From Candidatus Saccharimonadota bacterium (GTDB lineage: Bacteria; Patescibacteriota; Saccharimonadia; Saccharimonadales; Saccharimonadaceae): a stretch of 64,000 nucleotides of DNA. The notes beneath the pieces were generated by a model that saw only the letters and a list, made by a program, of their open reading frames with translations, was not told where the DNA came from and ran no database searches. The translations under genes and the position numbers were made by a program. The stretch lies in NCBI GenBank assembly GCA_015655045.1, contig JAATFU010000003.1, positions 1 through 64,000 of the forward strand, in the 5' to 3' direction. Shown piece after piece: positions 1-64,000 of this stretch. Each line of letters begins with the position of its first letter. The first letter of the stretch is position 1.

Positions 1-345
<345 letters not shown>

Positions 346-486
346 AAGATGTATCAGATAAATCTGATACTATCCATACTCAATATAAACTGACGATGAT
401 TTGCACAACTAAATTGTTAACGTTCATATTCATCTGTTCAACTCCACGTTGCTTCGCATCTATACAGTTGCGACCAGACTTAAACA

Positions 487-516
487 ATCATACTCCAGAT
501 ATCATAGAGGCGTCAA
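487..516 (-). promoter_or_regulatory. rRNA operon promoter
   Basis: On the minus strand TTGACG (complement of 511-516), an 18-nt spacer and TATGAT (complement of 487-492) form a near-consensus housekeeping promoter. It points to the 16S gene, leaving a leader of about 135 nt (346-480) that would carry rRNA processing signals. No other feature is seen between 346 and 528. Confidence 0.7.
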
Positions 517-528
517 GTGTTATTTCAC

Positions 529-963
529 TTATCTTGTTGCTAAAAACACAATGATGCCAATTAAAGCTCCAAATATAGACCCAATAAGCACTTCAAACGG
601 CGTATGACCTCTTGCGGTACGAGGCAATCTAATGTCGCTTTTCAGAGAACGAATAAGCTGCGTGAGAGCTTCGCCCTGCTCACCTGAGGAGCGTCGAACT
701 TTAACGGCATCATAGGTAACAATCAAAACAAAAAGGGTAGCTAGTCCAAATAAACCGGATCCAGGCCCGTCTTTGAGTAGAATGACCATCCATACCGCAA
801 CCGAGGTTGCTGCGTGAGAGCTCGGCATCCCACCAGATATAAATAGCTGGTGGGTAAAATCAAGTTGTTTGCCGCGACTCACCGCAATGAAATATTTCAC
901 CACGTGAGCCGCGAGCCATGCGACAACCAGTGCGAGGAGATAGGGCGAGAGAATCTGAGGCAT
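529..963 (-). CDS. Divergent PAP2 (DUF212/YuiD-like) membrane phosphatase family protein
   Basis: This 144-residue protein has three to four hydrophobic segments. It carries the family signature GGMPSSHAA near residue 45, corresponding to the PSGH-type motif of PAP2 acid phosphatases, and a C-terminal RGHTPFEVLIGSIFGALIG segment typical of the YuiD/DUF212 group. Members are small integral membrane proteins thought to act on lipid or isoprenoid phosphates, but their substrate is unproven. It follows gyrA by 5 nt, so it is probably the last gene of a gyrB-gyrA-PAP2 transcript. It ends shortly before the oppositely placed rRNA promoter region. Length is normal for the family. Confidence 0.85.
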   Translation of the reverse strand: MPQILSPYLLALVVAWLAAHVVKYFIAVSRGKQLDFTHQLFISGGMPSSHAATSVAVWMVILLKDGPGSGLFGLATLFVLIVTYDAVKVRRSSGEQGEALTQLIRSLKSDIRLPRTARGHTPFEVLIGSIFGALIGIIVFLATR

Positions 964-968
964 TAGAT

Positions 969-3494
969 CTAAGCCTCAATCTCTTCCTCATCGTCGTCGA
1001 TAGCGGCTACTTGTTCTGGCATGAGCCCCAGAGAAGCAACTTTATCACCTTCGCTCATCCGCATAATACGAACACCCTGCGTAGTTCGTCCAAGCGTTGG
1101 GATGTCCTTAAGTGCCACGCGGATCGCTTGACCCTTGTTAGAGATGAGTAAGACTTCACTTGCATCTGCTTCAAGAGTACGTACGGCAATGATTGGACCT
1201 GTTTTAGCTGTTACAACTGCCGCTTTGATACCAACTCCGCCACGTTTATGCGATGGGAAATTCACCACCTTCGTTGCCTTACCATATCCGTTTTCACTAA
1301 TTACCAGTAGACTCCGACCATCGTCATCAACAATATCCATGCCTACTACTTGGTCGTTTGGTCGGAGGCGAACCCCACGGACTCCACGAGCTGATCGCCC
1401 CATTGGACGTGCGTCCTTCTCTGTAAAGCGAATTGCCTGACCAGCCGAGGTCGAAATGATAACGTCGTTATCACCCGAGGTCTTCTGAATCCAACGAAGT
1501 TCATCACCATCATCAAGTTTAATGGCGATAAGACCATTCGTACGAATATTGGCGTAGTCCTTTAAAGGTGTCTTCTTAATAGTTCCCTTGGTGGTTGCCA
1601 TAAAGAGATACCCTTCATCGCTCGCATCTTTTTCGTGACGAATGATTGAGGTAATTCGTTCCTCTGGCTGCAGTTGTAGTAAGTTGACTGCAGCTACACC
1701 TTTGGCGGCCAGGCTTGCAGCAGGCACCTCATATGCCTTTAGGCGGAAGATACGGCCCTTATTCGTAAAGAACAGCAGATAATCATGAGTACTTGCGGGA
1801 ACAAGCTGATCAATAACGTCCAGTTCCTTTGTGGTCATACCTCTTTTACCCTTACCGCCACGATGCTGTCGACGATACTCACTAACTAGCGTGCGTTTGA
1901 TGTAGTTTTCAGTAGTAAGCAAGATGACTGACTCTTCTTCGGGAATTAATTCCTCATCACTAAACTTACCGAGTTCATTATTAATCATCTTTGAGCGACG
2001 AGGGTCGTCGTACTTATCCTTCATCTCCGTCAACTCTTCTTTAATAATACGAAGGATTTCTTTCTCATCGGAGAGGATTGCTTCCAGCTTCGAAATTAAT
2101 GTGAGGAGTTCGGCAAGTTCACTTTCGATCTTGTCGCGCTCGAGTCCTGTCAGACGGCGCAACTGCATGGCAAGAATTGCTTGTGCCTGAATCTCCGATA
2201 GACCAAACTTCTCAATTAAGTTCGTTTGGGCTTCTTCGCTAGTTTTACTTGCGCGGATAATCCTAATAACTTCATCGATATGATCAAGGGCAATTTTATA
2301 CCCTTCAAGGATATGCGCTCGAGCTTTTGCAGCTCGCAGTTCAAACTCTGTTCGACGACGTACCACTATCTGGCGATGCTTAATGAATTCACTTAATATC
2401 TCTGGCAAGCCGAGGATACGTGGCTGAATGCCATCAATTAAGGCAAGCATATTATAGTGAAAGCTGGTTTGAAGAGCCGTCATCTTAAATAGTTGATTCA
2501 AAATCTTCTTTGGGTATGAATCCTTGCGCAATTCAATCACGACACGAACTTTGCCTCGTGCACTTTCATCACGCAGGTCACTAATAACGATTTTTTTATC
2601 TTTATGGAGTTCAGCGATCTTCTCTATAAGCGTTGCTTTATTTACACCAAATGGCATTTCCGTCACCACAATTTGACTTCGACCTTTTTTGGTTTCTTCA
2701 ATGTTTGTGACGGCACGTATAGTAACGCTTCCGCGACCCGTTTGATATGCCTGTTTCATCGGTGCACCACCATACACAATAGCGCCCGTTGGAAAATCTG
2801 GGCCCTTAACGTATTGCAACAAGTCGTCCACAGTCGCTTCGGGGTCATCGATTAAGTGAATCGTTGCATCAACAAGCTCGCCAAGGTTGTGGGGCGGAAT
2901 ACTGGTTGCCATACCAACGGCAATACCAATTTGACCATTTAAGAGAAGGTTTGGTAACTTAGCTGGTAGAACCGACGGTTCACTTTCGGAACCATCATAG
3001 TTGTCTCGAAAATCAACTGTATCTTTATCTAGATCAGTGAGAAGCTCATTACCAGCTCGACCAAGGCGTGCCTCAGTGTAACGGGAGGCAGCGGCCGGGT
3101 CACCATCCATGGAACCGAAGTTACCCTGACCATCAACCAGCTTGTATCGCATTACCCAATCTTGAGCCAAACGGACCATTGAATCATAAATAGCACTATC
3201 ACCGTGTGGGTGATACTTACCCATAACATCACCAACGATACGGGCGCTCTTGCTAAATTTACTACCTGGACGGAGATTCTGCTCACCCATTGAGTAAAGA
3301 ATACGGCGATGAACTGGTTTGAGCCCATCGCGAACGTCAGGCAGGGCTCGATCAATAATCACGCTCATCGAGTAGCGCAAGAAGCTGTCTTCCATAACAT
3401 CTTCTACTGTTCTGTTTTCAACAACACGCGAATGTATCTGCTGAACAAACGGGGTTATCTCATCTTCAATTGGTGTAATTTCGTCATCATTCAT
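969..3494 (-). CDS. gyrA: DNA gyrase subunit A
   Basis: The 841-residue product is the breakage-reunion subunit of the type IIA topoisomerase that introduces negative supercoils, acting with GyrB encoded just upstream. The active-site context [10 protein letters not shown] holds the catalytic tyrosine. The quinolone region reads [14 protein letters not shown], with Ser and Asp at the positions equivalent to E. coli 83 and 87, so no classical resistance substitution is seen. The C-terminal beta-pinwheel carries a GyrA-box-like HRGGKG near residue 555, which favours gyrase over topoisomerase IV. The tail is acidic (DDDEEEIEA). One nucleotide separates it from gyrB, indicating co-transcription. 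Confidence 0.97.
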
Positions 3495-3495
3495 A

Positions 3496-5505
<2,010 letters not shown>

Positions 5506-5523
5506 CTATATACAATACATTCT

Positions 5524-5552
5524 ATTATACCAAAAAAATTGTGTTCACTCAA
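5524..5552 (-). promoter_or_regulatory. gyrB promoter
   Basis: On the minus strand TTGAGT (complement of 5547-5552), a 17-nt spacer and a perfect TATAAT (complement of 5524-5529) precede gyrB. Transcription would start near 5517, giving a leader of about 45 nt. Confidence 0.75.
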
Positions 5553-5615
5553 GCTATTGCACTGAACATATTTATTATGCTAATGTTAGGCCAAGAGGTA
5601 ACCTAAAAAATAAAC

Positions 5616-6890
5616 ATGTTTAGAAAATTAATCTCCAACCTATCATTTAGTCCAGCTCTCGTCGGCCAACTTGCTTTTTATGCCAAGCGCCTAAAAAAAG
5701 AAGAGGCCACTCGGCGAATTGGGCTCGTTTTTGTTGTCCTCGCTCTCATCGTACAATCTTTGGCTATCTTTCAGCCAGCTCAATCGGCCAACGCCGCTAA
5801 CCAAAATGACTTTGTTGCCGGAGGACTAGGTCTTGGCTCAAGCCGCTCAATCAATAACTTCCTTGCTCCATACGACGCGAACACAAATAACTTAAAAGAT
5901 GTCATGACGTATATGGGCATTACTCGGGATCAAATCAGTTCAGCAACATTTACTTCGTGGACACCCAATGATAAGTATTCCTGGGGCTTTCAACCGCGCT
6001 TTAGTTATGCCCAAGGTGAGCGACAAGTGAGCGTCACGAACGCCAGCGGACAAGCTGTCACCACTGTCTACGCTCGTCCCTACAAGCTCTATGGCAATGG
6101 CAACACTCCAGTCTACGGCTGGGTAGGACATTCAGATCGTGTTGGTTGGTTTGCAATTATGCAAGCTTGTGGCAATCTCGTAACAGATATTATTCCTTCT
6201 CCACCTCCTGTTCCTCCGACTAAGTGTGTATACAATACGGCCATCCTAGCCGATAACAAAGATTGTAAGCCCTGTCCTGGTAACACCTCTATCTGGATCA
6301 ATGATAAATCCTGTATTCCAAACATTGCCAAAACAAAGTCTGCGCTCAATACAACTCAAGGTTCTGTCGATGCCACAACCGTAACGGCACACGCCGGTGA
6401 TCGAATTGTTTACACCATTACCGTTGAAAATGTCGGTCTTGCACCTACCACTGTACCGCTCGATGAACCCCTTGCCGATGTTCTCGAATACTCCACTCTA
6501 GTGGATAACGGGGGCGGTACCTTTAATGACAGTACAAAGACTTTAAGTTGGCCAACTGTCACCCTGGCGCCAAAAGCAAAACAAGTCCGTAGCTTTGCCA
6601 TCCAAGTACTTGATCCGATCCCTGCAACCGCTCAAGGGGCAAGCGATCCTACGTCATATGACTGTGTTATGACAAACGTGTTCGGTAATGCTGTTCAAAT
6701 CCGTGTTGAATGCCCAACGCCAAAGGTTGTCGAACAAGTAACAGCCGAGTTGCCCCACACTGGACCAACCGAAAATCTAATCTTTGCTGGTATTGTACTT
6801 GCTATCGTGACCTACTTCTACGCCCGTAGTCGTCAAGTTAAAAAAGAGGTGCGCCTCATTCGTCGTAGCGTTAACACAGGAACAATTTAA
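5616..6890 (+). CDS. Secreted DUF11-domain surface protein with LPHTG wall-anchor-like tail
   Basis: This 424-residue protein has a long N-terminal signal region: a basic stretch, a hydrophobic core at about residues 36-53, and QSANA as a plausible cleavage site near residue 60. A middle segment has a small cysteine cluster (KCVYN, KDCKPCPG, KSCIPN, about residues 203-233). A DUF11-like beta-sandwich repeat follows at about 245-345 (KTKSALN...GDRIVYTITVENVG). The C-terminus is LPHTG, a hydrophobic helix and a basic tail, which is the sortase sorting-signal architecture. It probably sits on the cell surface. It is divergent from gyrB and 28 nt upstream of a membrane protein gene. Its exact function is unknown. 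Confidence 0.7.
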   Translation: MFRKLISNLSFSPALVGQLAFYAKRLKKEEATRRIGLVFVVLALIVQSLAIFQPAQSANAANQNDFVAGGLGLGSSRSINNFLAPYDANTNNLKDVMTYMGITRDQISSATFTSWTPNDKYSWGFQPRFSYAQGERQVSVTNASGQAVTTVYARPYKLYGNGNTPVYGWVGHSDRVGWFAIMQACGNLVTDIIPSPPPVPPTKCVYNTAILADNKDCKPCPGNTSIWINDKSCIPNIAKTKSALNTTQGSVDATTVTAHAGDRIVYTITVENVGLAPTTVPLDEPLADVLEYSTLVDNGGGTFNDSTKTLSWPTVTLAPKAKQVRSFAIQVLDPIPATAQGASDPTSYDCVMTNVFGNAVQIRVECPTPKVVEQVTAELPHTGPTENLIFAGIVLAIVTYFYARSRQVKKEVRLIRRSVNTGTI

Positions 6891-6918
6891 GCGACTCAAA
6901 GTTTAATAAGGTGGAAAT

Positions 6919-7512
6919 ATGACTAATAGCAATAACCCAGAACAACTTAATAATGGCCCCGAGAGATCGGCTGAAACTTCAGGTGAAACCGCTAGGGAGC
7001 AGCTCGAGAAGCTAGCGAACAATGCCGAACGTGGTATTGAAGCACCACATGACGGAGAAAAGAGTGCCGAACGCGCTCGCCACGAAGCACTTGAATCCGC
7101 TATTAGCGTAGAGAGTGGTGGAGCGGAAACATATCGAGATAGCGAGCCAGCTGCGGCGCCTGTTATCCGTCGCGGTCCCATTAGCAAAAAACAGCGCGAG
7201 AATAGCTATAAGCGTACCATGAAACAAGTTCAGGCCGAACTCCCTCCTGTCGAACGAACCTTTAGTAAAATTATCCACAATAAAGCTATCGAGAAGACGA
7301 GTGAAGTTGTTGGGAGTACCGTAGCCCGACCAAACGCCATCTTGGCAGGAGCTATTTTCGCGTTTGTTCTCACCCTTATAACCTATCTAGTAGCAAAAAA
7401 TATTGGCTATAGCCTATCTGGCTTCGAAACGATCGCCGCCTTTGTTATTGGCTGGGTAGTTGGTATCTTATACGACTATCTCCGACTTTTAGTTACCGGT
7501 AAGAAATCATAG
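6919..7512 (+). CDS. Hypothetical protein with charged N-terminus and two C-terminal membrane helices
   Basis: I do not recognise this 197-residue protein as a named family. About the first 105 residues are rich in Glu, Arg, Asn and Ala and look disordered. Residues about 139-190 contain two membrane helices (AILAGAIFAFVLTLITYLVA and FETIAAFVIGWVVGILYDYL). The start has a good ribosome binding site (AAGGTGG 5 nt before ATG). It is co-directional with the LPHTG surface protein and may be co-transcribed with it. It is convergent with the secretion-type ATPase gene downstream. A cytoplasmic tail anchored to the membrane is the only structural inference I can make. Confidence 0.6.
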   Translation: MTNSNNPEQLNNGPERSAETSGETAREQLEKLANNAERGIEAPHDGEKSAERARHEALESAISVESGGAETYRDSEPAAAPVIRRGPISKKQRENSYKRTMKQVQAELPPVERTFSKIIHNKAIEKTSEVVGSTVARPNAILAGAIFAFVLTLITYLVAKNIGYSLSGFETIAAFVIGWVVGILYDYLRLLVTGKKS

Positions 7513-7540
7513 TTCTCTCTAATACTATTTCAATGCTCCA

Positions 7541-10402
7541 CTAGCGTAGCTTAATCGACACTTCGTCTTGCGCATTTCCCGTAGGGTCATGAACATGTAA
7601 TTTGTTAAATGGTTCTGCTTGTGTTTGAGGCTCGCTTGAAGGCGAGAAAGGCGTAGGCGACTCTTTCTGCGTCCGAGGAGATTGATGAGCTTCTGGAGGC
7701 TTAGGAGCAGCTTGAGGTGTAAATTGTTGAGGCGTCGTACGTGTCTGAGTTATCGCAGGCTCCTGTGACGTTATCTGTTGACGTTTTGCGAGCCACTCAT
7801 CGAGAAACGAGGAACCTGATGAGGGCGCTACGGTAGCGGTTGACGAAGGGGCCGAAGACAGCGCCGGACGTCCGCCACTACTAAACTGGTTATTATTACC
7901 GAGCGCATTCATACGCTCTTGTTGAGCCCGCTTCAGAGCATCCATTTTCGCCTTTTTAGCAACATCCCCAGCACCAAGACGGGCAAATATCTCCTTCTCT
8001 ACTTGTGCACGAGGACGACCATATTTAGCGGCTGATAGTTTCTTAAGTGCATCCCGAAGCTGAGGATTCGATTGACCCATCGGTGGTACGAGAGACATAC
8101 TAAATGCAGCCGATGGTACATTATTAATCATCACAGATGCAATCGTTTGAAAGTTTGGCAACTTAGTAAGATCTTCCGCGTCAAATGTCGGTGCGAATTT
8201 CTTCTGGAGTATTTCGGCATCTGTAATACCGATACGACCACTAATCACCGTACCGATATTTCCGATAATCGCCTCGCGGATCTTATCTGTTAACTGGGTC
8301 ATAAACTGATTCGCTAAGACGAGGTTGAGACGATACTTTCGAGCTTCTGATAAGATTGATTCAAAACTATCTGTAGCAAAATTCTGAAACTCATCAACGT
8401 AGAGTGCAAAGTCTTCACGTTCTTCTTCTGGCACATCAGCCCGGCCCATTGCTGCCGCTTGAAACTTCATTACAAAGATCATACCAAGTAGCTGCGAATT
8501 AAGTTCGCCCGTTCGCCCCTTAGCAAGGTTTACAAAAAGGATTTTCTTATTATCCATAATGTCACGCAAGTTAAACCCGCTCTTCGTCTGACCAATGACG
8601 TTACGCATCATCTCGTTCGAAAGGAAAGCACCAAACTTACTCACAAACCACCCAAGTACTTCAGATTTATTTGCATCACTGGTTTGAGCCATTTCCTTGT
8701 TCCAAAAGTCGAGCACTGTTCGGTCAGTCACGTGTTTTATCTTCTCGTCTGTAAATGACTGATCATTAAAGACCTGCGGCACGTCAATAAAGCTCGAGCC
8801 GTTTGGGTCGCTCATAATCGTGAGAGCTGCGTTACGAAACCAATGTTCGTAGCGAGGGCCAATAATACCAGTATGGCCTGGATCATATAGTCGATAGAGC
8901 ATCGCAATACTTTCTTGAATGAGAAAGTCTCGTTGATCTTGAGTATCAAATTCAAACAAGTTTAGTCCAATTGGATTCTCCATATCGGCAGGACTAAAGT
9001 AAATAACGTCTTCAACTCGTTCTTTCGGAACCATCCCAAGCAGTTTCTCAACTGAATCACCGTGTGGGTCAATAAAGGCAAAACCTTTGCCGTCCATCAT
9101 GTCTTGAAATGCTAAATTCTCTAATAGCCCCGATTTACCCGTTCCGGTCTGCCCAATCATATAGGTGTGACGACGTCGGTCATTTGTACTCAAACGGATC
9201 TGCTTCTTGACCCCTCGGAACTCATTATATCCAAGCAAGAAACCCTCTTCCATGACTTGTGTCGGACCGTCCACCTGTTTTGCCATCTGACGCTGGACTT
9301 GTGAAGTTGGAATACTGTTTTGATCAGGCAGGTGGAAGAGAGTCGCTAGCTCAACGCTATTAAGAATATTCTGGCTGATACTTTGAGGAAAGAAACGAAA
9401 TATATAGGCTGTCACAAGCTCATCTATATCCTTAGCTACACTAAACTTAAACCCATTATTCACAGATGAATCAAATAATGAAAAAGCTGCAACAACATTT
9501 TTCAAGAGACCCTGCGAGCGCACAGAACTATTAGACGATACCACCACCCTTACGAGGACCTCATAGCCTGGGTGGCGAGTCTTTTCCTCGATTGCCTCAA
9601 CGAGGCCCTGTTCCAACGAGGAAAGTTGCTTATCTTCTGCTTTTGTCTCGCTCGTCTCAGGCGGTTTCCATAAGGCTTCCATAATATCTTTTGGCTTTAA
9701 ACCAGCAAAACCAGCCTTTTTCACGCCTTTGTCTTTTTTGATCTTATTAGCCGCATCGACTGAATTTCGCGTCCAGCCATCTGCTGCGGGACGTATTAAC
9801 AGCTGGACAGCAATGCCATCCTCCCTGCCTGCCGCAGATAATGCATTCAACATGGCACGTGCAGCATCACGCTTTGATTCCTGGTACGTAGCGATTGGAT
9901 AAACAAAGCTTTTCTTTAGCGTGAACTCACCGCCAATTGTTCCGGTCATTTTTCCCGTCTGGCTAAAGATATTCCGCTCTTCTACCTCTTCAAGACGAGC
10001 CGAGGGATACGCAGCAGCGATTGCCTGTCGCACTACCTCGATCAAGACGGTCGGCACAACCGCATAATAATGAACTAGACCTTCGTGCGCCACAATCTCA
10101 AGCGAAAGATGACGTTGACCATATACGCGGCTCTTAAAGCCTTTCGTAGCAGTGCTAGAAATAATGTTATACATTACCTGTGCCTGCGATAAGACTTCTT
10201 CGGTAAGATCACGCTCATCGCGACCATTTCCTTCAAGGTCGTCACTTGATGGAGGAATATGAATATAGAGGGGTACCATTTTAAGACCGCGTTCGTAATT
10301 CTTAGCTTCTCGTAGAGTCTTACGATATTGCGAATAAATAAAACCCCCAACAATCCCCACCAAAATCAATACAATAATGATTGTTATGATAAAACCTACC
10401 AT
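7541..10402 (-). CDS. VirB4/VirD4 (TraG)-like type IV secretion system ATPase family protein
   Basis: This 953-residue protein has one N-terminal membrane helix (about residues 3-24). A long N-domain of the type seen in CPR secretion ATPases is followed by an HerA/FtsK-like ATPase core. Walker A is GQTGTGKSG at about 416-424, a FIDPHGDS strand follows, and Walker B is ALYVDEFQNF near 665. The C-terminal 120 residues are Pro/Gln/Ser-rich and probably disordered. Homologues in Saccharibacteria are annotated as conjugation or type IV secretion ATPases although full conjugation operons are absent. A role in DNA transfer, DNA uptake or protein export is an inference. Two small genes precede it on the same strand (10425-10844 and 10889-11275). 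Confidence 0.8.
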   Translation of the reverse strand: MVGFIITIIIVLILVGIVGGFIYSQYRKTLREAKNYERGLKMVPLYIHIPPSSDDLEGNGRDERDLTEEVLSQAQVMYNIISSTATKGFKSRVYGQRHLSLEIVAHEGLVHYYAVVPTVLIEVVRQAIAAAYPSARLEEVEERNIFSQTGKMTGTIGGEFTLKKSFVYPIATYQESKRDAARAMLNALSAAGREDGIAVQLLIRPAADGWTRNSVDAANKIKKDKGVKKAGFAGLKPKDIMEALWKPPETSETKAEDKQLSSLEQGLVEAIEEKTRHPGYEVLVRVVVSSNSSVRSQGLLKNVVAAFSLFDSSVNNGFKFSVAKDIDELVTAYIFRFFPQSISQNILNSVELATLFHLPDQNSIPTSQVQRQMAKQVDGPTQVMEEGFLLGYNEFRGVKKQIRLSTNDRRRHTYMIGQTGTGKSGLLENLAFQDMMDGKGFAFIDPHGDSVEKLLGMVPKERVEDVIYFSPADMENPIGLNLFEFDTQDQRDFLIQESIAMLYRLYDPGHTGIIGPRYEHWFRNAALTIMSDPNGSSFIDVPQVFNDQSFTDEKIKHVTDRTVLDFWNKEMAQTSDANKSEVLGWFVSKFGAFLSNEMMRNVIGQTKSGFNLRDIMDNKKILFVNLAKGRTGELNSQLLGMIFVMKFQAAAMGRADVPEEEREDFALYVDEFQNFATDSFESILSEARKYRLNLVLANQFMTQLTDKIREAIIGNIGTVISGRIGITDAEILQKKFAPTFDAEDLTKLPNFQTIASVMINNVPSAAFSMSLVPPMGQSNPQLRDALKKLSAAKYGRPRAQVEKEIFARLGAGDVAKKAKMDALKRAQQERMNALGNNNQFSSGGRPALSSAPSSTATVAPSSGSSFLDEWLAKRQQITSQEPAITQTRTTPQQFTPQAAPKPPEAHQSPRTQKESPTPFSPSSEPQTQAEPFNKLHVHDPTGNAQDEVSIKLR

Positions 10403-10424
10403 CTTCTACTGCCTTCTGGTGCGC

Positions 10425-10844
10425 TTAGTTAGCGGCACCAGGTTCCCTTCCGTAACGCTTTTTTAGATAATCGATTTGGAGTTGGCTCACAGCAGCCTCG
10501 CGTCGATATGGATCGTCCTTTGTTTCGACAATAATCTTCTTTGCTCGGTCGACCCATTCTTTCTCTATTAGATCCTCATCCGCTGCGACCAACGGACTAC
10601 CTGTTGTAATTTGATCAGCAGGCATCGTATCGTCCGGCACAGTAGCAATAGGAAGGGGCAAGACAAGCGGCAGATCTCCATCAACAGTAGCCGCTTGAGC
10701 CTCGGCCGCCTGTTCGTGACGCTCTGCTCCCGTTTCTATACCTGTTTCAGGCGACGGAAGTACTGGCACGCGTTCACCCGTCTGCTCGTATTGAACAGGT
10801 GTTTGTTCGGGGCTAAACTGCGTCGAAGAGACTTCTGGCTTCAT
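10425..10844 (-). CDS. Hypothetical acidic protein upstream of the secretion-type ATPase
   Basis: This 139-residue protein has no domain I can name. The first 85 residues are Pro, Glu, Gln and Ala-rich and low in complexity, suggesting disorder. The last 50 form an acidic/basic helical segment (EDLIEKEWVDRAKKII and YRREAAVSQLQIDYLKKRYG). It sits 22 nt upstream of the VirB4/TraG-like ATPase gene and is likely co-transcribed. A role as adaptor or accessory of that ATPase is possible from position only. Confidence 0.6.
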   Translation of the reverse strand: MKPEVSSTQFSPEQTPVQYEQTGERVPVLPSPETGIETGAERHEQAAEAQAATVDGDLPLVLPLPIATVPDDTMPADQITTGSPLVAADEDLIEKEWVDRAKKIIVETKDDPYRREAAVSQLQIDYLKKRYGREPGAAN

Positions 10845-10888
10845 ATCTGTAATTATAGCATGTCAATAACAAGCTTATGCCATATAAA

Positions 10889-11275
10889 TCATTGAATTCT
10901 TTTTGTAATATACAGACAACCGATAACAACAAAAAGTAATACGAGTATAAATCCGTATACGCCGATCGAACCGACCGACTGTAAACCTATCAGCATAATA
11001 GGTGCAGCAGCCAAAATTGTTGAATAGTAGTAGGCACTTCGAAAACTGAGCGCCGTCAATGGTTTCTTCACGGTAAAGCTCACCGACAAGTGTGCGATGA
11101 GACGGCTCATCGCATATAAAAAATAAGTCACCACTCCAAGTGATGACAAATAAGCACAGATAAAAATAACTAGAATTCCAAATGGGCCTGCCGTAGCAGG
11201 CGTCGTACTATTGAGGAGAATAGCAAGCACTATAATTCCTATCACCGTTACAGCTGCAATTGTTTTCTTTAACAT
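10889..11275 (-). CDS. Hypothetical small integral membrane protein
   Basis: This 128-residue protein is almost entirely hydrophobic, with about four membrane helices (residues 5-24, 28-52, 77-100, 104-123). No catalytic motif is visible and I do not recognise the family. It lies 44 nt upstream of the acidic hypothetical gene and in the same direction as the VirB4/TraG-like ATPase, so it could belong to the same unit. The large gene-poor interval begins directly upstream of it. Confidence 0.55.
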   Translation of the reverse strand: MLKKTIAAVTVIGIIVLAILLNSTTPATAGPFGILVIFICAYLSSLGVVTYFLYAMSRLIAHLSVSFTVKKPLTALSFRSAYYYSTILAAAPIMLIGLQSVGSIGVYGFILVLLFVVIGCLYITKRIQ

Positions 11276-11324
11276 GGTATTGCTTACTATAACACTTCCA
11301 TTTTGGGTTTATAAAGAGAGAAGG

Positions 11325-11465
11325 ATGTCTACATGGATTGTCCGAACGACAGACATATTACATAAGGCGAGCCACCACATAAAAAATTTGAGTGTGCCTG
11401 TCATGTCGTTCGAGACAATACGCTGACCGCTCCGAGTAAACTCGGGGCATATCGTTTTGTTTTTT
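11325..11465 (+). other. Long imperfect hairpin followed by a terminator-like hairpin (possible small RNA)
   Basis: Arms 11337-11355 and 11399-11419 are complementary over 19 pairs with two single-base bulges. Immediately after comes a second hairpin (CCGAGTAAACTCGG, 11432-11445) and the T-rich stretch TCGTTTTGTTTTTTTG. A 33-codon ORF (ATG at 11325, TGA at 11424) spans the long hairpin but has no convincing ribosome binding site. I cannot tell a small transcript with terminator from an untranslated leader. The promoter is weak (TATAAA at 11310-11315, no clear -35). Confidence 0.35.
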
Positions 11466-11471
11466 TGTGTT

Positions 11472-11633
11472 TGTATGAAGTGTTCCGCTACATGGCTAGT
11501 ACTATCACTACTTATCTTAGGATAACTAGGGAAAAACTAGCCATGAGGTACTGGCTATACAAAGCTCACGCGTACTTGATATCGTTTGATATCGTTTGGC
11601 GGAGCATCGGTGACGACACTTCATGATACTAAA
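11472..11633. other. Nested complementary segments forming a multi-helix domain (possible structured RNA)
   Basis: Three complementary pairs nest inside each other. The outer pair is GTATGAAGTGT with ACACTTC-ATG-ATAC, the next TCCGC with GCGGA, and the inner a perfect 10-bp CATGGCTAGT (11491-11500) with ACTAGCCATG (11536-11545). A further small hairpin (TTATC-TTAG-GATAA) lies within. A tandem 10-nt repeat GATATCGTTT occurs near 11578-11598. Just downstream CGGTG-TTGC-CACCG is a hairpin that reads as a GCAA (GNRA) tetraloop on the minus strand. The strand and identity are not decided. Confidence 0.35.
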
Positions 11634-12537
11634 GGTGCGTGACTTGCATGTGCAAATTATTGTGAGTATCGGTGTTGCCACCGAGTTTCCGTCAAAAAAC
11701 GATCTCGATGAATGTTGAATTGTTAAGGTGTTTGTATCTTTACTGTTTGGCTTTGTGTTTGTGTGTGTAAAAGCTTGTCTTTACACTAGCATAAGCATGA
11801 CCCGTCGGTCAATGCATCAATAAGGTTAATTCGATGTAATTATAACTTTTTACTTTGTAGTTCTTATTTTAACAGTTCTAAATATTACGTATAGATATAG
11901 TCACAACGTTGTAAAAAAGTAAAATTAAAAATATTAATTCAGAATAATGTCCCCTCGTTCAAGTGCTTTGCGCACCAATTTGGCATATGAAGGGCCCAAC
12001 TGACTTGCAAGCAAGTAATCCCCTCTTGCTCGCCTAATTAGTTTGACTCTTTACTATTCGAATCCTGTATTTGTTTATTGCGAACACCAACTAAAGTATT
12101 TCGGGGAATGACTCATTGCCTAGCCAAACTTCATATGTTTGTTTTTACTCAACATGCGCTATACAGCGTAACCTAGTCTCACAAACCTAAAAGACATTTG
12201 AATACACAGCCTAGTGATATACTCCAGGCTCTCCTGTGACGATCTGCGACATTTGACCACACACAGTGTGCTGCGAATTTTTCCACTAGCCTATTCATTT
12301 ATCCCGCGGCCTAATACAATAAAAATCAATGAAATAACTAGCGACTTGTTTGGTTTTACGGCGACAGTTTTCGTACGTTATTAAATAGTATTGACTGCCT
12401 TAAGTTGTCCATTGTTAGTAACCTACACAAGAGCGGAGGTTAGTTAGGCTATTGGAGGGTTTTTATTGTCTAACAGATGACTTTAGGTCGGTTATCCACA
12501 CGTGGTATTTTTTACGCAAAGATTTTCATAATTATCA
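11634..12537. other. AT-rich stretch without a recognisable intact gene
   Basis: No open frame of 60 codons exists on either strand across this stretch, unlike the rest of the window. It contains several short hairpins (TTGCA-TG-TGCAA near 11646; GTGTAAA-N8-TTTACAC near 11767; ACTTGC-AA-GCAAGT near 12002). It also has one perfect DnaA-box sequence TTATCCACA at 12492-12500 and a 38-codon protein-like fragment at 11934-12050. It may be a decayed gene, a large RNA, or both. Confidence 0.4.
11934..12050 (-). pseudogene. Protein-like C-terminal fragment, possible gene remnant
   Basis: On the minus strand this 38-codon open stretch reads VKLIRRARGDYLLASQLG and continues into SYAKLVRKALERGDIILN before TAA. 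The composition and alternating helical pattern look like a real protein C-terminus rather than noise. There is no start codon of standard type at its head, and two stop codons (TAG, TAA) sit directly upstream in frame. If real, it is the tail of a gene broken by frameshift or truncation. Confidence 0.25.
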
Positions 12538-12566
12538 TTGACACAAGCGCTTTGGCATCATATTAT
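12538..12566 (+). promoter_or_regulatory. Consensus promoter of a small RNA candidate
   Basis: A perfect TTGACA (12538-12543), a 17-nt spacer and TATTAT (12561-12566) make one of the best promoters in the window. No ORF follows before the terminator at 12635-12671, which argues for a short non-coding transcript. Confidence 0.7.
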
Positions 12567-12569
12567 AGG

Positions 12570-12671
12570 GGTAGCTCCTGAATAAAAAACTTATACAGAA
12601 GCCAAAAATAAACAGCTATCAAAAACTCCACATCAAAACAACCGTTCCTCGCAGGCGGTTGTTTTATTTTT
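12570..12671 (+). ncRNA. Candidate small RNA of about 100 nt
   Basis: The stretch begins a few nucleotides after a consensus promoter and ends in an intrinsic terminator. The 5' part GGGGTAGCT can pair with AGCTAT plus CTCC downstream, giving a long irregular hairpin with an A-rich interior. There is no ATG-initiated frame. It does not show the conserved SRP RNA or 6S signatures I know. It lies upstream of, and convergent with, tmRNA. The identity is unknown. Confidence 0.5.
12635..12671 (+). terminator. Intrinsic terminator of the small RNA candidate
   Basis: The 10-bp stem AAAACAACCG (12635-12644) pairs with CGGTTGTTTT (12656-12665), with an 11-nt loop and a following T-rich tract (ATTTTTC). 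The T-tract is on the plus strand, so it serves the upstream plus-strand transcript. Confidence 0.8.
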
Positions 12672-12719
12672 CTTCTATTTACTTGTCTGCCCTACCTATT
12701 GTTGCCTATCTAGCGTTAA

Positions 12720-12767
12720 CCAAAACGAAAATATCCCAACTCACTGGTTGGGATATTTTCGTTTTGG
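12720..12767 (-). terminator. tmRNA terminator, perfect 21-bp hairpin
   Basis: Arms 12720-12740 and 12747-12767 are perfectly complementary over 21 bp around a 6-nt loop (TCACTG). The minus-strand arm begins with the CCA end of tmRNA itself. On the minus strand the descending arm contains TTTTCGTTTT, so this is likely the ssrA terminator or 3' processing hairpin. Confidence 0.75.
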
Positions 12768-13173
12768 TGGAGCTGCGGGGAATCGCACCCCGGTCCGAAA
12801 GGTAACAAATTATTTGTCTACAAGTTTAGTCTACCTAGCTGCTTAATGACATTCAGAACTAAAGGGAAACGAAAATATCCTTCATGTCACGCAATAAAGT
12901 GTCCTGATTTGTTGTTGCTGCCCCACAAATCAGTAAGTAACATCGTATATAACACCCTCCTGTCGTATGTTACCTAGACAAAAAGATGGCATTAGGGATT
13001 AACCTAAGCTGTTACTGAAGAAACCTGAAGCTTGAATGGACTAAAGTCCACTTGGGCAAAGATATTCTTAAGTGATGCAAGTTTGTTTGCAATTAAATTA
13101 TGTAGGTTACGCCTACGGTCGACTTGCAAAATAATTTATTAAAATCCTTCCGTCGAAAGCTAAAGTCAGCCCC
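12765..13173 (-). ncRNA. ssrA: Transfer-messenger RNA (tmRNA)
   Basis: The 5' end GGGGCTGACTTTAGC and the 3' end GCAGCTCCACCA form the tRNA-like acceptor stem (GGGGCUG with CAGCUCC, one G-U), and CCA is encoded. A T-arm with CGGGG/CCCCG stem precedes it. Length is 409 nt. tmRNA rescues stalled ribosomes together with SmpB. The likely resume codon is GCA in TTAATT-GCA-AAC, and the frame then runs 28 codons to TAG (starts ANKLASLKN, ends LQVSSVTA), though the tag frame is not certain. The hairpin TGGAC-TTTA-GTCCA fits helix P5. Transcription is minus, with a 21-bp hairpin at the 3' end. Confidence 0.93.
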
Positions 13174-13187
13174 AACGTAACTCTTTT

Positions 13188-13193
13188 ATTGTA
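13188..13193 (-). promoter_or_regulatory. ssrA promoter (extended -10)
   Basis: On the minus strand TGTTACAAT provides an extended -10 (TGn plus TACAAT) about 15 nt before the mature tmRNA 5' end. The -35 is weak. From here to 13471 I see no gene or clear element. Confidence 0.5.
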
Positions 13194-13471
13194 ACATATT
13201 TTTCACTCCCTTACTAGATAGCTGTGGCAACGTGGTTATTTATCGGTCGATATTATCTATCACACAGCCTACCGCTTTAACGTAGCTGCAATTTACTCCC
13301 TTGTCTCATTGACCAGGTGTCTACCAACAAACCTAGACTTCCTGCGGTTTGAATGAAAATATTGATGATATATATACAACAAATAATTATAGCTACTCTT
13401 GATGATACTTTTTTCATTTTGTTAATTACTGGGGTGGACGTTGTGATAAAAGCTTCGATATATTAAATTTT

Positions 13472-13624
13472 ATGCGTTATTCTCGTAACACAGTCACTCA
13501 CTTCAACGTACCTCTCGCTAAACTGCTCGGACTTACTGGAGTCTATATAACCGATACTTTTATATCACTTATGAATGAAGGTGCGTCTTTTGAGGAGCTT
13601 CCTAGGCTCACGTTCATTTCATGA
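13472..13624 (+). CDS. Hypothetical 50-residue protein, probably leaderless
   Basis: The frame opens with ATG at 13472 and ends with TGA, encoding MRYSRNTVTHFNVPLAKLLG and continuing to a PRLTFIS C-terminus. There is no ribosome binding site. Instead TATATT (13459-13464) lies 7 nt before the ATG and TGGACG (13435-13440) 18 nt further up, the same spacing as other probable leaderless genes in this window (22196, 28546). Composition is protein-like. I do not recognise the family. It lies just upstream of the infC promoter, on the same strand. Confidence 0.4.
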   Translation: MRYSRNTVTHFNVPLAKLLGLTGVYITDTFISLMNEGASFEELPRLTFIS

Positions 13625-13661
13625 GACATTCTGATGATATTCGGAGCGGGATAATAAACCC

Positions 13662-13690
13662 TTGATATCCTCGGTGGTATCTGGTAGAAT
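13662..13690 (+). promoter_or_regulatory. infC-rpmI-rplT promoter
   Basis: TTGATA (13662-13667), a 17-nt spacer and TAGAAT (13685-13690) precede infC. The predicted leader is only about 45 nt, with no room for a large L20-binding leader. Confidence 0.7.
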
Positions 13691-13742
13691 AGCATACGAG
13701 TAAATGCTCAAATGTTTGCAGACTCTTGGAAGGAGATCCACG

Positions 13743-14249
13743 ATCAATACAACCATACGAATCAACGAAGCGATTCGCGCCGAACAACTACGTGTCATAG
13801 GGCCGACTGGTGAACAATTAGGTATCATGAGCCGCGCTGAAGCACTGAAAGTCGCCGAAGAAGCCGGAGTTGATCTGATCGAGATCTCACCGAATGCTGA
13901 ACCACCCGTGGTGAAAGTTGTGGACTGGGGTAAATACCAGTACCAAAAGATGAAAGAGCTCCAGAAGAACCGCAAGAATGCTAAGGTTGTTGAACTAAAG
14001 CAAATGCGTTTGGGACTCAAGATTGGCGCTAATGACCTAGAGATAAAATTACGCAAGATTCGTAGTTTTCTCGCAGATGGTCATAAGGTCAAAATCCTAG
14101 TTGTCTTCCGCGGACGAGAAATGGCTCACCAAGAACTTGGCTATGCAATGATCAACCGTATCGCTGATCAACTTGCCGAGGATGCAATCCTAGAGCAGAA
14201 GCCTCAGATGGCTGGTCGCAATCTGAGCATAGTAATAAGGAGTAAATAA
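13743..14249 (+). CDS. infC: Translation initiation factor IF-3, ATC start codon
   Basis: IF-3 binds the 30S subunit and checks start codon-anticodon pairing. The protein has the N-domain (INTTIRINEAIR, VIGPTGEQLGIMS) and the C-domain (QMRLGLKIGANDLEIKLRKI, VVFRGREMAHQELG). An upstream in-frame ATG exists at 13704, but the ribosome binding site GGAAGGAGAT (13728-13736) lies downstream of it and sits 7 nt before ATC at 13743, where the family normally begins. I therefore assign the rare ATC start, giving 168 residues. A non-standard start is known to let IF-3 limit its own synthesis. The TAA stop overlaps the rpmI ATG by one base. Confidence 0.93.
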   Translation: MNTTIRINEAIRAEQLRVIGPTGEQLGIMSRAEALKVAEEAGVDLIEISPNAEPPVVKVVDWGKYQYQKMKELQKNRKNAKVVELKQMRLGLKIGANDLEIKLRKIRSFLADGHKVKILVVFRGREMAHQELGYAMINRIADQLAEDAILEQKPQMAGRNLSIVIRSK

Positions 14250-14443
14250 TGCCAAAGATAAAGACCCACAAAGGAACTGCGAAACGCATTAAGATTACCA
14301 GCACAGGTAAGCTAACGCGTCGTCGTGCATTTGGGGCTCACTTACTTTCTAAAAAAAGTAAGAGCCGCAAGCGAAATATTAACACCACTGCATTCGTTAC
14401 GGGTGCAATGGCTAAAAACGTTAAACGAGCGTTAGGAATTTAG
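14249..14443 (+). CDS. rpmI: 50S ribosomal protein L35
   Basis: The 64-residue basic protein starts [20 protein letters not shown] and shows the family's KRR-rich middle and KxVKRALGI-like end. It overlaps the infC stop by one base and is 2 nt from rplT, the classic infC-rpmI-rplT operon, so the three are translated as a coupled set. Length is typical. Confidence 0.96.
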
Positions 14444-14445
14444 TT

Positions 14446-14790
14446 ATGCGAGTTAAAAGAGGTGTCACAGCACGTGCTAAGCACAAAAAGATCTTAAAAT
14501 TAGCTAAGGGTATGCAACACAACCGCACCCGTTCATATCGCCTAGCAAAACAAGCTGTCGTAAAGGCACTGCAATATGCCTATCGCGATCGCCGCAATAA
14601 GAAAAGAGACCTTCGCGGCCTTTGGATTACCCGAATCAATGCCGCTGCACGTGAGCTTGGCACGACCTACGCAAAGCTAATTGCTGGCCTCAAAGCAGCA
14701 AATATCGAACTTGATCGCAAGGTGCTGTCTGAACTTGCCGTAAGCGAGCCAAAAGCGTTTGCCGAAATTGTTAAAACTGCACAACAATAA
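14446..14790 (+). CDS. rplT: 50S ribosomal protein L20
   Basis: This 114-residue primary rRNA-binding protein is needed early in 50S assembly. It has the family signature [22 protein letters not shown] at the start, then [33 protein letters not shown]. It is the last gene of infC-rpmI-rplT and is followed by a bidirectional terminator shared with rnpB. Confidence 0.97.
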
Positions 14791-14814
14791 AACCACTCAC
14801 CGTGTGTAATATCT

Positions 14815-14845
14815 AAAAAATCGCTTCATAATGAAGCGATTTTTT
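14815..14845. terminator. Bidirectional terminator between rplT and rnpB
   Basis: AAAAAATCGCTTCAT pairs with ATGAAGCGATTTTTT around a minimal loop. The A-tract and T-tract on either side let it end both the plus-strand rplT transcript and the minus-strand RNase P RNA. Confidence 0.9.
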
Positions 14846-14846
14846 A

Positions 14847-15180
14847 GTGACAGTTCATCGGTAAGCCGGGTTCTGTCGTGGGTGATCATCTATCTAGTCA
14901 AGTAGTTGCCTACTTGATCAAGCGGGTATCGATCTGCGGACGGGCCGCCCTTAATGCAAATCTCCTTGCAGCTGACAGGGTTTACCTTCACGCCACGTCA
15001 CCGTGGAATGCTGTGAGCTCTTACCTCACTCGTTTCATCTTTGCCTTTTTCAAGGTAGTTTCGTTTCTGTGGCACTTTCCCTAGGGTCGCCCCCGGTCGC
15101 CGTTAGCGACTGTCATTGCCCTACACTGCCCGGACTTTCCTCTTATGTAAACATAAGCGATCACCTGACAAACTGTCAGG
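14847..15180 (-). ncRNA. rnpB: RNase P RNA, bacterial type A
   Basis: On the minus strand the conserved 5' block GAGGAAAGTCCGGGC and 3' block AACCCGGCTTACCGATGAACTG are present. Terminal segments CTGACAGTT and AACTGTCAG pair as helix P1. The central GGTGACGTGGCGTGAAGGTAAACCC region and GAAACTACC fit the catalytic core. It is the ribozyme that matures tRNA 5' ends. A TGCTATACT extended -10 (complement of 15185-15190) lies 5-6 nt upstream of the 5' end, inside the space before the Nudix-RNase H gene end. Confidence 0.93.
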
Positions 15181-15196
15181 TCTTAGTATAGCAAAC

Positions 15197-16078
15197 CTAT
15201 AGGATCTTCGCTTGATGTTTATCAAGGATACTATTTACCATTGCATCTGCCAACTGATTCTCTTCACGCGGCACGTGCACAAAGGAGACTTTATCAAACT
15301 TTTCAATCAAACCTCGAATACGCTCATTGATTGGCCAAAGCTCTCGGTTTTTAATTTTATAAACACCCCTCATTTGATTCACGACCAAGAGACTATCAAC
15401 CCTGAATTCAACACTCCGGGCCCCTAGTTCTAATGCTTGCTCAAGTCCAATACGCACGCCCTGATATTCCGCCTGGTTATTTGTCGTAATGCCAAGATAT
15501 AAACCACCTTTGTCGATAAGTTCATCCTTATGATTGAATATTACATACCCCGCCGATGAAGGCCCCGGGTTACCGCGCGACCCCCCATCTGAGTAAATAG
15601 TCACGTGAGTGATATCTGTTGTATTAACAGCAGCAGTATTAGAAACTTCGTGTTCAGGACTATCTGTTGAGGTAGGCTGAGGACTTCCCTCAAGTACCAT
15701 TCGTGAGCTATCGCGTAAATTTAGTTGTTGTAAAGAGTGCATCGATTGCCATATGTACGAATTGTAGTGTTGTCCTATTTTAATAGGCTGATCAGCGCGC
15801 TGAAGCGAGATATCATACACTAAGATAATGTTTTGAGCATTGCCCTCTTCGACATTCGTGGTAGCTATTGCATCCACTAGCTCAACTGACCGCACATCTA
15901 GACCTGCTTCAGTATAGAGATGTCGTCGCACGGCATCATCGGGTTGTTCGTTTGTTTCAACCCGGCCACCAGGCAACTCATATACGCCAACTAAATCAGG
16001 ACGTCCCTGACTTCGACGTAACAATAAGACCTTGTCGCCCTTGCGGATAATACCCTGGACAATAACCCGTTGTTTCAT
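15197..16078 (-). CDS. Fused Nudix-like and RNase HI domain protein
   Basis: This 293-residue protein joins two enzymes. Residues 1-115 are a Nudix fold with box GRVETNEQPDDAVRRHLYTEAG. Two of the conserved acidic positions of the GX5EX7REUXEEXGU box are replaced (REU by RHL, EE by TE), so pyrophosphatase activity may be weak or lost. Residues about 155-285 are an RNase HI domain with all four acidic residues in context: YSDGGSRGNPGP, NNQAEYQG, FRVDSLLVVNQM and ENQLADAMVN. It probably cleaves RNA in RNA-DNA hybrids. A separate rnh gene is not in the window. A small RNA candidate lies upstream in the same direction. Confidence 0.85.
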   Translation of the reverse strand: MKQRVIVQGIIRKGDKVLLLRRSQGRPDLVGVYELPGGRVETNEQPDDAVRRHLYTEAGLDVRSVELVDAIATTNVEEGNAQNIILVYDISLQRADQPIKIGQHYNSYIWQSMHSLQQLNLRDSSRMVLEGSPQPTSTDSPEHEVSNTAAVNTTDITHVTIYSDGGSRGNPGPSSAGYVIFNHKDELIDKGGLYLGITTNNQAEYQGVRIGLEQALELGARSVEFRVDSLLVVNQMRGVYKIKNRELWPINERIRGLIEKFDKVSFVHVPREENQLADAMVNSILDKHQAKIL

Positions 16079-16164
16079 ATAATCTTATACCGCTTCCTGT
16101 CATAGTGTCACATACTTCTTTTGCTACTAGTTTAACATTAGCAAATTAGATTAACGAGCTAGAT

Positions 16165-16323
16165 AACAAAAAAGTCCCAAAAGGACGGTTGGTGTTTGAT
16201 ATTCCCCGCTTTGTAGAGCAAAGGTGGATTCCCGCAGAATGTCCCCACGGGAACAAACTATCTTGGGATTCCTATCAATATGATGTTAGGAAAATCATAT
16301 ACACCTAGGTACCTTCTGGGACT
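16165..16323 (-). ncRNA. Candidate structured small RNA of about 158 nt (6S-like rod)
   Basis: On the minus strand a TATAAT (complement of 16329-16334) lies a few bases before AGTCCCAGAAGG. The 3' end CCTTTTGGGACTTTTTT pairs back to it over 11 bp and ends in a T-tract. Inside, GGTGT pairs with ACACC, GTTTG with CAAAC and TTCCCG with CGGGGAA, giving a rod with bulges. Own promoter, closing stem, length and rod shape fit a 6S-type RNA, but I see no diagnostic sequence. It lies between the M50 protease and Nudix-RNase H genes, all minus. Confidence 0.5.
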
Positions 16324-16344
16324 CTTCTATTATACCATCGCTCA

Positions 16345-16983
16345 TTAGACGAGGCCAAATATGTAGGCGAAAATACGAATAAAGAATGCTAGCATAACAG
16401 ATAGGTAACTTCCGAGGATAGAACTCCCTAATAGAACAATCGCTAGGATAACCAAAAAACCGTATCGTTCCAGTTGCTCCATACCACGACGTACAAAATC
16501 TGGGGCGAGAGCATATAATACGCGCGAGCCATCGAGGGGTGGGATAGGAATTATATTAAACACAAAAAAGCCCAGGTTGACCGTCACGGCTACGCTCGTG
16601 AGTTCTTGTCCAATTCCTGTAGCTGGCGTGCCCAGTAGCACCCATACGCCGAAGCCTACAAAGGCAATCAATAAATTCGTTAAGGGACCAGCGATTGCAA
16701 TAAGGGCCGCCCCCCATTCACCCCACCGAACATTATGGGGATTAAAGGGTACCGGTTTCGCGCCCCCAAAGATAGGCAGTCCTGCAATAGCCAGTAGAAT
16801 CGGTAGAATAAGACTAAGGAAAGGATCAATATGCTTAAGAGGGTTAAGAGATAGGCGACCCTGTAAACGTGCCGTGTCGTCGCCTAACCAATAGCCCACA
16901 TATGCATGCATCGCCTCATGAAAGGTCATCGATAAGAGAATAACCACTAAGACAATTGCCAAATATAAGAAATCAATATTCAT
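16345..16983 (-). CDS. Site-2 protease family (M50) membrane metalloprotease
   Basis: The 212-residue protein has four to six membrane helices and the zinc-protease motif HEAMH at about residues 22-26. The second metal-ligand motif PPLDGSRVLYAL follows at about 142-153. It resembles the short bacterial S2P group without a PDZ domain, which cleaves substrates within the membrane. The substrate is unknown. The start has AGGAGAT shortly before ATG. A separate promoter-driven small RNA lies downstream. Confidence 0.88.
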   Translation of the reverse strand: MNIDFLYLAIVLVVILLSMTFHEAMHAYVGYWLGDDTARLQGRLSLNPLKHIDPFLSLILPILLAIAGLPIFGGAKPVPFNPHNVRWGEWGAALIAIAGPLTNLLIAFVGFGVWVLLGTPATGIGQELTSVAVTVNLGFFVFNIIPIPPLDGSRVLYALAPDFVRRGMEQLERYGFLVILAIVLLGSSILGSYLSVMLAFFIRIFAYIFGLV

Positions 16984-17033
16984 TATCTCCTATTATATCA
17001 GCTGTGTCGCATTTATATTGTACCTCTGTCTTA

Positions 17034-17062
17034 TTGACGTAAAGTGTAAAAAACGCTATACT
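17034..17062 (+). promoter_or_regulatory. rpmB promoter
   Basis: TTGACG (17034-17039), a 17-nt spacer and TATACT (17057-17062) precede rpmB with a leader of about 29 nt. Confidence 0.75.
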
Positions 17063-17097
17063 GACAAAGATTGTTAAAAATAAGTGAAAGAACCATT

Positions 17098-17292
17098 ATG
17101 GCAGCACGATGTGAACTAACTGGAAAAGGCAAACAATTCGGCAACAATGTGAGCTTTTCGTTGCGTCGCACAAACCGCGTTTTTAAGCCTAACCTTCAGA
17201 AAAAGACCTTTGAATTCGAAGGCCAGAAAGTAACGATGATCCTGAGTACTCAGGCAATTCGAACTCTCAAGAAAAAAGGTATCTTAGCCTAG
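17098..17292 (+). CDS. rpmB: 50S ribosomal protein L28
   Basis: The 64-residue protein begins [20 protein letters not shown], the family's typical start. I place the start at 17098 rather than the in-frame upstream codon at 17071 because L28 proteins are 60-65 residues and begin this way. The single Cys in RCELTGK is the position often found as a CxxC zinc site in other lineages, and the partner Cys is absent. It is a single-gene unit with its own promoter and terminator. Confidence 0.94.
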
Positions 17293-17308
17293 ATTATCTT
17301 GAGTTCTT

Positions 17309-17348
17309 AATATAAAACACCTCTTAGGACTAAGAGGTGTTTTATATT
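17309..17348. terminator. Bidirectional terminator between rpmB and the MBL-fold gene
   Basis: An 18-bp inverted repeat (AATATAAAACACCTCTTA with TAAGAGGTGTTTTATATT, loop GGAC) lies between the convergent genes and has A/T tracts on both sides. Confidence 0.85.
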
Positions 17349-17362
17349 AAAATGGATACTGT

Positions 17363-17998
17363 TTAACTTCGGGTCAACTCAACAATTGTCAATGTTGCTG
17401 GAATCGAGGTTGGCGCTTTTACCTTATACTTTGCTGTCGTTTCGACTGGCGCACCCAATTCCTTCACAAAAGTCTCAAGAGTATCTTGCGGTACTTCATA
17501 TGTTAACGCCGTATCGGCATAGTGCGTTGGAATAACTACCTTTGGATCAATTTGACGCGTCAGATTTGCTGCTCCTGTTGCGTCAAGTGTATAGCCGCTT
17601 CCGCCAACTGGAATAACAAGGATATCAATCAGTCCGAGGGCTTCAAGCTGTTCGTCGCTTAGCTTCTCATAGATATTGCCAAGAACGGCAATCCTTATAT
17701 CACCCACCTCGATTCGGTACATAGTCGAGAGCAGCTCAGTTGAGGCTGTATCTAAATGGCGCTGAGCCGGGATACCAATGATACCAAAGCCCGCTACACC
17801 ATATTCTCCAGGCCCCTCGATAAGTAACTTAGCATCCTGTCCATTGGTAGCGAAACGAGCCTCTGTGGCAATCTCAACAGCATCTTTAATGACAATATCC
17901 TTCAAACCAACTATCGAAAGTTTTGGATCAAACACTAGTGTATCCTTCTTTGTGGTTAGGATAACTGTATTGCCACCTTTATATTCAATATCAAACAT
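17363..17998 (-). CDS. Metallo-beta-lactamase fold protein lacking the HxHxDH motif
   Basis: This 211-residue protein resembles the YycJ/UPF0173-like Zn-dependent hydrolase group found in CPR genomes (IEYKGGNTVILTTKK, GPGEYGVAGFGI, IDILVIPVGGSGYTLDA, KVVIPTHYAD). The canonical HxHxDH zinc motif is not present and only the late PTHY histidine remains, so catalysis is doubtful. It ends at the terminator shared with rpmB and lies 13 nt downstream of the winged-helix gene, so the two are probably co-transcribed. Function is unknown. Confidence 0.7.
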   Translation of the reverse strand: MFDIEYKGGNTVILTTKKDTLVFDPKLSIVGLKDIVIKDAVEIATEARFATNGQDAKLLIEGPGEYGVAGFGIIGIPAQRHLDTASTELLSTMYRIEVGDIRIAVLGNIYEKLSDEQLEALGLIDILVIPVGGSGYTLDATGAANLTRQIDPKVVIPTHYADTALTYEVPQDTLETFVKELGAPVETTAKYKVKAPTSIPATLTIVELTRS

Positions 17999-18011
17999 CT
18001 TTTATCTCCTT

Positions 18012-18614
18012 TTATTTGCTCAGTACGGTATCTGCGTCAATGACGATTGTATATTTACCGTTGAGAATCTCTGTAATAAATCTATCTCGAATACTTAAGC
18101 GGTAGTAGAACTCGTCATAAGATAGCACACTATAATTAATCTCGCGCCCTTCACCTTTTTCAATTACCTTAATCGCTGCCTTTACTTTTGCAGCTAGTGG
18201 ATTCCCCACGAGGAGGATATCGACGCTGCTATTAGAGCCTCTTACTAGTACTCCCGAGAACAAGGCAACTCGTAGTCCACTAATACTCCGTATGGCGGCA
18301 CTATAATCATCTGCAGCGACACTTGCCGCAGTAATCGGAGTGACTACTTCATTCGTGAGCTTATCACCAAAGATGGCTCGTAATGGAATATAGTAATCAT
18401 ATCGTTGATTAACTTGGTAATATAATTTGTTATCTGCACTATCACTGGTAATTACGCCAATTTCAAGCATATTCGATAACTCGCGGCGAACGGAGTTGAT
18501 CTGTTCATCAATCTTGCGGGTTATCTCGCGAACATAAAAAGATTGACCTGGATTGTTCAGGAAAAGATGCAAGAGTTTTACTCGCGTCTTTGAGCCAAAT
18601 AGTGCGTCAATCAT
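18012..18614 (-). CDS. Winged-helix regulator fused to a nucleotidyltransferase-like domain
   Basis: The first 75 residues of this 200-residue protein form a winged helix (GSKTRVKLLHLFLNNPGQSFYVREITRKI, then RRELSNMLEIGVI). The rest resembles a degenerate nucleotidyltransferase fold (GLRVALFSGVLVRGSNSSVDILLVG) in which the usual GS..DxD triad is incomplete, so activity is unlikely. Proteins of this build are frequent in Patescibacteria and are presumed transcription regulators. It precedes the MBL-fold gene by 13 nt. Confidence 0.7.
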   Translation of the reverse strand: MIDALFGSKTRVKLLHLFLNNPGQSFYVREITRKIDEQINSVRRELSNMLEIGVITSDSADNKLYYQVNQRYDYYIPLRAIFGDKLTNEVVTPITAASVAADDYSAAIRSISGLRVALFSGVLVRGSNSSVDILLVGNPLAAKVKAAIKVIEKGEGREINYSVLSYDEFYYRLSIRDRFITEILNGKYTIVIDADTVLSK

Positions 18615-18650
18615 TCTACTCTCCTCGGATAACTTTCGTGTTCTATAATA

Positions 18651-19541
18651 TCACGCCTGTTGCGACTTAGCGAGCCGATCAAGCACATATTCTTTTACCT
18701 GCCCTACGGGCAGCCAGGTGATATATTGATTACGCCGTAGCCATGTAAGCTGCCGCTTAGCAAGCCGCCAATCAAGGGTAACATTCTTCTGCTTCACTTC
18801 ATTTAACGTCATCGTCCCATTTAGGTACCGATGCAGCAATGGGTAGATATTCCCTTTCATCGCCTCGCTATCCCAACCATACAATTTGCCCAAGTTTTTT
18901 GCCTCTTCGACAACCCCAAGGTCAAATAAGTGTTCGGCTCTCATTTCAATCCTTTGTCGAAGAATTTTTTTATCTGTTGTTATTCCAACAATTATAGTAT
19001 TTTTAACAGGGGTAGTGTGTTTATCAGAGTTCACTCCTTGACGCTCTATAGCCCGTATAACATACCGTTTATTTTGATAATTTTCAGGTAAACTAATGTT
19101 GCTTTTCTTACAATATTCATATAACTCAGGCAGACTCATTGCTTCCAGCTTACCTCTGTATGACAAATCTGCAGGCTTTCCTAATTGATAGTCAAAAATT
19201 ATTGCATCCACATACAACCCTGTTCCACCAACCAGTATCGGAACATGGCCGCGGGCTCGTATCTCAGCTATTTTTTGTTGAGCATACAGTTTAAAATCAG
19301 CCACGGAATAACGTTCATTGGGTTCAATCAAATCCAGTCCCCAGTGTGGTACTTCTGCCTGTTCTGCAGGCGACAACTTGGCAGTCCCAATATTGAAGTG
19401 CTTATAAATTGCACGTGAATCTGCCGAAATAATCTCCCCTTCACAAGCCACGGCTATCTCAATTGCAACGTTTGACTTACCACTTGCTGTTGGTCCAGCA
19501 ATAACAACTAGTGGCTGTTCTCTTATAGTTTCGGTTGCCAT
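18651..19541 (-). CDS. miaA: tRNA dimethylallyltransferase
   Basis: MiaA transfers a dimethylallyl group to A37 of tRNAs reading UNN codons. The 296-residue protein has the P-loop GPTASGKSN near residue 15, then ISADSRAIYKHFNIGTAKLS, VGGTGLYVDAI and the C-terminal LTWLRRN segment. Length is normal. It overlaps the upstream alkyltransferase-like gene by 19 nt, in a thrS-atl-miaA run that is likely co-transcribed behind the T-box leader. The source of the dimethylallyl donor is not visible in the window. Confidence 0.95.
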   Translation of the reverse strand: MATETIREQPLVVIAGPTASGKSNVAIEIAVACEGEIISADSRAIYKHFNIGTAKLSPAEQAEVPHWGLDLIEPNERYSVADFKLYAQQKIAEIRARGHVPILVGGTGLYVDAIIFDYQLGKPADLSYRGKLEAMSLPELYEYCKKSNISLPENYQNKRYVIRAIERQGVNSDKHTTPVKNTIIVGITTDKKILRQRIEMRAEHLFDLGVVEEAKNLGKLYGWDSEAMKGNIYPLLHRYLNGTMTLNEVKQKNVTLDWRLAKRQLTWLRRNQYITWLPVGQVKEYVLDRLAKSQQA

Positions 19542-19837
19542 CGTCGATCCTTGAACTTTTCAACTACAAACTCTGGAGAAATCTTTACGCCTTCCGCTTC
19601 AAGCATCACCGCCTGAACTTCTCTTCCTCCATAGTAGCCACTCGCCAAACCACCAAAACGATTCACTAATCTATGCCAAGGCAAAGACTCATCGCCGTAG
19701 TGCGCAATCATACCGACAGCGCGAGCAGCGTACGCATGACCAGCAAAGGCAGCCAGATCACCATACGTCGTCACGTTTCCAGCTGGCACCCCAGCCATTA
19801 ATTGATGGATTTTATTGCGAAACTCGCTATCAATCAT
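19523..19837 (-). CDS. Alkyltransferase-like protein (ATL, MGMT family)
   Basis: This 104-residue protein matches the C-terminal DNA-binding domain of O6-alkylguanine DNA methyltransferase (VPAGNVTTYGDLAAFAGHAYAARAVG, then LPWHRLVNRFGG). The active-site PCHR motif reads PWHR, so the acceptor cysteine is a tryptophan. This defines ATL proteins, which bind alkylated DNA without repairing it and flag it for nucleotide excision repair. It starts 2 nt after thrS and overlaps miaA by 19 nt. Confidence 0.9.
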   Translation of the reverse strand: MIDSEFRNKIHQLMAGVPAGNVTTYGDLAAFAGHAYAARAVGMIAHYGDESLPWHRLVNRFGGLASGYYGGREVQAVMLEAEGVKISPEFVVEKFKDRRWQPKL

Positions 19838-19839
19838 AG

Positions 19840-21651
19840 CTAAATCTTCTTGAGATAATCAGAGAGGTCAGTAAGTAAGATTTTCTCTTCGCCAGTTTGG
19901 GTTCGAACACTCACCTCTCGCTTTTCTTTATCCTGTTGGCCAATAATTAACTGAACAGGGACCTTCCAGGTAGTTGCTTCACGAATCTTCTTACCGAGCG
20001 ATTCATTACGATCATCAGTTGTATAGCGTAGTTCGTTGTATTTAACAGGTGTATCGAGGACAGTCTGATCAAGAGTGGCTGTTACCTCTTTTACATAATC
20101 AAGTACTGTATCGTTGATAGTCAGAATGCGAACTTGTTCTGGGGCAGCCCAGAGAGGAAACCAACCAGCTGTATGTTCAATAAAGACACTGAGAAAACGC
20201 TCAATAGAACCAAGTAATGCACAGTGAATCATCACCGGTGTTTGAGCATTACCTTCGGCGTCTGTATATACGAGCCCGAAACGACCAGGCTGCACAAAGT
20301 CGAGCTGTACGGTCGCCACTTGATGTTCACGACCAATAGCATCCGTGGCCATAAAATCAATCTTAGGACCATAGAAGGCAGCCTCCCCATCTTGTTCGAA
20401 ATAGTTTAACTCATTTGCAATAACAGCCGCTTTTAGTTGCGCTTGAGCCGACTCCCAAAGTGATAGCTCACCCAAGTAGCCATCGCCTCCATCACGATAT
20501 GATAATCGAACACGCAAAGGCATATTAATTGACGCATAGAGCTTACGAGCAGCCGCGAGTAGATTGTTAATTTCATCTTCAATTTGATCTGGTCGACAAA
20601 ATACGTGACTATCATCCTGGGTTAATGACCGAACACGATTCAACCCACCCAATTCGCCCGTCTTCTCATCGCGATAATCCGTCGTTGTCTCAAGATAACG
20701 TACTGGCATATCACGATAACTACGTGGTCTCGATGCAAAAATTTGAGTATGGTGCGGACAGTTCATTGGTTTTAAAGCAAAGCTATCACTTGTCTCTTGG
20801 CTTGTGACTAGAAATAGTTCCTCGCCAAACTTCGCCCAATGTCCGGAAGCTTCATATAGCTCCTTTTTCGTAATATGTGGCGTCCAAACCTTTTGAAAAC
20901 CGTAACTTTGTCGAAGTTGATTCGAATATTGACTAACAATGTCACGAAGCACCGTTCCTCGAGGAGTAAATAGTGGTAAACCAGCACCAACCAAAGGAGA
21001 CAGAGTATACAGATCGAGTTCTTTGCCTAATTTGCGGTGGTCACGCGTCTTTGCTTGTTCGAGACGCTCCAGATACTGATCAAGCTCGTTTTGAGTGGCA
21101 AAAGCAACCCCATACAGGCGCTGCATCTGAGGATTTGTCTCTTTACCACGCCAATATGCGCCAGCTACTCGTAGAAGCTTAAAAGCACCTACATCTTTAG
21201 TGTTTGCGACATGGGGACCACGACATAGATCAACAAAATTGCCATTCTTATAAAATGAAACTGTCTCAACGGCTGACCCACCGCTTGTCTTCAGTCCAAG
21301 TTCATCGGCATCAAGGTCCTTAGCCACAGTTGTACCAGCACGTTTCAAATCATTCAATAATTCTTCTTTATATGGTTGTTTGTTGGCGCGCGCCCATTCG
21401 ATCGCTTCATCAATCGGCATTTCGAAACGTTCAAAATTATCCCCATAATCAATTAATTTATGCATCTCTTTTTCGATTTTTGGAAAGTTCGCCTCTGATA
21501 TCTTTAGTTCGCCAAGATCAATATCGTAATAGAAGCCATTATCCACCACGGGGCCAACGCCAAACTTAGCATCGGGCCATAATCGTTGCACCGCTGCAGC
21601 CGTAATGTGCGCCAAGCTGTGTCGCATTGCATGTAATTGGTCGTCGTTCAT
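19840..21651 (-). CDS. thrS: Threonyl-tRNA synthetase without TGS domain
   Basis: This class II synthetase charges tRNA-Thr. The 603-residue protein begins directly in the editing (N2) domain with HSLAH (residues 11-15), the first part of the HxxxH editing site. It lacks the N-terminal TGS domain of about 60 residues found in E. coli ThrRS. Catalytic motifs include MNCPHHTQIF (zinc cysteine), LGGLNRVRSLTQDDSHVFC and the anticodon-binding domain at the end. The start has AGGAGT upstream. Expression appears controlled by a T-box leader. It heads a likely thrS-atl-miaA operon. Confidence 0.96.
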   Translation of the reverse strand: MNDDQLHAMRHSLAHITAAAVQRLWPDAKFGVGPVVDNGFYYDIDLGELKISEANFPKIEKEMHKLIDYGDNFERFEMPIDEAIEWARANKQPYKEELLNDLKRAGTTVAKDLDADELGLKTSGGSAVETVSFYKNGNFVDLCRGPHVANTKDVGAFKLLRVAGAYWRGKETNPQMQRLYGVAFATQNELDQYLERLEQAKTRDHRKLGKELDLYTLSPLVGAGLPLFTPRGTVLRDIVSQYSNQLRQSYGFQKVWTPHITKKELYEASGHWAKFGEELFLVTSQETSDSFALKPMNCPHHTQIFASRPRSYRDMPVRYLETTTDYRDEKTGELGGLNRVRSLTQDDSHVFCRPDQIEDEINNLLAAARKLYASINMPLRVRLSYRDGGDGYLGELSLWESAQAQLKAAVIANELNYFEQDGEAAFYGPKIDFMATDAIGREHQVATVQLDFVQPGRFGLVYTDAEGNAQTPVMIHCALLGSIERFLSVFIEHTAGWFPLWAAPEQVRILTINDTVLDYVKEVTATLDQTVLDTPVKYNELRYTTDDRNESLGKKIREATTWKVPVQLIIGQQDKEKREVSVRTQTGEEKILLTDLSDYLKKI

Positions 21652-21884
21652 GGTTCATACTCCTTTTTTGATAAATAAAAAACATGCGATAGTTACATTT
21701 AAGCCTTGTCTTTAAAGGTTAAATCTATATATCGCATGTCTCGGACCCAGTAGTATTCTTATGCAATACTATAGGGTGGTTCCACCGGACTTCCTATAAA
21801 TTGATATAGGCACTTGTAAGAGAATATGTCATGGTTCATCTTATCCATGGAACTCAACAACTGGTTAGATTGCATCATCGTTCA
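21652..21884 (-). promoter_or_regulatory. T-box riboswitch leader of thrS
   Basis: On the minus strand an antiterminator of T-box architecture can be drawn. Helix A1 is GUCCGG with CCGAGAC (one bulged A). It is followed by the 7-nt bulge UGGAACC (complement of 21778-21784), then helix A2 ACCC..UAGUAUU with AAUACUA..GGGU. The 3' A1 strand abuts and shares bases with the 5' strand of a long terminator. The bulge UGGA can pair with UCCA, the 3' end of the tRNA-Thr at 24560-24635. A shorter upstream stem carries ACA (Thr codon) in an internal loop, a possible specifier. A TGGTATGAT extended -10 lies at the leader start. Confidence 0.8.
21677..21739 (-). terminator. Conditional terminator of the thrS T-box
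   Basis: ACATGCGAT pairs with ATCGCATGT, with inner pairings ATAG/CTAT, ATTTAA/TTAAAT and CCTT/AAGG, followed by TTTTTT on the minus strand. It lies between the antiterminator and the thrS ribosome binding site. Confidence 0.85.
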
Positions 21885-21943
21885 GGTATTATCATACCAT
21901 ATTCTTGCGGTAGCACCTCTACTTTGGTATCCTTATATAGCTT

Positions 21944-22020
21944 GGGTCCTTAGCTCATTTGGCTAGAGCGCCACATTGACGTTGTGGAGGTGAGAGGTTC
22001 GAATCCTCTAGGACCCACCA
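21944..22020 (+). tRNA. tRNA-Val (GAC)
   Basis: The cloverleaf GGGTCCT...AGGACCC has an anticodon stem CCACA/TGTGG with loop TTGACGT (anticodon GAC, 21978-21980) and a T-arm GAGGTTCGAATCCTC-type. CCA is encoded. It is divergent from the thrS leader. Confidence 0.95.
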
Positions 22021-22160
22021 TTGTTTTTATTTTTAGCCCATCAGAAGTCCTGATGGGCTTTTAGTTTACCCACACGCCTTCAAAGTTATCCACCAGTGAT
22101 TCGTTATATTTCACGTGAAGACTATATCATGTGAGGTATATGAAGTAACAAAGTGTTCCG

Positions 22161-22189
22161 TTGACTTTTGTTAGTGTTTATGCTAATAT
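22161..22189 (+). promoter_or_regulatory. Promoter of the 42-residue gene (leaderless)
   Basis: TTGACT (22161-22166), a 17-nt spacer ending in TGC and TAATAT (22184-22189) make an extended -10 promoter. The ATG at 22196 lies 6 nt after the -10 box, so the transcript should start at or within a base of the start codon. Confidence 0.7.
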
Positions 22190-22195
22190 TAGTCT

Positions 22196-22324
22196 ATGGT
22201 AAAGAAATTACAGATCACAGCCATGGATAAACCATCTGAACTTGAACGCTTTAATATTGGGTTTGAGTACGATAAAACACTCCAAGAGGTGAAACGCGAA
22301 GTACGTATTCGTACGTACCAATAG
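22196..22324 (+). CDS. Conserved-looking 42-residue protein, leaderless
   Basis: The frame encodes MVKKLQITAMDKPSELERFN, then a segment FEYDKTLQEVKREVRIRTYQ after two residues, and a TAG stop. It has a strong promoter, no ribosome binding site and a terminator at 22361-22391, so it is a single-gene unit. The charged C-terminal half looks like one amphipathic helix with several basic residues. I do not recognise the family. Between it and tRNA-Val (22021-22195) no other gene is seen. Confidence 0.6.
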   Translation: MVKKLQITAMDKPSELERFNIGFEYDKTLQEVKREVRIRTYQ

Positions 22325-22360
22325 GACCCTCCCCCCTTTCCATTGATTGTCATCTATATA

Positions 22361-22391
22361 AAAAGATCCTCGCTCTCAACGAGGATCTTTT
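22361..22391. terminator. Bidirectional terminator
   Basis: AAAAGATCCTCG pairs with CGAGGATCTTTT around CTCTCAA. It can end the 42-residue gene (plus) and the glycosyltransferase gene (minus). Confidence 0.88.
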
Positions 22392-22418
22392 CTCTACTCT
22401 TCGGTAAGCCCCTACTTG

Positions 22419-24086
22419 TTACTTATCATGTCGTTTCTTAGCTTTTTTAGATCGCACCACGGATGCATGAGTCGCTTTGTCCGTAACGTCGAACTTGTCT
22501 AGATAATGTCCGGTGGCAAGGCGTGCCTGAGAGTACAAGGCAGAAGTCGCGCTATACCCAATCGCAGTCACAGGCATGAGTACCCACTGCGCTATCATAA
22601 AGAAACTACGGTGACGTTTATAACGCTCTGGACGAGGTGGTAACATCTTAAAGGCAAGGAAAACAGTAATAAATAACCCGATAAGGGCAACCTGTTGAAT
22701 ACTACTAATGACATCTGGCAACTGGTGTGCGGGCACGCTACGCGCAGCATTGCTATTAATGAGAAGCGGCACCCATCCCCCCACTGCCACGAGCACCGAA
22801 ACACTTGCGAGCGTTACATGCCCGTCTAGCAAGCGTACGAAGCGCCCAAAGCCTGCGGTGAAGCTAATGTTACGCTTACGCGTAAATAAGTGTACTGCCA
22901 CGTAGGGCACGTCTGAAGCACCATAGGCCCATCGTCTTAACTGAATAAATTGCGCCTTGAGCGTCTTAAGGTAAGTATCCGATAATACCGCGTCTTGGTA
23001 GATAGGAACGTGAATAGGAATAACATCATAATTACCCCCAAAATAGAAGTAGCTTCGCCAGTATTGGTGACCGTCTTCTACAATGGTTCGAGTACTCCAA
23101 AAATCCATTTCGACCAGTGCATCCATTGGTTGTGAATGCGAAGCGAAGTTACGGAGAGTGTGAGGGCGCATCGAGCTAATAATATTCCAAAATGAGTTAC
23201 CTGTTGCCACTACGCGCATTGGTGCTGGAGCATCCCATATATTATTCATAAATAATGAGACTGGTTGATATGCAAGGTGTTTACGGTCTTCTCGCACGAT
23301 ATATTCATATGTCAGATAGTCAAAATAGGTAGCGTGAGGGCGATTATCACTATCTAATGTCGTGACAATAACGTCCTTATACTCAATCCCCTGCGTTGGA
23401 AGCCAGTCGCGCAAGAAACGTCCTGCATGTGTAATGTTGCCACCCTTACCAATTACCTCATTGGGGAGATCTTTGGGGTGCTGAATAGCGTGAAAAACGA
23501 AGAATTTATCACCAAATTTCTTTTCAAGTCGTTGGACCGTTTTCTGTATGGCCTCCCCACCCCGTTCTTCATAGGCTACCACAAGGATAATCTTATCGTT
23601 ATCATAGGTAGTCGCAAGCACTGACTGAATAGTTGGCTCAAGGATTTCATACGATTCATTGTAAGTAGCGACGATTACTGCATTATATAACTGTGAAGGG
23701 CGAGGAAATGTTTCGGGGTCAGCGGCCATAAGGCGAAGATTATCAATATGTGCATAGATACCAAACGACTTTGCTCGAGTATAACGACCGACAGCATAGG
23801 AATTCTCTGGATCTTCGAGGTCTGCGAGTCGTCCGTGCCAATCAACTCTTTGGGCACTTTCTAAACGATTGCGACCCCCAATGGTGTGGATCGCAATACC
23901 AACCGCCTTAACAAGCAGGGTAATGATGACAAGCATGAGGTAGATAGCCGCTAGAATTGGATTAACAAGCGATAAGATAATAAGCAATGCAAATGCACCA
24001 TAGCTCAAAATAGCAGGTAGCATCTCAAAGAAACGATACTGTCGCGTCCGCTTACCCATTGGTATCTCGAGGTCAATATCAATCAT
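22419..24086 (-). CDS. Membrane glycosyltransferase family 2, processive type
   Basis: The 555-residue protein has two N-terminal membrane helices (about residues 24-68), a cytosolic GT2 domain and a C-terminal membrane region. The GT-A domain has VIVATYNES, the DxD-like TLDSD, the acidic EDGHQYW and QLRRW, matching the D,D,D,QxxRW pattern of cellulose/hyaluronan synthase-like enzymes. It probably makes a beta-linked surface polysaccharide from a nucleotide sugar, and the sugar cannot be read from sequence. The tail is very basic. It follows a small membrane protein gene by 3 nt. Confidence 0.85.
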   Translation of the reverse strand: MIDIDLEIPMGKRTRQYRFFEMLPAILSYGAFALLIILSLVNPILAAIYLMLVIITLLVKAVGIAIHTIGGRNRLESAQRVDWHGRLADLEDPENSYAVGRYTRAKSFGIYAHIDNLRLMAADPETFPRPSQLYNAVIVATYNESYEILEPTIQSVLATTYDNDKIILVVAYEERGGEAIQKTVQRLEKKFGDKFFVFHAIQHPKDLPNEVIGKGGNITHAGRFLRDWLPTQGIEYKDVIVTTLDSDNRPHATYFDYLTYEYIVREDRKHLAYQPVSLFMNNIWDAPAPMRVVATGNSFWNIISSMRPHTLRNFASHSQPMDALVEMDFWSTRTIVEDGHQYWRSYFYFGGNYDVIPIHVPIYQDAVLSDTYLKTLKAQFIQLRRWAYGASDVPYVAVHLFTRKRNISFTAGFGRFVRLLDGHVTLASVSVLVAVGGWVPLLINSNAARSVPAHQLPDVISSIQQVALIGLFITVFLAFKMLPPRPERYKRHRSFFMIAQWVLMPVTAIGYSATSALYSQARLATGHYLDKFDVTDKATHASVVRSKKAKKRHDK

Positions 24087-24089
24087 TAT

Positions 24090-24467
24090 CTATAACGGTG
24101 ACCATACATTTAACAAGGCCGAGGCAGTAATCCAGCCAATAATGATAATTGCGACCCCCATCCAGACAAAAGCAATTGCGAGCGAAGGCCCTTTAAGAAG
24201 GAGGAGCTTAATGCCAAGTATAATATGAAATATTGCAACAAACAGAGGGAAGACGGCAAACGTAAGGAGATAAAACCATTGATCACGATATAAGTGGGTT
24301 ACCCCGTATGCCGTGTAGTGGGAAACGAGTTGAAGTTCACTTGGATGGACGGTCAGAGCGATGTAGATAACAGCTCCGATTGCTAATGCAAGGAGACCAC
24401 TAGAGAGTACCAGTAGATACCTATTGGCAACAAGTTGTTTCAGCGAATCTATAATAACTGTCTTCAT
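24090..24467 (-). CDS. Hypothetical four-helix membrane protein
   Basis: The 125-residue protein has about four membrane helices (residues 17-37, 67-88, 95-118 and a weaker one) and no motif I recognise. It precedes the GT2 gene by 3 nt in the same direction, so it may be an accessory subunit of polysaccharide synthesis or export. This is inferred from position only. Its start codon lies 9 nt from the tRNA-Gly 3' end. Confidence 0.55.
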   Translation of the reverse strand: MKTVIIDSLKQLVANRYLLVLSSGLLALAIGAVIYIALTVHPSELQLVSHYTAYGVTHLYRDQWFYLLTFAVFPLFVAIFHIILGIKLLLLKGPSLAIAFVWMGVAIIIIGWITASALLNVWSPL

Positions 24468-24475
24468 GGCTTGTA

Positions 24476-24550
24476 TGGTGCGGATACAGAGAATCGAACT
24501 CTGCTCTCAACCTTGGGAAGGTTGCATATTAGCCACTATACGATACCCGC
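24476..24550 (-). tRNA. tRNA-Gly (CCC)
   Basis: On the minus strand GCGGGTA...TATCCGC form the acceptor stem. The anticodon arm CAACC-TTCCCAA-GGTTG gives anticodon CCC, and CCA is encoded. Confidence 0.93.
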
Positions 24551-24559
24551 ATATCGTCG

Positions 24560-24635
24560 TGGAGCCGCTGTCCGGATTTGAACCGGAGACCTACGCTTTA
24601 CGAAAGCGCCGCTCTACCAACTGAGCTACAGCGGC
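24560..24635 (-). tRNA. tRNA-Thr (CGT), discriminator U73
   Basis: On the minus strand GCCGCTG...CAGCGGC form the acceptor stem, and the anticodon loop TTCGTAA gives anticodon CGT. The discriminator base is U, followed by encoded CCA, so the 3' end is UCCA. This is exactly complementary to the UGGA of the thrS T-box bulge at 21778-21784. Confidence 0.95.
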
Positions 24636-24698
24636 AGTCAATCGATCACTCTCGATTATACCATGGTAGCCACCGAAAATTAAACGCCGCCTCCCCTG

Positions 24699-24727
24699 TT
24701 GCACGAGTTACTAAAAACTGATATCAT
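24699..24727 (+). promoter_or_regulatory. tRNA-Asp promoter
   Basis: TTGCAC (24699-24704), a 17-nt spacer and TATCAT (24722-24727) lie 24 nt before tRNA-Asp. Confidence 0.6.
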
Positions 24728-24751
24728 ACTTTAAGTTCACTCAACTACTAT

Positions 24752-24827
24752 GTGCTCGTAGTGAAGGGGTTATCACGCCTCCCTGTCACGGAGGAGATCG
24801 CCGGTTCAAATCCGGTCGAGCACGCCA
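24752..24827 (+). tRNA. tRNA-Asp (GTC)
   Basis: GTGCTCG...CGAGCAC form the acceptor stem. The anticodon arm CCTCC-CTGTCAC-GGAGG gives anticodon GTC, followed by discriminator G and encoded CCA. Confidence 0.95.
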
Positions 24828-24836
24828 AGCTTATTT

Positions 24837-24866
24837 AAAAGAGACCAAGTTAAATTGGTCTCTTTT
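24837..24866. terminator. Terminator between tRNA-Asp and sod
   Basis: AAAAGAGACCAA pairs with TTGGTCTCTTTT around GTTAAA, with A/T tracts on both sides. It serves the convergent tRNA-Asp and superoxide dismutase units. Confidence 0.88.
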
Positions 24867-24882
24867 ATTAGATGGAAAATTC

Positions 24883-25476
24883 CTATTTCTTGAATCGCTC
24901 GGCGACATAGTCCCAATTAACGACATTCCACCATGCCTTAACATAGTCATCTCGTTTGTTTTTGTAGTCAAGATAATATGCATGCTCCCATACGTCTAAT
25001 CCCAATAAAGGCGCGTCGAGACCCTGACTCAATGGAGTATCCTGATTCGCCGTAGTAATAATCTCAAGGTCTGGCTGTAGCCATGCCCACCCACTACCAA
25101 AAACTGCTAGTGATTTTGTTGTAAATTCATCTACGAAGGCTTGATAGCTCCCGAACTTGCCCTCAAGTGCTTCAGCTAATGGGCCCGTCGGCTGACCGCC
25201 TCCTGTTGGTGACAGCCACTGCCAGAATAATGTGTGGTTATAGTGTCCTCCACCATGATTACGAACTGCCGTACGTACCGATTCAGGAACTGCCGAGAGA
25301 TCCTGGAGTAAGCTCTCAATCGGTTGACCTTGCCACTCAGGAACAGCTTCGAGTGCAGCATTGAGCTTATCGACATAGGTCTGATGGTGCTTATCGTGAT
25401 GTAGTTGCATGATATCTTTACTGATGTAACGACCAAGTGCATCATAATCATATTCGAGAGCGGGTAATGTATACAT
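24883..25476 (-). CDS. Superoxide dismutase, Fe/Mn family (Mn-like)
   Basis: This 197-residue enzyme converts superoxide to peroxide and oxygen. Metal ligands are visible in LHHDKHHQTYV, HYNHTLFW, and LGLDVWEHAYYLDY (Asp and His). The GGGHYNH context and NQDTPL resemble Mn-type rather than Fe-type enzymes. No signal peptide is seen, so it is cytosolic. It follows the foldase gene by 20 nt with AAAGGAG before ATG, so co-transcription is likely. Confidence 0.95.
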   Translation of the reverse strand: MYTLPALEYDYDALGRYISKDIMQLHHDKHHQTYVDKLNAALEAVPEWQGQPIESLLQDLSAVPESVRTAVRNHGGGHYNHTLFWQWLSPTGGGQPTGPLAEALEGKFGSYQAFVDEFTTKSLAVFGSGWAWLQPDLEIITTANQDTPLSQGLDAPLLGLDVWEHAYYLDYKNKRDDYVKAWWNVVNWDYVAERFKK

Positions 25477-25496
25477 TGTTGTTATTCTCCTTTGAT

Positions 25497-26537
25497 TTAA
25501 TTAGTTGTCGTCTTAGGAATAGAAATAAACTGCTTTACTTTTGTTGTTGCATTTAGCTTCGCGAGATTGTCAGTAAAAGTACTGAGCGGAATCTGGATAA
25601 ACTCATAGCTCACAGTACTGCTAGTACTATCAAGGAGTCGTACGAAATAGTAGCCATCGCCCGCTGTCGACGTAATGACAGAGGAGATTTGGTTCTTTGC
25701 TAACTTTGAAGCCGTTTGGGCAAGACCTCCATCTTGATTCGTTTTTGGTACCATTCCAGAGGTGCCATAAGTTATTTTTGTTAACCCTTGTCCATTCAAA
25801 GTAGTGACGAGCGTCTGAAAGTTCACCGATGGATCGCTCATGGCTTTTTGAATCGTAGCAACTTGAGATGTTGCATTTTTATCAACAGCGTATGCTACTT
25901 TCTGCAAAAGTAACTTCTCCTTAGTGGCGTGGCGGTACTCATCTGGCGTCCAGCCGTAGTAATCAAGGATTACGGCATCGTATGTCTGTTGCGAGATCTC
26001 GCCATCAGATGATTGCCGCTGCGTTTTCAAGAATGCTTCAAGTTCGCTGTCGCTCACCGTAATCTTTTGCTCAGTCGCTAGCTTTGTAGCGTACGCGTCA
26101 GCAATAGCATCTTCAATCGACTTCTGCTTAATAAAGGCCACCTGACGTTTCCCGTCATCTGTTTTCGGGTTTACCTGCTCCTTTTGCTGAAGATAGTGAA
26201 CAGAACTCAGATACTTCATAAGATAATCGCTATATGGTACGGCCTGTCCATCCACGGATGCCACAGGAAGGGGCAACACCTTCGTAAGGCGGTACATAAA
26301 TGTGCTCGTATTTTGGGCTACATATAGCTGCTGCCACACGACGCCACCAGCTACAATCAGGGCACCAAGGCTAATAAGAATAGCGTTAAAGACAAGACGG
26401 TGACGAGCGTACTGAACGGGATACTTGAATCGTCGACCACCAGCTAAGATTCGTTGACGATGCTCTGCAATCGTATCACTAGTGATACGAGAAGATGGTG
26501 CTTCTTTTCTATGTAATTTTTTAAACAGTTTCTTCAT
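25497..26537 (-). CDS. Membrane-anchored SurA/PpiC-like peptidyl-prolyl isomerase
   Basis: I place the start at ATG 26537 because AGGGAGATT precedes it, although the frame is open to 26609. This gives 346 residues. A basic cytosolic head is followed by one membrane helix (about residues 47-68, FNAILISLGALIVAGGVVW) and then an extracytoplasmic SurA-N-like helical region. A parvulin-like segment is at about 235-320 (KNQISSVITSTAGDGYYFVRLLD). It probably assists folding of exported proteins outside the membrane. Its start overlaps the end of the PH-domain gene by 17 nt. Confidence 0.8.
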   Translation of the reverse strand: MKKLFKKLHRKEAPSSRITSDTIAEHRQRILAGGRRFKYPVQYARHRLVFNAILISLGALIVAGGVVWQQLYVAQNTSTFMYRLTKVLPLPVASVDGQAVPYSDYLMKYLSSVHYLQQKEQVNPKTDDGKRQVAFIKQKSIEDAIADAYATKLATEQKITVSDSELEAFLKTQRQSSDGEISQQTYDAVILDYYGWTPDEYRHATKEKLLLQKVAYAVDKNATSQVATIQKAMSDPSVNFQTLVTTLNGQGLTKITYGTSGMVPKTNQDGGLAQTASKLAKNQISSVITSTAGDGYYFVRLLDSTSSTVSYEFIQIPLSTFTDNLAKLNATTKVKQFISIPKTTTN

Positions 26538-27048
26538 AATCTCCCTGGTCATCGCTTGCATTATTAACTGCGTCTTGTAGCTTGTTGTAAATTTTATCTG
26601 GATGTTCAACGTTATGAATCACCAAATCACCCACAAAGGTCTGGATAACGATTGTACCGTATTGTAAAATCTCACCATTAAATCCTGGTATATTATAGCT
26701 TATGTTTTGAATCTTTGATAGCTTCAGCTCAATCACATCTTTTCCAAACAGACCTTTTTGGGTTACCTGACGAATACGCTGATCGGTCACGATGTAAATG
26801 GTAAAATACCACATGATAAAGTGATAGAAAAAGAGAATTAAGCCAAGTAGTAGTCCTCCAACGGGCAACAAGAAGAGCTCAAGATTACTTTGCCAGATGA
26901 GTGGCGGGATTGCCGACAATGCAAATGGAATCAACAGAAGATAGAAGCCCTTACGCATTGCAATAATATGGCGTCGAAAGATAAACAACAATCGCTCATC
27001 ATCGCGCTGCCCATCAAATTCAAGTTGGTCGTTATGTGATTTAGCCAT
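26521..27048 (-). CDS. Bacterial PH-domain membrane protein
   Basis: This 175-residue protein has two membrane helices (about residues 33-50 and 55-82) and a C-terminal bacterial PH domain (YIVTDQRIRQVTQKGLFG, KLSKIQNISYNI, YGTIVIQTFVGD). Members are membrane-associated proteins of unknown function, sometimes linked to envelope stress. It overlaps the downstream foldase gene by 17 nt and lies just downstream of tRNA-Arg. Confidence 0.8.
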   Translation of the reverse strand: MAKSHNDQLEFDGQRDDERLLFIFRRHIIAMRKGFYLLLIPFALSAIPPLIWQSNLELFLLPVGGLLLGLILFFYHFIMWYFTIYIVTDQRIRQVTQKGLFGKDVIELKLSKIQNISYNIPGFNGEILQYGTIVIQTFVGDLVIHNVEHPDKIYNKLQDAVNNASDDQGDYEETV

Positions 27049-27058
27049 ATAGTTCCTT

Positions 27059-27135
27059 TGGTACCCCGGGCAGGACTTGAACCTGCAACCTTATCCTTAG
27101 GACGGATCTACTCTATCCAATTGAGCTACCGAGGC
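27059..27135 (-). tRNA. tRNA-Arg (CCT)
   Basis: On the minus strand GCCTCGG pairs with CCGGGGT (one terminal G-U), the anticodon loop GTCCTAA gives CCT, and the T-arm is GCAGGTTCAAGTCCTGC. CCA is encoded. The first pair of the anticodon stem (G27-A43) is mismatched. Confidence 0.9.
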
Positions 27136-27167
27136 TTACCACCGTATTGTAGCATATAACAGGGGTG

Positions 27168-27677
27168 TCAGCGCGTAAACTTCTCATTTAAAGCTTGGTA
27201 TTCATATTGCTCATCCTCGGTAAACCAATGGGCAATCTCTTGTGCCGCCTCCTCGGGGTCACCACTTGCATGAATCAAGTTAGGAATACCCTTTACTTGA
27301 CTATCGGCATACCCGAAGCTCATATGTGAATAATCGCCACGGATTGTACCTGGAGCTGCCGATTTGGGCTCAGTTGGGCCAACCAGTTTACGGACAAGCT
27401 CCACGGCCTCGACGGCCTCGAGTACCATAGCGATGACCGGACCCTGCACCATTGCATCAAGTGTCACGCCAAATGCTTTTTCGCCACGGCGAGTAATCAT
27501 CTTCCCAATCTCTTCGTAGTGCTTGTAGTAGTGATCTTTATCGGGAGCTAGCATCTTCGTCGCCACAATCTTAAGGCCGACACGTTCAAATCGGCTTAAG
27601 ATCTCCCCAACGAGTCCACGCTGAACGGTATCTGGCTTAAATAGTACGAGTGTCTTCTGAATATCGGTATTGTCCAT
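27168..27677 (-). CDS. ndk: Nucleoside diphosphate kinase
   Basis: This enzyme balances nucleoside triphosphate pools by a phosphohistidine intermediate. The 169-residue protein has KTLVLFKPDTVQRGLVGEI at the start, RGDYSH, and the catalytic histidine in NLIHASGDPEEA (usual NxIHGSDS). It is about 20-30 residues longer than typical NDKs, the extra residues lying before RGDYSH and at the end. It lies 25 nt after uppP on the same strand. Confidence 0.95.
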   Translation of the reverse strand: MDNTDIQKTLVLFKPDTVQRGLVGEILSRFERVGLKIVATKMLAPDKDHYYKHYEEIGKMITRRGEKAFGVTLDAMVQGPVIAMVLEAVEAVELVRKLVGPTEPKSAAPGTIRGDYSHMSFGYADSQVKGIPNLIHASGDPEEAAQEIAHWFTEDEQYEYQALNEKFTR

Positions 27678-27702
27678 ACTTCTCCTTCTTATGCATTACA
27701 TC

Positions 27703-28500
27703 TTATTGTATCAAAAGCACGATAGTTACCGCAGCTGCTAGGCCAATACGATACCACCCAAAGAGTCCCAGTCCGTGTCGCGATAGATAGCGGAGCATAA
27801 AACGTACGGCAATCATGCCGGCAATAAAAGCTGCAATATTACTAACGATCAACAATTCAAGATGTGACGCTAAATATGCCCGTTCGGTTGAGCCCGCAAA
27901 TAGCTTCAGCATGACGCCGAGCATAATTGGTAACGATGCAAGGAAGCTATATTCGGCAGCCGAAGCTGAATCCAGTCCTGCAAGTTTACCTGCAATCATC
28001 GTTGAGCCCGAACGTGACACGCCCGGTATAAGAGCAAAGATCTGCACAATACCAATCATAAAGGCTCGCCATGCACTAAGTTTCTCTCCATTCTCAACTT
28101 GGCTTGCTCGTGGCAGCTTATCGACAATGATCATGAGTGTCCCAACGACAACTAGTCCTACAAGTACCACAATAATGCTACCGAAAAACCAAGATGAGTT
28201 TATAAAGTCGGATAAAAGATAGCCAACGATGCCCGCAGGGATAGCGGTAATAATAATGTTACGAGCTAAGCGTACATTTTTATTTGCAAATACATCAATA
28301 AGGATTTTCCAAATACGCTTACGGAAATAGACAAGAAGTGCGAGAGTTGTGCCGATATCAATAAATTCAAGAAAGAGATGATCTGAGGCCCCTGAGAAGA
28401 AATACTGTGCAATAACCAAGTGACCCGAACTACTGACTGGTATAAACTCGGTAAGCCCCTGAATGATGCCGAGAATAATTGTTTCGAGTATATTATGCAT
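27703..28500 (-). CDS. uppP: Undecaprenyl-diphosphatase
   Basis: The BacA-type enzyme recycles undecaprenyl pyrophosphate, the lipid carrier for peptidoglycan and polysaccharides. The 265-residue protein has about eight membrane helices and the family motifs GLTEFIPVSSSGHLVI near the N-terminus and PGVSRSGSTM near residue 160. Length is normal. It is divergent from the Xer recombinase gene and probably shares a transcript with ndk. Confidence 0.95.
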   Translation of the reverse strand: MHNILETIILGIIQGLTEFIPVSSSGHLVIAQYFFSGASDHLFLEFIDIGTTLALLVYFRKRIWKILIDVFANKNVRLARNIIITAIPAGIVGYLLSDFINSSWFFGSIIVVLVGLVVVGTLMIIVDKLPRASQVENGEKLSAWRAFMIGIVQIFALIPGVSRSGSTMIAGKLAGLDSASAAEYSFLASLPIMLGVMLKLFAGSTERAYLASHLELLIVSNIAAFIAGMIAVRFMLRYLSRHGLGLFGWYRIGLAAAVTIVLLIQ

Positions 28501-28545
28501 GAGTATTATTGTACCACCTACCCAGATATGAGCTATGCTTAGAGT

Positions 28546-29466
28546 ATGTATATGTCAGAGCTTATCCTTGACTACATTGAACACCTCGAAGTTGAAGGCG
28601 GTCGTTCGGCACGTACAGCCGAAAATTACACCCTATACCTTGAACGGTTCGTTGAATTCACAGAGGATATTATGGTTGAGAGAATTACCTCGGAGATTAT
28701 CCGTAAGTATCGACTCTGGCTTAATAGATACAAGAATGAACACGGGGATCAACTCTCACCTATTACTCAAAGCTATCATTTAATTGCCCTTCGTGGCTTC
28801 CTTGGCTATCTTTCAAAACGAGATATTACAAGTTTATCTCCTGACAAGATCGAGCTGCCAAAGACTGTTCGTAAACAAGTAACCTTTCTTCATTTTGATG
28901 AAGTAGAGCGACTTCTGTCTGAAGTGAGCAGTGACGACGAGACAGGTCTTCGTGATCGATCTATTATTGAGTTGCTATTCTCAAGTGGTCTGCGCGTATC
29001 TGAGTTAATTCACCTCGACCGTGATCACGTCAACACGAAACGTCGTGAGTTTATGGTTCGAGGAAAAGGACAAAAGGATCGACCAGTTTTTGTTAGCGAA
29101 ATTACTGCCCAACATATCGAAGAGTATCTTGAGGCACGTTCCGATAGCCTTCCTCCGCTATTTATCAGCTACAGTCGTAATAATCCTACAACCATGACCG
29201 GTGACTACCGTCGACTCACAGCTAGAAGTGTACAAAGAATTGTTAGTCGCTATAGTCGACTTGCCGGCATCACTAAGCACGTTAGTCCACACACCATGCG
29301 TCATAGTTTCGCTACTGACCTCTTAATGAACGGAGCAGATATACGCAGCGTCCAGACCATGCTTGGTCATAGCAACATTAGTACGACCCAGGTCTATACC
29401 CACGTTACCGATGAGCACCTACGAGAGATATACGAAAAGTTTCATAGCAACACAAGCGAACAATAG
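28546..29466 (+). CDS. Tyrosine recombinase of the XerC/D type, probably leaderless
   Basis: The 306-residue protein has the N-terminal SAM-like core-binding domain and a catalytic domain with Arg (SGLRVSELIHL), Lys (GKGQKDRPV), HTMRHSFA, LGHSNISTTQVYTHV, i.e. the R-K-HxxR-H-Y set. It is the likely chromosome dimer resolvase, since no phage genes accompany it. TATGCT lies 6 nt before the ATG at 28546, with TTGTAC further up, so the mRNA is probably leaderless. A second ATG follows two codons later. Confidence 0.9.
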   Translation: MYMSELILDYIEHLEVEGGRSARTAENYTLYLERFVEFTEDIMVERITSEIIRKYRLWLNRYKNEHGDQLSPITQSYHLIALRGFLGYLSKRDITSLSPDKIELPKTVRKQVTFLHFDEVERLLSEVSSDDETGLRDRSIIELLFSSGLRVSELIHLDRDHVNTKRREFMVRGKGQKDRPVFVSEITAQHIEEYLEARSDSLPPLFISYSRNNPTTMTGDYRRLTARSVQRIVSRYSRLAGITKHVSPHTMRHSFATDLLMNGADIRSVQTMLGHSNISTTQVYTHVTDEHLREIYEKFHSNTSEQ

Positions 29467-29477
29467 CTTTATAGAAC

Positions 29478-30671
29478 CTACGGATTACATGGATGAGCCG
29501 CAATGTACTTTGTGTAATCGGCAACGTTATCTGTCACTACAAAATCCTTACAAAGATTGCCGGTAATATCGACAGCACTCTGAGGATATGGAAAATTTGC
29601 ATCTGTTAAAGTAACCCTTGTAGCTACTCGTCTGAATAAATCATTTGCTCGACCCGTCGAATCAATTTCTGGCTGTACCCCATTAAATTGCACACTTGAA
29701 CCACCATTTTGGAGGCTTACTCTATAGTTAGTTGCATTGTAGAGCGAACTTACTCGTAAGAAAGCAGTACGATCACCCCCATTAATGGGTTGTGGCAATG
29801 TCAACGTTGCGGTACAGGCATACCCCCCCGCTTTTAAGTCCCCCGTACAGGTGATCGGCGTCGGGCTAGCCGTGGCTGTCTTGCGCGCATCATTACCCGA
29901 GAATGAAGTTGCAGGATCATTACTTGCAACTAATCCAGTAGTTCCTCGAGGATAGAGAAAGAGCGTATTGGCATCACTTTGCCCGGTTGCATTCGTATCA
30001 TCAAAATCATTTAATGTGAACCCATTGCTTCCAAATTGCATTAATTGAGCTCGCATAATCGACGGCCGATTTGGTTGCCACTTATTCTGAGCGAGAAGCG
30101 GTTCGGGTGTGACGAGTGAGTTTGTTAAATCAACTTTCGTACCATCATAGGATTGAAGATTTGCCGTGTCGAACCATTGAATGGTAACTGTATCGAAGCT
30201 TTGAGCCGCATCAACAAAGAGTGGTACGACCGCAGACGCATTTGCATCAAGCGTTCCCACGTAGTCATCGGTTTTTGTGGTAATTTTCACGCAGGTATAG
30301 GCTTGGTTTTGTTGAATCGAGGTCTCATCGGCCGTATCGGTTGGGCCAACCGCTCCGAGGCCTCTTGCAACCGCAGAACATGAACCCGAGGCGATAGCAT
30401 TATGAGCATTTGTGCAGGCTTCCGTTGTCGATCCCTGCGTTTGACAGGTCTGATCAATAATCAAAAGGCGCTTCGCATCCTCAACGCCAGCCTGGGCTGA
30501 ATCGTATGCGCTCTGCGAAAGGTCATTTGAGCTCGCCTGTTGTTGATTCGTCACCATGAGACGAATAAAGCTAAGTGTAACAACCGTCATGAGTAGAGCC
30601 GAGAATACGACGATAAAGAGCGAGACAGCACCATGTTGTTTTAATTGCTTCACGTTATAACCCTCTTTCAT
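29478..30671 (-). CDS. PilX-like minor pilus protein
   Basis: This 397-residue protein has an N-terminal hydrophobic helix after a Gly (KQHG, AVSLFIVVFSALLMTV), lacking the Glu5 of true prepilins. The N-terminal region around ASSNDLSQSAYDSAQAGVEDAKR matches PilX_N-type pilus assembly proteins. The rest is a beta-rich extracellular part with several cysteines. It is the last gene of a run of four minor-pilin-like genes, 2 nt after the previous one. Confidence 0.75.
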   Translation of the reverse strand: MKEGYNVKQLKQHGAVSLFIVVFSALLMTVVTLSFIRLMVTNQQQASSNDLSQSAYDSAQAGVEDAKRLLIIDQTCQTQGSTTEACTNAHNAIASGSCSAVARGLGAVGPTDTADETSIQQNQAYTCVKITTKTDDYVGTLDANASAVVPLFVDAAQSFDTVTIQWFDTANLQSYDGTKVDLTNSLVTPEPLLAQNKWQPNRPSIMRAQLMQFGSNGFTLNDFDDTNATGQSDANTLFLYPRGTTGLVASNDPATSFSGNDARKTATASPTPITCTGDLKAGGYACTATLTLPQPINGGDRTAFLRVSSLYNATNYRVSLQNGGSSVQFNGVQPEIDSTGRANDLFRRVATRVTLTDANFPYPQSAVDITGNLCKDFVVTDNVADYTKYIAAHPCNP

Positions 30672-30673
30672 AA

Positions 30674-31384
30674 TTACTGTACCGTATTCCCTGCCCGAGC
30701 TACAATATCAAAAACGCTAACTGAACAATACGTCAGATCAGCTCCGTCTTGGCCCGGTGCCGTACAGGTCGCCGAACCATCCGTACCGTAGGTTAATGCA
30801 TTCTTATCATTTGTTCCCAAGCTTAGTTGAATATCATACAGTTGCTGTCGCGTCTTTGTGTCAATGGCTGTTGTATTCGATTTAATTGTAAAGGAGTGAA
30901 TTGCGAGCTGGTAGTCACCTGTAGCAAGAAGCTCCGTGGCCTTTGTGGCGTCAATAGCTAGAAGTGGCTTCTGTAGACAGTACAACGCACCAGGGTCTAA
31001 TACTTTCACAAGATGTATGTCTGTACTAGAATCGAGTCCAGCATATTTATTGACATTTGGATTCTTGGCATTGAGATCCTTACCGTAGTTCCAGATGTAG
31101 CTATATTGACCAATACATAATCGACCCCCCCATGCTTGTGGTACGTAATGACTACCACTTCCTGTAGCAATCGAGAATGGAGCAGATTGACGAATAGCAT
31201 TTTGAAGTTCGGTCGCCACTGCTTGACCTGTTTGATCTACTTCCTTAAGCATGAGTCCCCGATTATATATGTTACCAATCTGAATAATAGTCATGGCAAT
31301 AGCTATTAATAATACGGAAATAAAACTCATTGCGAGCATGAGCTCGATGAGGGTAAAGCCTCTCTTTTTATCCACGTGGTTCAT
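30674..31384 (-). CDS. Type IV minor prepilin (PilW-like)
   Basis: The 236-residue protein has a class III signal KKRG^FTLIELMLAMSF with Glu at +5 and a single helix, followed by a globular domain with cysteines. It would be cleaved by the prepilin peptidase encoded upstream at 32794-33684. It overlaps the previous minor pilin gene by 17 nt. Confidence 0.85.
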   Translation of the reverse strand: MNHVDKKRGFTLIELMLAMSFISVLLIAIAMTIIQIGNIYNRGLMLKEVDQTGQAVATELQNAIRQSAPFSIATGSGSHYVPQAWGGRLCIGQYSYIWNYGKDLNAKNPNVNKYAGLDSSTDIHLVKVLDPGALYCLQKPLLAIDATKATELLATGDYQLAIHSFTIKSNTTAIDTKTRQQLYDIQLSLGTNDKNALTYGTDGSATCTAPGQDGADLTYCSVSVFDIVARAGNTVQ

Positions 31385-32009
31385 ATAGCCTCACAATCGT
31401 TCCAATGGTTTGCGGTACAGACAATCCAGCAGCACTCCAGCAAGCATTGATATGAAAATCAATATATCCACTCGTTGTCTGTGAAGGGTCGCTACTCGCC
31501 GGCGAGCGAACTGCCTCAATCCAGATCCCTTCAGCGTTTATAAGACTGTCGGCCGTATCATAATTCAGTTTTGCATACGTTGTGGCCATAGTGAGTTTTC
31601 CATCAGTAGGTGCAACAAATTTCGCGTTATGCGTATCGATTACAAAACTTCCACTTGGTGGAGTCGGACAATCCGTCCCTACCGCGCCAAATGGCATTGC
31701 AGTAGTAGGATTGTCGTTGGTATCAATTGCCGCCCATTGTCCAGCCGCAGTTGAAGCAGCGTAGCTACTATACGGTTGGCCAAATTTATAGGCCGCAATG
31801 AATGAGGTATTTAAAAACCGTAAAGCCTCGGCTTGTCCATCAATTTGTTGACGCACAAGAGTAGTCTCAAGTGCCCTTTCAGCAATTGCGCTACCCTGAT
31901 TCATGATCGATAATGTCCCAACTGCTACGAGGCTAAATACCGTAACCGCAAACAACACTTCAATAAGCGTATCACCCTTCTGGCGCTGCTTTAAACGACG
32001 GATTAACAT
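31368..32009 (-). CDS. Type IV minor prepilin (PilV-like)
   Basis: The 213-residue protein has a prepilin signal QRQKG^DTLIEVLFAVTVF with Glu at +5, here with Asp in place of Phe at +1. The globular domain contains two cysteines (TDCP, NACW). Its ends overlap both neighbours (17 nt downstream, 7 nt upstream), showing tight translational coupling of the minor pilins. Confidence 0.85.
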   Translation of the reverse strand: MLIRRLKQRQKGDTLIEVLFAVTVFSLVAVGTLSIMNQGSAIAERALETTLVRQQIDGQAEALRFLNTSFIAAYKFGQPYSSYAASTAAGQWAAIDTNDNPTTAMPFGAVGTDCPTPPSGSFVIDTHNAKFVAPTDGKLTMATTYAKLNYDTADSLINAEGIWIEAVRSPASSDPSQTTSGYIDFHINACWSAAGLSVPQTIGTIVRLYEPRG

Positions 32010-32752
32010 GTCGAATCATCTCCCATATCGTTTGAGCGTACTTGGATATCGTTGGCATTCGTTGCCGCTTGGTTGATCACTACAGCCAAGCCACCGTCGA
32101 ATAACCCATTTGAATCAATGCACAGACGACGCTGCTCTTGTCCAGGAACTGTATTGCTGGCTACAATCATATCACCCAGACCTGTACTGGTGTCATCGGC
32201 CGTAAAGGTATAGTTTAGCCCACTCGTTGGTGAACGCAGAATGAGAACACTAATACTGCGCGGATGAGTTGACGACTTAGATCCTGAACCACTTGATGGC
32301 CATGCAATACCCGCCCCCCATTCAAGATCCGAGGTCTCGGTGGAGTCGCTCACAACCGCTAACTTGTAGGCCTTTAGTTGGGCTACGTCATTGAGTGAAT
32401 CGATATTTGCAGCAGGAGGAAGGCCAATCACCGTACTAATTGAAATCTGAGTATCAACAACTGTTACATACTTCCCAATGACGACACAGTCTGATTGCCC
32501 AAGCAACGTAGCCGTAGAATCTCCGCTAAGTGCCGTACAGGCATCAGAAGTTGACCGATCATTGCTGACACTTGTTACGTCTGAATATTGTCGCTGGAGA
32601 GTTGATTGGAAAGTCGTTACGCTATCTTTATAGCGCTGCTGGTTGATAGATGCCCCAGAACCCGCCAATAAGGCAACGACTAATATACCAGTAATCGACA
32701 AAAAGAGCATTGTCTCAATAATTGTAAAACCGAGTTTATAGCTATTGCCCAT
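32003..32752 (-). CDS. Type IV minor prepilin (GspH/FimT-like)
   Basis: The 249-residue protein starts MGNSYKLG^FTIIETMLFL, a short class III signal with Glu at +5, followed by a helix and a Ser/Thr-rich extracellular domain with cysteine pairs. It is the first of the four minor-pilin genes, 41 nt downstream of the prepilin peptidase gene. Confidence 0.8.
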   Translation of the reverse strand: MGNSYKLGFTIIETMLFLSITGILVVALLAGSGASINQQRYKDSVTTFQSTLQRQYSDVTSVSNDRSTSDACTALSGDSTATLLGQSDCVVIGKYVTVVDTQISISTVIGLPPAANIDSLNDVAQLKAYKLAVVSDSTETSDLEWGAGIAWPSSGSGSKSSTHPRSISVLILRSPTSGLNYTFTADDTSTGLGDMIVASNTVPGQEQRRLCIDSNGLFDGGLAVVINQAATNANDIQVRSNDMGDDSTC

Positions 32753-32793
32753 TTGCCCTTCATTATAGCATAAGCACTACGGTCAATTATGCC

Positions 32794-33684
32794 CTAGAGC
32801 ATGCCGACAAGGTAAAAACTTAACAGGTAGCCACCAAAGAACTGAGCTACGACGGTACCCGCTATAAGTAGGGGGCCAAATGGTACATGAGCCTCTCTTG
32901 TTAACTTTCCCGAAATGAGTCCGGGTATGACAACTAGACAACCAATCACATTTGCTGCGAATAAAGTGATAAAGGCAAGACGCCAATCAGCGAGCAAGAG
33001 CCCTAGTCCGAGTCCTAATTTCACATCGCCTAGCCCTATCCAGCGGCCCTTAGAGATAAGGTAGAGTGCCAAATAGAGGCCGCTAAGGATAAGGATCGCT
33101 CCTAGTGTGGACCACAGTGCCTGAACAATGTCGGTTGTTGTTAAAAGCGTGAGAACGACATTAACGATCCCAAACCCAATAACCGTAAAGCTAATCCGAT
33201 CTGGAAGCAAAAACCACTTTGCATCATAGGCGAATAGAATAGCAAGCCCTACCCCTGAAACAAGCCATATAATAAGTCGCGTAATTTCAATGCTAGTCGT
33301 GAGCTCATATGGCCAAAATATGTATGAGCCGACAAAGAAGAGCGCCACCCCAAGTTCTATCAGCGGCTCAAACCAGCCAATCGGATGATGACACTGTCGA
33401 CAACGACCACCCAGTGACAACCAACTCACGAGTGGGACGAGATCATACCAACGAAGTGTATAGGAGCAATAGAGACATTGTGAACGATCATGCGCGAGAG
33501 ATGCTTTAGTAAGCTTACTAAGTCGCTTATATTCTTTAGCGTCAACTGGCTCTCCATTCACTTTATCTTCTTTTAATTGGCGGGCTCGCAAGCGCCAAAC
33601 GGATGCTCCTGCAAAGCTTCCTAGACATAAGCCAACTAGTACCAGTGCAACGTAGATAATAACTGTTTCCATAAGCACTATCAT
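32794..33684 (-). CDS. pilD: Prepilin peptidase / N-methyltransferase
   Basis: This bifunctional A24 aspartic protease cleaves and methylates prepilins. The 296-residue membrane protein has the two CxxC pairs (CLYC, CRQC), and the catalytic aspartates in FAYDAKWFLLPDRI and GLGDVKLGLG. About eight helices follow. A 25-30 residue insertion (KEDKVNGEPVDAKEYKRL) precedes the first CxxC. ATG codons at residues 1 and 5 are both possible starts. Confidence 0.92.
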   Translation of the reverse strand: MIVLMETVIIYVALVLVGLCLGSFAGASVWRLRARQLKEDKVNGEPVDAKEYKRLSKLTKASLAHDRSQCLYCSYTLRWYDLVPLVSWLSLGGRCRQCHHPIGWFEPLIELGVALFFVGSYIFWPYELTTSIEITRLIIWLVSGVGLAILFAYDAKWFLLPDRISFTVIGFGIVNVVLTLLTTTDIVQALWSTLGAILILSGLYLALYLISKGRWIGLGDVKLGLGLGLLLADWRLAFITLFAANVIGCLVVIPGLISGKLTREAHVPFGPLLIAGTVVAQFFGGYLLSFYLVGML

Positions 33685-33696
33685 ATCAGGTTATGG

Positions 33697-33740
33697 TAAA
33701 AACCTCATAGAAATAGGGATCCGTAGATCCCTATTGAGGT
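33697..33740 (-). terminator. pilA terminator
   Basis: On the minus strand CCTCAATAGGGATC-TACG-GATCCCTATTTCTATGAGG, an interrupted stem with UACG loop, is followed by TTTTT. It ends the pilA transcript before pilD. Confidence 0.85.
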
Positions 33741-33766
33741 ATTGCGCATACACTTATAGACGAGAC

Positions 33767-34216
33767 TTAACTAGCTTGACAAAAGTATGCACCGCCACCC
33801 GATTCAAGCTTAGTCACAACGGTGAACGCTCGCGTAGAACCCTTGAGAAGGGATTGTTTATCAACTGCACTATCACCACAGGTAGTTCCTTGAGTAACGG
33901 TTACTACTCCGTCAGCCGCAGTAATATCTTGTGCACCTGATCTCGTACTGACAACAATGCTCGTCGTGTTATCAGAGACATCCGTCACATAGGAAGCTAA
34001 TTTATCAGTTGTAGGGAAAGTTCCCCTGTTGTTACCTGTGTACGCAGCTACTCCTGAAGCAACTGAGCCAACATCACTCTTGCGCGCCGTATCACGTTGG
34101 TTACGCTGGAGAGCTGGTAAGGCAATAAAGACCATTAAGAATATCAAACCTGCAATCGCAAGCACCAAGACGACTTCGATGATCGTAAATCCTTTTTCTT
34201 TTTTTTGAGTGCTCAT
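33767..34216 (-). CDS. pilA: Major type IV pilin
   Basis: The pilin has the signal KKEKG^FTIIEVVLVLAIAGL with Glu at +5 and an N-terminal helix of about 30 residues. A small globular domain ends in a disulfide-type pair (TTCGD and the C-terminal FCQAS). I choose ATG 34216, preceded by AAAGGTGG, giving 149 residues; the frame is open to 34237. Its own promoter and terminator, and its place between assembly genes, fit the most abundantly expressed subunit. Confidence 0.88.
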   Translation of the reverse strand: MSTQKKEKGFTIIEVVLVLAIAGLIFLMVFIALPALQRNQRDTARKSDVGSVASGVAAYTGNNRGTFPTTDKLASYVTDVSDNTTSIVVSTRSGAQDITAADGVVTVTQGTTCGDSAVDKQSLLKGSTRAFTVVTKLESGGGAYFCQAS

Positions 34217-34274
34217 AGAAATTTTTCCACCTTTCACATGAACTGATTACTTAATGCGCATAACACTTATGCAT

Positions 34275-34303
34275 ATAATACCCTGTCTGCTCGGCGCTGT
34301 CTA
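34275..34303 (-). promoter_or_regulatory. pilA promoter
   Basis: On the minus strand TAGACA (complement of 34298-34303), a 17-nt spacer and TATTAT (complement of 34275-34280) precede pilA. The -35 overlaps the last codons of pilC. Confidence 0.65.
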
Positions 34304-35512
34304 GACATTAATGCCATTCACCAAGCTATAGATTGGCAAGAGAATCGCTCCCACCATGCTACCAGCTACAACTGCAAGGACAACCATAAGAATAGGCTCA
34401 ATAGCAGTTGAAATTGTCTTGATCTGCTGATCAAGTTCATTCTCATATACCTGCGCTGCCTTACCCATCATCTCATCAATTCGCCCCGACTGTTCGCCAA
34501 TCTTTATCATTTGCGGTACAAGTGGCAAAATATAATCTTCTGGCTGGAGTGCTGCCGATAGTGCCTTCCCTCCCTTCACTTTCTCACTTGCGCGAGTAAT
34601 ACTTTTCTCAACAACCGTATTGTTCAATGCCGTCGCCGTGATGCGCAACATATCAAGCATGCTCACACCCGTTCCAAGAAGTGTCTGTCCGGTTCGAGTT
34701 AGGCGCGCCATGTACAATTTACGAAACATTGGCCCAAAGACCGGAACGTTAAGCTTAAATGTATCAATAAACTTAATACCTGATGCCGTTTTCATATATT
34801 GTCTACCGAAGTAGACTAGGGCCACAACGGCGATCAAGACGACCCACCAATAGTGCGATAAGAAGTTGGCTGCATCCACCATAATCTGAGTTAAGAATGG
34901 CAGCTGCTTCTTTAGGTCATGATACAGCTTCTCAACTTGGGGAACCACGGTAAAGAGCATGAATGCCATCACGCCGAGGATGACAACCAATACGATAATC
35001 GGATATGTCAGGGCACCCTTAATCTTACTCGCCGTATCAGCATCCTTTTCTTGTTGATCGGCTACTCGTTGCAACGAATCATCAAGTGTACCCGAGAGCT
35101 CACCTGCCGCTACTAGTGACAAAAAGACTGGATCAAACACATCAGGAAACTTGGAGAATGATTCAGAAAGCGATTTACCACCTTCGACTGAGGCAGTAAT
35201 CTCTTGGACAATGGATTGGAGTTTTTTATTCTCAGTTTGTTCAAGGACCGTATGAAGGCTTTGGGACAGCGGTAACCCTGCTCCAATCAGCGTGGCCAAT
35301 TGTCGAGTAAAGACGATCTTATCCTTTGTCGTAATACGTCCCGTAAGACGCGCAATAAGACTCGGTTCTTCTGACTGCTCTTTTATGTTCAGCGGGGTGA
35401 AACCTTGTTGAATCAGCAAATGAGCTGCAGCACTCTCAGACTCTGCCTGGAGAGTTGCCTTAGTGATCTTATTTGAAGCTTGATCACGCGCTTCATAAGC
35501 AAATTTCTTCAT
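34301..35512 (-). CDS. pilC: Type IV pilus inner membrane platform protein
   Basis: The 403-residue PilC/GspF protein has two repeated T2SSF domains (about residues 70-190 and 275-395) each ending in membrane helices. The motif GAGLPLSQSL and the second-copy GTGVSMLDML are visible. It forms the membrane platform on which PilB and PilT act. It overlaps pilT by one base. Confidence 0.94.
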   Translation of the reverse strand: MKKFAYEARDQASNKITKATLQAESESAAAHLLIQQGFTPLNIKEQSEEPSLIARLTGRITTKDKIVFTRQLATLIGAGLPLSQSLHTVLEQTENKKLQSIVQEITASVEGGKSLSESFSKFPDVFDPVFLSLVAAGELSGTLDDSLQRVADQQEKDADTASKIKGALTYPIIVLVVILGVMAFMLFTVVPQVEKLYHDLKKQLPFLTQIMVDAANFLSHYWWVVLIAVVALVYFGRQYMKTASGIKFIDTFKLNVPVFGPMFRKLYMARLTRTGQTLLGTGVSMLDMLRITATALNNTVVEKSITRASEKVKGGKALSAALQPEDYILPLVPQMIKIGEQSGRIDEMMGKAAQVYENELDQQIKTISTAIEPILMVVLAVVAGSMVGAILLPIYSLVNGINV

Positions 35513-36582
35513 TAGCCTCTCATCAACCTTTCGAACTCAGTCAAATCAACAGCATACTCACGAGCGTTATCGTAGGTAACTGTACCGCTTTGGACGAGTC
35601 CTGCAAGGGTACGGTCCATTGTCTGCATACCCTGATCAGCACCTGTTTGAATAACAGCATCAAGTTGATGAGCTTTTCCTTCTCGAATGATGTTACGTAC
35701 GGCTGGATTCGCGACGAGCACCTCTGCAGCAACCACCCGACCACCGCCAATAGCTGGAATAAGACGCTGTGAACAGATTGCCATCAGAATATTTGAAAGT
35801 TGGGCACGAATCTGTGGTTGTTGATGGGGCGGAAACACGTCAATCATACGGTCAATCGATTGAGAAGCACTATTCGTGTGAAGGGTCGCGAAAACTAAGT
35901 GACCTGTCTCGGCAATTGTAATCGCTGCACTAATAGTTTCAAGGTCACGCATCTCACCAATCAGCACGACGTCAGGGTCTTGACGCAAACTCGAACGAAG
36001 GGCCGCGCTAAAGCTATAGGTGTCATAGTGCACCTCTCGCTGAACTACAACCGACTTCTTTGACTTATGTGTAAACTCAATCGGGTCTTCAATCGTAATA
36101 ATATGCTGGGCTCGTTCGGTATTGATCTTATCAACAAGCGCTGCCAAAGTGGTTGACTTACCACTACCAGTTGGACCCGTGATAAGCACAAGGCCGCGGG
36201 GATAGTCAGCAAAGCCCATAACTACATTCGGCATGCCCAGCTCGGTGACTGATTTAATTTCGTTTGGAATGAGACGAAGCGCCGCTGCAAGGTTGCCTCG
36301 TTCATGATACGCATTGACGCGAAAGCGACCTAACGTTCCAAAGGCAAAGCTAAAGTCGAACTCTTTATCTTTTAACAATATTTGTCGTTGGTCTTGATCA
36401 AGAATAGCAAAAATTAAAGATTCAACCGCCGCTTCATCGAGTGGATTGAAGCCAATAATAGCCGCAAGGGCACCATCAATTCGAAGCATTGGCGGTAAAC
36501 CAACCTGGATATGCAAATCCGAAGCATGTCTCTTAACTACTTCCTCGAGTAGTAGTTCGATCCTCAGTTCTTGATTATTCAT
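35512..36582 (-). CDS. pilT: Pilus retraction ATPase
   Basis: The 356-residue hexameric ATPase powers pilus retraction. Walker A is GPTGSGKSTT, the Asp box is IITIEDPIEF, Walker B is DPDVVLIGEMRD and the His box is GHLVFATLHTNSA. The N-terminus lacks the N1 domain, separating it from PilB. Presence of PilT implies retractile pili, which fits twitching or host attachment as described for Saccharibacteria. Confidence 0.95.
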   Translation of the reverse strand: MNNQELRIELLLEEVVKRHASDLHIQVGLPPMLRIDGALAAIIGFNPLDEAAVESLIFAILDQDQRQILLKDKEFDFSFAFGTLGRFRVNAYHERGNLAAALRLIPNEIKSVTELGMPNVVMGFADYPRGLVLITGPTGSGKSTTLAALVDKINTERAQHIITIEDPIEFTHKSKKSVVVQREVHYDTYSFSAALRSSLRQDPDVVLIGEMRDLETISAAITIAETGHLVFATLHTNSASQSIDRMIDVFPPHQQPQIRAQLSNILMAICSQRLIPAIGGGRVVAAEVLVANPAVRNIIREGKAHQLDAVIQTGADQGMQTMDRTLAGLVQSGTVTYDNAREYAVDLTEFERLMRG

Positions 36583-36596
36583 AATGTCCCACCCTT

Positions 36597-38360
36597 CTAG
36601 GCCGTATCAGCCGCTACACGATTTACTTCTTCAATTGTTGTCAGACCCTGCAAAGCTTTCAAGTAGCCGTCTTGACGCATGGTAATCATACCTTGGCTGA
36701 CGGCCAGCCGCTGTATTTCGCTACTCGTTGCTCGAGCAACGATGAGGTTCTGGACAGCCTCATTGACATCCATGACCTCATAAAGCCCGGCGCGTCCGCT
36801 ATAACCTCGAGGCGTCTGCGGGGTATCAATACCCTTGACTAGAGTATAAGCGTTTTGACCCGCTAGGGGCAAGTCTTTATAGCCCAAATCTTGTGAAGCC
36901 AATGCCACGTCGGCTGGCGTCTTCGGTAAGAGATGTCCAATAGTCGCCATAATGCTCTGGGTTTCAATTGGATTTGACTGATACGTTTCTCGTTTTGGTG
37001 AAACGCGTCGAACTAATCGTTGTCCAATGATGGTATTAATTGTGCTTGCGATCAAGAATGGCTCAATCCCCATGTCGAGCAATCGTGGCAACACGCCCGC
37101 CGCACTGTTGGTGTGAAGCGTGCTAAAAACAAGGTGTCCCGTGAGAGCCGCTTGGACTGCCAAGCTGGCCGTTTCACTATCGCGAATCTCCCCTACCATG
37201 ACCACATCAGGGTCTTGACGCAAGATTGAACGAAGGCCATTGGCAAAGGTAAGGCCCACCTCGGCATTCACTTGAATCTGATTGACTCCATCCATTTTAT
37301 ATTCAACAGGGTCCTCGAGAGTCACGATGTTAACAGTATCGTCTTTAATTTCTTTAATCAGAGCATATAAACTAGTTGACTTACCACTACCAGTTGGGCC
37401 AGAGGTCAGTACCATGCCATTTGGTCGACGAATTCCCTTGCGAATCGCCCGCAAAGCTCGACCTGCATACCCCATATCTTCAATATCGAAGCTGTTACCC
37501 GACTTATCGAGTAAACGAATCACAACTTGCTCACCCCACACCACTGGACTGATGGCGATACGGAGGTCAACTTCCTTATTAGCTACCTTAACAGTAAATT
37601 GGCCATCCTGTGGAATACGGTGTTCGTCAATCTTAAGATTCGAGAGAATTTTAATACGACTAACCAATGCTGGCTCAATACTTTTGGGTAGCTGCATGAT
37701 CTCGCGCAGTACACCATCGACGCGACAACGAATCTTTAAGGTGGCTTCGAGCGGTTCGATATGCACATCACTCGCTCGGGATTTCACTGCATATTCAAGG
37801 ATGGTACTTAGTGCCTTGCTGATTGGTGAATCCTGTACGATTGTCTTCACTTCACGGTCGGACTCGCTGCTCGCTTCGGCCTGGCTTGCTTCAGCCGCCT
37901 CATCTACGCTAGAAAGGTCAGTACGATACTGGTCGAGTACATGACGAACACCCGCTTCAGAGGCCATAAAGACCTTCAGGGGGCGTTGAATACGATTTGC
38001 TAGATAATCAACCGCCTGGACATTATTGGCATCAATCATGGCCACTGCGAGACGATTCTGTACCTCGGCAAGTGGCACAGCCATGAATCGTTCGGCAATA
38101 TCCTCTGGCAAAAGTGTTAAAACGTTCTGATCAATAATACTACTAGTCAAGTTCACGTACGGCACGCCCGACACTTGAGCGATGGCATGGGTTAACATCT
38201 CATCATCAACAATATGTTGCTCAGTCAGCAACCCGAGAAGAGGCTTATTTGAACTGGCCGAGGAGTTTTGAGCATCTTTTAAAACAGCCTCGGTGACTAA
38301 GCCTTCGTCAATGAGAAGACTAACGAGTTTTTCTTGAATATCGCCAGTCAGGAGAGCCAT
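36597..38360 (-). CDS. pilB: Pilus extension ATPase
   Basis: The 587-residue GspE/PilB ATPase drives pilus assembly. It has an MshE-N/GSPII_E-like N-terminal domain (residues 1-150), then Walker A GPTGSGKSTS, the Asp box IVTLEDPVEY, Walker B DPDVVMVGEIRD and TGHLVFSTLHTNSA. The CxxC zinc pairs found in many PilB proteins are absent. It lies 14 nt upstream of pilT. Confidence 0.95.
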   Translation of the reverse strand: MALLTGDIQEKLVSLLIDEGLVTEAVLKDAQNSSASSNKPLLGLLTEQHIVDDEMLTHAIAQVSGVPYVNLTSSIIDQNVLTLLPEDIAERFMAVPLAEVQNRLAVAMIDANNVQAVDYLANRIQRPLKVFMASEAGVRHVLDQYRTDLSSVDEAAEASQAEASSESDREVKTIVQDSPISKALSTILEYAVKSRASDVHIEPLEATLKIRCRVDGVLREIMQLPKSIEPALVSRIKILSNLKIDEHRIPQDGQFTVKVANKEVDLRIAISPVVWGEQVVIRLLDKSGNSFDIEDMGYAGRALRAIRKGIRRPNGMVLTSGPTGSGKSTSLYALIKEIKDDTVNIVTLEDPVEYKMDGVNQIQVNAEVGLTFANGLRSILRQDPDVVMVGEIRDSETASLAVQAALTGHLVFSTLHTNSAAGVLPRLLDMGIEPFLIASTINTIIGQRLVRRVSPKRETYQSNPIETQSIMATIGHLLPKTPADVALASQDLGYKDLPLAGQNAYTLVKGIDTPQTPRGYSGRAGLYEVMDVNEAVQNLIVARATSSEIQRLAVSQGMITMRQDGYLKALQGLTTIEEVNRVAADTA

Positions 38361-38369
38361 GGGCCAAGC

Positions 38370-38594
38370 CTACTGCGTGCTACCGTTAATTTGAACTGGA
38401 ATTGACGGGTTGATCGCATCTTTGTTGAAGATTGTTGGATCTGGCTCTTGAATGTTTGAGTCAATCTTATCAATTGTCTTTACTTTGACCGTTTCCTTTG
38501 AGATACCTCCAAAGAGAGAGTTCGCGACAAAATACGCTATCAGTACGCTTACTGAAGCGATGAGAATGATCATAGCTATGTCTGATTTTTTCAT
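38370..38594 (-). CDS. Small membrane protein of the pilus operon
   Basis: This 74-residue protein has one N-terminal helix (about residues 8-29) and a short extracytoplasmic tail (KETVKVKTIDKIDSN, then PDPTIFNKDAINPS). It overlaps the PilO-like gene by 4 nt (ATGA) and precedes pilB by 9 nt. The position corresponds to PilP in other operons, but it lacks the lipoprotein box, so I only infer a periplasm-side accessory role. Confidence 0.6.
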   Translation of the reverse strand: MKKSDIAMIILIASVSVLIAYFVANSLFGGISKETVKVKTIDKIDSNIQEPDPTIFNKDAINPSIPVQINGSTQ

Positions 38595-39298
38595 GATTTT
38601 ACCGTCTTATCCTTTAATTCAAGTACACGAGCTGGCTCATAGAATGCTGCTCCCTCGATATTCATCACCTGTCCATTGCCTTGATTCTCAATTTTCAGTG
38701 ATGTGATATCGATCACCCGGATTGATCGCTCTAAGTTTGTAAGAACTTGTTTAAGCGCTGCGGTATTACCACTAACCGAGAAACGAAAGGTAATCTGATT
38801 GCTATCACTCGAAGTGGAAGCATCAGGCGTAGCGGTAGAAGTAGATGCCGCATCATCGGATAAAGCTTCGATACCAATCACCGGATCAACCTGAATTGAA
38901 TTTAGCGTGAGGCCAGGAATGTTTGCAAGTAATTTATCTTGAAGTGACGCACCAAGGGCTAGTGAGTTCGCCTCTGATGGCAATGCATCGAGAACAACCT
39001 GAACCGCCTGATCTGACGGGTTAGCCTTTGCGTCAATGAGAGCTTGGTTAGTATCCAATACTCGAACTTGGGACTCAAGCTGACTGATAACATCATTGTC
39101 GGCCTTTAGCGTAGAAACCGTCTTATCTTTTTCGGCCAGGACTTTTTCATTAAAGAAGAGCTTCTGAGCAAGGAAGATAGAGCCCACAGCCGCAAACCCA
39201 ATGACCACTGATACTATTGCAACCCACACAAACATAACTCGGTTTGCCCTAGCAATTTGCGTTCGCTTTCGTAGTGCTGAATCTTTTGATTGTTGCAT
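38591..39298 (-). CDS. PilO-like pilus assembly protein
   Basis: The 235-residue protein has a cytosolic basic head, one helix (about residues 20-46), a coiled-coil segment (FNEKVLAEKDKTVSTLKADNDVISQLESQV) and a compact C-terminal domain that ends MNIEGAAFYEP. It follows pilN by 1 nt and overlaps the next gene. Order M-N-O-like supports the assignment. Sequence similarity to PilO is weak by eye. Confidence 0.7.
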   Translation of the reverse strand: MQQSKDSALRKRTQIARANRVMFVWVAIVSVVIGFAAVGSIFLAQKLFFNEKVLAEKDKTVSTLKADNDVISQLESQVRVLDTNQALIDAKANPSDQAVQVVLDALPSEANSLALGASLQDKLLANIPGLTLNSIQVDPVIGIEALSDDAASTSTATPDASTSSDSNQITFRFSVSGNTAALKQVLTNLERSIRVIDITSLKIENQGNGQVMNIEGAAFYEPARVLELKDKTVKS

Positions 39299-39299
39299 A

Positions 39300-40028
39300 T
39301 TATTGTGCCCCCGTCGTTAAATCAGTTGCCCGATCAGCGAATATACTACTTGGAATACCGAGGCTGGAATCAGTTGCATTACCAATGTTAGTAATTAAGA
39401 CAGTCGCATTCTTTGAGGCTGGTGCAAAGAAATCGGGAGCATACTCAAAACTCAATGTAAAACGAAGTACCTTCTGGCCAGATGAATCTTCACCGTAACT
39501 AGTATTACTGATGCTTATATTCGAGGCCAATGCTACCTCTTGGTCGCCTTGGTCATTCGTAAACTTTACCTTAGCAGCACCAAGTGTCTTCTTAAATACA
39601 TCAGTGGCAGAAAAGCCATTCGGCGCCTGCCCTTCGAGAGTAATAGTACTGGTACTGGCATCAAGTGACAAAGTTGATATTTGAACATCATTAGGGGTCG
39701 GTGGAATAATTGCAGTGAGCATGTCAAACAGTCGTGAATCAATGTTCTTTTCTGAATTTAAGGTTGTAATCTTCGTAAGTTGGTTCTGAATTGTGAGGGT
39801 TTTTGAGAGATCCTCAACACCCGCAAGCTTACTGCTCCCCTGTTTAATAGCCGTGTCACTGAGACCACTCCGAACAGCCTGGACACCAAATACATAGATA
39901 GCAAGTAACGTAACAATCGCGACAGCTACAATACCAATCAAAATCGCGACAGTAATGACGGCCGAGCGAGTACGTTGAGCACGGATTAGTTCTTGTTTAA
40001 CATCCGGAACAAGGTTGATCTCAATCAT
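39300..40028 (-). CDS. PilN-like pilus assembly protein
   Basis: The 242-residue protein begins MIEINLVPDVKQELIRAQRT, the conserved PilN N-terminal motif that docks into PilM, followed by a helix (about 23-48) and an extracytoplasmic ferredoxin-like domain. It overlaps pilM by 4 nt. PilM-N-O form the alignment complex around the platform. Confidence 0.85.
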   Translation of the reverse strand: MIEINLVPDVKQELIRAQRTRSAVITVAILIGIVAVAIVTLLAIYVFGVQAVRSGLSDTAIKQGSSKLAGVEDLSKTLTIQNQLTKITTLNSEKNIDSRLFDMLTAIIPPTPNDVQISTLSLDASTSTITLEGQAPNGFSATDVFKKTLGAAKVKFTNDQGDQEVALASNISISNTSYGEDSSGQKVLRFTLSFEYAPDFFAPASKNATVLITNIGNATDSSLGIPSSIFADRATDLTTGAQ

Positions 40029-41074
40029 TTGTTGTTCCTCCGCTGGGCAAGGCCAATCACAGCTGCAAACTCGGAAGCAACGCCACCAAGTTTCTGTTGA
40101 TCAGCTTGCGCAACTCGTACTTTTTGCCATGGATTTGCCACGCTCGATGCAATACCAGTCTTCGCTGTGACATATTCACCGAACTGAGGCACCACAGCGG
40201 CAAAACCAGACAAAAGAATACCTCCCACTGGTGTATTGGGATAGCGAGTTTGGAAGAACTTGATTGATTTCACAAGCTCAGCTGCAAAGTTATCAAGTGT
40301 GCTCTCAATCGCCCGGTAAACTTGACCTTCGAGGCGATCGGGTGCAAGGCCAAATTTAAGGATAAACTGACGTGCCTGATCGTCTTGAACGTTCAAATTC
40401 TGAACAGCAGCCTTCACCAGTGAACGTAAACCTGTTGGGATGGTACGAACAAGGCGAGGGGCATTATTAAAGGTAATCGCAAGATCGGTCGACTGTTCAC
40501 CGACGTCAATAATAAGCCGAGCGTCCGTAATACCGCTTGGGAGTAATGAACGAATCATCGCGAGTGGATCTGGTTCAGCAGCAATGACATTAAGCCCCAA
40601 ACTCTCGATAAACTCTAGACGCTCTTCAGCATAGGCATTTGCAGTACTTGCAAGGAGAACTTCTTGTTGCTTTGGGTCGTGGAGTGACTGACCAAGTAAC
40701 GCCCAATCTACCTTTGTTTCGTCAATCGCCATAGGAATATACTGGTCAATCTGGTATTTGATCGTGCTCTTAAGCTCTGTCTCGCCCATGTTTGGTACGT
40801 CAATAACCGTCGTAAAGGTCTTGTTTGACGGCAAACCGATTGCTACATTTTTTGTCTTGATGCCACTCTGCCCCACAGCTGTCATAATCACCTCGCCAAG
40901 ACGACGTATACCTTCAGGAGAACTACTACTCATTGTTTTTTCATCAAGCGCCGCATAGCCATAGTGCTGAAGGCTCCAGCTATCAGCCCCACTTGAAGAG
41001 AGTTGCACTACGCGCACTGCGTTAGTGCCGATATCTAGTGCAAAAAAGTCGCCCACTCCTTTTAGTAATGCCAT
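40025..41074 (-). CDS. PilM-like actin-fold pilus protein
   Basis: This cytosolic actin-like ATP-binding protein has FFALDIGTNAVRVVQL, IDVGEQSTDLAI, IPTGLRSLVKA and GGILLSGFAAVVPQFGEY. I choose ATG 41074 (MALLKGVGDFF), giving 349 residues; the frame is open to 41113. It binds the N-terminal peptide of PilN. It overlaps pilN by 4 nt. Confidence 0.88.
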   Translation of the reverse strand: MALLKGVGDFFALDIGTNAVRVVQLSSSGADSWSLQHYGYAALDEKTMSSSSPEGIRRLGEVIMTAVGQSGIKTKNVAIGLPSNKTFTTVIDVPNMGETELKSTIKYQIDQYIPMAIDETKVDWALLGQSLHDPKQQEVLLASTANAYAEERLEFIESLGLNVIAAEPDPLAMIRSLLPSGITDARLIIDVGEQSTDLAITFNNAPRLVRTIPTGLRSLVKAAVQNLNVQDDQARQFILKFGLAPDRLEGQVYRAIESTLDNFAAELVKSIKFFQTRYPNTPVGGILLSGFAAVVPQFGEYVTAKTGIASSVANPWQKVRVAQADQQKLGGVASEFAAVIGLAQRRNNK

Positions 41075-41127
41075 ATTGTCATCATTATACCGAACCATAA
41101 GCAGTAAAAGCAAGTTGGAATTGAATC

Positions 41128-43032
41128 TTAGAAGCGAGGTGGCAACTCAGTTGTGTACGCAGATTGAATCCGACCGGCGCTCACGGCTTGGCGATACGAC
41201 CACAAGAAAGCATCAGGACGAAGATTAAATATCTCTGCGGGGAAGCCACTGTCTGTCGCTGTTCCCGATCCAGCGGTTCGATTCAAGAAGAGTTTCTGCG
41301 CCATAACTGGCCCATTGATAGTTAGTTGATCCTTACAGATATTAATTGTAAGTGGAGCAGCCGACGAACACGTATTGATGGTCCCGTCAGTTGCACCAGT
41401 CGGCTTCGCAATAAGCCACGCGTCGACGTTCTTGACGCTATCATTAATCGTAATATTTTTAGCAATAATAACGGCCTGCGGAATGTCGGCGATTGTATGA
41501 AGCGTATCGGTTGTATAATGCATATCACCCGTAATAACCACGTTCGCATTTGGTGCATTTAAAACGAACCACTCGCCAGCCGCTAGTGTGCCACCGACGA
41601 TTGAGATAGTACCTGTTGCCGCGTACGCCCCCTGGGGCTTTTGGGTGGTGATATTAAGTGTCGGACTCACCCCTAGATCCACACCTCCCGTAAAGCTAGC
41701 GGCTACATCAGGAATAGCTTGAGTATTCAGATAGCCCCCCTTTGGTGTGCTCGTGCTGCAGGCTAGGCTACCAGCATTCGTGAACGTTAATTTACTATAG
41801 TCACACACACCAGTTGCTGCCAAGCCCGTTTTTGCTGAAAATGCCGAACCTGAACCAAGTCCACTGATTGTTCCCGAAGCAAAAGCACCGTATTCAACCC
41901 AGCTTCCAAAGGTACTCTGTCCCCCTCCGATATTCTTAACTGAAGTGCTCGTATCGATGTTACCCGAGGCAGCTATGCCGCTGTAGGTTTGGCCAACACT
42001 TACATCTCCGCCAAGGATTTCAATCTTTGGCTTCTTGGCAATCACCAGACACACCGGATTAGAATGTGCCCACTGCCCATCGCTATCAGAACGTTGCTGA
42101 ACCGATAGGGCATAGCAGACTTTGCTTCCCGCCGGGTAATCTGGAACTGTCTCCGTTGGATTACTTAGCACATGATTGCCTACTGCAAAAGAAGCTCCGG
42201 TTCCCCCGTCAAGCCGGGTAAGATTATTGCCATAATATTGGGCTGGCGCGCTCGGACTATTGCCCGCACCTGGATATGAGCCCGTAGGGCTCACGATGAA
42301 TTGTGAGAGTTGCCACTGAGTATTGGTACTCGACGCCTGTCCAGTATTATTAACAGTCGGGGAAAGTGTCACCGAACTTCCCGCTTCGGCTGCTGTCTGA
42401 TTCGCAGATATAGAAGGGTTCAGTGTGTAATTAAGGGGCATATTCACAATACCGGGATTATCCCCAACTGGGTTTCCGCATGGGTTACGCATTACATAGA
42501 CTATACCTTTACCTGTCTGTCTAAACACCGTCGATGGAGCTGTATCCGATCTGTTAAACATACCGACATCGACACCACTAAACATTTTCGAGCTATTATA
42601 CTTCATCGCCGAGTCTACTGTGTAAGAGTAGTTTTCTGTGGAGATCTGGACAGACGGTTGTCGGATAAGGTTTTCCCAATCTTGAATCTCGGCATTTGAT
42701 GGAAGTCTATTGCTTCCTATCGGTACTCCTCGCATGGTTTGGATAATATAGGCCGCACCAACCTTCTTTCCACCGCCACAACCCTTACCAAATGGCGTAT
42801 TGAAAGCGTTAAGGATGAAGTTAATAAATGTCTCTTTATTTGCTCCACCAGTATATCCATTGAGAATGAGTGCGCAATTACCATAACTTACCGTTCCGGG
42901 AGCTCCCGAGAAGTACATCCTACCAATATGATTAATGGCCGATGTTTGTGTAGGAGGAGCGACCATTGCAAAATTAAGTGCCAGGGCTATCACTATTACA
43001 AAACGGCCTGCAAAACGTAGTTTAGTTCGCAT
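41128..43032 (-). CDS. Large secreted protein at the head of the pilus operon
   Basis: The 634-residue protein has a clear signal peptide (helix at about 10-26, cleavage near TQTSA at 32). Residues about 60-215 contain a Cys/Gly-rich segment (FGKGCGGGKKVG) and aromatic strands. Several beta domains with KxxIEILGGDVSVGQ and a bactofilin-like AVIIAKNITINDSVKNVDAWLIA stretch follow. It ends in ELPPRF. I do not recognise the family. Size, secretion and position 53 nt upstream of pilM suggest a surface or pilus-tip protein. It overlaps the TPR-type gene upstream by 11 nt. Confidence 0.65.
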   Translation of the reverse strand: MRTKLRFAGRFVIVIALALNFAMVAPPTQTSAINHIGRMYFSGAPGTVSYGNCALILNGYTGGANKETFINFILNAFNTPFGKGCGGGKKVGAAYIIQTMRGVPIGSNRLPSNAEIQDWENLIRQPSVQISTENYSYTVDSAMKYNSSKMFSGVDVGMFNRSDTAPSTVFRQTGKGIVYVMRNPCGNPVGDNPGIVNMPLNYTLNPSISANQTAAEAGSSVTLSPTVNNTGQASSTNTQWQLSQFIVSPTGSYPGAGNSPSAPAQYYGNNLTRLDGGTGASFAVGNHVLSNPTETVPDYPAGSKVCYALSVQQRSDSDGQWAHSNPVCLVIAKKPKIEILGGDVSVGQTYSGIAASGNIDTSTSVKNIGGGQSTFGSWVEYGAFASGTISGLGSGSAFSAKTGLAATGVCDYSKLTFTNAGSLACSTSTPKGGYLNTQAIPDVAASFTGGVDLGVSPTLNITTQKPQGAYAATGTISIVGGTLAAGEWFVLNAPNANVVITGDMHYTTDTLHTIADIPQAVIIAKNITINDSVKNVDAWLIAKPTGATDGTINTCSSAAPLTINICKDQLTINGPVMAQKLFLNRTAGSGTATDSGFPAEIFNLRPDAFLWSYRQAVSAGRIQSAYTTELPPRF

Positions 43033-43642
43033 CTTGTAATATTCCTATTTCTTGGTTGTAGTAACCATATGAACTTTGCTCCATCGAATCTGCTTTAGTA
43101 GGATCTCCAATACGCTCAATAGCTAATTGATAATACGTAATCGCCTGCTTATTATCACCCATTCCCTGAGCGATCGAAGCAACAGCCGCCGCCGATTCAA
43201 TAGTTGGATTTAATGAATCTGCCTGTTTAGCATATTCGAGAGCCGACGTGTAATCACTACCACTTGTAGGCGAACCGGCGAGTGAAGATTTTTGGCTATA
43301 GATAGTTGCTTTTGCCGTAGAACTCGTCGCTTGTTGTAGTGCGCTATCGAGTATTGCTTGGCCTGCCGCGGGTCCGCTTGTTTCTGCCGTCGTAACTGCC
43401 TTATCGTATGCGGTATCTTGGGCTTGAGCGGTTGACGTCGTGCTGGTGGTAGCACCCTCACTACTATTTGATGATGATTGAGTGCCAGGCTGAGAATAGT
43501 ACCAATATGCTATCAACCCTAAAATTACGAGAACTATTGGTAGAATTACGAGAAAGAGAATTTTTTTTCGCCTTGTAAAAGCGGAGTGATGATTTTGGAA
43601 ATTCGCTTCCGATTCTCGTGTGTTAGCTTTTTGTTTGTTCAT
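43022..43642 (-). CDS. Membrane-anchored TPR-like protein
   Basis: The 206-residue protein has a basic cytosolic head and one helix (about residues 28-49). A Ser/Thr-rich linker is followed by about three helix pairs resembling tetratricopeptide repeats (ALEYAKQADSLNPTIESAAAVASIAQGMGDNKQAITYYQLAIERIGD). It is the first gene of the pilus operon, with AAGGAATATGT before ATG, and overlaps the large secreted protein gene. TPR proteins such as PilF/PilW help pilus assembly elsewhere, but this one is not clearly an orthologue. Confidence 0.65.
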   Translation of the reverse strand: MNKQKANTRESEANFQNHHSAFTRRKKILFLVILPIVLVILGLIAYWYYSQPGTQSSSNSSEGATTSTTSTAQAQDTAYDKAVTTAETSGPAAGQAILDSALQQATSSTAKATIYSQKSSLAGSPTSGSDYTSALEYAKQADSLNPTIESAAAVASIAQGMGDNKQAITYYQLAIERIGDPTKADSMEQSSYGYYNQEIGILQDAN

Positions 43643-43822
43643 ACATATTCCTTATGTTTATAGTCTAGCTTGCATAAGATGACTTGTCTACTATTCGATA
43701 CTCTTTGGTGCAATGTCCGTATACCGAATCTACCTATATTCTAGTGACCATAAGTCAACTGAAGGAATCAATTTAATACTCGACCACTCTATTTATACTA
43801 ACTATGCTTGAAGTATGGTGGC

Positions 43823-43858
43823 TTGATTAATGAATGATCACCTCTGTTATGATATACT
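43823..43858 (+). promoter_or_regulatory. Captured ychF promoter
   Basis: TGTTATGATATACT supplies an extended -10 (TATGAT at 43848-43853, or TATACT at 43853-43858), with TTGATT at 43823-43828 as a possible -35. TATACT ends 7 nt before the orphaned ychF ATG at 43866, the leaderless spacing seen elsewhere in the window. It now reads into the element cargo. Confidence 0.55.
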
Positions 43859-43865
43859 GAGCGAT

Positions 43866-43898
43866 ATGAGTTTATCTATCGGCATAGTGAGGACTTAG
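43866..43898 (+). pseudogene. ychF: Orphaned 5' end of ychF (first eight codons) at the element's left end
   Basis: ATG AGT TTA TCT ATC GGC ATA GTG encodes MSLSIGIV, the same peptide as the N-terminus of the intact ychF at 53238 (MALSIGIV), then the frame continues AGG ACT TAG and stops. Between the two copies only about 9 of the first 24 bases are forced by identical codon positions; most codons differ by synonymous changes, so this is not a simple duplication. The fragment marks where the original gene was split. Confidence 0.85.
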
Positions 43899-43977
43899 CT
43901 ATACCATTCGAGATGACGATCCAGATGCCCGCACGACCGAACAAAAGAGGTTACCCGAAACGACTCCAGGAGGAAAT

Positions 43978-45120
43978 ATGGCACAAGTATTCAGCTTCAC
44001 TCACCTATCCGGCGGGCAACGAATTTTCCTCGGAAACCCGCGTATAAATTCAGATAAGCCTGACTATACCGGCTATCAGTATTTCGATATCTATGACGAC
44101 GAATACTTGGACAATAGATTGGGCTGTATTGGTATTCGCATGACTTCGACCGTCTCCGACCTCTGGGAATTCGGTCAGAATGATGCTCGAAAATTGCTCA
44201 GTGAAGTAATGCGGCTCGCACTCCCTCTCCTAGATTTACCTATTTCATTAGAGCAATATTCAACAATTAAAGGTGGTTACTTCCCAATCGTAGAACTATT
44301 TTGGGAGGGTAATTCATTCTACGATGAGAAGAATCACATAGTACATGTACTCTCTGGGAAATCCCCAGAAGATTTCTTTAAGACCGTAGTGTTCAAAGGT
44401 AAGTTCAAGGACGAAAGCGTAAGAACTATCATCTTAGCTTATGGATACCTCGAAAGTCTTAGTAGTCAGTTCGGAGACTTTAGGTTTCCTTCGCTGGAAC
44501 TTCCTCAAGCAATATGGCCTATTAACCCCGAACGAGTTACTAGAGCATACTATGGTCTTGTGGAGGACGGCTTCCTTGAGCCCACAGGCGGTAAAACGAG
44601 CTCTGGCTTTTCAACATTCACCCGCATACCCTCACATACACGTCGTCTGATCGAGAATATCGAAGAGCCGACTGCAGGAGAAGTTCAGGGCGTTACTCCG
44701 GATACCGAACCAACGCCATCAATCGCTCCTTACATATCAGAGAAGATCGCCGCGAGCCTTCTGGCATCCGCGAAGACTCGCAAGTACCACACAGCAAAAC
44801 TGGAAGAAATAATATTCGAGCTGAATGATGCCGTTGAACGCAATAAAGCTTTGTCTGCCCACTCTCTAACTAGAGCCCTCTTGGATCACATCGCTCCGTT
44901 ATTCGGACATAAGACATTTGCACAAGTCGCCAATAACTATTCTTGGACTCAAACGGATAAAAAACGTGTTCAACAGTTGGATACGATCTTTAGATTTGAC
45001 GCTGACGATTCGCTACACACTCCGATTTCAAGCCGCGCTACAGATATAGATATGCAATCGATTCCCCTAATACGTCGGACTATAAACGTAATATTAGAAG
45101 AAGCATCAAATCAAAAATGA
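43978..45120 (+). CDS. Unknown 380-residue cargo protein, first gene of a two-gene unit
   Basis: I do not recognise a named family. Residues about 1-175 form an alpha/beta region (GCIGIRMTSTVSDLWEF, LEQYSTIKGGYFPIVELFW). A winged-helix-like segment is at about 180-215 (INPERVTRAYYGLVEDGFLEPTGG). The C-terminal domain at about 250-378 is helical and contains RALLDH (about 298-303), an RxxxxH pattern as in HEPN ribonucleases, but this alone is weak. The ribosome binding site AGGAGG is 4 nt before ATG. It lies right after the left attachment site and is probably driven by the captured ychF promoter. Fifteen nucleotides separate it from the next gene. Confidence 0.55.
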   Translation: MAQVFSFTHLSGGQRIFLGNPRINSDKPDYTGYQYFDIYDDEYLDNRLGCIGIRMTSTVSDLWEFGQNDARKLLSEVMRLALPLLDLPISLEQYSTIKGGYFPIVELFWEGNSFYDEKNHIVHVLSGKSPEDFFKTVVFKGKFKDESVRTIILAYGYLESLSSQFGDFRFPSLELPQAIWPINPERVTRAYYGLVEDGFLEPTGGKTSSGFSTFTRIPSHTRRLIENIEEPTAGEVQGVTPDTEPTPSIAPYISEKIAASLLASAKTRKYHTAKLEEIIFELNDAVERNKALSAHSLTRALLDHIAPLFGHKTFAQVANNYSWTQTDKKRVQQLDTIFRFDADDSLHTPISSRATDIDMQSIPLIRRTINVILEEASNQK

Positions 45121-45134
45121 TATAGGAGTTTACA

Positions 45135-45716
45135 ATGGCAGTCCCGCAAATCATTTACAAGATAGATGAAGTTATTCAATCAACAAGCACTTGGACTGAA
45201 GTTGAAGTAACCTACGTATTAGTTCAGACTCGAAAACTCTTAGACCACGCTAAGGGCGAAATTAAAAACGGTGAATACACACAGCTGAGATTCTACTGCG
45301 ACTGGGTGGTACATGTTAACAAAGACTATATCGACGCGAACACTCTTAAGATCCTAAAAGGCGTAGAGAGCGGGATGAAAGAAATGATGGGCAGACCTAG
45401 TTATCACAGTAAAGAACCTATCAGCTTTGCGTATTTCGATAATCTTCAGAAAGAACTAGCAGACTTCTTAGTAACACAAGGTATCAGTCCGACTTTAACT
45501 GAAAGTGATGTCTGGATAGATGTTATTTCAAGTCTCGTGAAAATACTCGAGAACCAACCTTTGAATATTAAAGCCTCTTACGGAATGATAACCAAGTCAT
45601 TCGAGTTTCAGCCAAGCGCGCCCAGAACCGTATGGCTAAGGGCGATTTTTAATGAATCTTTTCAAGCAGCGGACGGCGTAAGTTATGGTTACTTTGATTT
45701 GAAAAACGCTTATTAA
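45135..45716 (+). CDS. Unknown 193-residue cargo protein, second gene of the unit
   Basis: No family is recognised. It is helical at the N-terminus (WTEVEVTYVLVQTRKLLDHAKG), has the conserved-looking FYCDWVVHVNKDYI near residue 57, and a more beta-rich C-terminus (ASYGMITKSFEF, GYFDLKNAY). TAGGAG precedes the ATG, and the stop of the 380-residue gene is 14 nt upstream, so they form one operon. It is convergent with the HEPN-like pair, ending 9 nt from it. A two-component defence or toxin-antitoxin unit is an inference from context. Confidence 0.55.
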   Translation: MAVPQIIYKIDEVIQSTSTWTEVEVTYVLVQTRKLLDHAKGEIKNGEYTQLRFYCDWVVHVNKDYIDANTLKILKGVESGMKEMMGRPSYHSKEPISFAYFDNLQKELADFLVTQGISPTLTESDVWIDVISSLVKILENQPLNIKASYGMITKSFEFQPSAPRTVWLRAIFNESFQAADGVSYGYFDLKNAY

Positions 45717-45725
45717 CTCCGCATT

Positions 45726-46307
45726 CTATTTTGAAGACTTCTGCGCAAGCAGTTCTAGTTCCTGCGAGTAATCATCCGGATCAGAATCAATACCGATATA
45801 GCTGGTGCAGATCTCTTTAACAATTTTTAAATAAAGCTCTCTTAGGTGCGTCATATCTTTCTCGATAGTTTCAGTATCCGGATAGGCCTCAAGTACTTCT
45901 TTGATACTGTGTTCGTCTTGATGTGCGGTACCTTTATTTAGGTAGAAGCTGAAGTGCCCATGTATCTCTTCGAGCTTGGCAATCTCTTCTGCTCTTAGTT
46001 CAGGCTTGAGCACTTTATTCAACAACCTCCTGACTGAGCGTCTACTAGATAGATCCGTCATCCTCCGCATATCCAACGCGTATGACTGCAGGGACATACT
46101 CATTACACGCGGCAGGAGTTTAGATTCGTTCTTTAAACCAATTGCGTTGACCTGTTTAAGTACTTCTAGATCTTCTTTTGCTTCGTCGTAATTATGAGAG
46201 AACTTATAAAGATAGTCCCCTAGCTCTTCGTGATCAGAAGTCGGCACAATGGGAGCAAATTGGAAGGCTTGTGCGAACGCCTCTTCGCCAGGTGAACGAC
46301 TCGTCAC
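45726..46307 (-). CDS. HEPN/AbiU2-like protein, second of an overlapping pair
   Basis: This 193-residue, largely helical protein (LEVLKQVNAIGLKNESKLLPRVMS, RRLLNKVLKPELRAEEIAKLEE) contains FYLNKGTAHQDE at about residue 120. It resembles the RxKxxAHxD signature of AbiU2/HEPN proteins, but the Arg is replaced by Leu/Asn, so it may be inactive. Its ATG overlaps the stop of the RHALIHND gene (ATGA). It ends close to and convergent with the 193-residue unknown gene. Possibly the partner or antitoxin of the upstream gene. Confidence 0.5.
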   Translation of the reverse strand: MTSRSPGEEAFAQAFQFAPIVPTSDHEELGDYLYKFSHNYDEAKEDLEVLKQVNAIGLKNESKLLPRVMSMSLQSYALDMRRMTDLSSRRSVRRLLNKVLKPELRAEEIAKLEEIHGHFSFYLNKGTAHQDEHSIKEVLEAYPDTETIEKDMTHLRELYLKIVKEICTSYIGIDSDPDDYSQELELLAQKSSK

Positions 46308-46855
46308 TTCAACAACTCCAGTTCCTTTAAGATATCATCTGGTGGGTTATCGTACTCAAACCCCACTGCAATCTTCACAAGGCTTGTATCACCCTCTTGA
46401 GTTTTTTGCTCCAAGTAGGTCTGTAGGTCTGTATAAAGAGTTTTTATATCTACTCCAATGTGATCGTGCATCATAATATGTCCGCCGCCGATTGTAAGAG
46501 ATATACCCCAATTTATGGTTCGATCTTGATAGATAGCGTGCTGAAGTTGATCGTTATGTATTAGCGCGTGCCTAAACATTCTCCAAGTTAGCGCGGGTAC
46601 CGGTATGCCTAGCGCTTCGCCCATAAAATCTTCTATCTTCATTTCTTCAACTTCAGCGACCGCTTCAATAACAGGCATAATCATCCTTACGCCTGACCAG
46701 AAACCCACACCCGCACCCGACGAGTGTTGATTCGATTCAATCAGTTCAATATAAAACCCGAGTTCATTCGCTAGTCTTTTCGATATGCTTGATAAGTACT
46801 CCGACTTTGGAAACTCTTTGTACACAAAATGTGATCCTGACGGTGGTCTCTTCAT
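46304..46855 (-). CDS. HEPN-like protein with RHALIHND motif, first of an overlapping pair
   Basis: This 183-residue protein has helical segments around FRHALIHNDQLQHAIY (about residue 87), matching the R-[NH]-xxx-H motif of HEPN ribonucleases such as abortive-infection and MNT/HEPN toxins. A beta region follows (INWGISLTIGGGHIMMHDH). No nucleotidyltransferase partner is next to it; the partner is instead another HEPN-like gene overlapping by 4 nt. No strong ribosome binding site is seen (AATAGGT). A 159-nt gap with a G+C-poor tail separates it from the ATPase gene. Confidence 0.55.
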   Translation of the reverse strand: MKRPPSGSHFVYKEFPKSEYLSSISKRLANELGFYIELIESNQHSSGAGVGFWSGVRMIMPVIEAVAEVEEMKIEDFMGEALGIPVPALTWRMFRHALIHNDQLQHAIYQDRTINWGISLTIGGGHIMMHDHIGVDIKTLYTDLQTYLEQKTQEGDTSLVKIAVGFEYDNPPDDILKELELLK

Positions 46856-47014
46856 ATACCTATTGTAGTCCCTTTGTATCAGATACGTGAGAGAGCGAAT
46901 TTCTGCACAGACAACAGAGGTAAAAGCCTAAAACACTTGCTCCCTCTCTACGCGCAAGACCCCGCCCCCCCTTTCACTTCATTCATTTCTGTACTTAGTG
47001 CGCGCGCAAAAAAA

Positions 47015-49363
47015 TTATAAATTAAGTGCCGTATACTGGTGGATCATCTCTTTTAACTCAGTCCAGCTTGTCGCTCCGTCGCGCGGGTAGTGCGCTAAAC
47101 CGCCGGTGTTACAGTAGTTGTAAATCTCGAGGATCTTGTCCTTATTAGCGAGAAGATCTGCGAACATTTGACCCGAGTTCGACGCGACCTGTTCAATCAT
47201 CTCGTTCAGACTATCTTTCGAATAACCGAAGTATTTTTCTTTGATCTTAGTTTCCAAGCAAAAACGCAGCTTCTGTCCGTAGACGACTATATTCTCGTCT
47301 GTGCCAAGCTCCGTATCGATATTTTGGAAATCGAGTTCAAAGCTACTAGTAATCGTTTCAAGGTTGGACGGCACATAGTGAATCGACGAGCCGGCGCTCG
47401 AGAAAATATAGTAGTAGTTCCTGTTACTGATTTGCTTGAGAAGATACGTTTTAAACAATGGATCGCAAGTGAACACAAAGAGCTGTCGGAACGGCGCTGT
47501 GATGTCGGCAATTGTCTGCGCTGTTGTTTTGCGCTTACCTGCGTCAAAGTTTGTGATCGGATCATCGAGCACTACAATCATCTGATCTTGATCTTTCATC
47601 TTTTCCAACATCGCAAAGAAATATGCCAACGCAACAACCTGTCGCTCACCGTCGCTTAATGAGTCCATTTTGTCTTTACCATTCACCTGAATCATAAAGC
47701 CACATTGGGCAGGACTTTCGATCTTCCGACGATCAAATGTCGACTTACCGCCGATATTGAAAACACTCATCTTCGGGCTTAGTATTTTTACAAGCTCGGC
47801 AATTCGAGCATAGTGTTCCTCGACCCACTTACTGAACTGGTCGACTATTGCGTCTTTTGTAGTTTGATAGATCCGCTCAAGTGCGTCGACGACGGTGTCA
47901 TTCTTCGAGATTTTTTCATACTGATCGATCAGGCGAATTAGTTCGACCTTGTTCGTCATATAAATAATCTCAACATCAAGTTTAGCGATCTTCTGGTCAA
48001 GTTCTGCAATACGATCGCCCAATTTACCGCCCGACGCGTCAGTCTTGAGTTTTTTGATAAGTTCATTGATCGCTTTAACGGTTGTATTGTGCGAGTCAAT
48101 CGCCTTATCAATACGTGCAACAACTTTCTCTAGGTCTGCGTACTTTGATCCTGTTACCTTTTCCAGTGTCTTAGCGAGCTTGGTATCAATGAGATCAATC
48201 TCGTCCTTAATCAATTGGCGATCCGCTTCGGTTGCACTAACTACCGCCGGATCAGTTTCGACCGTTACATACTTCTTTGCTTCAACAAGACGATCGTTAT
48301 TAACGTGAGGCTGTTGAACATCTCGCAAGTTCCCCAAAAGTACTTTATATTTTCGGAGTTCAGAAGCCACTTCAGTCTCCGAATCACTAAACTCTTCCGT
48401 AAAGATTTTTTTATACGAATCGGTCAGAGGTAGACCTACGACGCTTTGTGTACAATAAGGACAATGGTCAGGATCTTTGCTGAGAAGTTCCGTTCCCTCT
48501 TTCACAAAGTGTTGCTTGTGCTCAACCGCAGCTAGGGCTTTTTTAACGGCTTCAGACACTGAAAAGCCGAGAAGCTCATCAACTTTAAGATCATACTCTT
48601 CTTCCACGCCGCCTTTATAACGCTTGGCCTTGAGAGTTGGTTTCTCGTCCACTTCGTCAAGCAGCTGTAGCGCAGCAATTTCTTTTTCTTTCTTCTGAGC
48701 TTCCGCCAGCTTTCCTCGCTCTTCGACGAGTTTTGCTTGTTCAAGTTTAGTGTCATCGAGCTTAGTTGGATCAGAGGCTTCAATGAGTTTTCGCGCCGCA
48801 TACACGTCACTCGCGTCCATATCTTTGGGCGACAAAGGCGCGATGTCTTGTGCATTTTGACGTTTGAGCTCGTCCGTTTTTTTCTTCAGCGTGTCCTTAA
48901 CTTTGATAAGTTTTTCAATCTCTTCGTTATGAGAGCCGAAGTCCCCCAGAAAAACGATATTCTTTCCTCGTTCAGCATCGCGGCCGCCCGCACCTTGCGG
49001 AGTTTTACCAGTCGAGTGAACATAACGATCGATATATTCGCGATCAAAAATAATGATCTTCTTCTGGAGCGAGTTGTCTTTCCACGACGCGCCGTCATAC
49101 TCAATGTCCTTGTCCTTGCGCATTGATACAACCAACTTTGAGGGCTGATCTTCCATATACCAATTCTTTTCGATTTGGCCATTGAGCTTCATCGCTACGA
49201 GGATCTTGATGAGATTGCTTTTTCCGCTGCCGTTCTCGGCAAAGATTACATTATTCTTCACAAAACTACTGACATCGTTACCTTTAATCGGCAGATTAAC
49301 GGTGTCCCATTTGTACCCAACATACGACAATACATTACTCGCCTCGACGATACGCTTAATCAT
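47015..49363 (-). CDS. RloC/PrrC-like AAA_13 ATPase, candidate anticodon nuclease
   Basis: The 782-residue protein has ABC/SMC-type ATPase halves around a long coiled coil. Walker A is ENGSGKSN (43-50), the signature LSDGERQVVAL about 566, and Walker B MIVVLDDPITNFD about 595. In the coiled coil CPYC (about 300) resembles the zinc hook of RloC. The C-terminal region has LRFCLE (RxxxE, about 696-700) and a later GLAHYP histidine (about 756), the R-E-H layout of the RloC/PrrC nuclease. RloC cleaves tRNA anticodon loops under phage attack; here this is an inference. It overlaps a 54-residue gene by 8 nt. Confidence 0.65.
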   Translation of the reverse strand: MIKRIVEASNVLSYVGYKWDTVNLPIKGNDVSSFVKNNVIFAENGSGKSNLIKILVAMKLNGQIEKNWYMEDQPSKLVVSMRKDKDIEYDGASWKDNSLQKKIIIFDREYIDRYVHSTGKTPQGAGGRDAERGKNIVFLGDFGSHNEEIEKLIKVKDTLKKKTDELKRQNAQDIAPLSPKDMDASDVYAARKLIEASDPTKLDDTKLEQAKLVEERGKLAEAQKKEKEIAALQLLDEVDEKPTLKAKRYKGGVEEEYDLKVDELLGFSVSEAVKKALAAVEHKQHFVKEGTELLSKDPDHCPYCTQSVVGLPLTDSYKKIFTEEFSDSETEVASELRKYKVLLGNLRDVQQPHVNNDRLVEAKKYVTVETDPAVVSATEADRQLIKDEIDLIDTKLAKTLEKVTGSKYADLEKVVARIDKAIDSHNTTVKAINELIKKLKTDASGGKLGDRIAELDQKIAKLDVEIIYMTNKVELIRLIDQYEKISKNDTVVDALERIYQTTKDAIVDQFSKWVEEHYARIAELVKILSPKMSVFNIGGKSTFDRRKIESPAQCGFMIQVNGKDKMDSLSDGERQVVALAYFFAMLEKMKDQDQMIVVLDDPITNFDAGKRKTTAQTIADITAPFRQLFVFTCDPLFKTYLLKQISNRNYYYIFSSAGSSIHYVPSNLETITSSFELDFQNIDTELGTDENIVVYGQKLRFCLETKIKEKYFGYSKDSLNEMIEQVASNSGQMFADLLANKDKILEIYNYCNTGGLAHYPRDGATSWTELKEMIHQYTALNL

Positions 49364-49520
49364 CGGTCTTTTCTTCCCCTAAGTAGATATGAGATTTTTC
49401 GGACAACGCAGCAAGAATGTCATCGACCTCTTCGTCGATATGCTCCCCCACAACCGAACCGACTTGCTTGTCGAGTTCCTGTTTGAGGCTTGCTGACGTT
49501 TCAGAAATAATCTTCCCCAT
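49356..49520 (-). CDS. 54-residue acidic protein overlapping the RloC-like gene
   Basis: The frame starts MGKIISETSASLKQELDKQV, continues with an acidic middle (HIDEEVDDILAALSEKSH) and ends GEEKTDD. Its stop lies within ATGATTAA, where the ATPase gene starts, an 8-nt overlap implying coupled translation. It is probably a single amphipathic helix. As a small acidic upstream partner of a nuclease-type ATPase it could be an inhibitor or assembly peptide; that is inference. No recognised family. Confidence 0.55.
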   Translation of the reverse strand: MGKIISETSASLKQELDKQVGSVVGEHIDEEVDDILAALSEKSHIYLGEEKTDD

Positions 49521-49565
49521 ACCTGTTATTTTACACGAATAGTTGTGGAGATTACAGCATAAGCG

Positions 49566-49652
49566 TTAAGAGTTTTTGGAGTCGATCTCAATCAATATCT
49601 CAAAGAACTCTACTAGCGAAGCGAGATCTTCGTCAGACAGCGAGTTCTGCAT
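49566..49652 (-). CDS. Possible 28-residue peptide overlapping the 170-residue gene
   Basis: ATG at 49652 opens a frame MQNSLSDEDLASLVEFFEIL then IEIDSKNS before TAA, overlapping the end of the upstream gene by 20 nt in another frame. The sequence resembles a short acidic helix. No independent ribosome binding site is seen, so it would depend on coupling. It may be a chance frame. Confidence 0.25.
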   Translation of the reverse strand: MQNSLSDEDLASLVEFFEILIEIDSKNS

Positions 49653-50145
49653 TGATCCTCTTGCGAATGTTGCTCTCAAGTGTATTCAGGACTGGCGCGA
49701 TATAACGCCCTGTGTCAGAGGTAAGCGCATTATGCCCCTCAACAACGTGGCTCATAAAGGCCACTCCAATTTTGGCGGCTGACTTCATAGCCAAATACTC
49801 ACGAACACGATTAGTCATCAGCTCATAATGCGGCTGTCGGTCACCTTTCGCGATTACCTTGTCCTTTATGAACCGATCAAATACGTCTGACAGCACTTGG
49901 TCTAGTTTTTCGCTCGAAATACCCCTTTCAATAAAGAACTTGTACGCGTACTGCAGCGCGACATAGTCGAGTTCATCGCTCAACTTCGAGGCATTAAAGC
50001 CGATTATACCGTTCAATTCGCGCTCCTTATCAACAAATACTCTATTCGGAATAATATCGGCTCGGAAAACTAGAATATACCCAAGTATGTGTTCAATGGA
50101 TCGATCTTTGTACACTGGTGCTGTTCTCTTATTCAGGCCAAACAT
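49633..50145 (-). CDS. Unknown 170-residue element protein divergent from the XRE regulator
   Basis: The protein has no family I recognise. It starts MFGLNKRTAPVYKDRSIEHI, is mostly helical, and has several aromatic-basic segments (LQYAYKFFIERGISSEKLDQVLSDVFDRF). It is transcribed away from the XRE gene across a 64-nt space that holds a perfect inverted repeat, so that regulator probably controls it. No signal peptide or membrane helix is seen. Confidence 0.5.
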   Translation of the reverse strand: MFGLNKRTAPVYKDRSIEHILGYILVFRADIIPNRVFVDKERELNGIIGFNASKLSDELDYVALQYAYKFFIERGISSEKLDQVLSDVFDRFIKDKVIAKGDRQPHYELMTNRVREYLAMKSAAKIGVAFMSHVVEGHNALTSDTGRYIAPVLNTLESNIRKRINAELAV

Positions 50146-50156
50146 ATTTATAGATT

Positions 50157-50192
50157 AACACCAACTCTAGTGCGTGGTCTAGTATTGGTGTT
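50157..50192. promoter_or_regulatory. Inverted-repeat operator candidate between divergent genes
   Basis: AACACCAA (50157-50164) and TTGGTGTT (50185-50192) are perfect complements 20 nt apart, lying between the start of the 170-residue gene (minus) and the XRE gene (plus). A second TTGGTCT half-site-like copy sits at about 50192-50198. Position and symmetry suit autoregulation by the XRE protein. Confidence 0.55.
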
Positions 50193-50209
50193 TGGTCTGT
50201 AATGAAGTT

Positions 50210-50470
50210 ATGAAACCAAATCTCGGCAACATCACGCGGTTACAAAAGAATGCTGAAAAACAAAAGTTCGGCAACCACATCGGTAAGCGATTGCGTTCTG
50301 TTCGCGAAAAAGTCGGGATCAGCCAAGAACAACTCTCTGAACAAGCCGGCTATTACCGAACATACGTAGGTCATATTGAAAATGGTAAACACTCCCCTAG
50401 CGTTCATACTATGTGGCGTTTGGCGAAAGTAATGAAAGTGGATCTGGGCGACCTACTCAAAGGGCTGTAG
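50210..50470 (+). CDS. XRE-family HTH transcriptional regulator
   Basis: The small protein (86 residues from ATG 50210, 92 if started at 50192) has an HTH_3 domain: VREKVGISQEQLSEQAGYYRTYVGHIENGKHSPSVHTMWRLAKVM. The recognition helix is near YRTYVGHIE. It probably represses the element genes, binding the inverted repeat directly upstream. The next gene starts at GTG one base after its TAG, so they form one operon. Confidence 0.85.
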   Translation: MKPNLGNITRLQKNAEKQKFGNHIGKRLRSVREKVGISQEQLSEQAGYYRTYVGHIENGKHSPSVHTMWRLAKVMKVDLGDLLKGL

Positions 50471-50471
50471 C

Positions 50472-51161
50472 GTGGATCAGACTTTGCTGAAATTACGTCG
50501 TGCTCTCGAAGAGGGCTACGAGATTCAGCGTAAAAGAAATGCGTACAGGACTCCAGCGATTCCAAAAGCCGGCGATCCTGACTACAGGTCTTTTGAACAC
50601 AGTATGGGTGAACATTACCGACAGAATCATCGGCCGCAAGATTTCACCGATTGGACGAATAATCTCGCAGACCTTTTCTCTACTTATCGACTTAACTTTG
50701 GACGCTTCAAACACATCACCGATTCCGGTATCGATCCCGAAACCGACTCTCACGCAAAGGCTTTCAAACGCCAACTTGATGAGCTCGACAAGATCACCAA
50801 CAACACCGATTATTTCAGATCCTATCAACTTCTACCGGCACACCCCGAGATCACTTTCGAAGATCGCCGACTTGCGCAAGGCTACCAATTCCACAACTTC
50901 AACCAGAGCAACCCTCACGTCGTGTCGCTGCTAACGCTGCTATGGGAAGATCGTAGAATTGAAAACGAGGACGGTAAAGTGCTCCGCGCCGGCAAGCCAA
51001 CTACGCTACCGCGAATATATAAAACTCTCGGACTAACCCACGACAGTTTTGATTTAACAGTCCGCGCAATTCACGCTGCGACTCACCGCAAAAAGATCGA
51101 TCTAAAGATTCGATACCCGAAGCAGCAAGCGCAACTCGTTGCGATCCAAGATTCTATGTAA
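50472..51161 (+). CDS. Unknown 229-residue element protein (GTG start)
   Basis: No family recognised. It is charged and helical, with aromatic-rich segments (FTDWTNNLADLFSTYRLNFGRF) and a C-terminal part that may be a winged helix (LPRIYKTLGLTHDSFDLTVRAIHAATHRKKIDL). It starts with GTG one base after the XRE gene, with no room for its own promoter, so it is translationally linked to the regulator. A DNA-related accessory role of the element is possible only by position. Confidence 0.5.
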   Translation: MDQTLLKLRRALEEGYEIQRKRNAYRTPAIPKAGDPDYRSFEHSMGEHYRQNHRPQDFTDWTNNLADLFSTYRLNFGRFKHITDSGIDPETDSHAKAFKRQLDELDKITNNTDYFRSYQLLPAHPEITFEDRRLAQGYQFHNFNQSNPHVVSLLTLLWEDRRIENEDGKVLRAGKPTTLPRIYKTLGLTHDSFDLTVRAIHAATHRKKIDLKIRYPKQQAQLVAIQDSM

Positions 51162-51299
51162 CAAAAATTTGTTCACTGAAAGAAAATCTACCAATTAACA
51201 GAGGTAGATTTTTCAATTGCGTTACTACCAAGAATACGCCCTGACGAGCCTTTTGGCCGGCCGTAGACTCAATTGAGAATCGATAAAAAAGGATCATTT

Positions 51300-51581
51300 A
51301 TGAACGAAATCGGGAATGAGAATAGCGAACTGAATAAGAAACCGACTGTACAGCAAGTTGATGATCTTGCGCGTGCAATATGCAGCCAGTTCAGTAATCA
51401 CGAGTATTTCAAATGGTACTGCTCGGCAATATGGAAGCTCGGCGAACATCGTGTTCAAGAGTTACGCGCACGAGTGAGCGACGCAAAAGATCCTGCTCGC
51501 CTATTCACCACACTCTTAAAAGAGGATCTGAAAATCTATGAAATGAACGAAACTCTCCGAAAGATGTTGGGTGGGAAATAA
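51300..51581 (+). CDS. Unknown 93-residue element protein
   Basis: The start ATG 51300 is preceded by AAAAGGATC. The product (MNEIGNENSELNKKPTVQQV at the start) is helical with a conserved-looking HEYFKWYCSAIWKLGEHRVQELRARVSDAKDPARLFTTLLK region that resembles small proteins found next to mobile-element recombinases in Patescibacteria. No function is known to me. Its end overlaps a 38-codon frame in another register. Confidence 0.5.
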   Translation: MNEIGNENSELNKKPTVQQVDDLARAICSQFSNHEYFKWYCSAIWKLGEHRVQELRARVSDAKDPARLFTTLLKEDLKIYEMNETLRKMLGGK

Positions 51582-51687
51582 GATCGAACCAGTCGTAATT
51601 TATGAGCCGCTCGAAGAATCAGCGGAAATAAATGAGGTATTTGATTATATTTTTGCTTTAATAGTAACAGATGATAATACGCACTAG
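51571..51687 (+). CDS. Possible 38-residue protein before the recombinase
   Basis: A GTG at 51571, overlapping the end of the 93-residue gene, opens VGNKIEPVVIYEPLEESAEI and continues to FALIVTDDNTH before TAG. The GGTGGG before it could act with coupling. The peptide is acidic and fits a short alpha/beta piece. It ends 13 nt before the recombinase start. Small ORFs at this place are common beside serine recombinases, but coding is not proven. Confidence 0.35.
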   Translation: MGNKIEPVVIYEPLEESAEINEVFDYIFALIVTDDNTH

Positions 51688-51700
51688 TATTGGGGGGTGA

Positions 51701-53296
51701 ATGAAACGCGCAGCACTATACGCTCGAGTCAGTACAGCTCGACAAGAACAAGAAGAAACTATCGATTCGCAGATCGCCGAAGTTAAGCAGCGTATCGATG
51801 AGGACGACGCATTTCTTACGACCGAGCGCACCTACGTCGACGAGGGCTACTCTGGTTCAATGCTCGAACGACCCTCACTCGACGCTATGCTCGACGCAGC
51901 GAAGAACAAAGAGTTCGACGTCGTCTACATTTATGATCTTGGCCGTCTGTCGCGACAGCTCTCTCACCTACTGATCGTTATCGAGCAGCTCGAAAAATAC
52001 GAATGTGAGGTCATATCACTGCACGAACGAATCACCGGAACACCAGAAGATAAGTTCTTGTTGCAGATTATGGGATCAATGCACGAATACGAACGTGCAA
52101 AGATCGCTGAACGTTTTCGTAGAGGTAAAATGTACAAAGCGCGAAGCGGAAAGATCGTCGGTTACAATGCGCCCTATGGTTACGTCTATAACAAAGAAAC
52201 CGGATCGTTTGATATTAACGAATCCGAAGCTGAGGTCGTCAGAAAGATGTTCGAGTGGGTCGCTCACGAGGGTTTATCAACCTATGGCCTAATTAACCGA
52301 CTGCACGATCAAGGCATTATGCCGCCAAAGAACAAAGACGAATACTGGAGTCGAAGCCCAATCGCACGAATCCTCAATAACGAAACATACATTGGCAAAC
52401 ATCACTTCAATAAGACCGAGTCGATACTCCCCCACAACCGCAAAGAGTCGAGCAAATATCGCAAGATTCAAAAGACCGGCCGGCGCGTCCGCTCACGCGA
52501 TGAGTGGATCGAGTTCGAGGTGCAACCTATCATTAGTAAAGAATTATTTAAGAATGTTCGTGTACAGCTTGATCGTAATTCCAAGTTCAACCCGAAGAAT
52601 CGCAAACACCAATATCTCTTAACTGGCCTAGTGAAATGCACCTGTGGCTCGAACAGAAATGGCGACGGCCCTGCCGGCAAGAAATACTATCGCTGCACAA
52701 GCAGAAATAAGTCGCACCCAATTAAGAATCATTGTACGGTCGGCGGCATAAACGTCGGCGTTGCTGATAGTGTCGTCTGGAATAAGATATCAGACCTACT
52801 AACCCGCCCAGAATTGATCCGTAACCACGCTGAAAGGTGGCTTGAACAGCAGAAAAGCATAAAGACGATCACGAATACGGAATCATTAACCGGCCGTCTT
52901 ACAGAGCTTCAGAACGAGCAGCGACGCTACGTTGAGGCCTATGGAAAAGGCCTTATGCCGGAACAACTATTCTCCGAGAAGATGAACGAAACCAACAAAC
53001 AACTCGACGCTATCAATAAAGATATTACTAATGCTTCGGTAAACAGGGGTATTCTTGCTAAGATAGATATTGAACAGCTTATTCAACGAGCTACACGAAA
53101 AATCGAAAGCCTCGAGTTCGAACAGAAGAAATATATTATCGAGCGTGTGATAGATAAGATCATCGCAAGCCCACAGGAGATTACAGTATGGGGACACTTA
53201 CCCACTCAAGCACTAGCATTCGCGGAACAGGTCAACTATGGCTCTCAGCATAGGAATTGTCGGCCTCCCAAATGTCGGGAAATCAACTCTCTTTAA
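51701..53296 (+). CDS. Large serine recombinase (integrase of the element)
   Basis: The 531-residue protein has a resolvase domain (residues 1-150) with the catalytic serine at 11 in YARVSTARQEQ, and DLGRLSRQ. A recombinase domain follows at about 160-290 (GYNAPYGYVYNKE, SRSPIARILNNETYIGKHHF). A zinc ribbon at about 306-350 has cysteines in KCTCGSN, YRCTSRN and HCTVGG, with a coiled coil after it. The last residues ([15 protein letters not shown]) are encoded by the ychF start region in another frame, so the gene overlaps ychF by 59 nt. GGGGGGTGA precedes the ATG. Confidence 0.92.
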   Translation: MKRAALYARVSTARQEQEETIDSQIAEVKQRIDEDDAFLTTERTYVDEGYSGSMLERPSLDAMLDAAKNKEFDVVYIYDLGRLSRQLSHLLIVIEQLEKYECEVISLHERITGTPEDKFLLQIMGSMHEYERAKIAERFRRGKMYKARSGKIVGYNAPYGYVYNKETGSFDINESEAEVVRKMFEWVAHEGLSTYGLINRLHDQGIMPPKNKDEYWSRSPIARILNNETYIGKHHFNKTESILPHNRKESSKYRKIQKTGRRVRSRDEWIEFEVQPIISKELFKNVRVQLDRNSKFNPKNRKHQYLLTGLVKCTCGSNRNGDGPAGKKYYRCTSRNKSHPIKNHCTVGGINVGVADSVVWNKISDLLTRPELIRNHAERWLEQQKSIKTITNTESLTGRLTELQNEQRRYVEAYGKGLMPEQLFSEKMNETNKQLDAINKDITNASVNRGILAKIDIEQLIQRATRKIESLEFEQKKYIIERVIDKIIASPQEITVWGHLPTQALAFAEQVNYGSQHRNCRPPKCREINSL

Positions 53297-54320
53297 TGCA
53301 CTCACGAATAACGACATCCTGGCAGCTAATTATCCATTCGCCACAATTGAGCCAAATACCGGCATCGTTGCCGTACCGGATGAGCGTCTCGCTCAACTTG
53401 GTAAGCTCTATAACTCTAATAAACTTATTCCTGCAACTGTTACCTTTGTTGATATTGCCGGCCTTGTAGCTGGCGCAAGCCAAGGTGAAGGCCTAGGTAA
53501 CAAATTCTTAGCTAATATCCGTCAATGCGACGCTATCATCCATATTGTCCGAGCATTTAACGATCCAGATGTGATCCATGTCTCGGATAAGGTAAGTCCG
53601 CGTGACGACATTGATATTATTAACACCGAGCTAATCCTGGCGGACATCCAGACTATTGAAACCCGTTTACCAAAGGTCGCAAAAGAAGCCAAGGCTCAAC
53701 CAACAGCCCGTGCTCACGCCAAATATCTCGAGGATCTCCTTGTTCATTTAAAATCCGGTACCCCCCTATCCGCCCTTACCTCACTCCAAACCGAGTACAT
53801 CGCAGATCTTCATTTGTTGACAGCGAAGCCAGTCATTTACGTCTTTAATGTAGATGAGGCAACCTTATTAGATGAGGCAAAAAAAGCCGAGCTGAATGCC
53901 CTCGTCTCACCTGCCCGAACAATTTTTGTATGCGCAAAGTTAGAGGAGGAGTTAAAGGGTCTGACACCTGAAGATGCAGCCGAACTCTTGGAGAGTTACG
54001 GTGTTAAAGAAACCGGACTCATGCAGCTCATTCGCGCAGCTTACGACACTCTCGGCTTACAAAGTTATCTCACAGCTGGAGTTCAAGAAGTCCGTGCCTG
54101 GACTATCAAAAAGGGTGCTACTGCTCCCCAAGCAGCCGGTGTTATCCATGGTGACTTTGAGCGCGGTTTCATTGCCGCCCAAGTAGTCGAATATCATGAT
54201 CTTATTGCGGCCGGCTCAGAAGTAGCTGCCAAGGCCGCCGGAAAAATGCGAACAGAAGGCAAAGAGTATATTATGCAGCCGGATGATGTCGTTGAGTTCC
54301 GCTTTAACGTCAGTAAGTAA
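53238..54320 (+). CDS. ychF: Redox-regulated ATPase/GTPase YchF (Obg family)
   Basis: The 360-residue protein has [15 protein letters not shown] (P-loop), [20 protein letters not shown] (G3), and the [12 protein letters not shown] region, with a TGS-like C-terminal domain ([32 protein letters not shown]). YchF/OLA1 binds ribosomes and prefers ATP. The first eight codons come from the mobile element and replace the original start left at 43866. Expression must now come from recombinase read-through or an element promoter. The coding sequence is intact. Confidence 0.96.
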
Positions 54321-54323
54321 GCT

Positions 54324-55070
54324 TTAGACTTTTTTGAGAGGTTTTAGTAAGTAGAACCGTTCTTGATTACCCTTCGCGCCTGCTACATCACTATCGCGTT
54401 TATCTTGAATCACAAAATAATCACGCGACCAAGTCTCAAAGTCCTTAAGAATCTGACGACGGATCGCATCGTTCTTAATAATGCCTTTATTTGTTTGATC
54501 CTTACCAGCTTCAAATTGTGGTTTCACCATAGCAACGATTTGCGTTTGCTCATTAGAGAGAAAATTATACAAATGCGGCAAGATCTCACGAAGACTAATA
54601 AACGAAACATCAATGACGATAATATCGGGTACCCCCTTCATATAATAGTCACGGATATCTGTCTTTTCATGCAGCTCTATCTTAGGATGCTTACGAAGGG
54701 ATGGATGGAGCTGGTCGGTGCCAACATCTACCGCATAAACCTTCTTTGCACCATGTCGTAGTGCATAATCAGTGAATCCGCCCGTACTGCTGCCGACATC
54801 AAGAACTACTTTAGCTTTAAACTCAAGCTTCAATATCTCCGCAACCGATAATAGCTTTAGACCTGCTCGACTGACATACTGTTCTTCGGCAGTTAACTTT
54901 AAAATATCATCTTGGTTGACAAAATGGCCTGGTTTCTTAATAATTCGACCGTTGAGTGTTACTTTCTCAAGTTTAATCCAGCTCTCGGCTTGAGATCTGG
55001 TGGGTACAAGTCCCCGACGGACTAATTCGCTATCAAGTCGCTGTTTACCCACTGACGCTCCCTGGGCCAA
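54324..55070 (-). CDS. tlyA: TlyA-family rRNA methyltransferase / hemolysin-like protein
   Basis: The 248-residue protein has an N-terminal S4 RNA-binding domain (RLDSELVRRGLVPTRSQAES, WIKLEKVTLNG) and an FtsJ-type methyltransferase domain with VVLDVGSSTGGFTDYALRHGAKKVYAVDVGTDQL. TlyA makes 2'-O-methylcytidines in rRNA in mycobacteria. It is convergent with ychF, 3 nt from its end, and lies downstream of efp. Confidence 0.88.
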   Translation of the reverse strand: MAQGASVGKQRLDSELVRRGLVPTRSQAESWIKLEKVTLNGRIIKKPGHFVNQDDILKLTAEEQYVSRAGLKLLSVAEILKLEFKAKVVLDVGSSTGGFTDYALRHGAKKVYAVDVGTDQLHPSLRKHPKIELHEKTDIRDYYMKGVPDIIVIDVSFISLREILPHLYNFLSNEQTQIVAMVKPQFEAGKDQTNKGIIKNDAIRRQILKDFETWSRDYFVIQDKRDSDVAGAKGNQERFYLLKPLKKV

Positions 55071-55095
55071 ACGGTTTCGTTAGGCCAGCCATGAC

Positions 55096-55662
55096 TTATT
55101 TCTTTCGCTCTCGGTACTCGCCTGTCGTAGTGTCTACAGAAATAACGTCACCGGTCTTGATGAATGAAGGAACTTTTACAACCAGACCCGTTTCAAGCGT
55201 TGCGTCTTTTAACACACTACTTGTCGTGTCACCCTTGCTGATGCTTTCCGCATAGGTGACCGTAAGGTACACATTCTTTGGAAGCTCAACGTTAATAATG
55301 GTGCCATTAAATGACTGGAGTGACAGAGTCTCCCCTTCTTTTAGGTATCCGGCTGACTCTTCGATAATATCGCCTGGTAGTTGAAACTGTTCAAAAGTTT
55401 CTGGATCCATAAAATGATAGTCTGTTCCATCAGTATAGAGATACTGGACAGTTTGGCTTGTCACTTCGGCCGTATCAATCTTATCTTGGCCCTTAAAGGT
55501 CTTCGGGATAACGCTTCCGTCTATCAGGTTCTTGAGCTTCACATTCACAATACTGCCGCCGCGACCCATGACCTTTTGATTATAATCAAGTACGCGAAAA
55601 GGCTTGCCATCAATCTGAACGACAACACCTTTTTTAAGATCAGTCGGCTGGTAATATGCCAT
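55096..55662 (-). CDS. efp: Elongation factor P
   Basis: EF-P relieves ribosome stalling at polyproline stretches. I place the start at ATG 55662 (MAYYQPTDLKKG), giving 188 residues; the open frame extends further back into the upstream gene but the family begins here. The tip loop reads VMGRGGSIVNVKLKNL, so the position modified by lysylation in E. coli is Arg. Domains II and III (YMDGTDYHFMDP-like YTDGTDYHFMDPETF, IDTTTGEYRERKK-like end) are complete. It follows rpsR by 4 nt. Confidence 0.94.
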   Translation of the reverse strand: MAYYQPTDLKKGVVVQIDGKPFRVLDYNQKVMGRGGSIVNVKLKNLIDGSVIPKTFKGQDKIDTAEVTSQTVQYLYTDGTDYHFMDPETFEQFQLPGDIIEESAGYLKEGETLSLQSFNGTIINVELPKNVYLTVTYAESISKGDTTSSVLKDATLETGLVVKVPSFIKTGDVISVDTTTGEYRERKK

Positions 55663-55666
55663 CAGA

Positions 55667-55870
55667 CTATCCTTGGGTAACAAATGGTAACAGGGCCAAA
55701 TGACGAGCACGCTTAATAGCGACTGCCAGTTGACGTTGTTGCTTTGCACTGAGCCCAGTTTTACCAATTGGCTCAATCTGTCCGTACATGTTAATGAATC
55801 GCTGCAGAGTTTTGACATCTTTGTAGTCAAAAAATGCGGGGGTATCTTTTTTAAATCGTTTTACTGCCAT
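55667..55870 (-). CDS. rpsR: 30S ribosomal protein S18
   Basis: The 67-residue protein starts at ATG 55870 ([19 protein letters not shown]) and has the [40 protein letters not shown] core of S18. It forms the S6-S18 heterodimer with rpsF of the same operon. The cysteines of zinc-binding S18 are absent. It is 10 nt after ssb. Confidence 0.95.
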
Positions 55871-55880
55871 AATTATTCTC

Positions 55881-56324
55881 CTAGAATGGAATCTCACTTA
55901 AATCAATTGGTTTGTCGTCGATATCTTCGATAACGACATCGTCGGTTTTGCGGCTACCTGAGCTACTTGAAGAGTTTGTTGAAGCTGCTTGAGTAGCACC
56001 ATCGCTTGGCCCATCGAGGAAGGTGACGTCAGTCGCAGTCACTTCAACATTGCTACGCTTTTTTCCTGTCTCTTTGTCGTCCCAGCTGTCCTGACGCAGA
56101 CGTCCTTGAACGAGCACACGACGACCCTTCGCGAGATACTGAACAACAAGATCACCCAGCTTCTCCCAGGCGGTTACGTTAAAGAAGTCAGCACCATCAT
56201 CTTGTCCAGCACGATCAACTGCAATGCTAAAACTCGCAATAGTTTTTCCTGTTGTGGTGGTGCGCTGCTCTGGATCACGCGTGAGACGACCCAGTAAAAT
56301 AACTTGGTTAATGCTTCGTGCCAT
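55881..56324 (-). CDS. ssb: Single-stranded DNA-binding protein
   Basis: The 147-residue OB-fold protein starts [20 protein letters not shown] and has [27 protein letters not shown] Ser/Gly-rich linker is followed by the acidic tip ending in DLSEIPF, which recruits partner proteins. It lies in the usual rpsF-ssb-rpsR order, 6 nt after rpsF. Confidence 0.96.
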
Positions 56325-56330
56325 ACCTCT

Positions 56331-56690
56331 TTACTCCTCTTCTACGGCGTCGTGAGACGCTCGTGTCTTAGCTTGTTGTTCTTGCTCTTCAAGTGCTTTA
56401 CGGCCCTTATGATCAACGGTTGCGAGCAAGTAACGTAGAACTTCATCGGTAATATTCAACGTATTGCTAATCTTGAGAGGTGCATCGGCAGGTAGTTCGA
56501 CGTCAAAGTAGACGTACACCGCAAAATCCTCTTTCTTGATTCGATAAGCTAATTTTTTCTTACCCCAGTTATCTTCGCGGGTGATCTTGCCACCAGCAGT
56601 CGTGATGATATTACGCACGATGGTAAGAGGTGTTTCGATATCAGCCTCAAGGTCGGGATGAATCAGAACTGTTAGTTCGTATTCTTTCAT
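56331..56690 (-). CDS. rpsF: 30S ribosomal protein S6
   Basis: The 119-residue protein has YELTVLIHPDLEADIETPLT, the GKKKLAYRIKKEDFAVYVYFD strand and an acidic tail. It is the first gene of rpsF-ssb-rpsR-efp. A promoter with a DnaA-box-like sequence in its spacer lies upstream. Confidence 0.95.
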   Translation of the reverse strand: MKEYELTVLIHPDLEADIETPLTIVRNIITTAGGKITREDNWGKKKLAYRIKKEDFAVYVYFDVELPADAPLKISNTLNITDEVLRYLLATVDHKGRKALEEQEQQAKTRASHDAVEEE

Positions 56691-56760
56691 ATTAGATTTC
56701 CTCCTCTGGAATCCGTTATGGATGCTTATAGCAGGTATAAGCCGAGTTATTAACCCTTTA

Positions 56761-56789
56761 ATTATAGCAAATTGTTGTGGATAAGTCTA
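56761..56789 (-). promoter_or_regulatory. rpsF promoter containing a DnaA-box sequence
   Basis: On the minus strand TAGACT (complement of 56784-56789), a 17-nt spacer and TATAAT (complement of 56761-56766) form the promoter. The spacer contains TTATCCACA (complement of 56774-56782), a perfect DnaA-box consensus. Confidence 0.6.
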
Positions 56790-59030
56790 GAGGTCATCGG
56801 TTGTAGGGTTGAGGTCATCGAGACTATTGATTAACACTTCGCGCGGACGAGCCCCGTCGGCCGGACCAATAATCCCCTGGTCTTCCATCGCCTCGATCAA
56901 ACGAGCTGCTCGGGCATAGCCAACCCGAAGACGGCGCTGTAGTAAGCTGGCGCTCGCCTTACCACTGTCCACCACGACACGCAAAGCATCTTTATACATA
57001 TCATCATCACTATCGGTGTCAAAGTCCATTACCACCCCACCCTTACCGTTTAACTGGACTGGCTGGCTTACCACTTCGTCGTTATACTGTGGTGGCGATT
57101 GCATGTGAAGGTGGGTTGTTATCTTCAGTACTTCATCATCAGTTACCCACGCGCCTTGAATACGTTTTGGCTTACTCATACTTGGCGTCAGAAGTAACAT
57201 ATCTCCCTGGCCGAGAAGTTTCTCAGCACCAACCTGGTCGAGGATTGTTCGACTATCAATTTGCGAGGCAACCGTAAAGGCAATACGAGCAGGAATGTTC
57301 GCCTTAATGAGACCCGTAATGACATCGACAGAAGGTCGCTGAGTAGCAAGAACAAGGTGAATCCCCACCGCTCGAGCTTTTTGAGCGAGACGTACAATCA
57401 AGGCCTCAACGTCACGAGCTGCCACCATCATCAGATCGGCTAACTCATCAATTACAATGACGATATACGGCATTGCGCCATTCTCGTGTTCTTGAGGAAT
57501 ACCGGCCTCGTCATTAATCGTCACCTTCGTGCCATTCACACGAATCTTTTGGTTATATGACTGAATATCGCGAATTTTTTGTTCGGCTAAAAGATGATAA
57601 CGTCGCTCCATCTCATTAACTGCCCACTTCAGGGCGCTAATTGTTTTATCTGGCTCCGTGATCACTGGCGTCAATAAATGCGGGATATCCTGGTATGGAG
57701 CCATCTCTACCTGCTTTGGATCAACTAGAATAAGCTTCATGTCACTAGGACTGTTACGGTATAGCAAGCTTGTAAGGAGGGCATTGATCATAACCGACTT
57801 ACCTGAGCCAGTTTGCCCAGCAATCAATAGGTGGGGCATCTTATTCAGATCACCAACTACTGCCTCACCAGAGATATCCTTACCAATTGCAAAACCGAGT
57901 GGTTCAATATCGTCTTTCCACTGTTTACTTGTCAGAATACTATACAGACGTACGTCAGCTGCACGACGATTTGGCACCTCGATTCCGACGGCTTTTTGGC
58001 CTGGAATTGGTGCTTCAATACGTAAACTTTGTGCGGCCAGATTAAGGGCAATATTGGTTTCGAGTGCCGTAATACGCGTCAACTTCACACCACTTGGCGG
58101 ACGAAGCGTGTACTGGGTCACCTTTGGACCAATGTTTGCCCCTTCCATATCGACGTCTATATTAAACTCACTCAGGGTGTCTTTAATAATTTGAGCGTTT
58201 TGTTGCACATCTCCAGCATCGGCTGGTGCCTGCTTCTTCTCGAGCAGATCAACACTTGGAGCTTTCCAGTTTGGATCACTCACAGTTACAAGCGCTGCTT
58301 GTTCCTCGGCAACCCGATCACGCGCAACACTACTCTTAAGACTCGAGAGACGGGATTGTTTCTTGTCATCACCTATCTCTGATGCGTCAAGCATTGGTAC
58401 GCCCGCGTTCAATTTGAAATGACCGATCGCTGTTGGCTTCGCCGCATCCATAGCGGCAGCATTACGCATAACTTTAACGTTGGCTTCCTGTTCACTGGTT
58501 TCGCGGCGAGATAATTCCCATAGCTTCTTAATAACCGTAATCGGTGAGACGCGAATAATAAAGAGGATAGTAATTAAAATGAGTAGCACATAAATAAATG
58601 CGGCCACACCACTGTTAACGAGTGCGAGCATGCCGCTATTAGCAAGATCACCAATGAAGCCACCCGTTGTTTTACCTTCACTGTTTTTAAGAAGACCGAA
58701 TAGGCCGGCTACCCAGACAAGCGATAGAACAGTTGCAAACTTCATAACAAATGGTAAGCGATTGTCTTCAGCCCGAAAGATCTCAACGGCGACATAGACA
58801 AAAAGAAGCGGCGCCACATAGACGGCATAGCCAATCGTTGCTAGGGCTGCCCCATGAAGCCATTCCAAGACGGGCCCGCCAGCATTAAACCAAGCAATCA
58901 CAAACATAATCGACAATGCGATAAGGAACACTGCCCCTACCTGTGACCAGAACCCACTTGGCAAACTATGTTGCGGCGTCTGGCGAACCGGAGCTTTCTT
59001 TTTGCGAGAGTATTTTTTCTTTTTTGCCAT
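56787..59030 (-). CDS. ftsK: DNA translocase FtsK/SpoIIIE
   Basis: The 747-residue protein has about four N-terminal membrane helices (residues 25-165). A linker is followed by the RecA-like motor with Walker A AGQTGSGKSVMI, Walker B IVIVIDELADLMM and ATQRPSVDVITG. The C-terminal gamma winged helix (SGKASASLLQRRLRVGYARAARLIEAMEDQGIIG) recognises oriented DNA sites. It moves chromosome termini through the septum, working with a Xer recombinase such as that at 28546. A consensus promoter lies upstream. Confidence 0.96.
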   Translation of the reverse strand: MAKKKKYSRKKKAPVRQTPQHSLPSGFWSQVGAVFLIALSIMFVIAWFNAGGPVLEWLHGAALATIGYAVYVAPLLFVYVAVEIFRAEDNRLPFVMKFATVLSLVWVAGLFGLLKNSEGKTTGGFIGDLANSGMLALVNSGVAAFIYVLLILITILFIIRVSPITVIKKLWELSRRETSEQEANVKVMRNAAAMDAAKPTAIGHFKLNAGVPMLDASEIGDDKKQSRLSSLKSSVARDRVAEEQAALVTVSDPNWKAPSVDLLEKKQAPADAGDVQQNAQIIKDTLSEFNIDVDMEGANIGPKVTQYTLRPPSGVKLTRITALETNIALNLAAQSLRIEAPIPGQKAVGIEVPNRRAADVRLYSILTSKQWKDDIEPLGFAIGKDISGEAVVGDLNKMPHLLIAGQTGSGKSVMINALLTSLLYRNSPSDMKLILVDPKQVEMAPYQDIPHLLTPVITEPDKTISALKWAVNEMERRYHLLAEQKIRDIQSYNQKIRVNGTKVTINDEAGIPQEHENGAMPYIVIVIDELADLMMVAARDVEALIVRLAQKARAVGIHLVLATQRPSVDVITGLIKANIPARIAFTVASQIDSRTILDQVGAEKLLGQGDMLLLTPSMSKPKRIQGAWVTDDEVLKITTHLHMQSPPQYNDEVVSQPVQLNGKGGVVMDFDTDSDDDMYKDALRVVVDSGKASASLLQRRLRVGYARAARLIEAMEDQGIIGPADGARPREVLINSLDDLNPTTDDL

Positions 59031-59074
59031 AATCTATCTTATTATAAGCGTTTTAAGCGCCGTTTAATAGTTAT

Positions 59075-59103
59075 ATTATAGCAAAATTTACTACATTTTG
59101 CAA
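59075..59103 (-). promoter_or_regulatory. ftsK promoter
   Basis: On the minus strand TTGCAA (59098-59103), a 17-nt spacer and TATAAT (complement of 59075-59080) precede ftsK. Confidence 0.75.
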
Positions 59104-59177
59104 GAGGCTTATGGCTATATAACACTCCGTACTTCCTTTAAATAGTGACAGAACTTCGCGACGTAAGGTCTATACAC

Positions 59178-59207
59178 AAAAACCTCGCTGTTGAAGGCGA
59201 GGTTTTT
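59178..59207 (-). terminator. RNase J gene terminator
   Basis: AAAAACCTCG pairs with CGAGGTTTTT (59198-59207) around CTGTTGAAGG, 20 nt after the RNase J stop on the minus strand. Confidence 0.85.
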
Positions 59208-59227
59208 ATTAGGCTAATCCCGAAAAA

Positions 59228-61408
59228 CTAGTAACCGCGGGTGTCTTGACGAACCTTTGGATCGTTCGCTTCAGTATCGGGCACCTGGGGCTCTGGGAAT
59301 ATCCGTGGAGCAGCAGGAAGAACTGGAGCTTCAACTGGTTCTTGGTCAAGTCGATAGGTATTTCCACCCGCAGGCTTGGTGTGTTGCTGACGTCCCGCTT
59401 GGTGATCACCATGATCACGTTGCTGACCACCGCCACTACCACCTACTTCATTAATCACTGGAATAACGATTGGGGTTCGACGTGTTTGATCGTACAGAAT
59501 ATGGGTAATCTCGTCTTTGAGCTCTTTCTTGATAATATCGAGGTCAACTCGTTTACCTGAAAAAGCACGTGAAACCTTCTGTTTAAGATATTGACGAATC
59601 GTTCCCATGAGCTCTTCACTATCTCGAAGATAGATAAAGCCGCGGCTAATGATATCTGGGCTCGTCATCAAGCGACCGCTGCCCCGTTGCACCGTCAACA
59701 CCACCACAAACATACCTTCGGTTGCCATGTGGATACGATCTTTCAAAACTACTTCGGAGACAATCGCCCCACTGTCGTCATACATAATGCCACCGACAGG
59801 GATGCGTCCTGCTTTTTTGGCACCATCGGCTGTAATTTCAATTACGTCACCGCTGTCACAGACGAAGATGTTTGCCCGTGGAATGGCTGCCTCTTTTTCG
59901 GCAAGCTCTGCATTGTGTACAAGCATATGGAACTCTCCATGAATCGGGAGGTAGTAGGTTGGGTTAAGCGCGGTAATCAGCTTGACGTGATCATCATAGT
60001 ATCCATGACCCGAAAGGTGAAGTGGACCAATACCCGTGAGGTGGGTTCGGCCATTTTGGATGACATCGCTGCCTTCGCGCATGAGACCATCAACCGTACG
60101 CACTACATATTTTTCATTACCAGGGATTGGGTTGGAGCTAAAGACAATCACATCACTGTTCTTTACCTTAATAAACTTGTGCGATCCTGAGGCCATTCGG
60201 TTCAATACGGCGTTGAATTCACCTTGAGAACCTGTACAAATAATGGTTACTTTGCCATCAGGGAGCTTAATAATGTCTTCCATTTTAACGACGACATCCT
60301 TTGGAACCTTGATGACTCCGGCACGAAGTGCAACCTCAAGGTTTTGGATCATACTGTAGCCTGCAAAAGCAACCTTGCGATCATGATTTTTGGCTTCCTC
60401 AAGGATAATTTGCATACGGTGAATCTGGGATGAGAAACTACTCATAATCAGACGGTTGTTAGGATATTTATCCATAATCTGGCCCATAGAGTGCTGAATA
60501 TCGAACTCGCCATGGGTATGCGTACCCTCGGATTCACAGTTCGTCGACTCGTTCATGAGCATTAAGATACCTTCCTTGGTAGCAATCTCTGTCAGACGAT
60601 CCAAGTCAAACTTCTTTCCATCTACTGGTGCCTCTTCAAAGCGCCAGTCTCCCGTATCAATCAATACACCAAGTGGCGTTCGAATGACAACCGCAGTTGC
60701 ATCAGGAATAGAGTGGTTCACGCGGACTAGTTCAATACTAAAGTTATCACTGATTTGCACAATTTCATGGGCTTCAGGATTCATCTCATTATATTCCGGC
60801 TCGAAACCACTGACGGCTTCTTCCATCGTGCGTTGAATCATACCAAGGGTGAACTTGCTACCATATACTGGTGCGGGGATCTTATCGGCCACATGGCGAT
60901 ACGCGCCGATATGGTCAAGGTGTCCGTGTGTAAAGACATGGGCTCGAATCTTGTGCTTATTCTCTTCAAGATACGTAATATCAGGGGTAATGTAGTTAAT
61001 GCCTGGATAATCAGCACCAGGAAAAAGGAAGCCACAATCAATAACAATAATCTCATTGTCATATTCAATGGCCATCATGTTCTTGCCGATACCCATTTCA
61101 CCAAGTCCACCGAGTGGCATGATCTTGAGTTTTGGACCATTAACGCGTGGTACTTTTTTCTGGTCGGCTACACTATATTGACGACCTTCGTAGCCGTTAT
61201 AGATTGATTTGTTAACTGGTATATTGATGACGTGCTGGCTCGCACGCATATTAACACTTTCACTGGTTCGACGTTGTGCACGAAATACTTCGCCTTTTCG
61301 CGTCGTGGTGTTGTTTAATACTGTATTTGTTGAACGCTGACGCTGCTGTGTCTGCGGACGTTTTGCCTGATCATCAGGCTGTGTGTTTGAGAGTCTTCGT
61401 TGACCCAT
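59228..61408 (-). CDS. rnj: Ribonuclease J with N- and C-terminal extensions
   Basis: The 726-residue enzyme is a metallo-beta-lactamase/beta-CASP nuclease for mRNA turnover and rRNA maturation. The core begins near residue 90 (KLKIMPLGGLGEMGIGKNMM) and has the metal motif HGHLDHIG (about 160), with beta-CASP region STNCESEGTH and SGHGYYDDH. Typical RNase J proteins have about 555 residues. Here a basic Gln/Arg/Thr-rich N-terminal extension of about 90 residues, and a Gly/Gln/His- and Pro-rich tail of about 80, are added. AAGGAG precedes the ATG. Confidence 0.93.
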   Translation of the reverse strand: MGQRRLSNTQPDDQAKRPQTQQRQRSTNTVLNNTTTRKGEVFRAQRRTSESVNMRASQHVINIPVNKSIYNGYEGRQYSVADQKKVPRVNGPKLKIMPLGGLGEMGIGKNMMAIEYDNEIIVIDCGFLFPGADYPGINYITPDITYLEENKHKIRAHVFTHGHLDHIGAYRHVADKIPAPVYGSKFTLGMIQRTMEEAVSGFEPEYNEMNPEAHEIVQISDNFSIELVRVNHSIPDATAVVIRTPLGVLIDTGDWRFEEAPVDGKKFDLDRLTEIATKEGILMLMNESTNCESEGTHTHGEFDIQHSMGQIMDKYPNNRLIMSSFSSQIHRMQIILEEAKNHDRKVAFAGYSMIQNLEVALRAGVIKVPKDVVVKMEDIIKLPDGKVTIICTGSQGEFNAVLNRMASGSHKFIKVKNSDVIVFSSNPIPGNEKYVVRTVDGLMREGSDVIQNGRTHLTGIGPLHLSGHGYYDDHVKLITALNPTYYLPIHGEFHMLVHNAELAEKEAAIPRANIFVCDSGDVIEITADGAKKAGRIPVGGIMYDDSGAIVSEVVLKDRIHMATEGMFVVVLTVQRGSGRLMTSPDIISRGFIYLRDSEELMGTIRQYLKQKVSRAFSGKRVDLDIIKKELKDEITHILYDQTRRTPIVIPVINEVGGSGGGQQRDHGDHQAGRQQHTKPAGGNTYRLDQEPVEAPVLPAAPRIFPEPQVPDTEANDPKVRQDTRGY

Positions 61409-61527
61409 AAGTTATTATTTCTCCTTGTTTTGTTTAACAAAAAATTAATGATGTTCTAAAAATAAATACGAGTGAGGGGTTCGAAATTGATCTACAATTA
61501 GTCGCTTCCCTCTTTATCAGTGACTCC

Positions 61528-61556
61528 AATATAGCAAATTTTACCTGTTTTGGCAA
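61528..61556 (-). promoter_or_regulatory. RNase J gene promoter
   Basis: On the minus strand TTGCCA (complement of 61551-61556), a 17-nt spacer and TATATT (complement of 61528-61533) give a leader of about 110 nt for rnj. The -35 abuts the end of the uracil-DNA glycosylase gene. Confidence 0.7.
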
Positions 61557-61557
61557 G

Positions 61558-62136
61558 TTATAACTTCTCAATGATGCGTGGAACCTGCAAAAAATCATCA
61601 ATGAGTGTCTGGCGCATAGCCCCGTTATAGAGGGCTGCTGCCGGATGATAGAGTGGAATAACGACGAGACGACCTTCGCCAAAATGAATTCGCTTTGGTT
61701 GTCCATGAACTTGGCTGATCTTCATGTCTGGTAAAAAATACTCCATGCTATGACGACCGAGTGTAATCACGACTTTCGGCTGGATAATCTGGAGCTGTTT
61801 GAGGAGATATGGCCAAAAGGCCTTTTTCTCTTCCGGAAGCGGATCGCGGTTATTGGGTGGGCGATATTTGACGATGTTGGTAATATATACGTCACTTCTT
61901 ACCATATTGGCAGCGGCAAGCATTTCGTTAAGGAACTTTCCTGCCGCGCCCACGAACGGAAGACCTTGCTCATCTTCATTTTTACCAGGAGCCTCGCCAA
62001 TTAAGACAATGTCGGCATTTAAGTTACCGTCGCCCATGACTAAATTCGTTGCTTGTGCGGCAAGTTCAGAACAGATGTTCTTTTCGAGGATATCTGTTCG
62101 TACACGGTCAAGCTGGGCTTGTTTGCTCTCTACCAC
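61558..62136 (-). CDS. Family 4-like uracil-DNA glycosylase lacking Fe-S cysteines
   Basis: The 192-residue enzyme has the family motifs IVLIGEAPGKNEDEQGLPFVGAAG, NIVKYRPPNNRDP and the late LYHPAAAL. It would remove uracil from DNA. Family 4 enzymes usually carry four cysteines for a [4Fe-4S] cluster (CxxC near the start, KCRPP, and C.PYL). Here these positions read KxxC, KYRPP and WPYL, leaving one cysteine, so the cluster is absent. It lies between pnp and rnj on the same strand. Confidence 0.88.
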   Translation of the reverse strand: MVESKQAQLDRVRTDILEKNICSELAAQATNLVMGDGNLNADIVLIGEAPGKNEDEQGLPFVGAAGKFLNEMLAAANMVRSDVYITNIVKYRPPNNRDPLPEEKKAFWPYLLKQLQIIQPKVVITLGRHSMEYFLPDMKISQVHGQPKRIHFGEGRLVVIPLYHPAAALYNGAMRQTLIDDFLQVPRIIEKL

Positions 62137-62189
62137 GATTTCATTTTCCCCTACGTTGCTTTATCTTCTGCTGCGATCGCCTACTATTT

Positions 62190-64000
62190 TTATTCGATGT
62201 TACGAAGACTGAGGCTTAAACGGCCACGATCATCAATACCGATAAGCTTGGCTTTCACGATCTGGCCTTCAGTAAGAACATCTTCAACCCGCTCCACTCG
62301 ATGATCGGCCAACTCACTAATATGCACCATGCCATCAACTCCGGGCATAATATTAATAAACGCACCAAAATCCTTGATACTCACCACTTTACCCTCGTAG
62401 ATTGTCCCAACCTCTGGCTCTTCGGTCAGGCCCTTGATCCAGGCAATCGCTTTTTCGATACTTGTCGTATCTTGAGCCGCAACCGTAATAAGACCATTAT
62501 CTTTAATGTCGATTAACGCACCGGTTTCGGCTGTGATCTTGTTAATCACTTCTCCACCCTTACCAATCACTGCGCCAATCTTATCTGGATTAATCATGAT
62601 CTTCTCAATTCGCGGAGCGTATGGTGACAGCGTTGGACGCGAGGTCGCAAGTGTTTCAAGCATATGTTTCAAGATAAAAGCACGGCCAGGCTTAGCAGCT
62701 TCAAGCGCTTGGCGTAAGACCGCAACGGGCAAACCATGAACTTTCATATCCATTTGAATAGCCGTAATACCCTGGCTGGTACCTGTCACCTTAAAATCCA
62801 TATCCCCGGCGAAGTCCTCGGCATCAGCAATATCAGACAAAACGTATGGGGTATCCCCGTCCATCATAAGGCCCATCGCGATACCCGAGACAGGAGCTTT
62901 GAGTGGTACACCGGCATCCATCAACGCAAGGACACTACTACAGGTCGCTGCCATAGAGGTTGAACCATTCTGGCTCATAATCTCAGTCACGCTTCGAATA
63001 GCATACGGAAAATCTTCCGCAGATGGCAAGACTGGAAGAACGGCTCTCTCGGCCAAGTAGCCGTGGCCAATTTCACGACGACCAGGTGAGCCGAGGCGAC
63101 GAACTTCACCCACGGTATAGCCCGGCGCATTATAGTGATGCATATAACGACGTTCACCATCGTTCACTTCCATCGTATCAACCATTTGGGCATAGCTCAG
63201 TGGCGCTAATGTCACAATATTGAGGCCCTGAGTCACTCCGCGGGTAAAAATCGAGGAACCATGGGCTCGCGGTAATATACCGACTTCACTTGAGAGGGGT
63301 CGGATTTCAGTTAGCTGGCGACCATCAGGTCGAACTTGTTGAGTAATAATTCCATCGCGGACGTCCTTATGAAGCGCGCTCGTAAATGCCTCATCATATT
63401 CATCGCGAAGTGCCGCATAGTCCTCGCCGTGCTGCTCGGCCATGTGTTCATGGAAACTCCACCGAAGCGTACTGACAAGCTCATTTCGCTCTGGATAGGG
63501 CAACCGGAGGGCATCGCCTAATTTATCTACCATCCAGTCATTAACGGCAGTTTGAATCTCTTCATTTGGCACAATGAGACTGTACTCAAGAGCAACGGGA
63601 GCTACTCGTGCAACTAATTCCTTCTGCAACGTAATTGCTGGTTGATACTGCTCAAAAGCCCAGGCAAGAGCATCGGCCACAACATCTTCGCTCACTTCGT
63701 TCGCGCCAGCTTCGACCATAGTAATACCCGTTTCAATACCAGCTACGACTAAATCAAGGTCGCTCTCGTCTCGTTCCTCTGGACTCATAAAAGCTTTGAA
63801 CTCACCATTTACACGGCCGACGCGAAGGCCGGCTACTGGTCCGTCAAACGGCGTCCCGCTGAGCATCAACGCCGTGCTCGCCGCAATCATGGCGATCGCA
63901 TCAGGCCGAAAATTTGGATCAAGGCTTAAAACACTCGAGACAACCTGTACTTCTTGTCGATAGCCTTTTGGAAATAAGGGTCGGATCGGACGATCAATCA
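62190..64000 (-). CDS. pnp: Polynucleotide phosphorylase (5' end beyond the window)
   Basis: PNPase degrades RNA 3' to 5' with phosphate. The visible part enters at IDRPIRPLFPKGYRQEVQVV, continues through the first RNase PH domain end, the helical domain, the second RNase PH domain (RPDGRQLTEIRPLSSEVG, SQNGSTSMAATCSSVLALMDAGVP), the KH domain (KIGAVIGKGGEVINKI) and the S1 domain ending the protein (GKVVSIKDFGAFINIMPGVDG). The start codon lies to the right of the window, about 80-90 residues further. An internal ATG at 63890 is not the true start. Confidence 0.96.
   Translation of the reverse strand, partial: IDRPIRPLFPKGYRQEVQVVSSVLSLDPNFRPDAIAMIAASTALMLSGTPFDGPVAGLRVGRVNGEFKAFMSPEERDESDLDLVVAGIETGITMVEAGANEVSEDVVADALAWAFEQYQPAITLQKELVARVAPVALEYSLIVPNEEIQTAVNDWMVDKLGDALRLPYPERNELVSTLRWSFHEHMAEQHGEDYAALRDEYDEAFTSALHKDVRDGIITQQVRPDGRQLTEIRPLSSEVGILPRAHGSSIFTRGVTQGLNIVTLAPLSYAQMVDTMEVNDGERRYMHHYNAPGYTVGEVRRLGSPGRREIGHGYLAERAVLPVLPSAEDFPYAIRSVTEIMSQNGSTSMAATCSSVLALMDAGVPLKAPVSGIAMGLMMDGDTPYVLSDIADAEDFAGDMDFKVTGTSQGITAIQMDMKVHGLPVAVLRQALEAAKPGRAFILKHMLETLATSRPTLSPYAPRIEKIMINPDKIGAVIGKGGEVINKITAETGALIDIKDNGLITVAAQDTTSIEKAIAWIKGLTEEPEVGTIYEGKVVSIKDFGAFINIMPGVDGMVHISELADHRVERVEDVLTEGQIVKAKLIGIDDRGRLSLSLRNIE

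Follow-up and report, generated by a model that had tools for sequence, protein, structure and literature searches.

The thrS and glyQS leaders of Firmicutes (class I, transcriptional) carry a long Stem I with an IDTM and a specifier in a side bulge. Such a long Stem I with its IDTM is generally required in transcriptional T-boxes, where tRNA binding has to precede the arrival of the polymerase at the terminator, while ultrashort Stem I elements occur mostly in translational T-boxes (PMC7583486). The ultrashort form has been described in actinobacterial ileS (Sherwood 2015, as cited in PMC7583486), and ileS T-box structures are available for Nocardia farcinica and Mycobacterium tuberculosis. 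The thrS leader analyzed here shares with the actinobacterial ileS T-boxes an apical-loop specifier in a short Stem I without IDTM, a purine after the specifier, the IIA/B pseudoknot and an antiterminator with a UGGN bulge. However, the actinobacterial T-boxes are translational and their Stem II S-turn helps to bind the tRNA, whereas this leader has a transcription terminator, and its stretch from Stem I to the IIA/B pseudoknot contains no Stem II stem. With the Firmicute leaders it shares the mutual exclusion of antiterminator and terminator, UGGN-NCCA pairing, an aminoacyl-tRNA synthetase target and the RRRxG-stem III-AA motif, but its Stem I is only about 34 nt long and the specifier lies in the terminal loop.

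The T-box database paper mentions only major phyla. The preliminary description of this DNA was unaware of a documented T-box in CPR bacteria, and we likewise found none reported for CPR, Saccharibacteria or Parcubacteria in the open-access papers searched; subscription papers, TBDB entries and Rfam region lists were not covered. Given that scope, priority is not proven. Apparently new are the presence of a T-box in this lineage and the coupling of transcription control to an ultrashort Stem I.

The thrS locus and the anatomy of its leader

The window is the whole stretch of DNA that was analyzed (64,000 nucleotides), and all positions refer to it. The thrS leader occupies 21652-21885 on the minus strand. 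That a T-box leader precedes thrS in a Saccharibacteria-like genome, as had been claimed, held up: the gene is a thrS equivalog in NCBIfam, and the genome type follows from the closest named thrS relatives, which are mostly Candidatus Saccharibacteria MAGs. The features of the locus are:

19840-21651, minus strand: thrS, threonyl-tRNA synthetase, 603 aa (NCBIfam TIGR00418, thrS equivalog, 602 bits)
21660-21664, minus strand: thrS ribosome-binding site AGGAG, from the sequence, outside both alternative hairpins
21677-21742, minus strand: intrinsic terminator, from the fold; GAGAC (21738-21742), at its 5' base, doubles as the A1 3' strand, and the U-tract lies at 21677-21682
21738-21790, minus strand: antiterminator, from fold and covariation; A1 GUCCGG (21785-21790) with CCGAGAC (21738-21744), A2 ACCC (21774-21777) with GGGU (21745-21748)
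21778-21784, minus strand: T-box bulge UGGAACC, from the alignment and the tRNA genes; UGGA (21781-21784) is complementary to UCCA of tRNA-Thr
21791-21815, minus strand: AAGUG, Stem III (CCUAUA/UAUAGG, 21793-21810) and AA, forming the RRRxG-stem III-AA motif
21817-21843, minus strand: Stem IIA hairpin (UAAGA...UCUUA), from the alignment; helix 75.8% paired overall
21830-21849, minus strand: pseudoknot of CAU (21847-21849) with AUG (21830-21832), part of Stem IIA/B; 98.4% paired
21850-21883, minus strand: ultrashort Stem I, from alignment and covariation; GAAC/GUUC, internal loop GAUGAU/UGA, GCAA/UUGU and the 9-nt terminal loop UCUAACCAG
21863-21865, minus strand: specifier ACC (Thr), followed by A, in the loop UCUAACCAG; a Thr codon in 68 of 68 orthologues
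21891-21899, minus strand: extended -10 promoter element TGGTATGAT, inferred from the sequence, not mapped
24560-24635, minus strand: tRNA-Thr(CGU), U73 with encoded CCA; suits the bulge, not the specifier ACC

Reading of the upstream DNA in sister genomes revealed TGN-TATNAT likewise 5' of Stem I, and from the position of TGGTATGAT transcription would be expected to start at about the base of Stem I. A simple promoter/terminator scan made no calls at the thrS promoter and terminator; it admits only loops of 3-8 and so cannot report this terminator. Elsewhere in the window, 12765-13173 and 14846-15176 are ordinary tmRNA and class A RNase P RNA genes.

Within the order, thrS was located in 338 of 393 genomes; named public genomes were examined as well, and the DNA upstream was read. 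The resulting alignment holds 61 distinct thrS leaders, and the structure scored on it comprised the two Stem I helices, the IIA/B pseudoknot, Stem IIA, A1 and A2. Over these leaders 90.3% of the cells were paired; shuffles gave 78.0 +/- 0.5 and slid partners 27-43%. In addition, 282 cells were double-changed, against 88 +/- 10.5 in shuffles and no more than 69 after sliding. Shuffles ignore relatedness, so no probability is attached to them, but the slid control keeps it. Lack of covariation in A1 and A2 had been named beforehand as a result that would refute the T-box; the pairs of both helices covary in the 61 leaders. Furthermore, a covariance model trained on the remaining 60 leaders, with the window left out, recovered 21736-21885 at 71.9 bits (rough E 3e-16) as its single match in the 64 kb window. 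Judged by this comparison, the thrS leader is a real T-box and strongly conserved.

Codon identity was ignored in picking Stem I; the criteria were helix pairing, the GA positions on its flanks and a loop of 7-11 nt. It is 34 nt long, has its specifier in the apical loop and no IDTM, and so meets the test for the ultrashort class. In the 61 sequences 97.5% of the cells in its lower helix and 99.6% in its upper helix are paired, with double changes at every pair. The specifier triplet is a Thr codon in all 68 Saccharimonadales thrS leaders (ACC 58, ACU 8, ACG 2). The earlier candidate specifier, ACA, had to be given up: the covarying Stem I places ACC in its terminal loop instead. The pseudoknot (alignment columns 38-40 with 60-62) occurs as CGU/ACG, CGU/GCG and CGC/GCG, and as CAU/AUG in the window, where the register of Stem IIA is one off the consensus. 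Stem III is present in 28 of the 61 leaders, and each of these 28 keeps the RRRxG...AA motif of T-box discriminators (defined in PMC7583486, Table 1). No Stem II with an S-turn was found in the thrS leader alignment between Stem I and the IIA/B pseudoknot.

A match to the Rfam family RF00230 had also been anticipated, but a search of the window returned none, even at E<=10. On the window's own genome RF00230 matched nothing at thrS and matched ileS at 34.9 bits. The thrS leaders of two sister genomes scored 26-37 bits, and ileS leaders of this genome and others about 26-40 bits, all below the gathering score of 93. No match exceeded this score in any of 60 related genomes. These orthologous thrS and ileS leaders nevertheless align, at 26-40 bits, along the entire model. 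The gathering score, a test that the window does not meet, is a database cut-off and not a biological definition. The thrS leader is too divergent for RF00230, and this divergence explains why RF00230 scans would miss such leaders.

The alternative hairpins and the match to tRNA-Thr

Folded alone, 21738-21790 adopts exactly the antiterminator layout of the preliminary description (GUCCGG/CCG-A-GAC and ACCC/GGGU around the UGGAACC bulge) at -17.0 kcal/mol, and 4 of 200 shuffles were as good. The 7-nt UGGNACC bulge between A1 and A2 that is expected of a T-box is thus present. Beside the bulge, only 19 of the 61 leaders have the canonical G-U pair in A2, and the window has A-U. The strong alternative terminator with a common edge, likewise foreseen, was recovered at 21677-21742 with -24.2 kcal/mol (z -7.9, a value that none of 200 shuffles equalled) and is followed by U6. 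The stem at its base has 13 pairs, takes in GAGAC of A1 and extends into the six-U run.

In all 61 folded leaders 2-5 nt of the 3' strand of A1 also belong to the base of the terminator, meeting the T-box test that the two hairpins be mutually exclusive, and the terminator is the more stable hairpin in 56 of them. In distant thrS leaders (L215, L219, L228, L236) the overlap reaches 10-11 nt, 11 at most. However, in the window the hairpins have in common only AC/GU together with weak A-U/G-U pairs with the U-tract, and because so few pairs are common the exclusion is thin on paper. The notion that the terminator of the window is nearly compatible with the antiterminator (2-nt overlap) was rejected, as comparison of orthologues and the fold show GAGAC to be common to both. 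The minimum-energy fold of the whole leader lacked the antiterminator; the input included promoter sequence and the terminator was favoured.

The tRNA-Thr genes of the genome (GGU, CGU, UGU) all have U73 with encoded CCA, complementary to UGGA. Of the other CCA-bearing tRNAs that were recovered here, only those for Lys and Cys have U73. The variable base of UGGN therefore complements base 73 of the cognate tRNA (A against U73), which is a further T-box test met. The preliminary description had paired the bulge with the tRNA-Thr gene at 24560-24635; the complement to U73 stands, but this gene is CGU and does not fit ACC. Taken together, UGGA and ACC identify tRNA-Thr(GGU) as the cognate, and its gene lies elsewhere in the genome. 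Similarly, the glyS leader of another genome (G516) has the specifier GGA and the bulge UGGA, and the tRNA-Gly(UCC) of G516 has U73, although base 73 of tRNA-Gly in the window's genome is A. The specifier changes with the gene and the bulge tracks base 73, so both contact points go with the tRNA.

tRNA-Ile(GAU) was not found among the tRNA genes recovered from the window's genome (G000) or from G051, the ileS leader of which (L013) has the bulge UGGA. In G000 this tRNA gene was perhaps lost with the rRNA operon, or is interrupted. The 16S gene of the rRNA operon is cut off at position 1 of the window.

Related leaders in the order and the phylum

Of 393 Saccharimonadales genomes, 150 gave a match to the thrS model, in 84 of 156 genera; a sample of 380 genomes drawn across the phylum gave 57, and related leaders occur in many of its families. 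Both counts are likely lower bounds because stricter filters were used. The best 25 order-wide matches all lie 70-105 nt upstream of an independently located thrS. Matched named records were Saccharibacteria and, weakly, Uhrbacteria (L183, E 0.007), and the haloarchaeal and actinobacterial thrS loci used as controls gave no match at E <= 0.1. In the order-wide sample 5 of 15 genomes of the same genus had no match; in G013 thrS lies at a contig edge. Some loci, for example L045, L078, L081 and L083, are true leader absences without an R2 match, and in several leader-free sister loci thrS follows the promoter almost directly. Since the leader is absent from some sister genomes, the switch is not essential. 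At leader-free thrS loci (L045, L078, L081, L083, L084, L086, L090, L095, L096) the start codon lies about 8-15 nt after the -10 element; this spacing suggests a leaderless mRNA where the thrS T-box is absent.

A gene-blind hairpin scan of the phylum matches gave Thr in 25 of 30 thrS leaders and Gly in 4 of 5 glyS leaders, several of the exceptions being off-register by a base or two. In ileS leaders, that of this genome included, the loop reads CUAUCAA or nearly so and displays AUC; with regard to a Stem II S-turn, AGUA/GAA-like elements are present in the ileS leaders. The glyS leaders from other families of the phylum (L226, L232, L239, L240, L244) have GGA or GGC in the Stem I loop. The specifier codon in Stem I thus fits the amino acid of the regulated gene, as a T-box should (Thr for thrS, AUC for ileS, GGC/GGA for glyS).

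The order also holds ileS T-boxes at L001 (G000:C4:12209-12355, minus), L007, L008, L011, L012, L014 and L015. In most of them the 5' arm of the terminator sits in Stem III, upstream of the antiterminator, and for that reason the terminator encloses the antiterminator and the 3' strand is not common to both. Here the tRNA would likely act through competition with Stem III, though how it would block the enclosing terminator is unclear. An enclosing terminator was also seen before thrS in other Patescibacteria (L172, L174, L182, L230, L231), e.g., CCGCC/GGCGG around the antiterminator. Very small thrS T-boxes, in which Stem I through the end of A1 takes up 88-114 nt and the loop is CUACCAA or similar, were observed at L219, L228, L234 and L235, and in L219, L228 and L234 A1 is wholly common to the terminator. 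The smallest (L219, L228) measure 88 nt over this span, which leaves no room for Stem II, IIA/B or III. A T-box before valS in a sister genome (L005, G007:C7:6307-6514, minus) gave the best RF00230 score seen, 48.9 bits; it has a longer Stem I, with GUC in an apparent side bulge.

Proposed regulation of thrS and its implications

We are confident in reading the thrS leader as a transcription-attenuating T-box riboswitch of reduced build, although tRNA binding, sensing of charging, switch direction and promoter use are inferred. Anatomy, covariation, the fit of specifier and bulge to tRNA-Thr(GGU), the hairpin overlap and the gene-matched specifiers elsewhere are demonstrated; that tRNA is bound and its charging sensed is deduced from knowledge of the family, without biochemical evidence. 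The polymerase would start at about 21885 and make Stem I first, the terminal loop of which would display ACC to the GGU anticodon of tRNA-Thr. If the tRNA is uncharged, its free UCCA end would pair with UGGA of the bulge and hold the antiterminator, and thrS would be transcribed. The end of threonyl-tRNA could not dock; GAGAC of A1 would then join the terminator hairpin, and transcription would terminate about 25 nt before the thrS start codon. Such a classical switch would be off by default and on only when uncharged tRNA holds the antiterminator.

Translational T-boxes of actinobacteria have just such an ultrashort Stem I (PMC7583486), and a leader of that kind, in which the tRNA gates access to the Shine-Dalgarno sequence as in actinobacterial ileS and not termination, has to be considered. 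We think it unlikely here, since A1 is followed by a strong hairpin and U-tract that overlap it in 61 folded orthologues, and AGGAG (21660-21664) lies outside both hairpins. With the terminator overlapping A1 and the Shine-Dalgarno sequence free, the translational control expected of the ultrashort class is not met, a judgement made from sequence alone. A Stem I hairpin with a threonine-related loop triplet before thrS could also recall E. coli thrS, where ThrRS binds an operator in its own leader that mimics tRNA-Thr. However, the loop holds the codon (ACC) and not the anticodon (GGU), the triplet becomes AUC before ileS and GGC/GGA before glyS, and the UGGN bulge follows base 73, so that a synthetase-binding operator is hardly credible for this locus. 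We give just as little weight to a leader-peptide attenuator or a tRNA-independent terminator merely resembling a T-box: a strong terminator is indeed present, but what is conserved and covaries is the set of T-box elements, and only about 7 nt separate the -10 element from Stem I, too few to encode a peptide ahead of it.

If the transcriptional T-box reading is extended to the wider group, we lean towards the view that CPR bacteria have widespread transcriptional T-boxes without the elbow-binding IDTM and the Stem II S-turn, in which the tRNA is sensed through little beyond its anticodon and NCCA end. If such leaders work, the kinetic argument for a long Stem I needs revision, and a leader of about 90-200 nt would offer a convenient minimal system for tRNA-mRNA recognition. 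For the organisms themselves, the finding suggests that even with very reduced genomes they adjust thrS, ileS and glyS to the state of tRNA aminoacylation.

Follow-up and report, generated by a model that had tools for sequence, protein, structure and literature searches.

A Putative Site-Specific Serine Recombinase Element at the Start of ychF in Saccharibacteria with a Predicted attP inside Its Own Integrase Gene

The integrase of Myxococcus phage Mx8 is a tyrosine-type enzyme, and we know of no regeneration of a gene start by this phage. SXT-type ICEs, which are conjugative, carry a tyrosine integrase and use another target, insert at the 5′ end of prfC and supply it with a new start, as is found here for ychF. 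SCC elements insert at the 3′ end of rlmH. According to the excerpted report on Mx8, attP lies within int, and integration results in a new int 3′ end and altered properties (PMC6070905). In the available part of a further source, the archaeal suicidal integrases of SSV, pTN3 and pT26-2 cut their own gene by integrating, with the part carrying the catalytic domain being detached (PMC8371274). The pneumococcal prophage group PPH005 adjoins ychF, and a defective member is reported as a ychF switch; in the excerpt of this source, attB of the group is listed in the interval from a DUF951 gene to ychF, outside the coding start of ychF, and the hosts are other bacteria (PMC8637289). In the open-access literature searched, no paper connected large serine recombinases (LSRs) with ychF of Patescibacteria or described an LSR whose own gene contains attP; both are weak negatives.

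In the window, that is the whole stretch of 64,000 nucleotides analyzed here, ychF is interrupted by an element of 9,372 bp reaching from 43881 to 53253 according to sequence comparison. The GG of the Gly6 codon forms the attL core and left boundary (43881–43882), a second GG the attR core and right boundary (53253–53254), both assigned by attL/attR/attP comparison and dyad symmetry. The two ychF starts noted in the preliminary description were confirmed: the left ATG at 43866 opens a stub on the plus strand (MSLSIGIVRT and stop, 43866–43898), and the right ATG at 53238 leads into an intact ychF with regenerated start (53238–54320, plus strand, 360 aa, PF06071/PF01926). The left end retains the host promoter and ychF codons 1–5. 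The right end brings to ychF a new ATG and new codons 2–5 (codons 1–5, MALSI, 53238–53252, plus strand) as well as an SD-like site, AGGT (53229–53232, plus strand), which was located by a pattern search of the starts. The target reading frame is intact after insertion and its end is supplied by the element, as in other target-regenerating elements.

A simple pattern search separates both types of start. Native ychF starts exhibit a −10-like box just 5′ of the ATG in 26 of 28 cases and an SD-like motif in two, while attR starts have the SD-like motif in 13/15 and the box in 1/15. In the window the box is TATGAT (43848–43853, plus strand) and belongs to the native, near-leaderless promoter. The native set comprises 23 genomes of the genus and five attL sides; G009, G011 and G027 (three of 28 genus genomes) have no full ychF start and were left out, the genome of the window was entered as attL side and G005 as attR, G025 contributed to each of the two groups, and the extracted starts of G002 and G017 were out of register by 3 nt. 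This split identifies the left start as that of the host and the right one as that of the element. Uninterrupted ychF loci with native starts were found in relatives. The earlier view of insertion by a serine recombinase with an element-carried replacement start is supported. Codons 3–8 of the two starts differ only synonymously; codon 2 is Ser (AGT) on the left and Ala (GCT) on the right. Similarly, the old promoter was described as facing the first cargo gene. This applies to the window, where that gene begins at 43978 behind an AGGAGG Shine–Dalgarno sequence (43968–43973, plus strand), but it is not general: among 11 elements with mechanically listed ORFs, including the circular form G818, the first ORF past the left end is co-directional in seven and opposite in four (G044, G061, G286, G097).

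The integrase of the element was assigned as an LSR, with attP × attB activity predicted, by its reading frame and Pfam domains (51701–53296, plus strand, 531 aa in the integrated form; Resolvase PF00239, 8e-35; Recombinase PF07508, 3e-20; zinc beta ribbon PF13408, 7e-8). The nearest named LSR families in NCBIfam are the SCCmec Ccr recombinases (CcrB, 2e-44), although a score of 152 bits at a cut-off of 900 places the enzyme outside of them. The LSR frame runs into ychF with an overlap of 59 nt, stop included; past the junction, its 14 C-terminal residues come from ychF bases read in a different frame. Joining the ends as a circle places attP within the integrase gene and extends the frame by a conserved ‘IPF’ tail of 55 codons (RHSEDLAIPFEMTIQMPARPNKRGY..., 43880–44044, plus strand), which is in the integrase frame only in this joined state. 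Since attP lies inside the gene, integration also exchanges the integrase C-terminus: about 40–55 residues are removed and a short unrelated end takes their place (14 residues in the window).

A profile built from four tails, one of them the copy in the window (E 3e-19), recovered the tails of eight further elements with E-values from 1.7e-20 to 3.6e-4, each shortly past the ychF stub and GG. It returned no tail in G062 and G083, both remnants, among 16 positive genomes, and a match in G025 (E 0.3) was not credible. Five pairs, two of them sharing G044, give a tail dN/dS of 0.07, 0.19, 0.09, 0.42 and 0.14 in the integrase frame and of about 0.7 to 5 when read in the remaining frames; in two further pairs synonymous change was saturated and gave no ratio. 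The tail is under purifying selection, though it is severed by insertion.

Many other Patescibacteria share this arrangement. Integrase relatives run into the ychF start in 64/80 named loci, all of these 64 from Patescibacteria or unclassified bins. The same holds for the 11 best relatives of a separate scan, five of six more and 17/29 from phylum and order scans, to which a circular contig and a tandem copy are added. Two junctions lie in records titled complete chromosomes (CP055308.1, CP011209.1). The left end is visible in only 17 of the 64 ychF loci, counting the best match per locus at a domain E <1 and requiring a ychF-like stub. Twelve LSRs not located at ychF share the tree branch of those that target it. 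Outside Patescibacteria, the tail motif is continuous with the integrase in nine named loci (Bacteroidetes, Bradyrhizobium and one gammaproteobacterial bin), in one of them with a frameshift; at least five contain an attP-like dyad, and insertion targets were not found for these nine. A circular-looking contig of 9,251 bp (G818) with a 127-nt terminal repeat carries an intact attP and tail, and the same related MAG has an uninterrupted ychF. Each of the four site types has a natural example: attL and attR come from the window, attP and attB from this MAG. A tandem array is an alternative source of the circular contig, and the coverage given in the record title is low (1.6). The tandem copy in G805 has a full-length, tail-bearing integrase. 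Contig G805:C11 was ruled out as a phage with intact attP, as it begins with the chromosomal left flank. Known phages or plasmids were likewise rejected as a source, the best 20 of 147 and best 20 of 90 relatives being only 27–36% identical. A scan of viral_contigs with the single integrase as query found none; with a 17-row alignment, for which the best 80 of 186 loci were kept, the strongest by E-value are 28–31% identical.

The first cargo gene (43978–45120, plus strand, 380 aa) has a similar counterpart in the corresponding position of the G818 element and no match in Pfam, PADLOC or NCBIfam. It is followed by genes for unknown proteins of 193 aa (45135–45716, plus; Pfam, PADLOC and NCBIfam scans), 193 aa (45726–46307, minus) and 183 aa (46304–46855, minus; both Pfam and PADLOC scans). 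An AAA_13 ATPase of 782 aa (47015–49363, minus; PF13166, 2.5e-34) resembles the candidate phage-defence family PDC-S06 (2.7e-29). Further to the right are an unknown protein of 170 aa (49633–50145, minus; Pfam scan), an XRE-type HTH regulator identified by Pfam with 85% nucleotide identity to that of the G818 element (50210–50470, plus), an unknown protein of 229 aa (50472–51161, plus; Pfam scan) and, upstream of the integrase, a small protein of 93 aa (51300–51581, plus; NCBIfam scan). In relatives such as G059, a small HTH_17 protein precedes the LSR and is a candidate directionality factor. Known or candidate defence genes occurred in four of five elements scanned with PADLOC (PDC-S06 as candidate in the window, Gabija in G818, HamB in G193, type II R-M in G286), which marks these elements as defence carriers; two proteins scanned from the G266 element gave no match. 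Pfam and NCBIfam revealed no relaxase or transfer genes in the element of the window, a 54-aa ORF (49356–49520) being covered by PADLOC only, and the element does not qualify as conjugative.

An assembly artefact or an old duplication of the ychF start could be suspected since most of the assemblies are metagenomic and N gaps adjoin one copy on either side (G121), but with the junction recurring in many genomes, both titled chromosomes included, and uninterrupted sites existing, this explanation carries practically no weight. The same is true for the crossover proposed earlier at the GT of Val8, by which eight codons would be replaced. This GT is common to 43887 and 53259 in the window, but it is absent from the attL of G044, which reads ATC-GG-CATATTAAAG, and likewise from those of G061 and G286. 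The natural attP of G818 (TATA-GG-CATAG) changes at GG when compared with attL (ATC-GG-CATAG) and attR (CATA-GG-AATTG) of the window. Over 25 attP sites the dyad symmetry reaches 13.1 of 25 at GG, and none of 24 other centres exceeds 8.1; the single best centre is not at GG in six sites, one of them the window's own, whose ends were joined computationally and in which GG ties with another centre. This set excluded the named locus L204, which has attL, three duplicates and G350, and near-identical elements (e.g. G059, G098) were each counted. The AT of Ile7 was ruled out as core, since GG is followed by C in the G818 attP and the window attL but by A in the window attR. These comparisons place the crossover at the GG of Gly6, limiting the replacement to the ATG and codons 2–5. 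Non-identical attB and attP, a 2-bp core and a dyad-symmetric attP are those of an LSR.

For the tail, a sequence kept solely as the right half of the attP DNA, with no role in the protein, appears improbable. The first ~25 nt past GG do belong to the dyad, but amino-acid selection was measured across ~40 codons, which exceeds the half-site, and the IPF motif is retained in distant homologs. More serious is the possibility that the tail serves as a normal structural terminus of the integrase, the loss of which simply disables the enzyme and locks the element until another copy provides full-length integrase, without any directional switch. The structure model, at only moderate confidence, places the tail motif in a strand, the tandem G805 copy would be such a provider of tail-bearing enzyme, and the archaeal suicidal integrases are a precedent in the available part of their source (PMC8371274). 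On the other hand, Resolvase, Recombinase and zinc-ribbon domains are all intact in the inserted form, whereas the same excerpt describes the catalytic part as detached in archaea. Solved LSR relatives align with the window LSR only as far as residue 496 and so contain no recognisable tail. We consider such a structural end about as probable as the regulatory role proposed below.

Taken together, the locus is probably an integrated site-specific LSR element with attB at the ychF start and attP inside the 3′ coding end of the recombinase, an assessment that covers the sequence-based part: boundaries, core, conservation and selection of the tail, recurrence and the four natural site types. Recombination at GG would provide ychF with a new ATG, codons 2–5 and an SD-like site, strand a 10-codon stub behind the original near-leaderless promoter at the opposite end, and replace the integrase tail (~40–55 residues) by a short unrelated end. 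ychF would now be transcribed together with the integrase, and excision may restore the ychF promoter and the full-length integrase together. The tail swap might alter the inserted-state integrase, either lowering its activity or disfavoring re-integration, and the reaction could in this way regulate itself. Tentatively, these elements may represent an ancient bacterial LSR family with directionality control in its own attP position, in which integration swaps a conserved tail, inserted and free enzymes differ, and ychF moves from a near-leaderless promoter to the operon of the element.

Like the Mx8 integrase in its excerpted description, the enzyme has attP inside its gene and would gain a new 3′ end upon integration, but Mx8 is a phage with a different target. 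With the archaeal suicidal integrases it shares an attP inside the integrase gene and the cutting of this gene on integration. Those are tyrosine recombinases, whereas the window enzyme has serine recombinase domains and loses its tail only, not the catalytic-domain part described for archaea in the available text. Among integrases whose gene is cut by their own integration, the enzyme can be regarded as a serine counterpart, with an inferred role for the tail.

Serine integrases are in use as tools for genome work, and a central question about them is how their direction is determined. The elements offer matched natural pairs of one enzyme with and without its conserved tail, produced by the reaction itself. 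They also define an insertion site that is mapped and recurs among Patescibacteria, for which we know of few genetic tools, together with natural attB, attP, attL and attR sequences. If the proposed reading is true, integrases that cut their own gene would not be restricted to tyrosine enzymes.

The window corresponds to contig C5 in a genome of 848 kb (8 contigs, 99% complete). ORFs and domain matches agree with the anatomy given in the preliminary description, namely two ychF starts and a recombinase reaching into ychF. The host-side stub opens with the ATG at 43866 and reads MSLSIGIVRT before a stop, and the intact ychF is opened by the ATG at 53238. Between them lies an integrase ORF of 531 aa (51701-53296) with the serine recombinase domains PF00239, PF07508 and PF13408, the 3' end of which extends 59 nt into ychF, stop counted. 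The same genome carries a second, distant large serine recombinase (LSR; G000 C8:16236-16949, 24% identity). Elsewhere in the window, at 12765-13173, ARAGORN predicts a tmRNA with an unusually long tag of 28 residues, ANKLASLKNIFAQVDFSPFKLQVSSVTA, whose frame is possibly mis-called.

A YchF match was obtained in 27 of 28 genomes of the genus; in G009 and G011 only weak matches occur, at a paralogous GTPase. Native ychF starts (n=28; 23 genus genomes and the host side of five left ends, attL) in 26 cases carry a −10-like box that lies a few bases 5' of the ATG, and in two an SD-like motif, as judged by simple regular expressions and with the starts of G002 and G017 cut 3 nt off register. Right-end (attR) starts, beside an integrase or its remnant, show the SD-like motif in 13/15 and the −10-like box in 1/15. 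The left end of the window's element is of the native and the right end of the element kind, in accordance with the proposal that the right start is element-carried. Since the two starts sort in this way, the insertion turns ychF from a near-leaderless gene into one that follows the integrase and has an SD-like site, and would thereby also exchange its own promoter. SXT in prfC is a precedent for such a start replacement.

Both ends are available for the window's element (9,372 bp) and for those of G059 (10,762 bp), G098 (12,190 bp) and G044 (10,856 bp). The last matches an element in G121 perfectly over 10,858 nt, longer flanking blocks being 67-73% identical; because N gaps bound the G121 copy, the two may stem from a shared assembly. 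The crossover had been placed at the GT of Val8, which is ruled out as the core in G044, whose attL has no GT. The 9,251-bp contig G818:C31, with an exact 127-nt terminal repeat and nucleotide identities to the window's element of 74% (integrase) and 85% (HTH), contains an unbroken circle site (attP), ...CTCAGTATA-GG-CATAGTGAG... This attP differs from the window's attL in the base 5' of GG and from its attR in the base 3' of GG, so only GG fits as core. This contig is the best proof of a GG crossover. As independent evidence, dyad symmetry over 25 attP sites (24 joined by script, one natural; the sites are not all independent of one another) averages 13.1 of 25 at GG, and none of 24 other centres exceeds 8.1. 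GG is the sole best centre in 19 of these and tied in one more, the window's own.

With the ends of four elements joined as circles, the integrase frame stays open into a conserved tail for 41 codons (55 in the window). In the integrated form of the same elements it stops 14 residues past the junction, having run through ychF bases in another frame; the length of this end varies in other genomes. A profile built from the four tails gave credible matches in 13 of 16 positive genomes, none in G062 or G083 and a non-credible one in G025 (E 0.3). Eight of the tails (G097, G061, G266, G350, G193, G286, G204 and G005; E 1.7e-20 to 3.6e-4) are new, belonging neither to the profile nor to copies of its members, and all sit shortly 3' of a ychF stub plus GG. 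For five pairs (two of them including G044), tail dN/dS in the integrase frame is 0.07, 0.19, 0.09, 0.42 and 0.14, compared to about 0.7 to 5 in the other two frames; two further pairs are saturated at synonymous sites. As the whole element parts the tail from its gene in the integrated state, selection on it is probably exerted once the ends are joined. When the full-length G818 enzyme is modelled with AlphaFold2 (mean pLDDT 78), the tail motif falls within a strand spanning residues 525-532, and the blocks concerned average pLDDT 63 and 70. The 16 matched solved-structure sequences align to the window's integrase up to residue 496 only.

Several assemblies bear on mobility. The G818 MAG holds an uninterrupted ychF with an MSLSI start on C4, that is, an empty attB besides the intact attP on the circular-looking C31. 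A tandem array could produce the same circular look, and the coverage in the contig's title is 1.6; a free circle is therefore likely rather than proven. C31 may also derive from another member of the sample. Two G025 contigs share an exact 99-nt overlap: the first stops in a ychF start of the uninterrupted type, and the second opens in an integrase joined to ychF, as expected if both states were present in one sample. On one G805 contig (C11 46094-59520), attL and a first element are connected by an attP-like junction to the start of a second element; C44 carries an integrase joined to ychF. These loci (L151, L169, L149) are best read as a tandem array of two elements, the contigs presumably being linked. 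The first integrase is fused there with the second element's tail to a chimeric full-length enzyme. Integrase 3' parts alone persist 5' of ychF in G062, G083, G097, G193 and G204. A second tail copy without ychF stub lies within the element, some 2-2.5 kb from its left end, in G059 (C2:99292-99414, L118) and G098 (C1:397103-397216, L117), so both elements look composite.

PADLOC was applied to cargo of five elements. It revealed a PDC-S06-like ATPase (candidate defence) in the window, GajA and GajB of Gabija in G818, a HamB-like helicase in G193 and an LlaMI-like restriction enzyme with a cytosine methylase in G286; the two proteins scanned from G266 gave no match. The G059 and G044 elements encode an AAA_25 ATPase, and in G059 a 61-aa HTH_17/excisionase-family protein directly 5' of the LSR is a candidate directionality factor. 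The suggested capture of the ychF promoter would hold in so far as the first ORF past the left end is co-directional with this promoter in 7 of 11 elements, but not in the other four; the capture thus seems an incidental effect that benefits some elements.

Among known systems, Mx8 is similar in that its int acquires a new 3' end upon integration (PMC6070905). The window's integrase also resembles the suicidal integrases, which a review describes as exclusive to archaea (PMC8371274); those are of the tyrosine family, whereas its domains make it a serine recombinase. Pneumococcal prophages insert beside ychF, at a site outside its coding start (PMC8637289), in contrast to the window's element within it. 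Control of LSR direction by fusion to the directionality factor, the subject of another paper (PMC5737554), lends plausibility to a regulatory addition at the C-terminus without demonstrating it. That the tail swap regulates integrase direction is a tentative reading; it is about equally probable that the inserted form simply loses activity.

Outside Patescibacteria, nine close named relatives from Bacteroidetes, Bradyrhizobium and a gammaproteobacterial bin keep integrase and tail motif joined, one with a frameshift. They are L214 and L225 (both Bradyrhizobium), L199, L200, L202, L219, L220, L230 and L234. An attP-like dyad occurs in at least L200, L202, L214, L220 and L225, the last having two such sites 10 kb apart. 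Repeated att-like segments in the integrase 3' coding end (L173 and L166 in G044 and G061; L219, L230, L234) are perhaps footprints of past recombination.

The search for serine recombinases ending in the ychF start, proposed in the preliminary description, revealed a recurrent arrangement. All 11 best matches among 151 family genomes run into ychF, as do all 14 with E ≤ 1e-40 in a family survey of 394 genomes (nine of the 11 and five additional); the weaker G006 locus (4e-23) does not. Of 29 further loci inspected from phylum (379 genomes) and order (392) surveys, 17 lie at ychF and one elsewhere (G514:C4); one is a circular contig and another a tandem copy. The remaining nine are weaker matches (E 9.5e-32 to 5.9e-51): for six the listed neighbouring ORFs include no ychF, and three stop at a contig end. 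The genome sets of these surveys overlap. L128 (G530 C22), ychF-adjacent, has one in-frame TGA and is probably broken. When named genomes were scanned with aligned sequences of 17 LSRs adjacent to ychF, the integrase's end was found to overlap the ychF start in 64 of the best 80 of 115 loci, including Saccharibacteria, Roizman-, Collier-, Woese-, Davies-, Nomura-, Kaiser-, Yanofsky-, Komeili- and Gracilibacteria, WWE3 and bins without group name; the left end (stub, GG, tail) is present in the available sequence for 17 of the 64, and contig ends, short flanks or divergence may account for the others. Anatomy, site and recurrence of the ychF element are well supported. In a quick LSR tree of 85 rows, all 60 ychF-type rows (57 named, the window, and the circular contig and tandem copy by our own labelling) fall into one branch of 74 (support 97), which also holds 12 others and two cut by contig ends, and the ychF label changes 7 times versus 21.7 in shuffles. 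The use of ychF by these integrases therefore looks old, with apparent changes of target.
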